From: a virus
Virus record (IMG/VR): IMGVR_UViG_3300020172_002480
Coordinates: 1-34,299 of that record
Reading direction: 5' to 3' (one strand)
Length of the DNA stretch: 34,299 nucleotides
The translations under genes were made by a program, and so were the position numbers. Below, piece by piece: positions 1 to 34,299 of this stretch (within the stretch, counting starts at the first letter, position 1; each line of letters opens with the position of its first letter). The notes under the pieces were generated by a model that saw only the letters and a list, made by a program, of their open reading frames with translations, was not told the DNA's origin and ran no database searches.

Positions 1-1554
1 AACAGTTGTTCCTTGAATTTCATCAGCAACGATATAAGCATTCTTGAATGTATTATGTGTAACTATAAAATTATTAGTTAAATAAAGGCTGTCATCAGCA
101 GCAACAGAAATACATTGACATTCTTCCATACCAACATCTATTACATCAGTGATAAATCTCAACGCAGGTGATGGATTAAATAGATCGCGTTTTCTGGACA
201 ACTTGAAAGGATTTATAATTGAGGGTAAAACAATATCTACAACATTTACATCATAATTATGCCCGAATCCACTCTTATGCATACCATTTTTTAATGTGTG
301 TTTTACTCTAATGTATGCAATACCACCCAAAGATTCAACAAGCCATTTTACATCTCCTGCCAATTTTTCTGAAACCGAATAGAATTGAACTCGTGTTTTA
401 CCTGATCTGTGATAAAAAATAGAGCCATCAGTATCCATCAAGCCTTGAAGAATTTCCAATCTAACATTTTCATCGTTCTGCATATAAACGTTTGGAATAT
501 GCTTATCAACTGCTGTTAACCCCCATAATCCTAAATCAATTAATATACGTTTCATTGTATTTTTATTCTGTCCATCATTTTTTGATAACGTATAATCATA
601 GCCCGTTTTACTGGATAAATTTTTAACAATTTTCATTGAATGTGATAAACGTTGTTCAATTAATTGAATCATTTCTGGGTCGGCAGTAGAAAACCCGATA
701 GATCCGCATGATATTGACCCATCTCCCAATAAACACCCTAAAATATATGGATTTAATGGTATATTTTTAGATTCAATCATCGCAGGTGATGACACTAGTG
801 GAATTTCATGGTTTTTGTGACCGTGTTTATTTTTCAATGTTTGTTGTATTTCAGATGTTGTTTTTGTTGAATAACCCATATTTTTAGTTCGCTGAGATTG
901 CGTTCTAGTATTCCATAAATGATTCTTAGAGCATCTAACAACTGACCCATCTGAAAAATGCACATCAGCAACTGGTATCATGCCTTGTGGAAAGACTGCG
1001 GTTATAGGAGTTGGTTGGCCATTAGAACCCAATACTAGATTACCTACTTTTAAATCCCCCATTTTTTGAGTACCAGTTGGAGTTGGTATCAAGGCGGTTA
1101 TCGGTTCGGCTCTGCCACGCATGTACGCTAGTGGGCTTATTTCGATAACACCTTCCTCTAAGTATTTTGTAATGTCTCTTTTTTGATAGTATTCTGAAAA
1201 GACATCAAAAATAGGTCTAGTCCAAGGTGCCATTTTTTCCTCTAATGTACCTGGTAAAAATCCTAAATCTTCGTCCACAGAAACGGCGGGTCTTGTCACA
1301 ACGATTTTTTCAATTTTGCCTTCTTGAAATAATTTAATTCCATTTTGGACTGCCAACATAGTTTTACCTGTACCAGCTGGACCAATAGCAAATACTATGC
1401 TGTTAGTTTCATCTTGTAATTTTCTTAGGTATTCTTTTTGGCTTTTATTTCTTGGGGATAGCGTAACTTGCTTACGCTTGGCTGGCATATATGGTTGAAA
1501 ATCTATTATGTTAACTTCTGATGTAAAACGTTTTTTCATTTGTTTTCTACTCAT
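1..1554 (-). CDS. phoH: PhoH-family ATPase with in-frame intein (3' end cut by window edge)
   Basis: PhoH-like P-loop ATPase, a family common in T4-like phages and bacteria, associated with RNA handling and stress but of uncertain phage role. My own translation of the minus strand gives 518 codons with no stop up to the window edge. Walker A GPAGTGKT is at residues 58-65, TRPAV at 87-91, and the family motif PLAYMRGR at 141-148. The reading frame then enters a 353-residue intein and returns to PhoH sequence (TFKNAYIVADE, the Walker B region) at residue 502. The ATG is preceded by AGGAGAT six bases upstream. The gene is divergent from the plus-strand genes that begin at 1711. It has its own late promoter and a 5' stem-loop. 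The C-terminal part of PhoH lies outside the window. Confidence 0.93.
   Translation of the reverse strand, partial: MSRKQMKKRFTSEVNIIDFQPYMPAKRKQVTLSPRNKSQKEYLRKLQDETNSIVFAIGPAGTGKTMLAVQNGIKLFQEGKIEKIVVTRPAVSVDEDLGFLPGTLEEKMAPWTRPIFDVFSEYYQKRDITKYLEEGVIEISPLAYMRGRAEPITALIPTPTGTQKMGDLKVGNLVLGSNGQPTPITAVFPQGMIPVADVHFSDGSVVRCSKNHLWNTRTQSQRTKNMGYSTKTTSEIQQTLKNKHGHKNHEIPLVSSPAMIESKNIPLNPYILGCLLGDGSISCGSIGFSTADPEMIQLIEQRLSHSMKIVKNLSSKTGYDYTLSKNDGQNKNTMKRILIDLGLWGLTAVDKHIPNVYMQNDENVRLEILQGLMDTDGSIFYHRSGKTRVQFYSVSEKLAGDVKWLVESLGGIAYIRVKHTLKNGMHKSGFGHNYDVNVVDIVLPSIINPFKLSRKRDLFNPSPALRFITDVIDVGMEECQCISVAADDSLYLTNNFIVTHNTFKNAYIVADEIQGTTV
52..1110 (-). mobile_element. Class 3-type intein with LAGLIDADG homing endonuclease, inside phoH
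   Basis: Protein-splicing element of 353 residues (A149 to N501 of the precursor), inserted between PhoH MRGR and TFKNAY. It starts with Ala (AEPITALIPTPTG) rather than Cys or Ser, so the normal first nucleophile is missing. It carries the three residues that define class 3 inteins: Trp two residues after the block B His (NHLW, W214), Cys at block F position 4 (CQCISV, C481) and Thr just before the C-terminal His-Asn (VTHN, T499). The +1 extein residue is Thr502. Two LAGLIDADG-type motifs (ILGCLLGDGSI near 271-281 and LQGLMDTDGSI near 369-379) show a homing endonuclease domain. Family knowledge: class 3 inteins start splicing from the block F Cys. The motif assignment is by eye and the splicing activity is inferred. 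Confidence 0.9.
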
Positions 1555-1581
1555 TCAGTAATCTCCTACTTGTATTGAGAA

Positions 1582-1624
1582 GCAGGACTTGTAGTGACCG
1601 CCATGATAACTACATAGGTCCTAC
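1582..1624 (-). promoter_or_regulatory. 5'-terminal stem-loop of the phoH late transcript
   Basis: Read on the minus strand, the RNA predicted from the late promoter at 1630-1637 would begin at about 1624 with GUAGGAC. This pairs with GUCCUGC at 1588-1582 (one G-U pair). An inner stem GUAGU/ACUAC (1613-1609 with 1595-1591) encloses a loop containing AUGGC. Two minus-strand HNH genes have related hairpins in the same place relative to their late promoters. The role is unknown; mRNA protection or control of translation are possibilities. Confidence 0.6.
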
Positions 1625-1629
1625 ATTAG

Positions 1630-1637
1630 TATTTACC
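1630..1637 (-). promoter_or_regulatory. Putative T4-type late promoter for phoH
   Basis: The minus-strand sequence GGTAAATA resembles the T4 late promoter box TATAAATA and the other TAAATA boxes in this window. With the T4 geometry the start would fall near 1624, at the first base of the stem-loop described for phoH. Confidence 0.5.
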
Positions 1638-1678
1638 TTTTTAAATAGAATTAAACACCTAAGTATAGTTTTATCAAG

Positions 1679-1686
1679 GCTAAATA
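1679..1686 (+). promoter_or_regulatory. Putative late promoter for the 1711 gene cluster
   Basis: GCTAAATA lies 24 bases before the ATG at 1711. A T4-type start about six bases downstream would give a short leader containing the AGGAT ribosome-binding site. It would drive the conserved proteins and probably the lysis cassette, which fits late timing. Confidence 0.5.
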
Positions 1687-1710
1687 AAGATAGAATAATA
1701 GGATTTAAAT

Positions 1711-2280
1711 ATGCATCATGATGTATTAGATATTATAAAGAACGTTCACTCTTTATATGAAAACAACTCAAGTTTGGCAGCACTTAAAGATTTTGAACGT
1801 GTATTAGACGAAATGGACATGTATGTCTATGATAATTGGATTGATGGTGAATTGGCATATGGACCAAAAATTGATAGGCATTGGATTACTGCTGGATTCA
1901 TGTGGCCACACAAAAATATGCCAGATCCATCTGGCGGGAAACGATTAGTTGATCTTGGGTGTAAAGTAAAGTATCAAAAATCTCATTTAATCGAGCCTAG
2001 AGAAATAAAAACCCCAGAAGACATCAGGCCAGGCACTAAAAAAGGAAAACTTGATAGAAAGCCAATCTGGATTGTTGAAATTCAGATGCCTAAAAAAGTA
2101 GCATTTGATATGTACAAGGGTTATATGGATAAGATGAAAAATGAAAATAATTATGGTTCATCTAAACAACAAGAAACCGCAGCTCCAGCAGTTGCCTCGC
2201 CGGTTGCACCTGCTCCGGTTGCACCTGGTGCAGCACCAGGTGCCGCAGCAATGCCAGCAGCACCACAACCTGGAATATAA
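1711..2280 (+). CDS. Conserved T4-like phage protein with Pro/Ala-rich tail
   Basis: Protein of 189 residues. The first ~140 residues look like a compact globular domain of a type I associate with T4-like cyanophage relatives (MHHDVLDIIKNV start, FMWPHKNMPDP, RPGTKKGKL, WIVEIQMPKK), with no assigned function. The last ~35 residues are a low-complexity Ala/Pro/Val tail. The holin-like product of 4353-4844 ends in a similar Pro-rich tail. The start follows AGGAT and a late-promoter-like box. It is first in a plus-strand late cluster and is followed two bases later by the next gene. A virion or morphogenesis role is possible, but nothing in the sequence proves it. Confidence 0.8.
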   Translation: MHHDVLDIIKNVHSLYENNSSLAALKDFERVLDEMDMYVYDNWIDGELAYGPKIDRHWITAGFMWPHKNMPDPSGGKRLVDLGCKVKYQKSHLIEPREIKTPEDIRPGTKKGKLDRKPIWIVEIQMPKKVAFDMYKGYMDKMKNENNYGSSKQQETAAPAVASPVAPAPVAPGAAPGAAAMPAAPQPGI

Positions 2281-2281
2281 A

Positions 2282-3016
2282 ATGACACAAATTACAGAAA
2301 GCTTACGTAGAAATGATCTTCAAAACTTAGTAAAAAAAGTTTTTGATATTGATTCATATAAAAGTAAAATTGGTGATGATTACGATGTTGTTGTATTAAG
2401 TTTTACAGTTGAAAGTGAAGATCCAGCAACTGATCTAGAAAATTTTGTTGAAATGGGGTATGACTTTGTATTAGATGCAGATGTCAGTCCAGGTGAAACT
2501 GATGATGGGACATATAAAGTATTTGTTGAACTAGAACGCAGCAGACATGTGGCAGAACAAATTATTGAACTATTAGATGGCATTGAATTGTTGACAGGAA
2601 TACCAGATATGAGATTTCGATATTTCAAAAATTTTGAAAGTCATGATGCCACGATTGAAAACTTAACAAAAATAATTCCAATCAATAAAGAATCATACGA
2701 GATTTCTACCAAGAAAAATAGTGTAGATAATTATGATAACTTTTTTTCAAATAGTACATCGGATGAAATAGAGGTAGTAAATGAATCAATCACTTTCAAG
2801 AAAATATGGAGTGATCCGATTTCATTCAATATTATTAAAAGTGGCTCTAAACAATCTGTATATGACTATATCACCGGTCCAATTTTACTAGAAAGTAAAG
2901 ATATTGCCGAAGTTATGTTCTTTACCAAATATATCGGTAATTATAATATTAATAAAATAGGGAATACATTTATATTTGAAAACAGCGGATGGGCTGTAGC
3001 ATTGGAGAAGAAATAA
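2282..3016 (+). CDS. Hypothetical phage protein, 244 aa
   Basis: I start this gene at the ATG at 2282 (MTQITESLRRND), directly after the stop of the previous gene. The open frame extends further upstream to 2141, but that part overlaps the Pro/Ala-rich tail of the previous gene and looks like a shadow. The product is acidic, with an alpha/beta-looking N-terminal half (DYDVVVLSFTVES, GTYKVFVELERSRHVAEQI) and no motif I recognise. The upstream site is weak (CTGGA), suggesting translation coupled to the gene before it. Its stop overlaps the endolysin start (TAATG). Its function is unknown. Confidence 0.75.
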   Translation: MTQITESLRRNDLQNLVKKVFDIDSYKSKIGDDYDVVVLSFTVESEDPATDLENFVEMGYDFVLDADVSPGETDDGTYKVFVELERSRHVAEQIIELLDGIELLTGIPDMRFRYFKNFESHDATIENLTKIIPINKESYEISTKKNSVDNYDNFFSNSTSDEIEVVNESITFKKIWSDPISFNIIKSGSKQSVYDYITGPILLESKDIAEVMFFTKYIGNYNINKIGNTFIFENSGWAVALEKK

Positions 3017-3642
3017 TGTCTTTTAAATTTGATTTTAAAAAAGAACACTTAGCGAAAATACTTCCTGGAAATCCATATATCGATTATTGGTATGATGCAT
3101 TATCCATGATCTTACCTGATTACGACATCGATACTATTCCTAGAGTAGCTGCGTTCTTAGCACAGACTGCTCATGAAAGTGGTAATTATAAATTCCTTAA
3201 AGAAAACCTAAATTATCGCGCAACTTCACTAAGAAAAGTATTTCCAAAATACTTTCCAACGGATTCATTAGCAGCAAAATATGCACATAACCAAGCTGCA
3301 ATCGCCAATCGGGTGTATGGTGGTAGAATGGGGAATGGTCCAGAATCTAGTGGCGACGGATTTCGTTATTGTGGTCGTGGATTAATTCAATTAACCGGTA
3401 AATCTAATTATATGAAATTTGCAGAATCAATTGAAACTCCAGTAGAAGAAATTCCAGAATATTTATCTACATTTGAGGGAGCTATCCAATCAGCATGTTG
3501 GTACTGGGAGGAAAATAACTTGAATCGTTGGGCTGACCAAGGTGATATACTAACATTGACTAAACGTATCAATGGGGGTACAATTGGTCTTGATGACCGT
3601 AAAAAACATTATGCTCATGCTTTGAAAGTCTTAGGGGCTTGA
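3016..3642 (+). CDS. GH19 chitinase-like endolysin
   Basis: Peptidoglycan-degrading lysozyme of glycoside hydrolase family 19, 208 residues, a single catalytic domain. The family signatures are FLAQTAHESGNY (H53-E54-S55, with E54 a likely catalytic acid), ENLNYRA (from E63), YGGRMGN, GFRYCGRGLIQLTGK and a late TKRINGG. I chose the ATG at 3016, overlapping the preceding stop as TAATG, with GGAGAA upstream; an in-frame start at 2989 would overlap the previous gene. There is no signal peptide, so it should need the holin to reach the cell wall. It is followed at once by the spanin pair, as in a typical lysis cassette of a phage of Gram-negative bacteria. Confidence 0.93.
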   Translation: MSFKFDFKKEHLAKILPGNPYIDYWYDALSMILPDYDIDTIPRVAAFLAQTAHESGNYKFLKENLNYRATSLRKVFPKYFPTDSLAAKYAHNQAAIANRVYGGRMGNGPESSGDGFRYCGRGLIQLTGKSNYMKFAESIETPVEEIPEYLSTFEGAIQSACWYWEENNLNRWADQGDILTLTKRINGGTIGLDDRKKHYAHALKVLGA

Positions 3643-3643
3643 C

Positions 3644-4090
3644 ATGATCATCCTACATCTGTTACCAGATAGTTTTCTTGCAATGACGGTTCACTTAATT
3701 CTATTGTTAGGAATTTCTGGTACAGTACTAGGATTTTTTTTACAATACATACCTGGGATAATTCAATATAGAATTCCTCTTAAAGTTTTATCTACTTTAT
3801 TACTAATTTCCGGTATTTATTTTGAAGGCAGTTATTCAACCGAAATGGGTTGGAGAGCTAGAGTTAAAGAAGTCGAGGCCAAGGTCGCGATTGCTGAAGC
3901 CAAATCTCAAGAAGTAAATGTTATTATTCAAGAGAAAGTAGTTGAAAAAATTAAAGTAGTAAAAGAAAAAGTAATAGTTAACCAAGTAAAAATTCAGAAA
4001 GAAAAAGAGATTATAAATGCTGAATGTAAAATTCCTAATATTGCAATTGATATTTATAACACTGCTGTAAAAGGAGGTTCCAATGAATAA
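3644..4090 (+). CDS. Putative inner-membrane spanin (Rz-like)
   Basis: Protein of 148 residues. Two hydrophobic segments (about 14-36 and 44-62) are followed by a Glu/Lys/Val-rich region (about 70-135) with strong coiled-coil character (KVVEKIKVVKEKVIV). That is the layout of an Rz-type i-spanin, although Rz usually has one membrane segment; an alternative in-frame ATG at 3683 would remove the first residues. The next gene begins eight bases before this one ends and encodes a small lipoprotein, which is the standard i-spanin/o-spanin arrangement. The role is inferred from architecture and place: joining inner and outer membranes in the last step of lysis. Confidence 0.75.
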   Translation: MIILHLLPDSFLAMTVHLILLLGISGTVLGFFLQYIPGIIQYRIPLKVLSTLLLISGIYFEGSYSTEMGWRARVKEVEAKVAIAEAKSQEVNVIIQEKVVEKIKVVKEKVIVNQVKIQKEKEIINAECKIPNIAIDIYNTAVKGGSNE

Positions 4091-4343
4091 GTATTTGATT
4101 ATATTATTAGGTCTTTCTGGATGCACTACCGCAGTTCCTGTTACTGTTAAATTTCCAGAAGTACCAAGTGTGTTATTAGAACCAGCACCAGTATTAAACC
4201 CATTAGCGTCAGACCAGAGAGAACTTAGTGATTTGCTAGAGAATGTTAATGAAAATTATGGAACTTATTATGAGATTCGTGAAAAGTTAAATGCATGGCA
4301 GTTCTGGTATAAAACACAAAAAAATATTTATGACAAAATTTAA
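4083..4343 (+). CDS. Putative outer-membrane spanin lipoprotein (Rz1-like)
   Basis: An 86-residue precursor. Its short hydrophobic signal ends in a lipobox (LLGLSGC, Cys14), so the mature protein should be lipid-anchored. The region after the Cys is Pro-rich (VPVTVKFPEVP, EPAPVLNP), as in Rz1 proteins, followed by a helical tail. The start has a near-perfect AAGGAGG site inside the end of the i-spanin gene and overlaps it by eight bases. With the preceding product it would span the periplasm and fuse the membranes. The identification rests on lipobox, size and context, not on sequence identity. Confidence 0.8.
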   Translation: MNKYLIILLGLSGCTTAVPVTVKFPEVPSVLLEPAPVLNPLASDQRELSDLLENVNENYGTYYEIREKLNAWQFWYKTQKNIYDKI

Positions 4344-4352
4344 GGAGTAATA

Positions 4353-4844
4353 ATGTCAAAGGAAAATTATAATGATATGACAGCAGCGGAAAAAGCTGGC
4401 GAAGACTTTATGTCAAAAAATTGGAGACCAATGATGGCAATGACTTACATGTTAACATGTTTGTTTGATTTCATTGCTGGACCAATTCTTTATAATATGT
4501 TACAATATTATAATCCAGGACAACATTTGGATATGTGGCAACCATTAACACTACAAGGTGGTGGTTTATATCATATCGCGATGGGTGTTGTATTAGGTAT
4601 TACCGCACATGGTAGAACACAGGAAAAAATTAACGGGGTTGAAGCACCGGCATTGCCAAGTTTAAGCAACTTCATGCCACAACAAACTGCACCAGCACCT
4701 GCACCATTTGCTCAACCAACACAACCTGCGTTTGGCGCACCAGCACCAGGATTCCCTCCACAACCGGTTCAAGGATTTGCTCCACCCGTTGGAGAAAGTA
4801 AATTCGGTAAATTAGTTCCACAACCAGAAGACCCAATTTTATAA
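4353..4844 (+). CDS. Holin-like membrane protein with Pro-rich C-terminus
   Basis: Protein of 163 residues. A short charged N-terminus leads to a WRP motif (24-26) and two membrane segments (about 27-50 and 67-84) ending in GITAHGRTQEK. That pattern resembles the Holin_3TMs family of gene-transfer-agent and phage holins. The last ~65 residues are Pro/Ala/Gln-rich and probably disordered. The ribosome-binding site is AAGGAG. Its place right after endolysin and spanins supports a holin, which would release the endolysin through the inner membrane. An unrelated membrane protein cannot be excluded. Confidence 0.65.
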   Translation: MSKENYNDMTAAEKAGEDFMSKNWRPMMAMTYMLTCLFDFIAGPILYNMLQYYNPGQHLDMWQPLTLQGGGLYHIAMGVVLGITAHGRTQEKINGVEAPALPSLSNFMPQQTAPAPAPFAQPTQPAFGAPAPGFPPQPVQGFAPPVGESKFGKLVPQPEDPIL

Positions 4845-4853
4845 GGAGAAAAT

Positions 4854-5042
4854 ATGAAATTATTAGCATTAATGATTGCCCTTTCATTCGCAACTCCAAC
4901 ATTTGCTGAACACGCTTGTGCCCCAGTAGTTGAGAAAAAAGTTGAAGAAAAGAAAGTTGAAGAGAAAAAAGCTGCTGAAAAACCAGCTAAGAAAAAACAC
5001 AAAAAATATGAAGGAACTAAAATTCCAGATGCAAAAAAATAA
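4854..5042 (+). CDS. Small secreted Lys-rich protein at the end of the lysis cassette
   Basis: A 62-residue precursor with a clear Sec-type signal peptide (MKLLALMIALSFA, likely cleavage after TFA at 17-19). The mature part is about 43 residues, mostly Lys, Glu and Ala (repeats of KKVEE/KKAAEK, then KKKHKK). It has an AAGGAG site. A single Cys (C22) follows EHA but is not in a lipobox. Its position suggests a periplasmic role in lysis or in binding peptidoglycan or LPS, but this is only inference. I recognise no family. Confidence 0.7.
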   Translation: MKLLALMIALSFATPTFAEHACAPVVEKKVEEKKVEEKKAAEKPAKKKHKKYEGTKIPDAKK

Positions 5043-5052
5043 GTAATAATAC

Positions 5053-5081
5053 TTGACAAGTTATGTTTAAAATAGTATAAT
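5053..5081 (+). promoter_or_regulatory. Early sigma-70-type promoter for dnaJ-clpA
   Basis: TTGACA at 5053-5058, a 17 bp spacer, and TATAAT at 5076-5081: a consensus host promoter. It lies just after the lysis cassette and 33 bases before the dnaJ ATG, so it lets the chaperone genes be expressed early and apart from the upstream late genes. Confidence 0.85.
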
Positions 5082-5106
5082 AAGTATTATTTTTTACATA
5101 ACTTGT
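5056..5106 (+). repeat. 11-bp inverted repeat spanning the dnaJ promoter
   Basis: ACAAGTTATGT at 5056-5066 is perfectly complementary to ACATAACTTGT at 5096-5106. The left arm overlaps the -35 box and the right arm ends seven bases before the dnaJ ATG, where a ribosome-binding site would be. RNA started at the promoter would contain only the right arm; read-through RNA would contain both. Confidence 0.7.
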
Positions 5107-5113
5107 TTTTATT

Positions 5114-5950
5114 ATGACTGATTATTATACAACATTGGGCGTTGATAAAAACGCCACACAAGAAGAAATCAAAAAAGCTTATAAAACGCTAGCCAACAAA
5201 CATCATCCAGATAAAGGTGGGGATGAAGCAAAATTCAAAGAAATTTCAGTTGCATATGATACCGTAGGTGATGCACAAAAGCGAGCAAAATATGATCAAC
5301 ATCAATCATATGGCGGCAACACTCGACACGACTTTCACAATTATAGCGAATTCGAAGATTTATTTAATTCAACATTTGGACATCCATTCGGTGATATATT
5401 TGGCCGTCGAACAATGTACCGAAATCGCGATTTAAATTTAAATTGCAGAGTTTCATTTGTTGATTCATTTACAGGAAAACAACTAGAGGCCAAATATACA
5501 TTACCAAGTGGTAAATCACAATCTGTTATTATTGATGTACCAGCTGGTGTTGAGCATGGTGATACCATTAATTATAGAGGGTTGGGGGATGATTCATTAA
5601 CTCATGTACAAAGAGGTGATTTACATGTAACCATATTGGTTGATAAAGACGATAAATTTGACAGAGTTGGTAATGATCTGTATACTACGGTTGAAATTAA
5701 CCCAATTGAAGCAATGATTGGATGCAGAAAAGAAATTAAAACTATTACGGGTGAATCAATGTTTTTAGATATTAGACCAGGTGTAGAATCTGGGGTTGAA
5801 TATGCTAAACAAAACAGTGGGTTCAAGAATATTCGTTCTGGTCAACGCGGTAGATTTGTTTCTGTAATTAGAATTAAAACCCCAATTATATCCAACCAAG
5901 CTACACTTAATAAGTTAAAAGAAATTTTAAAAGACATCAACAATTCTTAA
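5114..5950 (+). CDS. dnaJ: DnaJ/Hsp40 co-chaperone (type II)
   Basis: J-domain protein of 278 residues. The J domain at about 3-68 contains the essential HPD (H31-P32-D33). A short Gly/Phe-containing linker follows (near 71-102), then the two beta-rich substrate-binding domains (about 105-270). There is no zinc-finger region (no CxxCxGxG repeats), so it is a type II, CbpA-like form. It would stimulate a host DnaK, since no DnaK is seen in the window. No clear Shine-Dalgarno precedes the ATG; an inverted repeat occupies that place. The clpA-like gene follows 21 bases downstream, suggesting a shared early transcript and a joint protein-quality role. Confidence 0.95.
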
Positions 5951-5971
5951 CAACAATATAGGAAAAATATA

Positions 5972-8242
5972 ATGGTAATACCAAGCTCAGAATTTGAAGA
6001 AGCACTCGCAACGGCAGCTGATGTAGCAAAAAAACTTCATCATGAATACATTACAATCGAACATGTATTGTACGCAATGCTCACTAATACAGAATTTAGT
6101 GATACCATTAATTCATTTGGTTCTAATGCATCGAAACTCAAAAGCGCAGTTTTAGATCATTTAAATAACAAATGTCAAGATATTACGGTATCAGAACCTG
6201 TTACACAACCAAAGAAAACAGTTGCATTTGAACGCCTGTTAAATAAGGCGTTCACTCAAGTTATTTTCAAATATCGTCAGCAAGTTGGTATTGCCGATGC
6301 ATTCCTGATGATGATGAATGAAAAACGTAGTTGGGCATTTTATTATATCTCACAAGCTGGTATCGAAAAAGATAAATTCTCTGACTTTTTAAATATGAAT
6401 ATTGATACTGAAGAAGAGGGGACTACAACTGAAGACCCTGATCCACGTTCAACCAAGGCATTGCAATCATATACAACCAATTTGAATGATCAAGTGACTA
6501 AAGGTAAAATCGACCCAGTTATTGGCCGAGTTGATGAATTGGAAAATATTGCATTGGCGTTAGGTCGTCGTAGTAAAAATAATGTCATTCTAGTAGGTGA
6601 TCCAGGTGTTGGTAAGACCGCAATTGCTGAAGGGTTGGCATATAACATCATTAAGGGTGGCGTACCAGATTTCTTGAAAGATTACACTGTTTATAATCTT
6701 GATATTTCTGCTATGTTGGCAGGTTCTAAATATCGAGGCGATTTCGAAGAACGTTTTAAACAGGTGATTAAGGCACTTGAAAACAAAGGTAAAACCGTTC
6801 TTTTCATTGATGAAGCACATATGATCAGTGGTGCTGGTGCGGGTAGCAATGGGGCAACTGATTTGGCAAACATGATGAAACCGGCATTGTCAAAAGGCAA
6901 CATCAAGGTAATTGCGTCTACCACATGGGATGAATATCGTAAGCACTTTGAAAAAGATCGTGCATTAATGCGTAGATTCCAACGTATTACGGTAGATGAA
7001 CCAACTCAAGAAATGACATTGAAAATCTTGAAAGGTTTGAAAAAATACTACGAAAAACATCATGATGTTAAAATTAAGGATGATGCATTAAAAGCGGCTG
7101 TTAAATTATCAGTGAAATATCAAGCTGATAAAAAACTACCAGATAAAGCCATCGATTTGATTGACGTTGCATGTTCTCGCTTTAATCTGAAACTAGCTGA
7201 TGAACGTATCGTAGCAGAACGTGAAATCCAATTCGAACTTGCTAAAATGATCAACCTTCCAGAGGAACAGATCATGGAAACTGAAAGCAATGATATTGCA
7301 TCATTGCAAGAAAAATTGGAAGCTGAAGTATACGGACAAGATGCTGCATTAACAGAAGTGGTTGATAAAATCATGGTGGCACAAGCTGGCTTGAAGCCTG
7401 AAAATAAACCAATCGGCTCATTTGTATTTATGGGACCAACTGGTTGCGGTAAAACTGAAACCGCAAAAGCATTGGCTAAACATCTTGGTTCTACGTTGTT
7501 AAGATTTGATATGTCAGAATATCAAGAAAAACATAGCATTAGTAAATTGATTGGTTCTCCACCAGGTTACGTTGGATTTGAAGAAAATGCGGGATTGTTG
7601 ATTACGCAAATTCAAGAACATCCAAATGCTGTATTGTTATTGGATGAAATTGAAAAAGCTCACCCAGATGTTGCAACTGTATTACTGCAAGTAATGGATA
7701 ATGGCTTTATCACTGGCTCTAATGGTAAACGTGCAGATTGCAGAAATGTTGTATTGATTTTAACTACTAATGCTGGTGCTCAATCTGCAGAAAAAAATGC
7801 AATTGGGTTTGGAAAACAAGAAAAAGATTATTCAGATGCTGATTTGAAAAAATTCTTATCACCAGAATTCCGTAATAGATTAGATGGTATTATTACATTT
7901 AATAAACTTGGTAAAGAAGCAATGACCATGGTTGTTAATAAATTTATTGATGAATTGCGTGTTCAAGTTAAAGATAAAGGAATCCGAATCAAAATCACGA
8001 AAGATGCTATCAATTGGTTAATTGAAAAAGGGTTCGATCCTAAAATGGGGGCGAGACCATTGCAGCGAGTAATCGATAAAGAAATCAAACGTGATTTAGC
8101 TAAATTGATGTTATTCGGTGAGTTGAAAAATGGCGGGACTTTAAATATTACCATTGATAATGATTCCATTGCGTTAACTGCTAAATCAAAACAAGTTAAA
8201 CAAGCGGCAATCGTTACAGAAGAACCTGTTATGGTTGATTAA
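5972..8242 (+). CDS. clpA: ClpA-like AAA+ unfoldase
   Basis: Class I Clp ATPase of 756 residues, almost exactly the length of E. coli ClpA. It has an N-domain (1-~145) and two AAA+ modules: Walker A GDPGVGKT (209-216) with Walker B VLFIDE (276-281), and Walker A GPTGCGKT (488-495) with Walker B VLLLDE (555-560). No long ClpB-type middle domain is present between them. In D2 a loop with Ile-Gly-Phe (611-613) precedes FLSPEFRNRLD, matching the ClpP-docking IGL/IGF loop of ClpA and ClpX. So it could direct host ClpP, since no ClpP is in the window. It has an AGGA ribosome-binding site and is probably co-transcribed with dnaJ. Confidence 0.92.
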   Translation: MVIPSSEFEEALATAADVAKKLHHEYITIEHVLYAMLTNTEFSDTINSFGSNASKLKSAVLDHLNNKCQDITVSEPVTQPKKTVAFERLLNKAFTQVIFKYRQQVGIADAFLMMMNEKRSWAFYYISQAGIEKDKFSDFLNMNIDTEEEGTTTEDPDPRSTKALQSYTTNLNDQVTKGKIDPVIGRVDELENIALALGRRSKNNVILVGDPGVGKTAIAEGLAYNIIKGGVPDFLKDYTVYNLDISAMLAGSKYRGDFEERFKQVIKALENKGKTVLFIDEAHMISGAGAGSNGATDLANMMKPALSKGNIKVIASTTWDEYRKHFEKDRALMRRFQRITVDEPTQEMTLKILKGLKKYYEKHHDVKIKDDALKAAVKLSVKYQADKKLPDKAIDLIDVACSRFNLKLADERIVAEREIQFELAKMINLPEEQIMETESNDIASLQEKLEAEVYGQDAALTEVVDKIMVAQAGLKPENKPIGSFVFMGPTGCGKTETAKALAKHLGSTLLRFDMSEYQEKHSISKLIGSPPGYVGFEENAGLLITQIQEHPNAVLLLDEIEKAHPDVATVLLQVMDNGFITGSNGKRADCRNVVLILTTNAGAQSAEKNAIGFGKQEKDYSDADLKKFLSPEFRNRLDGIITFNKLGKEAMTMVVNKFIDELRVQVKDKGIRIKITKDAINWLIEKGFDPKMGARPLQRVIDKEIKRDLAKLMLFGELKNGGTLNITIDNDSIALTAKSKQVKQAAIVTEEPVMVD

Positions 8243-8247
8243 TCAGA

Positions 8248-8290
8248 TAAGCCCAGTTAATCGATAAATACTTATTATTAACTGGGCTTA
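8248..8290 (+). terminator. 14-bp stem after clpA with a late promoter in its loop
   Basis: TAAGCCCAGTTAAT (8248-8261) pairs perfectly with ATTAACTGGGCTTA (8277-8290). There is no T-run after it, so termination is uncertain. The loop holds GATAAATA, and the right arm ends three bases before the ATG at 8294. RNA reading through from clpA would fold and hide the start; late RNA beginning near 8276 would contain only the right arm. Confidence 0.75.
8263..8270 (+). promoter_or_regulatory. Putative late promoter for the 8294-10900 operon
   Basis: GATAAATA matches the T4 late box except for the first base. The predicted start is near 8276, giving a leader of about 18 bases with no evident ribosome-binding site. 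Confidence 0.6.
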
Positions 8291-8293
8291 ATT

Positions 8294-8668
8294 ATGCGTA
8301 TTATAGAATTATTAGAAGGAAAAAACTTTAAAGATTTAGACTTTGTTAAAGAAGTCGGTGATGATGGAAAACGTGAGTTGAATTATGATTTAACTGAAGA
8401 TCTTATGTTTTTCATGAATAATGATGATGAAGCATACCGCCGTCATCTTTATCCTATTATATCAAAATGTATTGACATTATCGAAACTAAAAAACGTCCT
8501 AAATCTTCTATGTTTGAAAAAGCAATTCGTGAATGTTATAAAATGTACACGAAAGAATATCCAATTCGTGAATTACCACCTGATCTTGATGAAAAAATAA
8601 TTAAAGAAACATGTGATAAATTACAAGAAGAGGTCTGTCAACATATCAATGATGGTCGATATAAATGA
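8294..8668 (+). CDS. Hypothetical protein with capsid-targeting-like N-terminus
   Basis: Protein of 124 residues with no recognised domain. The N-terminus MRIIELLE followed by Gly resembles the short capsid-targeting peptides of T4 internal proteins, which the prohead protease removes after [L/I]xE (here LLE, residues 6-8). The rest is charged and mostly helical. It is the first gene of a tightly overlapping operon: its end overlaps the next start as ATGA. The start lies three bases after a hairpin arm and has no clear Shine-Dalgarno. Its function is unknown; packaging into the head is inference. Confidence 0.75.
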   Translation: MRIIELLEGKNFKDLDFVKEVGDDGKRELNYDLTEDLMFFMNNDDEAYRRHLYPIISKCIDIIETKKRPKSSMFEKAIRECYKMYTKEYPIRELPPDLDEKIIKETCDKLQEEVCQHINDGRYK

Positions 8669-9315
8669 GTGGAAATGCAATTAAAAATGCTAAACCAATA
8701 AAAAAACAAGATTATCAACAATTATTAACCAACTTACAATCAATACTTCCACCTGGGTTGTCAGTATATCCATATGGCAGTATCGGTAAAAAACAAATCA
8801 GCGGTGATGCAGATTTTTTCATTAATGCCGCTGATTTGTTATCAATATTTCCATCACATCGTGATGGAAATCTCCTAGAAAGCAGAAAACTATTACAAGA
8901 ATATTTCATAAACCAAGGTCTGGAGTCAACCAGAGCTGGGGTAGCAGTATTTGTCGGTATTCCAGTATATGATAATATAGTGCAAGTTGATTTAACTACG
9001 GTCAATGACGCAACTGCAATGATGTATCTTCACGATCATGTATATGAAAGCGAAACAATGAAAGGAAAAGATGTAGTTAGTATATGGTGTGATTTGGCTA
9101 ACCTCACGTCAGATGACCTCATGATTAGTCCATTTTCTGGATTATTCAAGCGTACTAACAAACAATTTATATCACACGATCCTACTGAAATTGCTAAAAT
9201 TATTATCGGATCAGATGCGACTGAATACGATATGCGTTCACCATCACGACTCTTAGAAGCAGTAAAATATAATCTAATTAAATATCAACATATAAAACAA
9301 ACATATTTCCAATGA
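8665..9315 (+). CDS. Pol-beta-like nucleotidyltransferase
   Basis: Protein of 216 residues. The N-terminal half has the Pol-beta nucleotidyltransferase signature: YPYGSIGKK (G38-S39), then GDADFF with D48 and D50, and a third acidic residue in VQVDLTT (D109). These would bind two metal ions and an NTP. The substrate cannot be told; relatives act on tRNA, RNA, proteins or small molecules. The start overlaps the preceding stop (ATGA), and its own end overlaps the next start in the same way, so the three proteins are probably made in fixed ratio. It shares the operon with two other nucleotidyl-transfer-type proteins. Confidence 0.8.
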   Translation: MSGNAIKNAKPIKKQDYQQLLTNLQSILPPGLSVYPYGSIGKKQISGDADFFINAADLLSIFPSHRDGNLLESRKLLQEYFINQGLESTRAGVAVFVGIPVYDNIVQVDLTTVNDATAMMYLHDHVYESETMKGKDVVSIWCDLANLTSDDLMISPFSGLFKRTNKQFISHDPTEIAKIIIGSDATEYDMRSPSRLLEAVKYNLIKYQHIKQTYFQ

Positions 9316-10382
9316 AAAAATTTGGTAGAGCATTTAACCACTTAGAAGATTTAATTTTCTTTTATGGGTCAGCGGGTGTGAAAGAAGCTGTTCAACATAT
9401 TACCGAAATTTCTAATGATCCGAGTTTAGTTAGAATGAAATGGGATGGCGGATTACAGGTTTATTGGGGGCGTGAGTATGTCAACGGGCCATTAATTATG
9501 ACTGGACATAATGGCTGGGCACGTGGTTGCAAATCAACTACATCAGAAGAATTATATGATTTTATAATAAATCATTCTGGCAAAGACCGTGAAAATGTTT
9601 CTGGTCAGCGTAAAGAATTTGCTAGAAAATTTGGTCGTTTGTTTCCATTGATAGATTCAGCTACTCCTAATGATTTTGTTGGGTTTGTTTATACTGATTT
9701 ATTATTTTGGGATAAACCACTGTTATGCAATGATGAATATAACTTTCAACCTAATCACACCGGGTATACTGTTCATAAAGATTCCTCGTTAGGTAAAAGA
9801 ATAGAAAAGTCAAGAATTTTAATGGCTGGCCACGCATATTTTGATACATTTGGACTGAATGATGAGTTCCAAAAACCATTAGATGATTTTCATATATTTA
9901 ATAGCACTGATGAATTAATAATTTTAGATCCATATTACTCAAATGCAAACACGTTGCATAGATTTAATACTTCTGACTTGGAATATATTAATTCAAGAAC
10001 AGTTAATATTGATAGGTTTTTAAGACCAATAGATGGAGTTAGTGCATTTAAAGATTATATTTACAAGTATAATAACTATCGTATGAAACAAGACGCATCA
10101 GTAAGTTTTCTTACTTGGATTACTAGTATTAGTAATATTAGTCCCTCACAGATATTAAAAATACAAAACCGAATATTTACAGAAAATGATGGATATCATG
10201 CTTTATTTGATTTGTTAGGTTATATCAAATCAGTTAAAAATTCTATGATTCATCGTATGGATTTACACGCAACCGAGTATGATGTTAAAGCATTTAATCC
10301 AGAAGGTTGGGTGAGATATGCAGATGAAACTAAACAATTTGGTCATATTAAACTAGTACCGAGGCATAAATGGACACCGTAG
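9312..10382 (+). CDS. Possible KxDG ligase/nucleotidyltransferase-like protein
   Basis: Protein of 356 residues. LVRMKWDGGLQVYWGRE (K43-W44-D45-G46) looks like motif I, the nucleotide-binding Lys motif of ATP-dependent DNA/RNA ligases and capping enzymes. Near the C-terminus, PEGWV (E331-G332) followed by HIKLVPR (K347) resembles motifs IV and V. The distance from motif I to IV (about 290 residues) is much longer than in ordinary ligases, so this is not a standard ligase. T4-like cyanophages have proteins of unknown function with a similar KWDG segment. It overlaps the flanking genes by 4 and 13 bases. The activity is inferred from motifs alone. Confidence 0.65.
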   Translation: MKKFGRAFNHLEDLIFFYGSAGVKEAVQHITEISNDPSLVRMKWDGGLQVYWGREYVNGPLIMTGHNGWARGCKSTTSEELYDFIINHSGKDRENVSGQRKEFARKFGRLFPLIDSATPNDFVGFVYTDLLFWDKPLLCNDEYNFQPNHTGYTVHKDSSLGKRIEKSRILMAGHAYFDTFGLNDEFQKPLDDFHIFNSTDELIILDPYYSNANTLHRFNTSDLEYINSRTVNIDRFLRPIDGVSAFKDYIYKYNNYRMKQDASVSFLTWITSISNISPSQILKIQNRIFTENDGYHALFDLLGYIKSVKNSMIHRMDLHATEYDVKAFNPEGWVRYADETKQFGHIKLVPRHKWTP

Positions 10383-10900
10383 GAATTTGTTTTGGTAGAT
10401 ACAACCCACCACATAAAGGCCATAAAGAATCTTGGAAGATTGCAGCACAATCAGACAAGTTCTTTATTGGGACCAATCCTAATACCATTGGACCAAAAGA
10501 TCCATTGCCATTCGATATAAAATTAAAAGCTATGGAAACCATATCACCAGATGTGGCTGAACATATCATCCCTGAACAAAATCTGTTTACATTAGCAACT
10601 AAAATTTATGAAAAATTTGGTGAACATATCCAATTAAAAGTATGTACAGATGAAGAATGGTTAGCCAATTCATTAGAAAAATACAATGGCATTGAAAGTA
10701 CGCATGGATATTTTAAATTTGATTCTATTATGCAAGAAGAAACACCTAGATTAAGTTCTGCGACTACCTTGCGAGAAGCTGTAAAAACCGGAGATAAAGA
10801 ATTATTTAGTGAAGCTGCCGGTATTTCCGCCGATACAGAAATTCGCATAAATAATAGAGTATTAAAATTCTTCGATTTAGTGGAGGAATTTATTAGTTAG
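10370..10900 (+). CDS. HxGH nucleotidyltransferase (NMN adenylyltransferase-like)
   Basis: Protein of 176 residues of the cytidylyltransferase/NMNAT superfamily. GRYNPPHKGH at 9-18 holds the HxGH signature (H15-H18) that binds the nucleotide triphosphate, and SSATTLR at 129-135 matches the second superfamily motif (ISSTxIR). Similar phage proteins are annotated as nicotinamide-nucleotide adenylyltransferases, which make NAD from NMN and ATP; another adenylyl- or cytidylyl-transfer reaction is possible. It starts 13 bases before the end of the KWDG gene. Its product could supply or modify a cofactor used by its operon partners, but that is inference. Confidence 0.85.
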   Translation: MDTVGICFGRYNPPHKGHKESWKIAAQSDKFFIGTNPNTIGPKDPLPFDIKLKAMETISPDVAEHIIPEQNLFTLATKIYEKFGEHIQLKVCTDEEWLANSLEKYNGIESTHGYFKFDSIMQEETPRLSSATTLREAVKTGDKELFSEAAGISADTEIRINNRVLKFFDLVEEFIS

Positions 10901-10914
10901 TTAAGGATAACAAA

Positions 10915-11691
10915 ATGAGTGATAAAGATAATTTAAATCCAAAAGCATTATTAGAAGGATTATATGATATTCTTAAAAATAATGGTGGAAGATTAGATGA
11001 AAAGAATGACAAGGATTTCTCTAAAACCAAGTCTAGTAAAGTTAAAACTGAATGTGGTGAACCAGATCAAATGACTGATGAAGAATTGAAAATGTTCTCA
11101 CGGAATTCAATCGGAACACGACGTGGTAGAGGACAGGGTGAAAATCCATGGAATCATCTAAAATCACGTGGTAGAAGTTTTAAGGGTCGTACTAGAAACG
11201 AAGATATAGATGTTGAAGAATGTGCTGGTGTTGGAATTATTACCAATCAAAACAGTACAAAAGATGTAAACAAAAAAACTCCTCAAAAAAATTTAGATGC
11301 ATTTCACTTAGAAGAAGCATTGATCGATATGTACCATGCCTTAACAGAAGGTGGGATTCATCCACTAGGAGATGCTGCAAAAGCTAGTATTAAAGGTGCT
11401 ATTACAACACCAGAAGCAAATAATAATGCTGGTGATGCATATAAAAGCTGGCGATTTGGTATAGCACTTGCTGGTGCCCCTGAATATCCAACAAAAGCAG
11501 TAAATGATATTGGTGGAGACCCATTAATTACCACTTATACAGATGAAGAACGTAAAATGGTTCAGTATGCTGCCCAGCAATCAGATGTTGGTCATTTAAA
11601 AAATCTTACTTCAAACAAAAGTGCAGAAAAACCAGATGTTAATAAAACAAGTGCAATTTCCCCTGCCAAACGTAATAAGTATGGTGTCTAA
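10915..11691 (+). CDS. Conserved T4-like phage protein, candidate internal head protein
   Basis: Protein of 258 residues. The N-terminal half is basic and low in hydrophobics (RNSIGTRRGRGQG, KSRGRSFKGRT), suggesting nucleic acid contact. The C-terminal half contains a conserved-looking block (YKSWRFGIALAGAPEYP, then YTDEERKMVQYAA) that I associate with T4-like cyanophage proteins of unknown function. ALLE followed by Gly at 11-15 is a possible prohead protease site. It has an AAGGA site; its stop overlaps the next start (TAATG). It lies at the head of a block of genes whose products share [L/I]xE sites. Confidence 0.75.
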   Translation: MSDKDNLNPKALLEGLYDILKNNGGRLDEKNDKDFSKTKSSKVKTECGEPDQMTDEELKMFSRNSIGTRRGRGQGENPWNHLKSRGRSFKGRTRNEDIDVEECAGVGIITNQNSTKDVNKKTPQKNLDAFHLEEALIDMYHALTEGGIHPLGDAAKASIKGAITTPEANNNAGDAYKSWRFGIALAGAPEYPTKAVNDIGGDPLITTYTDEERKMVQYAAQQSDVGHLKNLTSNKSAEKPDVNKTSAISPAKRNKYGV

Positions 11692-11948
11692 TGAGACAGA
11701 TTAGAATTACAACAGCTGATCTATGTCCACCTAGTGAAGATGATTGCTTTTTGGCACCTGATGATCCAATTCATGAACTTAAAAAAGTAGCAATGATGGG
11801 TGGATTAGGCAGTGAACAAGCATTAGCTAATTATATAAATTCACAAAAACCTGTTATTCTTGGTAGTGATAAAGGTAGAATTGCTAGAGAACAAGGAATT
11901 AAACCTGGAACAGATGAATGGTTTAAACATTGGTTTGGCAGGAATTAA
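11691..11948 (+). CDS. Small conserved phage protein
   Basis: An 85-residue protein, acidic in the N-terminal third (DLCPPSEDD) and ending in REQGIKPGTDEWFKHWFGRN, a segment typical of small T4-like phage proteins of unknown function. Its start overlaps the preceding stop and the next gene begins one base after it ends, so it belongs to the same transcript. No known motif. Its position suggests a head-related role. Confidence 0.75.
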   Translation: MRQIRITTADLCPPSEDDCFLAPDDPIHELKKVAMMGGLGSEQALANYINSQKPVILGSDKGRIAREQGIKPGTDEWFKHWFGRN

Positions 11949-11949
11949 T

Positions 11950-12135
11950 ATGAAAATTCACGAAATAATTAAAGAAACGGCAACTGCTGGGGCAACAAGT
12001 GCCGCCAATGTTGGTGTTGGTGTTGTTTACCCAAATAAAGGGCCTAAACAAAAAAAGAATAAAGATGGCACCGTAGTTAATGCGTTAGATCAAAACACTA
12101 ACCTAATGACAGGCGGAAGCATCAAAAGAAGATAA
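11950..12135 (+). CDS. Small basic protein with T4 internal-protein-like leader
   Basis: A 61-residue protein starting at the ATG at 11950 (MKIHEIIKE). The open frame continues upstream to 11860, but that segment overlaps the previous gene. MKIHEIIKE, with a cleavage-type IKE at 7-9, closely resembles the ~10-residue capsid-targeting sequences of T4 internal proteins. The remaining 52 residues are Ala/Gly/Lys-rich and probably unstructured. I infer a packaged head peptide that is processed by the phage protease. No enzyme signature. Confidence 0.75.
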   Translation: MKIHEIIKETATAGATSAANVGVGVVYPNKGPKQKKNKDGTVVNALDQNTNLMTGGSIKRR

Positions 12136-12138
12136 ATA
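12131..12138 (+). promoter_or_regulatory. Putative late promoter for the 12158 gene
   Basis: GATAAATA overlaps the stop codon of the previous gene. With T4 spacing the start is near 12144, leaving a leader of about 14 bases that contains the TGGAG ribosome-binding site. Confidence 0.6.
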
Positions 12139-12157
12139 CAAAATATTGGAGTTAAAT

Positions 12158-13570
12158 ATGAAACCGGAATCAAAATCAACTCAGCATAAACAATTGGATG
12201 AATTCCAATTACCTGGTGCTGAAATGCATACTGCAAGCCCAGTAGTTACTCAAGGAACACTACCTAACGGAGAAGTTGACCAAGAAGGTGCAATGGCAAA
12301 GGCTGATTTGTTTAAATTATCAAATTACAGCTATAAATTATTCAAAAAAATCGAAGATAATCAACAATTAGAAGCGTGGGTTCAAGCTAAAATTACTAAA
12401 GCTGCTGATTATATTGCGTCAGTTTATCACTACTTAGAATATGAAATGAAAATTAGTGAATATGGTGCTAAATTAGAAAGTAGTGATATGTATACCGAAA
12501 GTCAAAAAGCAGTAATTCAAAATAAATTGAATGAAGCTAGAGAAATGGTGCGTTATCTTAAAATTGCACAAGCTCAAAAACTTTCAGAAGGTAAATCATC
12601 TAATAAAGATTTTGCAGCATTGGCAGCACCAGTTGATAAAATTACATATGCTGATAAAATCGCCGGTGCAAATAAAAAAGCTAAATCAGCAACTGCAAAG
12701 GTTGCAAAAGAAGGATTAGCAGAAGCAAATTACTCAGATGACGATGATTATGTAAAACGTCCGCATATGCCGAAATATGGCAAACATTCAGACGATCCAG
12801 GTTATGACGAAGCCGATGCAGAAGAAGATGCAAAAAAAGCGTATAAAGCTGGTATTGAAAAAAGAAAAAAAGAAAAACAACTAGATGAATTAGATCAAAG
12901 TACATTAAAATCATATACAAAAGCTGCTTCACAAGATTTGGTTGACAAATCATCTAAATTAGCTAAAACCGATTCTTCTAAAAAACAAGCAGAGTTAGGT
13001 CGTAAAGTAGTAAACCGTACTCGTGGCATTGCAACCGCTGTTGATAAAATGGAAGAATCTAAACCAAGTGCTGGGTTATCTAAAAAAGAAAAATCTTCAG
13101 TTGCTAAAAAAGCAACTGCTGGTAAAGACATTGGTAAACCAGGTAAAAACTTTGATAAAGTAGCTAAAAAAGCAGGTGGCGGTGAAAAAGGTAAAAAAAT
13201 TGCTGCAGCTGCCATGTGGAAAAATATCAAAGAAGGAGTTGAAATTGCATTTGGAGAAGGTGTTTATTCTGAAGATCAACAACTAGATGAATTAGATCTA
13301 AAACCTTGGGAAAAGAAAAGTCCATTTTCTAAAAAAGGATATGAAAAAGTAGCACACCGTCAATCTATTAAAATGCAAGACGCTGATGAAAAAGTTGAAA
13401 AAGCTGATGAAGAAGGTAATGATGCTGATATCAAAAAAGCTGGTCAAGATTGGAAAAAAGCTAAATCATTTAAAGAAAAAGCTGAAAGAAAAGCGTCACT
13501 TGCTAAGAATGAATCATTAAATGAATCAGCAGAGTTAACTGCTATTAAAATGCTGAGTGGATTAAAATAA
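12158..13570 (+). CDS. Lys/Ala-rich candidate prohead core or internal protein
   Basis: Protein of 470 residues, highly charged, mostly helical and rich in Lys and Ala. I start at the ATG at 12158 with TGGAG seven bases upstream; a TTG at 12146 lacks such a site. KQLDEF occurs at 11-16 and QLDEL twice more (near 243 and 377). LDE fits the [L/I]xE cleavage rule of T4-type prohead proteases. LDELDQSTLKSY, followed later by RTRGIATAVDKM, is a motif shared by many T4-like phage proteins. The C-terminus AELTAIKMLSGLK also looks conserved. Composition and sites suggest scaffold or packaged protein; this is inference. Confidence 0.75.
   Translation: MKPESKSTQHKQLDEFQLPGAEMHTASPVVTQGTLPNGEVDQEGAMAKADLFKLSNYSYKLFKKIEDNQQLEAWVQAKITKAADYIASVYHYLEYEMKISEYGAKLESSDMYTESQKAVIQNKLNEAREMVRYLKIAQAQKLSEGKSSNKDFAALAAPVDKITYADKIAGANKKAKSATAKVAKEGLAEANYSDDDDYVKRPHMPKYGKHSDDPGYDEADAEEDAKKAYKAGIEKRKKEKQLDELDQSTLKSYTKAASQDLVDKSSKLAKTDSSKKQAELGRKVVNRTRGIATAVDKMEESKPSAGLSKKEKSSVAKKATAGKDIGKPGKNFDKVAKKAGGGEKGKKIAAAAMWKNIKEGVEIAFGEGVYSEDQQLDELDLKPWEKKSPFSKKGYEKVAHRQSIKMQDADEKVEKADEEGNDADIKKAGQDWKKAKSFKEKAERKASLAKNESLNESAELTAIKMLSGLK
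12876..12896 (+). repeat. 21-bp direct repeat (copy 1; copy 2 at 13278-13298)
   Basis: An identical 21-base stretch occurs at 12876-12896 and 13278-13298, both in the same frame, coding for the QLDELD segment. Related but diverged copies (QLDEF) lie near 12188 and 14289. The identity at DNA level suggests recent duplication or constraint beyond the protein. Confidence 0.8.
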
Positions 13571-14244
13571 TGGATATGAAAAAAATTCTACAGGCACTCG
13601 ATGGTGCTTCATCTACCCCTGTAGAAGGTTCTAATGACATGAAAAAATTCATGAGTATTATTAACGAAGGGGCTAATCCACATAAGGTTAGCCTCCCAGT
13701 TCAAATGGCTATGCAACACTATGCAGAACCTGTTGTAAAAGAAGAGAAGCAACCTTCATTGTTAAAACAATATTTTGCAGAAGCAGAAGAAGCCTTTCAA
13801 CAAGAAAAAATTGAAAAACGACAATTGATTAATCAATATGCCAAAATTATAGCAGAACGTGTTCAAATGAAAGAATCAGCAATACCAAGACATTCGCCTG
13901 GGTTTACTGGTGGAGTTGGCCCTGGATTGCAAGATAATACCCCAATGGAGGATATCAATAAACCAGATGTTGTTAAAATGGATATTCCATTGTTAATTCG
14001 TTTGCTAGAATATGCTCGTGAAGATGCTAAAACCGATATGGATTTACACAATGTTACTGAAAAACTAATACAATTCAGTGAAGAAGGAGATACATTGACC
14101 ATGGATCATTATGATGCCATCATTGGTGAGCAAAAACTATTACCGGAACCAACCAACGAATCATGTTGGAAGGATTATAAACAACTAGGTATGAAAAAGA
14201 AAGGCAAAAAAACAGTTCCTAATTGCGTACCGAAGGGGAAATAA
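13570..14244 (+). CDS. Conserved phage protein with CW...NCVPK C-terminal motif
   Basis: Protein of 224 residues. INEGANPHKVSLPVQMAMQHY (split near 31-51; INE is a possible prohead protease site) and the C-terminal motif with Cys-Trp, GMKKKGKK and VPNCVPKGK are both typical of structural or internal proteins in T4-like marine phages. The last motif has two Cys and basic residues and could bind metal or DNA. The middle is helical and rich in Gln and Glu. The start overlaps the preceding stop (TAATG) and its own stop overlaps the next start the same way. Its function is not known. Confidence 0.75.
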   Translation: MDMKKILQALDGASSTPVEGSNDMKKFMSIINEGANPHKVSLPVQMAMQHYAEPVVKEEKQPSLLKQYFAEAEEAFQQEKIEKRQLINQYAKIIAERVQMKESAIPRHSPGFTGGVGPGLQDNTPMEDINKPDVVKMDIPLLIRLLEYAREDAKTDMDLHNVTEKLIQFSEEGDTLTMDHYDAIIGEQKLLPEPTNESCWKDYKQLGMKKKGKKTVPNCVPKGK

Positions 14245-15866
14245 TGAAACAGTTTAGTTCAAAGAAATTAGTTGAAAGTTTTGGCTATAAGCAATTAGAT
14301 GAATTTACCACAGCAGATGCTTGGGATACAACAAAAAATATTGTAGCAAGTCCTGAGTTTAAAAGCACCGCTGCCACGGCTGCAACAGGTGCAGTAGCAG
14401 GAAAAGTTGCAAGTAAAATGTTAGGTAAAGCTATACCAGGGGTTGGCACAGCATTAAGTTGGAAAGATGCATATGATAAATGGCAAGAAGGTGATCGTTC
14501 TGGTGCAGTTATATCAGCACTCGCTGGCGGTGCATACCTTGTACCAGGGTTAGGGACTGCTGCTGGGATTGGATTGGATGCAATAAATATTGGCAGATCG
14601 CTTGCAGGTAGCAGTGAAGAACCACCTGACGGTGTAGCAGCACAACCTGTGACCATGAAAGCTGGGAATGCTGGTAAATTAGCGCAATTACAACAACTGA
14701 TAGGTGCCAAGCCAGACGGAATATACGGACCAGAAACCAAGGAAAAGCTAAGGATTTGGCAACGTAATAATGGAATTAAAGATGATGGTGTTCCTGGTCC
14801 AGAAACATATACGACAGCAGGGATTGCTGAATCAAAAGGAAACAATATGAAAAAAATAACTACAATAGCGGAAGACATCGCCGCATTACGTGATATATTA
14901 TCATCAATTGAAAATCATAACTTGGGTGAAGGTTGGATGGACACCATCGGCAAAGGGGCTGAAGCTGCTGCTAAAGTTGCTAGAATTAAACCACCCGCTG
15001 GTGTCCCAGCTGTATTTAAAGAACCAGGATTACCAGCCATTAAAAATACTGGTGGATTATCAGGCGGTACTGGCGGTTCTGGAGGCGGAATGAGTGGAAC
15101 TGGTGGAATCGGTGGTGACATTGATAATGTAGGTGGTGCTCTTGCAAGAAGACCGGGTGGTAGTTTATCAGCAACCGGTCCAAAAGGTGAATTTGTAGGT
15201 GGTGCTAGTGGAAAAGGTGGCATTCCTAGCGGGAAGCCAGGTGATATTTCCGATGCTGCATTTAGAGATATTGGTAAAAAAGTATCAGCAATGGGGCCAC
15301 GAGAATTAGAAAAGCTATCTAAAAGTGCGATTTCTAGTCCAAAACTTGCCCCAGTTGAAAAGGAAGCAATTAAAAAACTGGGCATCGCTAACTGGTTGAA
15401 AAAAAATCCAGGAAAAGCATCATTGATTTCAGGCATCGCAGGATTCGGACTTGGATATGGTATTGGTAACTTATCACATAGTGCTGGTCCACAATCAGTA
15501 TCAGATACCGATCCACACGGAGGACGTGGTGATCCCGATATTATGAAAAAACAAGAAATGTTAAATTCATTAACTGGGTCTAACTTGAAAATCGATGGTA
15601 TTTGGGGTCCAGAAACCCAAGCAGCAGCTGACGCTTGGTATAAGACTTCTTCCGATCAAAATGCAACTATGCAATCAGACCTAGCGAAAATTAAAACAGG
15701 TGGGGTTGATCCAGTTCAAGCAAACATTGATGCGCTTAATAAGAAAGCAGCGGATGCACAAGAAAAAGCAAAAGCAGATCAAGCAGCATATGATGCAAAA
15801 ACACAATCAATGGCGGAGTCAATCGCAGACCTACGTGATCGACTAGCAGCAATCGATAGTAAGTAA
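14244..15866 (+). CDS. Candidate ejected internal protein with two peptidoglycan-binding-like repeats
   Basis: Protein of 540 residues; ATG at 14244 overlaps the previous stop. In order: a leader with two [L/I]xE sites (LVE at 9-11, LDE at 18-20); a hydrophobic Gly/Ala region (about 44-125) with long apolar stretches such as AVISALAGGAYLVPGLGTAA; a peptidoglycan-binding-like repeat (KPDGIYGPETKEKLRIWQ); a TTIAEDIAALRDIL segment; a Gly/Ser-rich linker; a second apolar helix (SLISGIAGFGLGYGIGNL); a second KIDGIWGPETQAAADAWY repeat; and a coiled-coil tail ending SIADLRDRLAAIDSK. It could be packaged and ejected to cross the cell wall and membrane. A terminator follows. Confidence 0.75.
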   Translation: MKQFSSKKLVESFGYKQLDEFTTADAWDTTKNIVASPEFKSTAATAATGAVAGKVASKMLGKAIPGVGTALSWKDAYDKWQEGDRSGAVISALAGGAYLVPGLGTAAGIGLDAINIGRSLAGSSEEPPDGVAAQPVTMKAGNAGKLAQLQQLIGAKPDGIYGPETKEKLRIWQRNNGIKDDGVPGPETYTTAGIAESKGNNMKKITTIAEDIAALRDILSSIENHNLGEGWMDTIGKGAEAAAKVARIKPPAGVPAVFKEPGLPAIKNTGGLSGGTGGSGGGMSGTGGIGGDIDNVGGALARRPGGSLSATGPKGEFVGGASGKGGIPSGKPGDISDAAFRDIGKKVSAMGPRELEKLSKSAISSPKLAPVEKEAIKKLGIANWLKKNPGKASLISGIAGFGLGYGIGNLSHSAGPQSVSDTDPHGGRGDPDIMKKQEMLNSLTGSNLKIDGIWGPETQAAADAWYKTSSDQNATMQSDLAKIKTGGVDPVQANIDALNKKAADAQEKAKADQAAYDAKTQSMAESIADLRDRLAAIDSK

Positions 15867-15881
15867 ACTCTTAACTTCAAT

Positions 15882-15913
15882 AATGGCGGGTTTATCCCGC
15901 CATTTTCTTTTTA
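15882..15913 (+). terminator. Strong rho-independent terminator
   Basis: AATGGCGGG (15882-15890), a five-base loop, CCCGCCATT (15896-15904), then a T-rich run. It ends the late operon and separates it from the early promoter that begins six bases later. Confidence 0.92.
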
Positions 15914-15918
15914 ATCGC

Positions 15919-15947
15919 TTGACATAACAAGCAACTTATTGTATAAT
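15919..15947 (+). promoter_or_regulatory. Early sigma-70-type promoter for dsbA-like gene and polymerase
   Basis: TTGACA at 15919-15924, 17 bp, TATAAT at 15942-15947. It probably serves the DsbA-like gene, the small Cys-rich gene and DNA polymerase. Confidence 0.88.
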
Positions 15948-15981
15948 ATATTTTTTAAACAACTCAATATAAGGAAATAAA

Positions 15982-16236
15982 ATGAGTAGAGCATATGGAC
16001 CAGAAGAAAAATCTAAATTAGAAAAAGTGATCAACGAAGGCGGTACAGTCATGCGTGAAATCGACGATTTAAGAGAAGGGTTAAAGGAAACAGTCAAAGC
16101 AGTTGCAGAAGAAATGGATCTTAAACCTGCAATTATCAATAGAGCAATTAAAATTGCTTACAAAGGCGATTGGAACAATCATAACGAAGATTGGCAGGAA
16201 GTTGAAGCTATATTGGATGTTACGAAAAACATCTAA
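15982..16236 (+). CDS. dsbA: DsbA-like double-stranded DNA-binding late-transcription protein
   Basis: An 84-residue helical, charged protein (MSRAYGPEEKSKLEKVINEG, then REGLKETVKAVAEEMDLKP). It matches my memory of the small proteins annotated as DsbA in T4-like cyanophages. T4 DsbA binds double-stranded DNA near late promoters and enhances late transcription. Here it sits behind a consensus early promoter with an AAGGA site, so it would be present before late genes switch on. The window also has the sliding clamp needed for T4 late transcription and many late-type boxes. The match is from memory and not checked by alignment. Confidence 0.65.
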   Translation: MSRAYGPEEKSKLEKVINEGGTVMREIDDLREGLKETVKAVAEEMDLKPAIINRAIKIAYKGDWNNHNEDWQEVEAILDVTKNI

Positions 16237-16247
16237 TAATAGTTATA

Positions 16248-16272
16248 ACGGGTGGGGATCATTCTCACCCGT
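16248..16272 (+). terminator. Weak hairpin after dsbA-like gene
   Basis: ACGGGTG (16248-16254) pairs with CACCCGT (16266-16272) across an 11-base loop; no T-run follows. It may weaken, rather than stop, transcription into the polymerase gene. Confidence 0.45.
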
Positions 16273-16317
16273 ATTGTTGGTGCTTATGAGCCGGAAATCA
16301 TAAATGGAGAATATAAT

Positions 16318-16479
16318 ATGGAAATTAACAACGACTTCGAGTTTGAAGTATGTGAAACATGTCCATCACTTCACGATTGTGAAGCTAGATGTTCATGCAA
16401 AATTGATGAAATGCTATCGGAAGATATTGCAAAACAGCGTGGCGAAGATGATGCCTCTTTATGGGGAGAATCAGAATGA
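16318..16479 (+). CDS. Small Cys-rich acidic protein
   Basis: A 53-residue protein. Start at 16318 with a TGGAGA site; the open frame extends upstream without a good start. It has five Cys in CETCPSLHDCEARCSC, a spacing that could hold a zinc ion or disulfides, in a very acidic background. Its stop overlaps the polymerase start (ATGA), so the two are translationally coupled. I recognise no family. Confidence 0.65.
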   Translation: MEINNDFEFEVCETCPSLHDCEARCSCKIDEMLSEDIAKQRGEDDASLWGESE

Positions 16480-19136
16480 GTTATGTAGATGCAATGTTTG
16501 ATCGTGATAGTGATTATATCAAGGTCGTAGAGCGATTTAATGGTAAAAGGGAATTTAGAGAATACCCGGTAAAACATACGTTCTATTACTCTGATCCAAG
16601 AGGAAAACACCGTTCAATATACGATACTCCTGTATCTAAGGTAGTATGTAAATCAACTAAAGACTTTCGTAAAGAAATGTCTATCAATAGTAATAAACAA
16701 TTGTTTGAAGCAGATATGAATCCAGTATTCGTCTGTTTAAGTGAACAATACCAAAACCAAGATTCACCAAAGCTCAATGTAGCTTGGTTCGATATTGAGG
16801 TGGACTTCGATCCAGAACGTGGGTATGCTGCACCAGATGATGCATTTATGCCTATTACTGCAATTGCTGTTCACTTACAATGGTTAGATACACTGGTTTG
16901 CCTTGCTATTCCACCAAAAACATTAACAATGGAACAGGCAGAGGAACAAGTAAAAGAATTTCCTAATACATATCTATTCAAAACAGAAGCCGAATTGTTA
17001 GATTCATTTTTGGATTTAATTAAAGATGCTGATGTATTAAGTGGGTGGAACAGTGAAGGTTTCGATATACCATACACGGTCAATCGAGTAACAAAGGTAC
17101 TGAGCAAAAATGATACAAGACGTTTTTGTTTATGGAATCAATTACCAAAACGTAGAGAATATGAAAAATATGGTAAAGATGCAGTAACTTATGATTTTGT
17201 GGGCCGAGTTCATTTAGATAGTTTAGAACTTTATAGAAAATATACATATGAAGAAAGACATAGCTATCGGTTAGATGCAATTGCTGAATATGAGTTAGGT
17301 GAACATAAAACTGCGTATGAAGGAACGCTTGATCAATTATACAATAATGATTTTAAGACATTCATTGAATATAATAGACAAGATACCATGCTACTTGAAA
17401 AACTTGACAGGAAGTTAAAGTTTTTAGATTTAGCTAATGCGATTGCTCATGAAAATACAGTATTATTACAAACTACAATGGGTGCCGTTGCAGTAACTGA
17501 GCAAGCTATTATTAACGAAGCACATTCTAGAGGATTCCAAGTTCCTAATCGGAATAAATCAGTTACCAATGATGGAATGGCTGCTGGTGCATATGTTGCT
17601 CATCCCAAAGAAGGATTACACGATTGGATTGGTTCACTGGATATCAATTCATTATACCCATCTGTAATTCGTGCATTGAATATGGGACCTGAAACTATCG
17701 TTGGGCAATTACGCCCAGTAATGACGGATTCATTCCTTAAAGCACAATTAGACAAGGGAAAATCTATTACTGCTGCATGGGAGGGTAAATTTGGTACTTT
17801 CGAGTATGATGCAGTTATGAACCAAGAAGTTGGAACTGAAATTATCATTGATTGGGAAGAAGGTGGTAGTGATACCGTTAGTGCTGCAGAAGTTTATAGA
17901 TTAATTTATGAATCAAATCAACCATGGATGTTGAGCGCCAATGGAACAATATTCACACACGAACGTGAAGGTATTATCCCCGGACTATTAAAAAGATGGT
18001 ATGCTGAACGTAAAGATATGCAGAAAAAGCTTAAAGAAGCGATTGCTGCAGGTGATAAAGACGCAGAGGAATATTGGGATAAACGTCAGCTGGTTAAAAA
18101 GATTAATTTGAATAGTTTATATGGTGCTATTCTTAACCAAGGATGTAGATTTTTTGATAAACGCATTGGGCAATCAACTACCTTAACCGGTAGACAAATT
18201 GCTAAACATATGGCAGCTGAAGTTAATAGAATTATCACAGGTGATTACAATCATATTGGCAAATCTATTATTTACGGTGATACTGACTCATGTTATTTTT
18301 CAGCATATTCTACATTGAAAACTGACATTATTAATGGAACTATTCCATGGGATAAGGAAGATATTTCAGCATTTTATGATGAAATCGGTGAAATGGTAAA
18401 TGGAACATTCCAACAATTTATGTTAGATGTATTCCATTGTCCAAAATCACGCGGTGAAGTTATTAAAGCTGGTCGTGAAATTGTTGGCGTTAAAGGTCTT
18501 TTTATTACTAAAAAACGATATGCTGTATTAGTATATGATAAAGAAGGAAAGCGTAAAGACACCAATGGAAAACCTGGTGAAATTAAAGCAATGGGGTTGG
18601 ATTTGAAACGGTCAGATACGCCAGAATTTATGCAAAACTTTTTAAGTCATATTCTTGAAATGGTTTTAATCGGTGTTGACAAAACTGAAATCCTTGATGA
18701 AATTAGAGAATTTAGAAAATTGTTTAAACGCAGACCTGGTTGGGAAAAAGGTTCACCTAAACGTGCTAATAAAATTACCAAGTTTAGAGCGTTAGAAGAG
18801 GATCAAGGAAAAGCCAATATGCCTGGCCATGTTCGAGCAAGCATTAACTGGAACACATTAAAAAAGGTATATGGTGACAAATATTCAATGAGTATTACTG
18901 ACGGTGCAAAAGTTATCGTATGCAAACTTAAACCTAATCCTATTGGATTTGCAAGTGTTGCTTACCCAGTTGATGAACTTAGGTTACCACAATGGTTTAA
19001 AGAACTGCCATTTGATCATTCAGAAATGGAGGAAGTTATTATAGATAAAAAGGTATCCAATTTAATCGGGGTTCTTGGATGGGATTTAAGTAGTACTAAT
19101 GAATTATCTTCAGTAAATTCATTGTTTGAGTTTTAA
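16476..19136 (+). CDS. 43: Family B DNA polymerase (gp43-like)
   Basis: Replicative polymerase with 3'-5' proofreading, 886 residues (T4 gp43 has 898). The exonuclease residues are AWFDIEVDF (D106, E108), GFDIPY (D197) and YNRQD (D303). The polymerase motifs are SLDINSLYPS (A, D389), KKINLNSLYG (B) and YGDTDS (C, 600-605), followed later by TKKRYA. The C-terminal end NSLFEF resembles the T4/RB69 clamp-binding peptide SLFDMFDF. ATG at 16476 has GGGGAGAA upstream; an in-frame ATG at 16461 lies too close to that site. The clamp gene follows behind its own promoter. No intein or split is present, and all catalytic residues are in place. Confidence 0.97.
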   Translation: MSYVDAMFDRDSDYIKVVERFNGKREFREYPVKHTFYYSDPRGKHRSIYDTPVSKVVCKSTKDFRKEMSINSNKQLFEADMNPVFVCLSEQYQNQDSPKLNVAWFDIEVDFDPERGYAAPDDAFMPITAIAVHLQWLDTLVCLAIPPKTLTMEQAEEQVKEFPNTYLFKTEAELLDSFLDLIKDADVLSGWNSEGFDIPYTVNRVTKVLSKNDTRRFCLWNQLPKRREYEKYGKDAVTYDFVGRVHLDSLELYRKYTYEERHSYRLDAIAEYELGEHKTAYEGTLDQLYNNDFKTFIEYNRQDTMLLEKLDRKLKFLDLANAIAHENTVLLQTTMGAVAVTEQAIINEAHSRGFQVPNRNKSVTNDGMAAGAYVAHPKEGLHDWIGSLDINSLYPSVIRALNMGPETIVGQLRPVMTDSFLKAQLDKGKSITAAWEGKFGTFEYDAVMNQEVGTEIIIDWEEGGSDTVSAAEVYRLIYESNQPWMLSANGTIFTHEREGIIPGLLKRWYAERKDMQKKLKEAIAAGDKDAEEYWDKRQLVKKINLNSLYGAILNQGCRFFDKRIGQSTTLTGRQIAKHMAAEVNRIITGDYNHIGKSIIYGDTDSCYFSAYSTLKTDIINGTIPWDKEDISAFYDEIGEMVNGTFQQFMLDVFHCPKSRGEVIKAGREIVGVKGLFITKKRYAVLVYDKEGKRKDTNGKPGEIKAMGLDLKRSDTPEFMQNFLSHILEMVLIGVDKTEILDEIREFRKLFKRRPGWEKGSPKRANKITKFRALEEDQGKANMPGHVRASINWNTLKKVYGDKYSMSITDGAKVIVCKLKPNPIGFASVAYPVDELRLPQWFKELPFDHSEMEEVIIDKKVSNLIGVLGWDLSSTNELSSVNSLFEF

Positions 19137-19143
19137 AAACCAG

Positions 19144-19172
19144 TTGACATAACAATAAAATAATAGTATAAT
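19144..19172 (+). promoter_or_regulatory. Early sigma-70-type promoter for the clamp gene
   Basis: TTGACA at 19144-19149, 17 bp, TATAAT at 19167-19172, just after the polymerase stop. It allows more clamp than polymerase to be made. Confidence 0.88.
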
Positions 19173-19195
19173 AAGCATAATAATAAGGAATTAAT

Positions 19196-19930
19196 ATGAA
19201 AAATTTTTTAAAGGATGTAGTAGCACACACATACTCATTGGGGGTGATCCCGATTGTACGAGTAACCGCTTCACCAGATAAAACATACGCAGATGCCGTA
19301 TCTGAAGACAAAAAAATGTTAATGAACTGCACTACACATGTTCCAGTTCCAGAATTGGATGGAGTTTTTGGATTGCACCACTTAAATAAATTGGATTTGC
19401 ATTTAAAATGTCCTGAATATCAAGATGATGCAAAAATTGAGTTTGTAAAAGGAATGAGATATGATGGTATTTCTCCCATTGGGATTCACTTCGAAAATAA
19501 AACTGGTGATTTTCAAACCGATTATAGATTTATGTCTCAAAAAATGGTTGATGTAAATATGAATAATGGTTCATTTAAAGGTGCAACATGGGACATTGAA
19601 TTTCTACCATCGATTGCAACTATTCAGCGTTTAAAATATCAAGCAGCACTCAATACAGATGAATCAGAATTTCAATTATTAACACAGGATAATAACCTAG
19701 TTGTCGTATTTGGTGATGAAAGCACCACACATGCTGGTTCATTTGTTATTGAACCGAATGTAAATGTCAAATTAAAAAATACATGGTCATGGCCAAAATC
19801 CCATGTTATTAATGTATTAAATTTAAATGGAGATAAAACCTTTAAATTATCAGATGGCGGTGCTTTACAAATTACAGTTGATAGTGGTGTTGCTATATAT
19901 AACTATACATTCAGACCTGTTGCAAAATAA
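19196..19930 (+). CDS. 45: Sliding clamp (gp45-like)
   Basis: Protein of 244 residues, close to T4 gp45 (228). PVPELDGVFGLHHLNKLDL resembles the gp45 stretch around its YDLNGFLG segment, and the beta-rich alternation along the chain fits a PCNA/gp45 fold. The clamp tethers polymerase to DNA and, in T4, also activates late promoters. Context is strong: it follows the polymerase at once, and that polymerase ends in a clamp-binding-like peptide. It has its own early promoter and an AAGGAA site. The clamp loader genes (44, 62) are not in this window. Identification is by weak similarity plus context. Confidence 0.75.
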   Translation: MKNFLKDVVAHTYSLGVIPIVRVTASPDKTYADAVSEDKKMLMNCTTHVPVPELDGVFGLHHLNKLDLHLKCPEYQDDAKIEFVKGMRYDGISPIGIHFENKTGDFQTDYRFMSQKMVDVNMNNGSFKGATWDIEFLPSIATIQRLKYQAALNTDESEFQLLTQDNNLVVVFGDESTTHAGSFVIEPNVNVKLKNTWSWPKSHVINVLNLNGDKTFKLSDGGALQITVDSGVAIYNYTFRPVAK

Positions 19931-19939
19931 GGATATCGA

Positions 19940-20296
19940 ATGAGTAATAAGGAATTTGATTTAGAACAATTTGTTGACATGTTTGATACAGCAATGAATT
20001 CAGATAACCCAACCGTTCAAAGATGCTTTAACAATTTATTGATGGTGGTAGCATTAGCTCATGCCGAAGATAAAGAAAAACACATCGGCCCATTACGAAA
20101 ATTAGTGACCGATGTTAGAGAGTTGCAAGATAGATTGACTATTATTGAATCAGCAATTAAAGCTAGTTCAAAACAATACAATCCGATTGACTCTGCTTGT
20201 AGAGATCCACAATGGAATACATGGACAACTACTATAACAGCTGGTAATGGATATGTTGCTCCTTCTTCAGGCGCATATTCAATATCAACAAATTAA
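19940..20296 (+). CDS. Conserved T4-like phage protein of unknown function
   Basis: Protein of 118 residues. The core LEQFVDMFDTAMNSDNPTVQ, followed by LLMVVALAHAED and GPLRKLVTDVRELQDRL, is a pattern I associate with T4-like cyanophages, where it remains uncharacterised. It is predicted helical with a coiled-coil-like stretch (about 55-75) and a Ser/Thr/Gly-rich tail. It follows the clamp gene by nine bases on the same strand and is probably co-transcribed. Confidence 0.75.
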   Translation: MSNKEFDLEQFVDMFDTAMNSDNPTVQRCFNNLLMVVALAHAEDKEKHIGPLRKLVTDVRELQDRLTIIESAIKASSKQYNPIDSACRDPQWNTWTTTITAGNGYVAPSSGAYSISTN

Positions 20297-20349
20297 TCTT
20301 ACCCGCTACATTGTAGCATTTATAAACCACAAAAGAAAGGAAGCTTAAA

Positions 20350-20592
20350 ATGGCTAAAAACTACAAAACATTTTCATATTTTGAATCACGTCCTGATGTT
20401 GTAAAAATCTTTGAAGATTTAGAAGCATTTCACGATTTCTGTAGAATGGAGATGAGAAAATTCGATCCAGCAGAATTATATCGTAAAGATTCAAAATCAT
20501 ATGGTGCATATTTGGCAAGCAAACGTCCAAAGAAACCATATCAAGGGAATAAACCTTGGGATAAAAACAAAGCTAAATTTGTTAAAAAGTAG
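20350..20592 (+). CDS. Small basic conserved phage protein
   Basis: An 80-residue protein. FSYFESRPDVVKIFEDLEAF and YRKDSKSYGAYLASKR are the conserved-looking parts, and the C-terminus is Lys-rich (KPWDKNKAKFVKK). It has an AAGGAAG site. Similar small proteins occur in T4-like cyanophages without known function. The basic tail could contact nucleic acid. A terminator follows. Confidence 0.75.
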   Translation: MAKNYKTFSYFESRPDVVKIFEDLEAFHDFCRMEMRKFDPAELYRKDSKSYGAYLASKRPKKPYQGNKPWDKNKAKFVKK

Positions 20593-20600
20593 TTTATTAT

Positions 20601-20624
20601 AGTGGGGAGAAATCCCCACTTTTT
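20601..20624 (+). terminator. Rho-independent terminator with GAAA loop
   Basis: AGTGGGGA (20601-20608), loop GAAA, TCCCCACT (20613-20620), then TTTT. It ends the clamp transcript. Confidence 0.9.
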
Positions 20625-20637
20625 ACAAGGAAGTTAA

Positions 20638-20970
20638 ATGACGCTTACTAGTCCAGGTGTAGTAACACTATTAAATCAAGCTGATTGGGTATCCAACAGT
20701 AGAATTAACACATCCACATTTAAGAATCAATCTGGTAATGCCATAATGGAAATACCATCAGATGGAGAATCTGTGAAAGTTAATGGAAAATTAATAATAA
20801 ATGGTGAAGATATAAATGACCGATTAAAAAGAATAGAAGATATGTTGCATATTCCACAAAGAGATGTTATAATGGAAGAGAAATACAATAGTCTTAAACA
20901 GCTTTGGAAAGAATACACTGAAACGTTAGACGCAATTAAAACTTGGGAAACTATCAAGGAATCAAAATGA
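20638..20970 (+). CDS. Conserved T4-like phage protein (coiled-coil C-terminus)
   Basis: Protein of 110 residues. The N-terminal part is beta-rich (SVKVNGKLIINGEDINDRL, as in trimeric fibre or baseplate linkers). It is followed by LHIPQRDVIMEEKY and a Trp-rich helix (LWKEYTETLDAIKTWETIK). I associate this C-terminal pattern with T4-like cyanophages, with no assigned function. It may be a virion component, but its place among early genes is then odd. It has an AAGGAAG site and overlaps the next gene as ATGA. Confidence 0.75.
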   Translation: MTLTSPGVVTLLNQADWVSNSRINTSTFKNQSGNAIMEIPSDGESVKVNGKLIINGEDINDRLKRIEDMLHIPQRDVIMEEKYNSLKQLWKEYTETLDAIKTWETIKESK

Positions 20971-21152
20971 CACAAACAATTAAATTCGCACAAGATTTTA
21001 TGGATAACTATGAAGGAACGTCAGACCAACTTATACAAATCATGAATAAGTTAAGCCAACATATAGAATCAGGTGGTGATTTAGAAGAGTTGGCATCGTC
21101 AATCACATATGGTGTTGGTCCATATGATAAAGTGTTCTCTATTAAGATATAA
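20967..21152 (+). CDS. Small hypothetical protein, 61 aa
   Basis: The start at 20967 overlaps the preceding stop (ATGA); the frame runs upstream to 20943 but that part lies inside the previous gene. It is a helical, acidic protein (FAQDFMDNYEGTSDQLIQIM, then HIESGGDLEELASSI). No recognised motif. It belongs to a run of short, closely spaced early genes. Confidence 0.65.
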   Translation: MTQTIKFAQDFMDNYEGTSDQLIQIMNKLSQHIESGGDLEELASSITYGVGPYDKVFSIKI

Positions 21153-21154
21153 TT

Positions 21155-21331
21155 ATGAGCTTAACTTTAAAAGATTTAACAGAAAAAATTGCTAAGATTG
21201 ATGAAGATATAACAAAACTTCGAAATGAAGTTGGCAGTGAAAGAAAAATATCAGTGTTAGCCGATTATAAAGAATACTTAAATGATGAAATTAGAATGTT
21301 AAAACAGAAAAACAGAGGCAATAGTGGATAA
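21155..21331 (+). CDS. Small coiled-coil protein, 58 aa
   Basis: A short open frame from the ATG at 21155, two bases after the preceding stop, to TAA at 21329-21331. The product (MSLTLKDLTEKIAKIDEDIT, then KLRNEVGSERK and DEIRMLKQKNRG) has heptad-like spacing of Leu/Ile and is probably a coiled coil. The next gene starts inside its end. It fills what would otherwise be a gap in an unbroken series of overlapping genes, which supports it being real. Confidence 0.6.
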   Translation: MSLTLKDLTEKIAKIDEDITKLRNEVGSERKISVLADYKEYLNDEIRMLKQKNRGNSG

Positions 21332-21803
21332 TCTAGTAGCAGAAACCCCAGCAATCGGCATATTAAAAACACATGAGTTTGATGATGCTATGTTTTATAG
21401 TGTTCTATGTCAATGTGGCAATCCTGACGATATGATCGAGTTTAATGTAGAATTAGAAACAGACTCGTGTAACATTGTATTAAATACCTATTTTACACCA
21501 AAAACAGCATACTGGAATAGGTTAGTAGATGATTCTGGCGATATCGAAAGTGCATGGTTATGGAGTATTGATTACTACATACGTTCCATTATCAATCGAT
21601 GGTATAGTCGAGTATTAGTTATGTGGGAACTGTTGACTAAAGGATATGTACAATATCAACAATCGACTATCATGTCTGAGCAACAAGCATTAAACTATGC
21701 TGCAGCAATTAATCAATCCATTGAAGATTTAAGAAAATTTAAGAAAAACATGGATGTAAAACGGGAAGAAAAATATAGTTCAGAAGAGCAAGGAGGATGT
21801 TAA
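21324..21803 (+). CDS. Hypothetical phage protein with GTG start
   Basis: Protein of 159 residues. The likely start is the GTG at 21324, because an AGAGG site lies just upstream and no in-frame ATG occurs until about residue 22. It is an acidic and aromatic-rich protein (YFTPKTAYWNRL, SAWLWSIDYYIRSIINRWYS). Its function is not known. It overlaps the previous gene by eight bases, and its end contains the AGGAGG site of the next one. Confidence 0.65.
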   Translation: MDNLVAETPAIGILKTHEFDDAMFYSVLCQCGNPDDMIEFNVELETDSCNIVLNTYFTPKTAYWNRLVDDSGDIESAWLWSIDYYIRSIINRWYSRVLVMWELLTKGYVQYQQSTIMSEQQALNYAAAINQSIEDLRKFKKNMDVKREEKYSSEEQGGC

Positions 21804-22261
21804 TGATTAAGAAATTTTTTAAAGATATAACTGGAATTACTGCTAAAGAAGAAGCAGAACGTCAAGCAAGAGAACAAGCTTTTATTGAAGCAGAAGCTAA
21901 AAAACAAGCATCAGCCGCTAAACGCAAAGCTAAAAAAGAAAAAGAAGATCAAGCAAAATTATCTCCAAAAGATATTGCCACTAAACGTAAAGAACCATGG
22001 GTCGATGTTATTGGATTCAAAGTTAATCAAGATAACATTAGAAATGGTTTTTACGAATTGGATTGGAATGACTATTTCATAGCTCAATTAAAAAAAGAAG
22101 GATACGGATATGACGGTGACCCAGATGAAGAAATCGTTTCAAGATGGTTCAGGGATATTTGTACCAATGCAGCAGCGCAAGAAGGAATTGATATGACTGA
22201 TCGTTCTGCTGGATATATAAATGTAACTAAATTAACTGGTGGGAAGGCCGAGGTAAGCTAA
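21803..22261 (+). CDS. Conserved phage protein with basic coiled-coil N-terminus
   Basis: Protein of 152 residues. I prefer the ATG at 21803, six bases after AGGAGG, over the one at 21797, which is too close to that site. Residues ~14-50 are Lys/Glu/Ala-rich, a probable coiled coil. The C-terminal ~85 residues (EPWVDVIGFKVNQDN, NGFYELDWNDYFIAQLKKEGY, EEIVSRWFRDICTNA) form the conserved part, seen in T4-like cyanophages as a protein of unknown function. Its stop overlaps the methyltransferase start (TAATG). Confidence 0.75.
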   Translation: MIKKFFKDITGITAKEEAERQAREQAFIEAEAKKQASAAKRKAKKEKEDQAKLSPKDIATKRKEPWVDVIGFKVNQDNIRNGFYELDWNDYFIAQLKKEGYGYDGDPDEEIVSRWFRDICTNAAAQEGIDMTDRSAGYINVTKLTGGKAEVS

Positions 22262-22845
22262 TGAGTTCTACTAATAGATCAAGTGCCCGTGATGCTCATA
22301 TTGCGGATTATTACGTAACACCAACTAAAAACATAACTGACTTTATCGATCATTTCGAATCAGATTACGGCTCACTTGGTTCATTATTATTGGACCCGTA
22401 TGCAGGTGGCGATGCTCAGAATCAAATGAGTTACCCAACTGCACTAGCACGGGCTGGTTATACCAATATTGAAACATTAGACTTGAGACAAGATTCGTTG
22501 GCTTCTCACCCTAATACCAATTATTTAAATGTTGATCTTTCAACAATTATGGCTGAACCGGATTGCATCATAACGAATCCACCATTTAATATTGCGCTGG
22601 ATATAATTAACAAATCATTAGATGATGTTAAAGATAATGGATACGTTGTCATGTTATTACGCCTTAACTTTTTCGGTTCTAAGGGTAGAAAACCATTCTG
22701 GACCAACAATTTACCAATGTGTTGTTACGTCCATTCAGAAAGAATGCGATTCTTAAACACTGGTGGTACCGATTCAATCGAGTACCTGCATTGCGTTTGG
22801 AAGAAAGGAACCAAATTCAATAGTACCGAACTCAGAATTATTTAA
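22261..22845 (+). CDS. DNA adenine N6-methyltransferase-like protein
   Basis: Protein of 194 residues with the class I methyltransferase layout. DYYVTP lies near the start (16-21), an SAM-binding motif I variant LLLDPYAGGD at 42-51, an acidic motif II region (TLDLRQ), and the catalytic motif IV NPPF at 106-109. NPPF/DPPY-type motifs methylate the exocyclic amino group of adenine, or less often cytosine. It has no separate target-recognition domain and no partner nuclease nearby, so it is probably a solitary phage methyltransferase, perhaps protecting phage DNA from host restriction. Motif I has Asp (GGD) rather than the usual final Gly. Confidence 0.85.
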   Translation: MSSTNRSSARDAHIADYYVTPTKNITDFIDHFESDYGSLGSLLLDPYAGGDAQNQMSYPTALARAGYTNIETLDLRQDSLASHPNTNYLNVDLSTIMAEPDCIITNPPFNIALDIINKSLDDVKDNGYVVMLLRLNFFGSKGRKPFWTNNLPMCCYVHSERMRFLNTGGTDSIEYLHCVWKKGTKFNSTELRII

Positions 22846-22870
22846 TTTTAACAATATTCAAGGATGAATA

Positions 22871-23857
22871 ATGACTTATATTCTAATAGATCTTTCAAAT
22901 CTGTTCTATCGGGCCCGACATTCTATACAAGGAAATGCTGAACTAAAACTTGGCATGGCTTTTCATATTACTTTCCATAGTATTAAAAAAGCGTGGCACG
23001 ATTTTGATGGTAAACACGTCGTTGTATGCCTCGAAGGTCGTAGCTGGCGCAAAGATTATTATGAACCATACAAACGAAATAGGGCCGATATCCGTGCGGC
23101 AATGAATCTAAAAGAGCAAGAAGAAGAAAAATTGTTCTGGGAAGCATTTGATGAATTTAAAAATTTTATTACTGAAAAAACTAATTGCACTGTTTTACAA
23201 CATGCGAGATTAGAAGCTGATGATTTGATTGCTGGGTTTATCCAGCAACATCCAACCGCTAATCATGTTATTATTAGTACTGACAGTGATTTCCAACAAT
23301 TAATAGCACCAAATGTTAGTCAATATAATGGCGTTGCTGATGTCCATATCACACATGAAGGTTATTTCGATGCTAAAGGTAAACCGGTTAAAGATAAAAA
23401 AACTGGTGAGATTAAAATGCCATTAGATCCAGAATGGATGTTGTTTGAGAAATGTATGCGTGGTGATACTAGTGATAACGTTTTCTCAGCATACCCAGGT
23501 GTTAGAACTAAGGGCACTAAAAATAAAGTTGGGTTAACGGAGGCATTCCATGATAGAAAAACTAAAGGATATGCATTTAATAATTTAATGCTACAACGAT
23601 GGGTTGACCATAACGGAGTTGAACATCGTGTATTAGATGATTACGAACGTAATCGTCAATTGATTGATTTATCTCATCAACCGGATGATATTAAAGAAAT
23701 TATAAAAGAAACAATAGAAACGAATGCAAAACCAAAAGAAGTTTTACAAGTAGGCATTCGTATGTTAAAATTCTGCCAGTCGTTTGATATGAAACGAATG
23801 ATGGATAACATTCAGCAATTTGCTGAACCGTTTCAAGCAAAATATACAGGAGAATAG
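22871..23857 (+). CDS. rnh: 5'-3' exonuclease, RNase H-type (T4 Rnh/FEN family)
   Basis: Protein of 328 residues, close to T4 RNase H (305). The metal-binding acidic residues are visible in ILIDLSNLFYRA (D7), LEADDLIAGF (E115, D117, D118), STDSDFQQL (D138, D140) and GDTSDN (D199, D202). YEPYKRNR at 64-71 is the conserved basic arch segment. It would remove RNA primers and flaps during lagging-strand replication. It has an AAGGA site. It lies in the replication region with polymerase and clamp. No intron or truncation. Confidence 0.9.
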   Translation: MTYILIDLSNLFYRARHSIQGNAELKLGMAFHITFHSIKKAWHDFDGKHVVVCLEGRSWRKDYYEPYKRNRADIRAAMNLKEQEEEKLFWEAFDEFKNFITEKTNCTVLQHARLEADDLIAGFIQQHPTANHVIISTDSDFQQLIAPNVSQYNGVADVHITHEGYFDAKGKPVKDKKTGEIKMPLDPEWMLFEKCMRGDTSDNVFSAYPGVRTKGTKNKVGLTEAFHDRKTKGYAFNNLMLQRWVDHNGVEHRVLDDYERNRQLIDLSHQPDDIKEIIKETIETNAKPKEVLQVGIRMLKFCQSFDMKRMMDNIQQFAEPFQAKYTGE

Positions 23858-23858
23858 T

Positions 23859-23921
23859 ATGGCTATTTTAGTACCAAGTGATAAACTAATCAAAGATGTA
23901 GATTCATTACCGAGATCTTAA
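23859..23921 (+). CDS. Possible 20-residue peptide
   Basis: A short open frame (MAILVPSDKLIKDVDSLPRS) starts one base after the exonuclease stop, has its own AGGAGA site, and ends one base before the next ATG. The good site and the perfect fit in the gap favour translation. It could also be a remnant or a spacer for coupling. No function can be assigned. Confidence 0.4.
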   Translation: MAILVPSDKLIKDVDSLPRS

Positions 23922-23922
23922 T

Positions 23923-24582
23923 ATGACTGAAGAAATTAAAGACCCAACGATTGAAGAACAAAAAGAATTACTCCAAACTATCAAATTTACACCCCGTAAA
24001 TATAAAATTGAAGTAGAAGGGCGGGGTGGGGAAATTGTTATTGGAAAAGTAGCTCTCGAAGCATATGATTACCTGGAAGATAATAGTATCAGTATCGATG
24101 ATTTCATTGATGACGAAGATAATGATCTGGAAGTACCAGAAGAATACCGATTCATCCAAGACGGTGCATGGTTTGATTTAGATGATGTAGCACACGAAAA
24201 TGGTGCCACTATGGACGATCTTAGTGATATTGTCGTATACGATGAGAAAGGCACTGAAGTTTGGAGACATTCTTTAGATATTAACTCATTAAATGATTCT
24301 GACATCAGAAATGAAGAAATTGATGAGTGCTATGTTTATGATAATCTAGAAGATGGTGAAGTGGCATTTATTGGCCAATCACTAGAAAAAGGGTTATTTT
24401 TTGGTGGTGAATTCACGTTGAAAGATAAATTTGATCCAGCAAAAATTAGAATCGAGTATAGTAATATTGAAGGTTGGTGTATTTTTTCAAGTGTTGAGTA
24501 TGATGGTGAATATATTGACACTGTTGAATATGATACACATGGAAAAGGAATGGATTTTCGATTGGTATTAGTTGAAAAATAA
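23923..24582 (+). CDS. Acidic conserved phage protein, 219 aa
   Basis: A very acidic protein of 219 residues, especially 50-90 (SIDDFIDDEDNDLEVPEEY) and 130-147. A beta-rich C-terminal half (GEVAFIGQSLEKGLFFGGEF, then YIDTVEYDTHGK) follows. The charge could mimic nucleic acid, as some phage inhibitors do, but there is no direct evidence. There is no strong Shine-Dalgarno before 23923; translation may depend on the tiny frame before it. Its function is unknown. Confidence 0.75.
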   Translation: MTEEIKDPTIEEQKELLQTIKFTPRKYKIEVEGRGGEIVIGKVALEAYDYLEDNSISIDDFIDDEDNDLEVPEEYRFIQDGAWFDLDDVAHENGATMDDLSDIVVYDEKGTEVWRHSLDINSLNDSDIRNEEIDECYVYDNLEDGEVAFIGQSLEKGLFFGGEFTLKDKFDPAKIRIEYSNIEGWCIFSSVEYDGEYIDTVEYDTHGKGMDFRLVLVEK

Positions 24583-24583
24583 A

Positions 24584-24612
24584 TTGACAACTATGAGTTA
24601 GTGTTTTATAAT
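24584..24612 (+). promoter_or_regulatory. Early sigma-70-type promoter for the 24659 cluster
   Basis: TTGACA at 24584-24589, 17 bp, TATAAT at 24607-24612, directly after the preceding stop codon. It drives a group of small unknown genes. Confidence 0.88.
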
Positions 24613-24636
24613 AGCATTTTATTTGAAACACTAACT
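24596..24636 (+). repeat. 11-bp inverted repeat around the 24584 promoter
   Basis: AGTTAGTGTTT at 24596-24606 is perfectly complementary to AAACACTAACT at 24626-24636. The left arm abuts the -10 box and the right arm lies downstream of the expected start, as in the repeat at the dnaJ promoter. The sequences of the two repeats differ. Confidence 0.7.
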
Positions 24637-24658
24637 TTTAATAACATTAGAGGCAAAT

Positions 24659-25150
24659 ATGTCAGCTATTATAACAGATCAAATTACAGACAATATGCTC
24701 AGTAGTAAAAAAACTGGACAAAAGCGTAGGGTAGAACAATCTGCATCTTTTTTAGATAAATTAAATCTAAAAGGAAAATATGAAAATCATAAATTAGCTA
24801 AAATATGGGCATGGCGTAATCATGACCACGGCGAGGTATTTGCTAGTTCATTAGAAATTGATTACTTGTTATTCGATCAAAATATTCTTGTAGAAGAATC
24901 ACCTGATCTAATCGCAAAACTTAAAAGAATCGGATTTGCTGAACAGATCGGGTTTCCAGATGAGGAACTATTTAAAGACTTCTCATACGTTATGTATAAC
25001 AAAAAACATAACATTGCAATCACACTATATCAACCAAAACTTAAAACAGCAATCAAGACTGCACATGAAATTATGAATAAATCTAATTTTGGTGGAGCAT
25101 CTGGTATGGCTGTTTTTCTAGCGGCAGTTGACGTTTTAATTAAAAAATAA
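24659..25150 (+). CDS. Hypothetical phage protein, 163 aa
   Basis: Protein of 163 residues with no motif I recognise. It has a polar N-terminus (SSKKTGQKRRVEQSASF), a middle alpha/beta part (WAWRNHDHGEVFASSLEIDY) and a helical C-terminus ending in an apolar helix (GGASGMAVFLAAVDVLIKK) that could contact a membrane or a protein partner. It has an AGAGG site and an early promoter of its own, so it is probably an early host-takeover or replication accessory protein. This is inference. Confidence 0.75.
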   Translation: MSAIITDQITDNMLSSKKTGQKRRVEQSASFLDKLNLKGKYENHKLAKIWAWRNHDHGEVFASSLEIDYLLFDQNILVEESPDLIAKLKRIGFAEQIGFPDEELFKDFSYVMYNKKHNIAITLYQPKLKTAIKTAHEIMNKSNFGGASGMAVFLAAVDVLIKK

Positions 25151-25166
25151 TAAAGGATTGACCAAC

Positions 25167-25385
25167 ATGGAATGGTTTATGGATATACCAAAGAAAGGGA
25201 TTTTGTGCAAATGTAAATATCATAAAAACGGTGATCAATATAGGATCGACGTAATTACACGTTATAATGATCACCCGCTTTCTGAATTTAGATTTAGAAA
25301 TAATGACAAGTATTATGAAGATGCAATTCCATTAACGATTGATGAAGTTTTAAATTTGACATACATAGAGGGAAATGATGAGTGA
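25167..25385 (+). CDS. Small hypothetical protein, 72 aa
   Basis: I choose the ATG at 25167 (MEWFMDIPKKG), with AAGGA ten bases before it, over an in-frame TTG at 25158 that is too close to that site. The protein is beta-rich with a CKCKYH segment. It overlaps the next gene by eight bases. No known family. Confidence 0.65.
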   Translation: MEWFMDIPKKGILCKCKYHKNGDQYRIDVITRYNDHPLSEFRFRNNDKYYEDAIPLTIDEVLNLTYIEGNDE

Positions 25386-25848
25386 AATTCATGCTAAACC
25401 AATAGTTGATGGTAGATTCTGGGTCGTTGAACAAGATGGTGAGAAGGTTGCAACTCTTCAAAAACAAGAAAATAACAAATTCATGCTATCAAACCACGAT
25501 GGAGAGATGTGGTTTGATGAAGAGGACGAGTTGACTACATTTTTTGGTCAAGACTTTTTTATTACAATGGACACGTTAAACTTTAAAAAACCTGATGAAA
25601 ATGAATGTCATGGTTATCCAACACGTACTAAACCATACAATGCTATGTATGATGTAAGACGTAAACTACCGTTGTTTACTAAAAATGCACATAGTAAAAG
25701 TTTACATTGTGCTGGATGGTATGTCGTTAAATTTAAGAATTGGGTACTTTCATTGTGCCCAAAATTAATTACAGTTGAGCGTTATGATTGCCATGGCCCA
25801 TTCAAATCTAAGGAAGAAGCGAGTAAATTCAAATGCAACCTCAAATAA
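25378..25848 (+). CDS. Conserved T4-like phage protein (PLFTK/CPKLIT motifs)
   Basis: Protein of 156 residues. Of two adjacent ATGs I prefer 25378, which is better spaced from AGAGGG. The N-terminal part FWVVEQDGEKVATLQK is followed by CHGYPTRTKPYNAMYDVR and KLPLFTKNAHSKSLHCAGWY, then LCPKLITVERYDCHGPFKS. This block is highly conserved, in my memory, among T4-like cyanophages, where its function is unknown. Several Cys and His could bind metal. It lies in the early region and overlaps both neighbours. Confidence 0.8.
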   Translation: MSEIHAKPIVDGRFWVVEQDGEKVATLQKQENNKFMLSNHDGEMWFDEEDELTTFFGQDFFITMDTLNFKKPDENECHGYPTRTKPYNAMYDVRRKLPLFTKNAHSKSLHCAGWYVVKFKNWVLSLCPKLITVERYDCHGPFKSKEEASKFKCNLK

Positions 25849-26081
25849 ATTTATCACCAATTACTCAGTTTATCCAACTGATGAGAGCTGCTGAATTAAG
25901 TCAGCAGAAAGAAATTAAAATTCCAATCCATCAAGCTAGATTATTAAACTTGACATTATCTGAAATGATTGATAAAATAAATCAAGACTATGAAGCAATG
26001 TTTAATGATTTAAAAAAATCAGTTGACACAGAAGTAGTTTCTGTTACAATGGATGGTGGTGGATTTGAAGATCCAAAATAA
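25833..26081 (+). CDS. Small conserved phage protein, 82 aa
   Basis: An 82-residue helical protein (KIPIHQARLLNLTLSEMIDK, then INQDYEAMFNDLKK) ending in VVSVTMDGGGFEDPK, a pattern also present in T4-like cyanophages. No function is assigned. It starts 16 bases before the preceding stop. Its last third carries a candidate promoter for downstream genes. Confidence 0.75.
   Translation: MQPQINLSPITQFIQLMRAAELSQQKEIKIPIHQARLLNLTLSEMIDKINQDYEAMFNDLKKSVDTEVVSVTMDGGGFEDPK
26023..26050 (+). promoter_or_regulatory. Possible early promoter inside the 25833 gene
   Basis: TTGACA at 26023-26028, 16 bp, TACAAT at 26045-26050. It is weaker than the others (one base off in -10 and 16 bp spacing) and lies in coding sequence, so it could be chance. 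Confidence 0.45.
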
Positions 26082-26089
26082 GATAAATA
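26082..26089 (+). promoter_or_regulatory. Putative late promoter for the 26114 gene
   Basis: GATAAATA right after the preceding stop. The expected start at 26095 begins GUAGUU, the same first six bases as the predicted HNH gene transcripts, and gives a 19-base leader containing GGAG. Confidence 0.6.
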
Positions 26090-26113
26090 TATACGTAGTT
26101 AATGGAGATTTTT

Positions 26114-26398
26114 ATGGCTAGACCAAAACCACGTATACTTTTAGAAAAAACCGATAAGAAAACGTATAAGACAGATCAGATTTTAGAAGCTGATGCTGTA
26201 TGGGCAATTTTTTATAAAAATTCTGCGTTTAACTTAAAAAGCTCAAATAGCTTGACTAGTTACCCAGGACCAAAATATAAGAAAACTAGTTTTTCTAATC
26301 CAGGTCATGCCCACAACTTAGCTAAAAAATTAAATGAGGAATTTGGTGTTGAAGATTTTCAAGTAGTCAAATTAACTCAAGGAACAATTATTAAATGA
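26114..26398 (+). CDS. Small basic hypothetical protein, 94 aa
   Basis: Start at the ATG at 26114 ([20 protein letters not shown]), with GGAG upstream; an ATG at 26102 overlaps that site and is unlikely. The protein is basic and resembles a small alpha/beta domain ([38 protein letters not shown]). No recognised family. It has both a late promoter and a weaker early candidate upstream. Its stop overlaps the next start (ATGA). Confidence 0.7.
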
Positions 26399-26793
26399 TT
26401 ACCAGGGATGCCCTAACTAGGATATTTTTAACCGAGTGGGGGAAATGTGCAGATGAATCGAATGTCAAATTTTACTCACGGGTATGGTGGCAATCGAGTC
26501 GTAGTAGTGCACAAACCGCTTTTAGGTTAACTAAAGAAGGACTTTCTTTTTTAGTCAATGATTTAGGATTAAAAGCATATGAAATACCATTTACTGAGCC
26601 AATTGAGCATAGTCCACAAACTATGATCTATTTAAGTAGGTATATAAATTGCCCTTATTACTTGACACACAACAGTATCACGGTATTTTCAGAAATTAAG
26701 AGCTTTGAACTACATTTATTTTCTGATGACATCAGAAAATATGGTATACTAAAAGCGATTAATGCTAGAAATAAAGCTTTAAAAGGGGATTAA
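26395..26793 (+). CDS. Hypothetical phage protein, 132 aa
   Basis: Protein of 132 residues beginning at an ATGA overlap with the previous gene. It is rich in aromatic residues ([34 protein letters not shown]) and has a basic helical C-terminus. No motif is recognised; it looks like a single small domain. It ends in a terminator shared with the convergent endonuclease gene, and the two stop codons overlap within TTAA. Confidence 0.7.
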
Positions 26794-26803
26794 CTCCCCT
26801 TTT
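26781..26803. terminator. Bidirectional terminator with overlapping convergent stops
   Basis: AAAAGGGGA (26781-26789), loop TTAAC, TCCCCTTTT (26795-26803). Flanking A and T runs make it usable on both strands. The loop holds the stop codons of the plus-strand gene (26791-26793) and of the minus-strand endonuclease (26790-26792). Confidence 0.85.
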
Positions 26804-28334
26804 CTTTCACAAACACAAAATTTCCACAATCCCAAATTCTATCATACCCATTTTCTTTCATATTATCCCATTCAGTCATCATCGGATCAAATGAATTCAA
26901 TATAGTAGATAACTTATGTTTTTGATACTTTATTCTACTTTCTGAATTCTTACCATTTTTGATATACCAATAATTAGGATTGCTCTGACTTATCTTTGTA
27001 AACCCAATCTTTTCATATACCGTCCCGGTATTCCATCGTAAATCGCAGTAACTAATAATTGATGATGGATTATGGGTTTTTTCAAAATGTTTTAACAATT
27101 TACTCGCCCCACCAACTACATTGGTATACAACGTGTTTGAATATCTTAATAATTCCCAATCGTATTTCTTGTTATATCTACTTTTACAAAAACTCATTGC
27201 TGCTACTAATTCATCATTATAGTATAATCCATATGCAATTTTATAAACCCCAAATCCTTGAATATGTGTAGTTTCAAAAAAAGTATTAGCTGAAAGCAAA
27301 TCTAGTTCACGTATGATACATTTCCTAGCCCATATCTTGTTGTTTTTTCCAAAAATACCAGATAACCTAGATTTTACAATTTCTTGCTTGTTATCCCATT
27401 CTTCATCAGTGATCTGAACTAACCGAATACCCTTTGCATTGCAACCATTCATTTTATTCAAATGATACATTTTGTCTTTACCCATTAGTTCACTATGCCA
27501 AGCCAATCCATTTATCTCAATTGCAATGTTAGCAGAAGTTACTACTATATCTAATTCTTTGGGCTTCAATATAGTTCTATTAGATGTTTCATATTCAATT
27601 CCTATGCTATCCAAATATGCACGTACACCACGTTCAATTGATGATACGGAATGCCGTGAAATATCAATCCCCAAATTATTTTTAAAATGTAAACACAATT
27701 GAGAATGCCCAATTCCTAATCTCTCCGAAATCTCCAATACCGATAATTTTAAATCAAAAAACCAATGTCTCATTTCTTCTTCATTATCACGCAACGTCAA
27801 CGCAGCTTCATTAATATGTGATTGCGATTGCCTCTTCCTACCATATTTCACCTGATGGGTGATATCTATTTTATCTTTTACTGATTGCAACTTACTAGTA
27901 TTAGATACGCCATACCGTTCCATACATGTCAGTTTATACTTTTCTTTGAAGTATTCAGACCTGGCTACATTTTCAACACCATATCGTGCTAGACACGTTT
28001 CCTTTTGCTTTTTTATATTTTCAGGTAATACTAAATTAGTCTTGGTACCATATTTTTCTAAACATGTTTTCTCAGTCTTGTTGCGGACTTCATCACTGTT
28101 ATGTGAACATTTAGAAGAACAAAATCGACGATATTCCGATGTCTTCGCCGTCCAATTAACAGTTTTAATTTGACAAGTTTTACATAATGGTATACTATAC
28201 AACTCATTCTCGATATGCCACAACCGTTGGCGAATTGGAGTTGACTTGTCAGTTCCTAAAAATGAAGTCTTAGTATATAATTTTTCTAATTCTTCACTGT
28301 TTGATAATAATGCACGTAATTCTTTGTAATCCAT
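26790..28334 (-). CDS. Large free-standing homing endonuclease-like protein (Vsr-like nuclease, GNAT-like C-terminus)
   Basis: Protein of 514 residues. Domains in order: a Cys4 zinc-finger-like module (C51-C54, C72-C76); three to four repeats of about 23 residues around CLEKYG, CLARYGVEN and CMERYGVSN, a NUMOD-like DNA-binding array shared with the HNH gene at 31779; a helix-turn-helix-like segment (VLEISERLGIGHSQL); a Vsr/EDxHD-type nuclease core (E234, D262, EINGLAWHS at 273-281, H291, QITDEEW); and a C-terminal domain resembling GNAT acyltransferases (GGASKLLKHFEK, TGTVYEKIGF). Known relatives of the nuclease core include the I-Bth0305I family. It is transcribed against its neighbours, with its own late-type promoter. 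Confidence 0.8.
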   Translation of the reverse strand: MDYKELRALLSNSEELEKLYTKTSFLGTDKSTPIRQRLWHIENELYSIPLCKTCQIKTVNWTAKTSEYRRFCSSKCSHNSDEVRNKTEKTCLEKYGTKTNLVLPENIKKQKETCLARYGVENVARSEYFKEKYKLTCMERYGVSNTSKLQSVKDKIDITHQVKYGRKRQSQSHINEAALTLRDNEEEMRHWFFDLKLSVLEISERLGIGHSQLCLHFKNNLGIDISRHSVSSIERGVRAYLDSIGIEYETSNRTILKPKELDIVVTSANIAIEINGLAWHSELMGKDKMYHLNKMNGCNAKGIRLVQITDEEWDNKQEIVKSRLSGIFGKNNKIWARKCIIRELDLLSANTFFETTHIQGFGVYKIAYGLYYNDELVAAMSFCKSRYNKKYDWELLRYSNTLYTNVVGGASKLLKHFEKTHNPSSIISYCDLRWNTGTVYEKIGFTKISQSNPNYWYIKNGKNSESRIKYQKHKLSTILNSFDPMMTEWDNMKENGYDRIWDCGNFVFVKEKGS

Positions 28335-28351
28335 TAGAGTTCCTTTTATTA

Positions 28352-28359
28352 TATTTAGC
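28352..28359 (-). promoter_or_regulatory. Putative late promoter for the Vsr-like endonuclease
   Basis: On the minus strand GCTAAATA lies 17 bases before the ATG. The predicted start near 28346 gives a 12-base leader with AAGGA. Unlike the two HNH genes, no 5' hairpin is present. Confidence 0.5.
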
Positions 28360-28450
28360 AGTTTATCACCGCGTATTAGTAAATCTCAACCTTGCTATTA
28401 TACACGCATATTAAAGAATGGTCAATGAGTTTTTTAATTAAAAAATAACA

Positions 28451-28479
28451 TTGACAACGTATCAATCATTCGATACAAT
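28451..28479 (+). promoter_or_regulatory. Early sigma-70-type promoter upstream of moxR (distal)
   Basis: TTGACA at 28451-28456, 17 bp, TACAAT at 28474-28479. It is the first of two promoters in the 260-base gap before moxR; nothing else but the two promoters and the minus-strand late box is seen in this gap. Confidence 0.75.
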
Positions 28480-28533
28480 AAGCACAGTTTTTAAGGAAGT
28501 AACAAATTTACATCACACGGAAGTTAAAAATAG

Positions 28534-28562
28534 TTGACAATATAAACTGTTTACTATATACT
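28534..28562 (+). promoter_or_regulatory. Early sigma-70-type promoter upstream of moxR (proximal)
   Basis: TTGACA at 28534-28539, 17 bp, TATACT at 28557-28562, about 32 bases before the moxR ATG. Tandem promoters suggest high or prolonged expression. Confidence 0.75.
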
Positions 28563-28594
28563 TTAATCTTTTAACACAACACAGAGAGTACATT

Positions 28595-29674
28595 ATGAGC
28601 GAAAGAGCAGTAGGCCCCAAATCAGCAAAGAAAGCGATTATTAAAGCATTAAAAGTTAAACGCCCTATCTTTATATGGGGTCCTCCAGGTATCGGTAAAT
28701 CTGATTTGATTAAACAAATCGGCGATGATTCAAATTCACATGTAATTGACGTTCGCTTATCATTATGGGATCCAACCGATATTAAAGGTGTACCATTCTT
28801 TGATGACCACTCTGGTACTATGAAATGGGCTCCACCTTCTGAATTACCAGGTATGAAAGAAGCTGAACAGCATAACAGAATTATCTTATTCTTGGATGAG
28901 ATGAACTCTGCGGCACCATCTGTTCAATCAGCGGCCTATCAGTTGGTATTGAATCGTAAAGTTGGTACTTATGAATTACCAGACAATGTTGTTATTGTTG
29001 CTGCTGGTAACCGTGAAGGTGACAAAGGTGTTACATACCGTATGCCAGCACCGTTGGCAAATCGTTTCATCCACGTTGAGATGGAACATAAATTCGACGA
29101 CTGGTTTGATTGGGCAACTGAAAACAAAATTCACAAAGATATCGTTGGTTTCTTGAACTGGTCTAAAGGTGATTTATACAGCTTTGACCCAAGATCATCA
29201 AGCCGTGCGTTCTCAACCCCACGTTCTTGGTCATTCGTTAGTGAATTATTGACCGATAATGATACCGACGATGAAACATTGATGACATTGATGTCTGGTT
29301 CCGTTGGCGAAGGTGTGGCATTGAAATTCGGTGCTTACCAAAAATTGGCAGGTAAAATGCCTAATCCAACCGATATCTTGAAAGGTAAAGTTACTAAACT
29401 TGACTATAGAGAAATCTCAGCGATGTATTCATTGACTGTTGGGTTATGCTACGAGTTGAAAGATGGCGCTGAACGTAAAGATAAAGATTGGAACGATCAA
29501 GTCAACTGTTTCTTCCAATTCATGATGACAAATTTTGAAACAGAATTGGTTATTATGGGCACTAAAATTGCATTAGCAACTTATAAATTACCATTAGACG
29601 TTGACCAGATCAGCTGTTTCATGGAATTTCATAAAAAATATGGCAAATACATAGCAGCTGCCACCGATAATTGA
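28595..29674 (+). CDS. MoxR-family AAA+ ATPase
   Basis: Protein of 359 residues with one AAA+ module: Walker A GPPGIGKS (29-36), Walker B RIILFLDEMNSA (D101-E102), a sensor-type VVIVAAGNREGD, and an arginine-finger region LANRFIHVEM. MoxR ATPases act with VWA-domain partners as chaperones that load metals or remodel complexes. The partner is likely the gene at 30586. The two are now separated by an HNH gene on the other strand. Codons are richer in G and C than in neighbouring genes, perhaps for high expression. The substrate in the infected cell is unknown. Confidence 0.9.
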   Translation: MSERAVGPKSAKKAIIKALKVKRPIFIWGPPGIGKSDLIKQIGDDSNSHVIDVRLSLWDPTDIKGVPFFDDHSGTMKWAPPSELPGMKEAEQHNRIILFLDEMNSAAPSVQSAAYQLVLNRKVGTYELPDNVVIVAAGNREGDKGVTYRMPAPLANRFIHVEMEHKFDDWFDWATENKIHKDIVGFLNWSKGDLYSFDPRSSSRAFSTPRSWSFVSELLTDNDTDDETLMTLMSGSVGEGVALKFGAYQKLAGKMPNPTDILKGKVTKLDYREISAMYSLTVGLCYELKDGAERKDKDWNDQVNCFFQFMMTNFETELVIMGTKIALATYKLPLDVDQISCFMEFHKKYGKYIAAATDN

Positions 29675-29678
29675 TTTA

Positions 29679-29705
29679 TAAGGGGTTGAAAACCCCTTAC
29701 TTTAT
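29679..29705 (+). terminator. Terminator after moxR
   Basis: TAAGGGGTT (29679-29687), loop GAA, AACCCCTTA (29691-29699), then C and TTTAT. It ends the moxR transcript just before the HNH insertion. Confidence 0.8.
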
Positions 29706-29719
29706 CTACTAGTTAATAC

Positions 29720-29760
29720 ATAATAACGATGATGTAGTCAATCCATTTCATCGTTATTAT
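29720..29760 (-). repeat. 13-bp inverted repeat at the 3' end of the HNH gene
   Basis: The arm at 29720-29732 is perfectly complementary to 29748-29760, with a 15-base loop that includes the HNH stop codon. It could protect the 3' end of the minus-strand mRNA or help terminate it; no T-run follows on that strand. Confidence 0.6.
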
Positions 29761-30454
29761 TTATAATTTCTTTTAACCTTGGTATGTTTTCTACTACATA
29801 TAATACATGACTACACATATTTGGTACTAATTTATCACGTTTTGATAAATTTTCATTTTTCCATAATGGTTGTAGATTAGAGTAATGATTTAATACAATT
29901 AGTTCATCAAGTGATGCGCCAAATGAAATAGGTATAATATGGTCAATATGCCACTCATTTCTGTTATCCCACGACATTCCTTCTTGAAATTTATTTTCGA
30001 TATAATTTACGAAAAATTCAAAACTACAATGTAATATTTTTTCTGAAGTAGAATTTTTATTATATCCTTGTAATGATCTATTAATCATACTTCTAATATT
30101 ATGTTTTAATCTATATAGCTTATCTTTAGATTTTCTTTCTTTTTCATATTCTTTTTTATATACTTTTATTTTTTGATTATTGATACTTATATATTTTTTA
30201 AGATATTGTGAACGCAATTTTTTATTATCTATTGAATATTCTTTAACTTTTTGCAATATATGTTCTTTATTTTCATCATAATACAGCGATCTAATATGTT
30301 TTATCTTTTCAGCATTTTCTAATCTGTATAACTTATCACAGATTTTACATCTAGCGCTGACTCCATATTTTCCATTTTTAGCCTTACTAAATTCACTAAT
30401 TGATTTTTCTTCTTTACATTTTGAACAGCATTTGGTATGATTGATAAATATCAT
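29738..30454 (-). CDS. Free-standing HNH homing endonuclease (between moxR and its VWA partner)
   Basis: Protein of 238 residues. An N-terminal zinc-ribbon-like module (C10-x2-C13, C36-x2-C39) is followed by a long basic helical region rich in Lys and Tyr. The HNH nuclease then follows: WHIDHIIPIS (H169, D171, H172), HYSNLQPLW (N193) and KNENLSK (N200-N202). Such genes cut a specific site in related phages lacking them and are copied in by repair. It lies on the minus strand between two plus-strand genes, with a late-type promoter, a 5' hairpin and an AGGAG site. No truncation is seen, so it is probably active. Confidence 0.9.
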   Translation of the reverse strand: MIFINHTKCCSKCKEEKSISEFSKAKNGKYGVSARCKICDKLYRLENAEKIKHIRSLYYDENKEHILQKVKEYSIDNKKLRSQYLKKYISINNQKIKVYKKEYEKERKSKDKLYRLKHNIRSMINRSLQGYNKNSTSEKILHCSFEFFVNYIENKFQEGMSWDNRNEWHIDHIIPISFGASLDELIVLNHYSNLQPLWKNENLSKRDKLVPNMCSHVLYVVENIPRLKEIINNNDEMD

Positions 30455-30480
30455 TGTTGATACTCCTATTAAGTATTAAA

Positions 30481-30508
30481 GTAGTTGGGACGGCCATCCG
30501 CGAACTAC
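30481..30508 (-). promoter_or_regulatory. 5'-terminal stem-loop of the HNH late transcript (copy at 30481)
   Basis: On the minus strand the RNA predicted to start at 30508 begins GUAGUU, which pairs with AACUAC at 30486-30481. A second helix GGA/UCC encloses the loop UGGCCG. The copy at 32588-32618 keeps the outer stem exactly and has GGAA/UUCC inside, a change on both sides that keeps pairing. Confidence 0.7.
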
Positions 30509-30513
30509 AACTT

Positions 30514-30521
30514 TATTTATC
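30514..30521 (-). promoter_or_regulatory. Putative late promoter for the HNH gene at 29738
   Basis: GATAAATA on the minus strand. T4 spacing puts the start at 30508, exactly the first base of the hairpin. It is back to back with the early promoter of the VWA gene. Confidence 0.65.
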
Positions 30522-30528
30522 ATTTTGC

Positions 30529-30557
30529 TTGACATATCTTTAAAACATCGGTATAAT
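30529..30557 (+). promoter_or_regulatory. Early sigma-70-type promoter for the VWA gene
   Basis: TTGACA at 30529-30534, 17 bp, TATAAT at 30552-30557, 28 bases before the ATG at 30586. Confidence 0.88.
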
Positions 30558-30585
30558 ACAATTTTTCATTCACATAGGAAACAAA

Positions 30586-31791
30586 ATGTCAAACGATCCA
30601 GTTTTAACTAAGATTATTGATAACATCATTGTAGCTCGTGTTGGTTTATTATTACGCCATCCATTTTTCGGCAATCTCGCAACTCGCTTGATTATTAAAG
30701 AAGGTGGTGAATGGTGTAAAACCGCCGCTACAGAAGGTCGCCATATCTTTTTCAATAAAGAATTCTTTGCACCATTAACGGTAAAACAAATTGAATTCGT
30801 ATTAGCTCATGAAATTCTTCACAATGCATTTGATCATATGGGTCGTCGTGAAGGTCGTCATCCTAAACTATTCAACTATGCAGCAGATTATTGTGTAAAT
30901 GGTCAAATCGTCCGTGATAAAATCGGTGATCACAATATCCCAGGTATCAACATTCTTCATGATACCCAATATTACGGAATGGGTGCTGAAGAAATTTATG
31001 ACTTGTTAAAAGATAACAATGATGAAATGTTGGATAAATTAGGTGAATTACTTGACCAACACTTTGATTGGGAATCACAGCCAGATGATGGTGAAGATGG
31101 GAATGGTCGCCCTGTTTATACATCGGAAGAATTGCGTCAAATCCGTGATGAAGTACGTGAAGCAGTTATGGCGGCTGCACAAGCGGCTGGTGCGGGTAAT
31201 ACACCAGGTATGATCCAACGTATGATCAAGGAACTTACCGAGCCAAAAATGAATTGGCGGGAAATTTTACAACAACAAATCCAAAGCGTAATTAAAGATG
31301 ATTACACTTGGATGAGACCAAATAAAAAAGCATGGCATCTATCCGCAGTTTTACCAGGGCAGAGTCTACGTGATACTATTGATATTGTTGTTGCAATTGA
31401 TATGTCAGGGTCAATTGGTGATGATCAAGCTAGGGACTTTTTAAGTGAAATTAAAGGTATTATGCAACAATATCAAGATTTCAAAATTAAAGTATTCTGC
31501 TTTGATACTCGTGTATATAATGAAGCCGATTATGATGGTTATTCAATCGACGAGTTCGATAACTATCAACCAATGGGTGGTGGTGGAACGGATTTTATGT
31601 GTGTGTGGGATTATATGAAAGAACATGAAATCCAACCAAGCCGACTGTTATTTTTTACAGATATGTACCCGTGCGGGTCTTGGGGCGATGAATCATACTG
31701 CGAAACTATATTTATTGCACATGGTACTACGACAATTGAAGCCCCGTTCGGTATGACGTGTTATTACGAGTTCAGTAATCAAACTGCATGA
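30586..31791 (+). CDS. VWA-like/metallopeptidase protein, MoxR partner
   Basis: Protein of 401 residues. The N-terminal putative metallopeptidase domain has HEILH (HExxH, H75-H79) in FVLAHEILHNAFDH. An acidic linker follows (about 140-195). The C-terminal VWA-like domain has the metal-ion-dependent adhesion motif DMSGS (D272-S276) and a later GGGGTDF. This matches the DUF2201/VWA_2-type proteins that pair with MoxR ATPases. It has its own early promoter and an AGGAA site. Its 3' end overlaps the end of the minus-strand HNH gene by 13 bases. Whether it is a working protease in the phage is unknown. Confidence 0.9.
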   Translation: MSNDPVLTKIIDNIIVARVGLLLRHPFFGNLATRLIIKEGGEWCKTAATEGRHIFFNKEFFAPLTVKQIEFVLAHEILHNAFDHMGRREGRHPKLFNYAADYCVNGQIVRDKIGDHNIPGINILHDTQYYGMGAEEIYDLLKDNNDEMLDKLGELLDQHFDWESQPDDGEDGNGRPVYTSEELRQIRDEVREAVMAAAQAAGAGNTPGMIQRMIKELTEPKMNWREILQQQIQSVIKDDYTWMRPNKKAWHLSAVLPGQSLRDTIDIVVAIDMSGSIGDDQARDFLSEIKGIMQQYQDFKIKVFCFDTRVYNEADYDGYSIDEFDNYQPMGGGGTDFMCVWDYMKEHEIQPSRLLFFTDMYPCGSWGDESYCETIFIAHGTTTIEAPFGMTCYYEFSNQTA

Positions 31792-32552
31792 TTGTAATCG
31801 TCGTATAATTGTTCAATTGTTTTACCGGAGGTTTTAAACTTCCGGTAATTTTCAATAGCGCTAATTAATCGTAAATTCGATATATCCGATATAACATGTA
31901 TTGGAACGTCATTTAAAAATCCATCTGAAACACTATAAACGTGATCGATATGCCAATCTTTTCCGCGTTTATTTTCTGGGTCTAATGAATGTTTATATTG
32001 ATTATATTGAGTATTTAAATATTGTTGGCATCTACGTCTATACTGTTGTTTAGTCAATCCATTAATTGTAAACTCTTTATTTTTATAAAAGCGTGACCAA
32101 AATTCTTTTCGCTTTTGAGAAAGTTGTTGTTTAATTTCATCAATTTTTGAAACATTATCAACCCCATATTTATCAATAGAGTTTTGTTTCTTTTTATCTT
32201 TGACTGATTGTAATTGACTAGTATTTTCCACGCCAATCAATGATTTCATATCTAACATAGAACAACGTTGTGAACAATAAGTATGATAACATTTACCACG
32301 ATTATTATATGTTAAATGGTTATCACATACCTTACATTTTTGTCTATGTGTGATATTATTCGCGTAGCAATATAGTCTTTCAGTAAAACTTGATTTCACT
32401 AAAAATGTTGTTCTATCATAAATTTTGGAATGTAATTCTAGATGGTTATTTTTTATGTATTTCTCTCGATGAGCGTGATATACGTCATCAGCACCGATGG
32501 ATTGTAAAAAATCAAGAACTTTTTGAAATGAATAAATAGAATTACTGGACAT
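31779..32552 (-). CDS. Free-standing HNH homing endonuclease (after the VWA gene)
   Basis: Protein of 257 residues. Domains: a helical N-terminus; a Cys4 zinc-finger-like module (C73-C76, C93-C97); two repeats of the YGVxN type (LIGVENTSQLQSVKDK, DKYGVDNVSKIDEIK) also found in the large endonuclease at 26790; then the HNH nuclease (WHIDHVYSV with H201, D203, H204; ISNLRLIS with N226; ENYRK with N235). Convergent with the VWA gene, it overlaps it by 13 bases at the 3' ends, and its C-terminal codons contain the VWA terminator. It has a late-type promoter, a 5' hairpin and an AAGGAG site. Confidence 0.9.
   Translation of the reverse strand: MSSNSIYSFQKVLDFLQSIGADDVYHAHREKYIKNNHLELHSKIYDRTTFLVKSSFTERLYCYANNITHRQKCKVCDNHLTYNNRGKCYHTYCSQRCSMLDMKSLIGVENTSQLQSVKDKKKQNSIDKYGVDNVSKIDEIKQQLSQKRKEFWSRFYKNKEFTINGLTKQQYRRRCQQYLNTQYNQYKHSLDPENKRGKDWHIDHVYSVSDGFLNDVPIHVISDISNLRLISAIENYRKFKTSGKTIEQLYDDYNHAV
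31822..31852 (+). terminator. Terminator of the VWA gene, embedded in HNH coding sequence
   Basis: TTACCGGA (31822-31829) pairs with TCCGGTAA (31841-31848), extended inward by further pairs, followed by TTTT. The same bases encode the C-terminal part of the minus-strand HNH protein. Confidence 0.75.
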
Positions 32553-32587
32553 AATGATCTCCTTAGATTGTTGTTAGAATGTTTAGA

Positions 32588-32618
32588 GTAGTTGGGAACG
32601 CCACATTCCGTGAACTAC
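32588..32618 (-). promoter_or_regulatory. 5'-terminal stem-loop of the HNH late transcript (copy at 32588)
   Basis: On the minus strand the RNA predicted to start at 32618 begins GUAGUU, paired with AACUAC at 32593-32588. The inner helix is GGAA/UUCC and the loop UGUGGCG. It has the same architecture as the copy at 30481-30508. Confidence 0.7.
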
Positions 32619-32623
32619 ATTCT

Positions 32624-32631
32624 TATTTATC
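32624..32631 (-). promoter_or_regulatory. Putative late promoter for the HNH gene at 31779
   Basis: GATAAATA on the minus strand with the T4-type start at 32618, the first base of the hairpin. Confidence 0.65.
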
Positions 32632-32640
32632 ATTTTCTAG

Positions 32641-32669
32641 TTGACTGTCGAACCGTTTTAGGTTATAAT
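32641..32669 (+). promoter_or_regulatory. Early sigma-70-type promoter for the 32698 gene
   Basis: TTGACT at 32641-32646, 17 bp, TATAAT at 32664-32669, 28 bases before the ATG. Confidence 0.82.
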
Positions 32670-32697
32670 AGGTTCTTTAATATTCAAGACATTAGGC

Positions 32698-32985
32698 ATG
32701 GCGATTAAAAACGGTATTCCAAACCCGTTAAATTACTTTAACATGCGGAGAGTAGAATATGCTCCTCCGCATTTTAAGTACTTTACGATTAACAAGTATA
32801 ATCCACCATTACTAAAATTTCTTAATGATTGGATTATGGATAACTTAAATAGCAGATATTACATTGGTCAAGGAATAATGCTTGACAATACTAACACAAT
32901 AGTGTATAATACACGTATTGGATTTGAAAGTGAGAAAGAAATCACTTTTTTCACAATTGCTTGTCCTCATATTCATCAGAGATAA
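32698..32985 (+). CDS. Hypothetical phage protein, 95 aa
   Basis: A 95-residue protein rich in aromatic residues and Asn (NPLNYFNMRRVEYAPPHFKY, DNLNSRYYIG). No motif is recognised. It has only a weak TTAGG site close to the ATG. A consensus early promoter lies inside its last third, which constrains the codons there and serves the next gene. Confidence 0.7.
   Translation: MAIKNGIPNPLNYFNMRRVEYAPPHFKYFTINKYNPPLLKFLNDWIMDNLNSRYYIGQGIMLDNTNTIVYNTRIGFESEKEITFFTIACPHIHQR
32882..32910 (+). promoter_or_regulatory. Early sigma-70-type promoter inside the 32698 gene
   Basis: TTGACA at 32882-32887, 17 bp, TATAAT at 32905-32910. The full consensus inside a coding region suggests selection. It would drive the genes from 33017 onward. 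Confidence 0.82.
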
Positions 32986-33016
32986 GTAATATAAAATAAC
33001 GTTATAAGGAGATAAC

Positions 33017-33244
33017 ATGTCAGACGTAGAAAATACAACCGAAAACACAGAAGAAGTAACCGAGCAAGCATCAGCTGAACTTACTATCAATGATTTAAAC
33101 TCATTAAAAGTAATTATCGATATTGCTAGTTCTCGCGGGGTTTTCAAACCTGCTGAATATGCAGCAGTTGGCCAAACATACACCAAGCTATCTACATTTT
33201 TAGAGCAAGTGGCTAAACAATCTGATGCAGCTGGTACACAATAA
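33017..33244 (+). CDS. Small conserved phage protein, 75 aa
   Basis: A 75-residue protein with an acidic, Thr-rich, probably disordered N-terminus (about 1-22) and a helical domain LTINDLNSLKVIIDIASSRG followed by EYAAVGQTYTKL. This type is common in T4-like cyanophages and has no assigned function. It has a strong AAGGAG site. Its stop overlaps the start of the next gene (TAATG). Confidence 0.8.
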   Translation: MSDVENTTENTEEVTEQASAELTINDLNSLKVIIDIASSRGVFKPAEYAAVGQTYTKLSTFLEQVAKQSDAAGTQ

Positions 33245-34299
33245 TGGCTGAATTAAAACACGTAGGCCGAGTAATCGCTACTGGTAAAAAATGCTTAATT
33301 GCTTATCGCACCTTACCAGGTGATGCATATAGTGCTTTAGTAGTTCCAACTGAAAATTTACCAGATAGTTATCACGATGCACTAATTAATCTTGTCGAAA
33401 GTAATGCTGGTCAAACTGCTCATGAATTTGCAGAAGCACTAGACCGCACTCAATTCCCGGATGGGAGCCGTATGCTGCCAGCATTACATGCTCAAGGCCG
33501 GTTGATCAAGATTCCAACAGATCAAGTTGAAGTAGTTCCGACCAATTCAACATCTATTGTTTTATCGGAACTTAATCAAATTATCGCTGATAGCCGTGGA
33601 ATTCCAGTAGATGAATTATCTATTAAACCAACTACTGGCGAAAACTCAGATGTTAAAGAAGTAGCTAAAGTTAAAGATTTAGGAGAGCCTTCAAATGTTG
33701 AAGATTTTACTAGAACAACATCAGCAAGTATCAATGATGTCGAGTTATCACAACCAGTAATTGATCCAATTTCTGATCCATCTGGTGCTGCTAAACATTA
33801 TCGTTCACAAGCAGATAAATTAGCAAAAGAAGCTGCTCAATTCAGAAGAATGGCTGAGGATTTAGAAATGGAATTAGCTCATTTAAAAGGTAAATTTGCT
33901 ATGTTACCTAATCAACCAGACCAAACTATGGATGAAAATGAAGGTACTACTGTAAAGATTCTTGATAGACAGGCAGACTTAGATCAAGCGTATTTTAATC
34001 TTGATGTAGACGGTAAAGAAATGAGTTTTACATATTGGGATTACGCTGAGGAATTTGATAACGCAACTTATGAAGAGGTTATGTATATGATTGAAAAACA
34101 ACTTATTAATACAGATAAGTACGGATTTCCTGTTGATCCACAATTAACTCCTGAACAAAAAGAAGAAATTGCCCAAGTTGTACTTAAAGACCTCCAAACA
34201 AATCCAGGTTGGAAATCACGTCTTAGTGGTTATGGTGATTTAGAAGAAAATAGAAATATGAATGTTATTGACAAAGCTAAAAAAGCACTTAAGGGTAAA
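33244..34299 (+). CDS. Conserved phage protein, C-terminus beyond the window
   Basis: An open frame of 352 codons from the ATG at 33244 to the window edge without a stop. The N-terminal ~110 residues (HVGRVIATGKKCLIAYRTLP, ALVVPTENLPDSYHDAL, MLPALHAQGRLIKIPTDQVE) resemble a conserved domain of T4-like cyanophage proteins with unknown function. A variable Ser/Asp-rich linker and a coiled-coil stretch (about 180-215) follow. A second domain contains FNLDVDGKEMSFTYWDYAEE. Translation is probably coupled to the previous gene by the TAATG overlap. The true end cannot be seen. Confidence 0.8.
   Translation, partial: MAELKHVGRVIATGKKCLIAYRTLPGDAYSALVVPTENLPDSYHDALINLVESNAGQTAHEFAEALDRTQFPDGSRMLPALHAQGRLIKIPTDQVEVVPTNSTSIVLSELNQIIADSRGIPVDELSIKPTTGENSDVKEVAKVKDLGEPSNVEDFTRTTSASINDVELSQPVIDPISDPSGAAKHYRSQADKLAKEAAQFRRMAEDLEMELAHLKGKFAMLPNQPDQTMDENEGTTVKILDRQADLDQAYFNLDVDGKEMSFTYWDYAEEFDNATYEEVMYMIEKQLINTDKYGFPVDPQLTPEQKEEIAQVVLKDLQTNPGWKSRLSGYGDLEENRNMNVIDKAKKALKGK

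Follow-up and report, generated by a model that had tools for sequence, protein, structure and literature searches.

A class 3 intein carrying a LAGLIDADG homing endonuclease very probably interrupts the phoH gene of a large tailed phage. The gene lies at one end of the window, by which we mean the whole 34,299-nucleotide stretch of DNA analysed (IMG/VR virus record IMGVR_UViG_3300020172_002480, positions 1 to 34,299). The anatomy of the insertion, its class signature, its exact junctions and its presence or absence among related phages can all be read from sequence. Elsewhere in the window lie genes for virion structural proteins, an endolysin, an ATP-dependent protease, a phage DNA polymerase, an exonuclease and several free-standing homing-type endonucleases, a content that fits a large tailed phage.

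The phoH gene and its insertion

The open reading frame at window positions 1-1554 (minus strand) codes for 518 aa and is open at the contig end. Its residues 32-149 match PhoH (PF02562, E 8.7e-43) and its residues 364-419 match LAGLIDADG_3 (E 7e-11); in a sequence search, residues 155-217 matched the class 3 intein MchDnaB1, whose structure is solved (6RIX, E 1.2e-8). The N-extein holds the Walker A motif GPAGTGKT (residues 58-65), and the conserved MRGR directly precedes the insertion. After the intein, PhoH sequence picks up again at TFKNAYIVADEIQ and runs for 17 codons, including the +1 residue, before the contig end cuts it. The intein itself is 353 open codons, with a G+C content of 34% versus 35% in the flanks. 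The features are as follows; fractions refer to the 117 class 3 inteins aligned.

1111..1554, minus strand: N-extein, PhoH residues 1-148 (PF02562 match, start codon, open reading frame)
52..1110, minus strand: class 3 intein, 353 aa, A149-N501, splicing domain plus LAGLIDADG endonuclease (boundaries from intein-free alleles, family alignments and AlphaFold2)
913..915, minus strand: Trp214, intein W66, block B:12 of the WCT triad (W in 115/117)
712..750, minus strand: LAGLIDADG motif 1, PYILGCLLGDGSI (PYILGCLLGDG), intein residues 121-133, with Asp130 (from sequence; D in 112/117)
421..462, minus strand: LAGLIDADG motif 2, RLEILQGLMDTDGS (LEILQGLMDTDG), intein residues 217-230, with Asp228 (PF14528; D in 117/117)
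112..114, minus strand: Cys481, intein C333, block F:4, predicted initiating nucleophile (C in 117/117)
58..60, minus strand: Thr499, intein T351, block G:5 of the WCT triad (T in 117/117)
52..57, minus strand: His500-Asn501, intein H352 and N353, C-terminal splice residues with the cyclising Asn (H and N in 117/117)
1..51, minus strand: start of the C-extein, +1 Thr502 and FKNAYIVADEIQGTTV, Walker B region (cut by the contig end)
26790-28334 (minus), 29738-30454 (minus), 30586-31791 (plus) and 31779-32552 (minus): free-standing HNH, homing and endonuclease VII-like cluster

Both splice junctions are fixed by relatives whose PhoH is the same but uninterrupted. Two of them, L003 and L010, read ...AYMRGR/TFKNAYIVADE... 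(here and below a slash marks the junction), with nothing between R148 and T502; AYMRGRTFKNAYIVADE is the reading in L003, L005 and L006, whose upstream block shows 81-87% DNA identity, and in L010 and L011 (77%). The intein is thus present or absent in frame at a single site, present in L002 (a second contig of the same virus) and absent from L003, L004, L005, L006, L008 and L010. A sequence-only reading had placed the insertion at A149-N501, window 1110 to 52, between the conserved RGR and the Walker B region of PhoH; the relatives lacking the insert show these boundaries to be exact and bear out the site.

Since the intein is located at the very end of the window contig, an assembly artefact that joined PhoH to a foreign intein had to be weighed. 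L002 (164.7 kb; 164,710 bases) holds the same arrangement complete, a 591-aa PhoH precursor with both exteins in frame, and is 100% identical to the window over the first 4,554 bases; the two allele-carrying contigs are 99.985% identical across 20 kb and 100% identical across the 13.9 kb that follow. Other phages show the same arrangement with different sequences. A chimera was rejected on the strength of L002, and we regard the probability of an assembly accident as negligible. Because the two carrier contigs are nearly identical, they amount to a single allele and offer no diverged counterpart for gauging selection on the intein. The last 434 bases of the window (33866-34299) are unmatched in the otherwise near-identical contig G304, and may be an insertion, a population variant or an assembly end.

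Class 3 signature

The class 3 signature was taken as published (PMC3196547, PMC5050341) and compared with alignments of the window intein and eight other phage inteins, then of 87 viral inteins, and finally of 117 class 3 inteins in total. Position 1 of the insertion, whose start is fixed by the intein-free alleles, is Ala149 and not Ser, Thr or Cys. The His at B:10 is H212, which is invariant (117/117); the terminal Asn (G:7) is N501 and the +1 residue is T502. The alignment therefore upholds the earlier assignment to class 3 in all its elements, namely Ala1, the W214/C481/T499 triad, the His-Asn pair and the +1 Thr. The two columns in which a different residue would have counted against it hold Cys at F:4 in every intein and Trp at B:12 in all but two. 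Those two, L108 and L137, have Phe in place of Trp and keep the remaining signature residues.

Among the 87 viral inteins, position 1 is A in 53, G in 7, S in 6, F in 5 and E in 5, with others making up the remainder; such variability is as expected if position 1 is not a nucleophile. C481 was identified as F:4 because the neighbouring Cys479 falls in a variable column (A, C, T or S), and C479 was rejected as a candidate for that position. A conserved C479-C481 redox switch was likewise rejected, Cys being present at -2 in only 25/117. Class 3 DnaB inteins of solved structure scored above the class 1 intein gp41-1 in both the sequence and the fold searches, which is suggestive only; the trees described below contained class 3 inteins only.

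Fold and endonuclease domain

AlphaFold2, run on an alignment of 20 family members, gave a model of the intein with a mean pLDDT of 92.3 and a pTM of 0.90. In a fold search of the PDB, the model matched the intein-endonuclease PI-SceI over its length (E 1e-18), its splicing domain matched the class 3 DnaB inteins 6RIX (MchDnaB1) and 6BS8 (Msm DnaB1), and its endonuclease part matched I-DmoI. An intein-plus-LAGLIDADG fold is thus predicted with confidence. The two LAGLIDADG motifs noticed earlier were recovered with both aspartates kept, in agreement with the matches to PF14528, PI-SceI and I-DmoI; the conservation of both Asp residues is partly owed to the search, as the viral comparison set was fished with LAGLIDADG motifs. 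Presence and absence at one site, together with an endonuclease domain that looks intact, indicate mobility, with present-day enzyme activity being putative.

Distribution of related inteins

Class 3 inteins had been described in the sequence-only reading as a small group. This is wrong: a tblastn search of 50,697 phage records matched the intein family in 769. The novelty of the window intein is accordingly smaller than first claimed, class 3 inteins being common in phages and already published from mycobacterial PhoH (PMC6195587); a PhoH intein of M. smegmatis is also mentioned in the literature (PMC7360933). Most of the phage class 3 inteins examined are located at Walker A (GK/T). In phage PhoH-family genes, inteins at this position were seen at L083/L012, L096, L116, L092, L098, L100 and L109, and some of these genes are fused to a PIN-like N-terminal domain. 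One open reading frame of 1393 aa (L138, at 2667) holds two class 3 inteins, at residues 112-456 and 803-1168.

Actinobacterial PhoH was reached via a C. glutamicum-type PhoH fragment from PDB 3B85. Class 3 inteins exactly at MRGR/T were found in the chromosomal PhoH of Mycobacterium sherrisii, Gordonia polyisoprenivorans and a Streptomyces, and the Gordonia intein was matched in 44 of 299 genomes of the order. By an automatic pattern, all of the best-scoring loci opened except L291 were PhoH with the MRGR/T junction. At least three other phage contigs also carry complete class 3 inteins at RGR/T, namely those of L263, L299 (located on the contig of L261) and L306, and the phage locus L303 has what may be the end of another. 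Ala1, the WCT triad and the His-Asn pair are present in 35/35 complete RGR/T inteins. Judged by its junction, the window intein is at the same PhoH site (MRGR/T) as the inteins of many actinobacteria.

Two observations were made in passing. The intein in the phoH gene of M. sherrisii (L203) is shortened, with 308 aa versus about 359, and has partly lost its endonuclease, which is apparently decaying. The contig shared by L299 and L261 (G308) has further intein- or endonuclease-like matches in open reading frames of 1468 and 1642 aa.

Descent of the inteins at RGR/T

Two histories could account for inteins at this junction. All phage and actinobacterial PhoH inteins at RGR/T may represent one old allele spread by homing at the site, a reading to which we give nearly an even chance. 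Alternatively, and with a probability somewhat short of even, the junction was entered repeatedly, the incoming inteins having come from the Walker A site (GK/T) of PhoH or of other ATPases. A single allele accords with the identical residue junction, with the signature residues common to all 35 complete inteins, and with BLASTP, in which the top-scoring relatives of the inteins in the window, L299 and L306 mostly came from RGR/T sites. Repeated entry accords with the likeness of the two sites, each a basic residue followed by a +1 Thr, and with the case of L306 and L109, whose PhoH proteins are 57% identical and carry related class 3 inteins at RGR/T and at Walker A, respectively.

The trees divide between these histories. 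In a 53-row tree the window intein stood beside L083, the Walker A intein of a PIN-PhoH gene (98/76), which speaks for repeated entry and suggested an independent arrival at RGR/T; that placement was reversed on adding L299, when a 38-row tree put the window inside the RGR/T group (90/99), as a single allele would predict. It changed again after L306 was added with other sampling: in the resulting 33-row tree the window was unplaced and L306 grouped with the Walker A inteins L109 and L130 (96/97), against a single allele. The splicing domain again set the window beside L083, whereas the endonuclease domain gave different neighbours. AU tests did not reject a single origin of the RGR/T inteins (p 0.163, 0.432 and 0.117), which leaves the one-allele reading standing and is not decisive against repeated entry. 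Because the topology shifts with sampling and the domains disagree, we claim neither history. That the switch from Walker A (GK/T) to RGR/T occurred more than once within phage PhoH, so that phages and actinobacterial chromosomes acquired an intein at this junction separately, is a tentative suggestion to which we give slightly better than one chance in three.

Proposed splicing and homing

Splicing, the inactivity of PhoH before splicing, and homing are inferred here from the family. If the intein follows the established class 3 pathway (PMC5222942, PMC6195587), Cys481 (F:4) would attack the R148-A149 peptide bond directly to give a thioester branch, the N-extein would pass to Thr502 (+1), Asn501 would cyclise to release the intein, and an acyl shift would yield intact PhoH of 238 residues. 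Unspliced PhoH would be expected to be inactive and to have no ATPase activity, because 353 residues would separate Walker A from Walker B. When relatives lacking the intein co-infect, the endonuclease would cleave their uninterrupted phoH site, into which repair would then copy the intein.

The intein might instead have kept its signature and lost splicing, the phage PhoH then being non-functional or the host PhoH being relied on. Phage phoH is an auxiliary gene whose loss could be tolerated, and a precedent for decay exists in the class 3 intein of Arthrobacter Arth_1007 (PMC3196547). That intein, however, is without Cys F:4 and His B:10, whereas here every catalytic position is intact, as is the C-extein in L002, and all 353 codons form an open frame. 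We consider decay improbable and prefer the reading of an intein that would splice and home.

In the window, an endonuclease-bearing phage intein occupies the site that is also used in the chromosomal phoH of actinobacteria, and sibling phages lacking the intein are available. The shared site and the siblings allow the origin in phages and the spread proposed for class 3 inteins to be tested; together with the Walker A inteins of PhoH, they are well suited to studying whether an intein can move from one site to another in the same gene.

Comparison with known systems

An intein in phage PhoH has been reported before, in Campylobacter phage IBB_35 (PMC3322345); no other earlier phage PhoH intein was found in the literature examined. 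The IBB_35 intein starts with Cys and interrupts the Walker B region (VDE/C...N/CQN), a different site from that of the window intein, and looks to be of class 1 type, so that it was rejected as a precedent. Mycobacteriophages carry class 3 inteins in TerL, RecB and other proteins, and both splicing and cleavage of intein-free alleles have been demonstrated for some of the TerL inteins (PMC5050341). Like the window intein these are phage class 3 inteins, but their host genes differ, and most of them interrupt the P-loop or lie close to it. The Msm and Mch DnaB1 inteins (6BS8, 6RIX) share the class 3 signature and the HINT fold with the window intein; unlike it, they are mini-inteins without an endonuclease and occupy a DnaB helicase site.

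Close counterparts exist in actinobacterial PhoH. Compared by published description, the mycobacterial class 3 inteins of M. fortuitum (OBK00716) and M. xenopi (EID13626) (PMC6195587, Fig. 6a) resemble the window intein in host family, class and WCT triad. The mycobacterial and other actinobacterial PhoH inteins found here have the identical MRGR/T junction and the Ala start. These actinobacterial phoH inteins are chromosomal, whereas that of the window is phage-borne and 35-40% identical to the actinobacterial ones tested.
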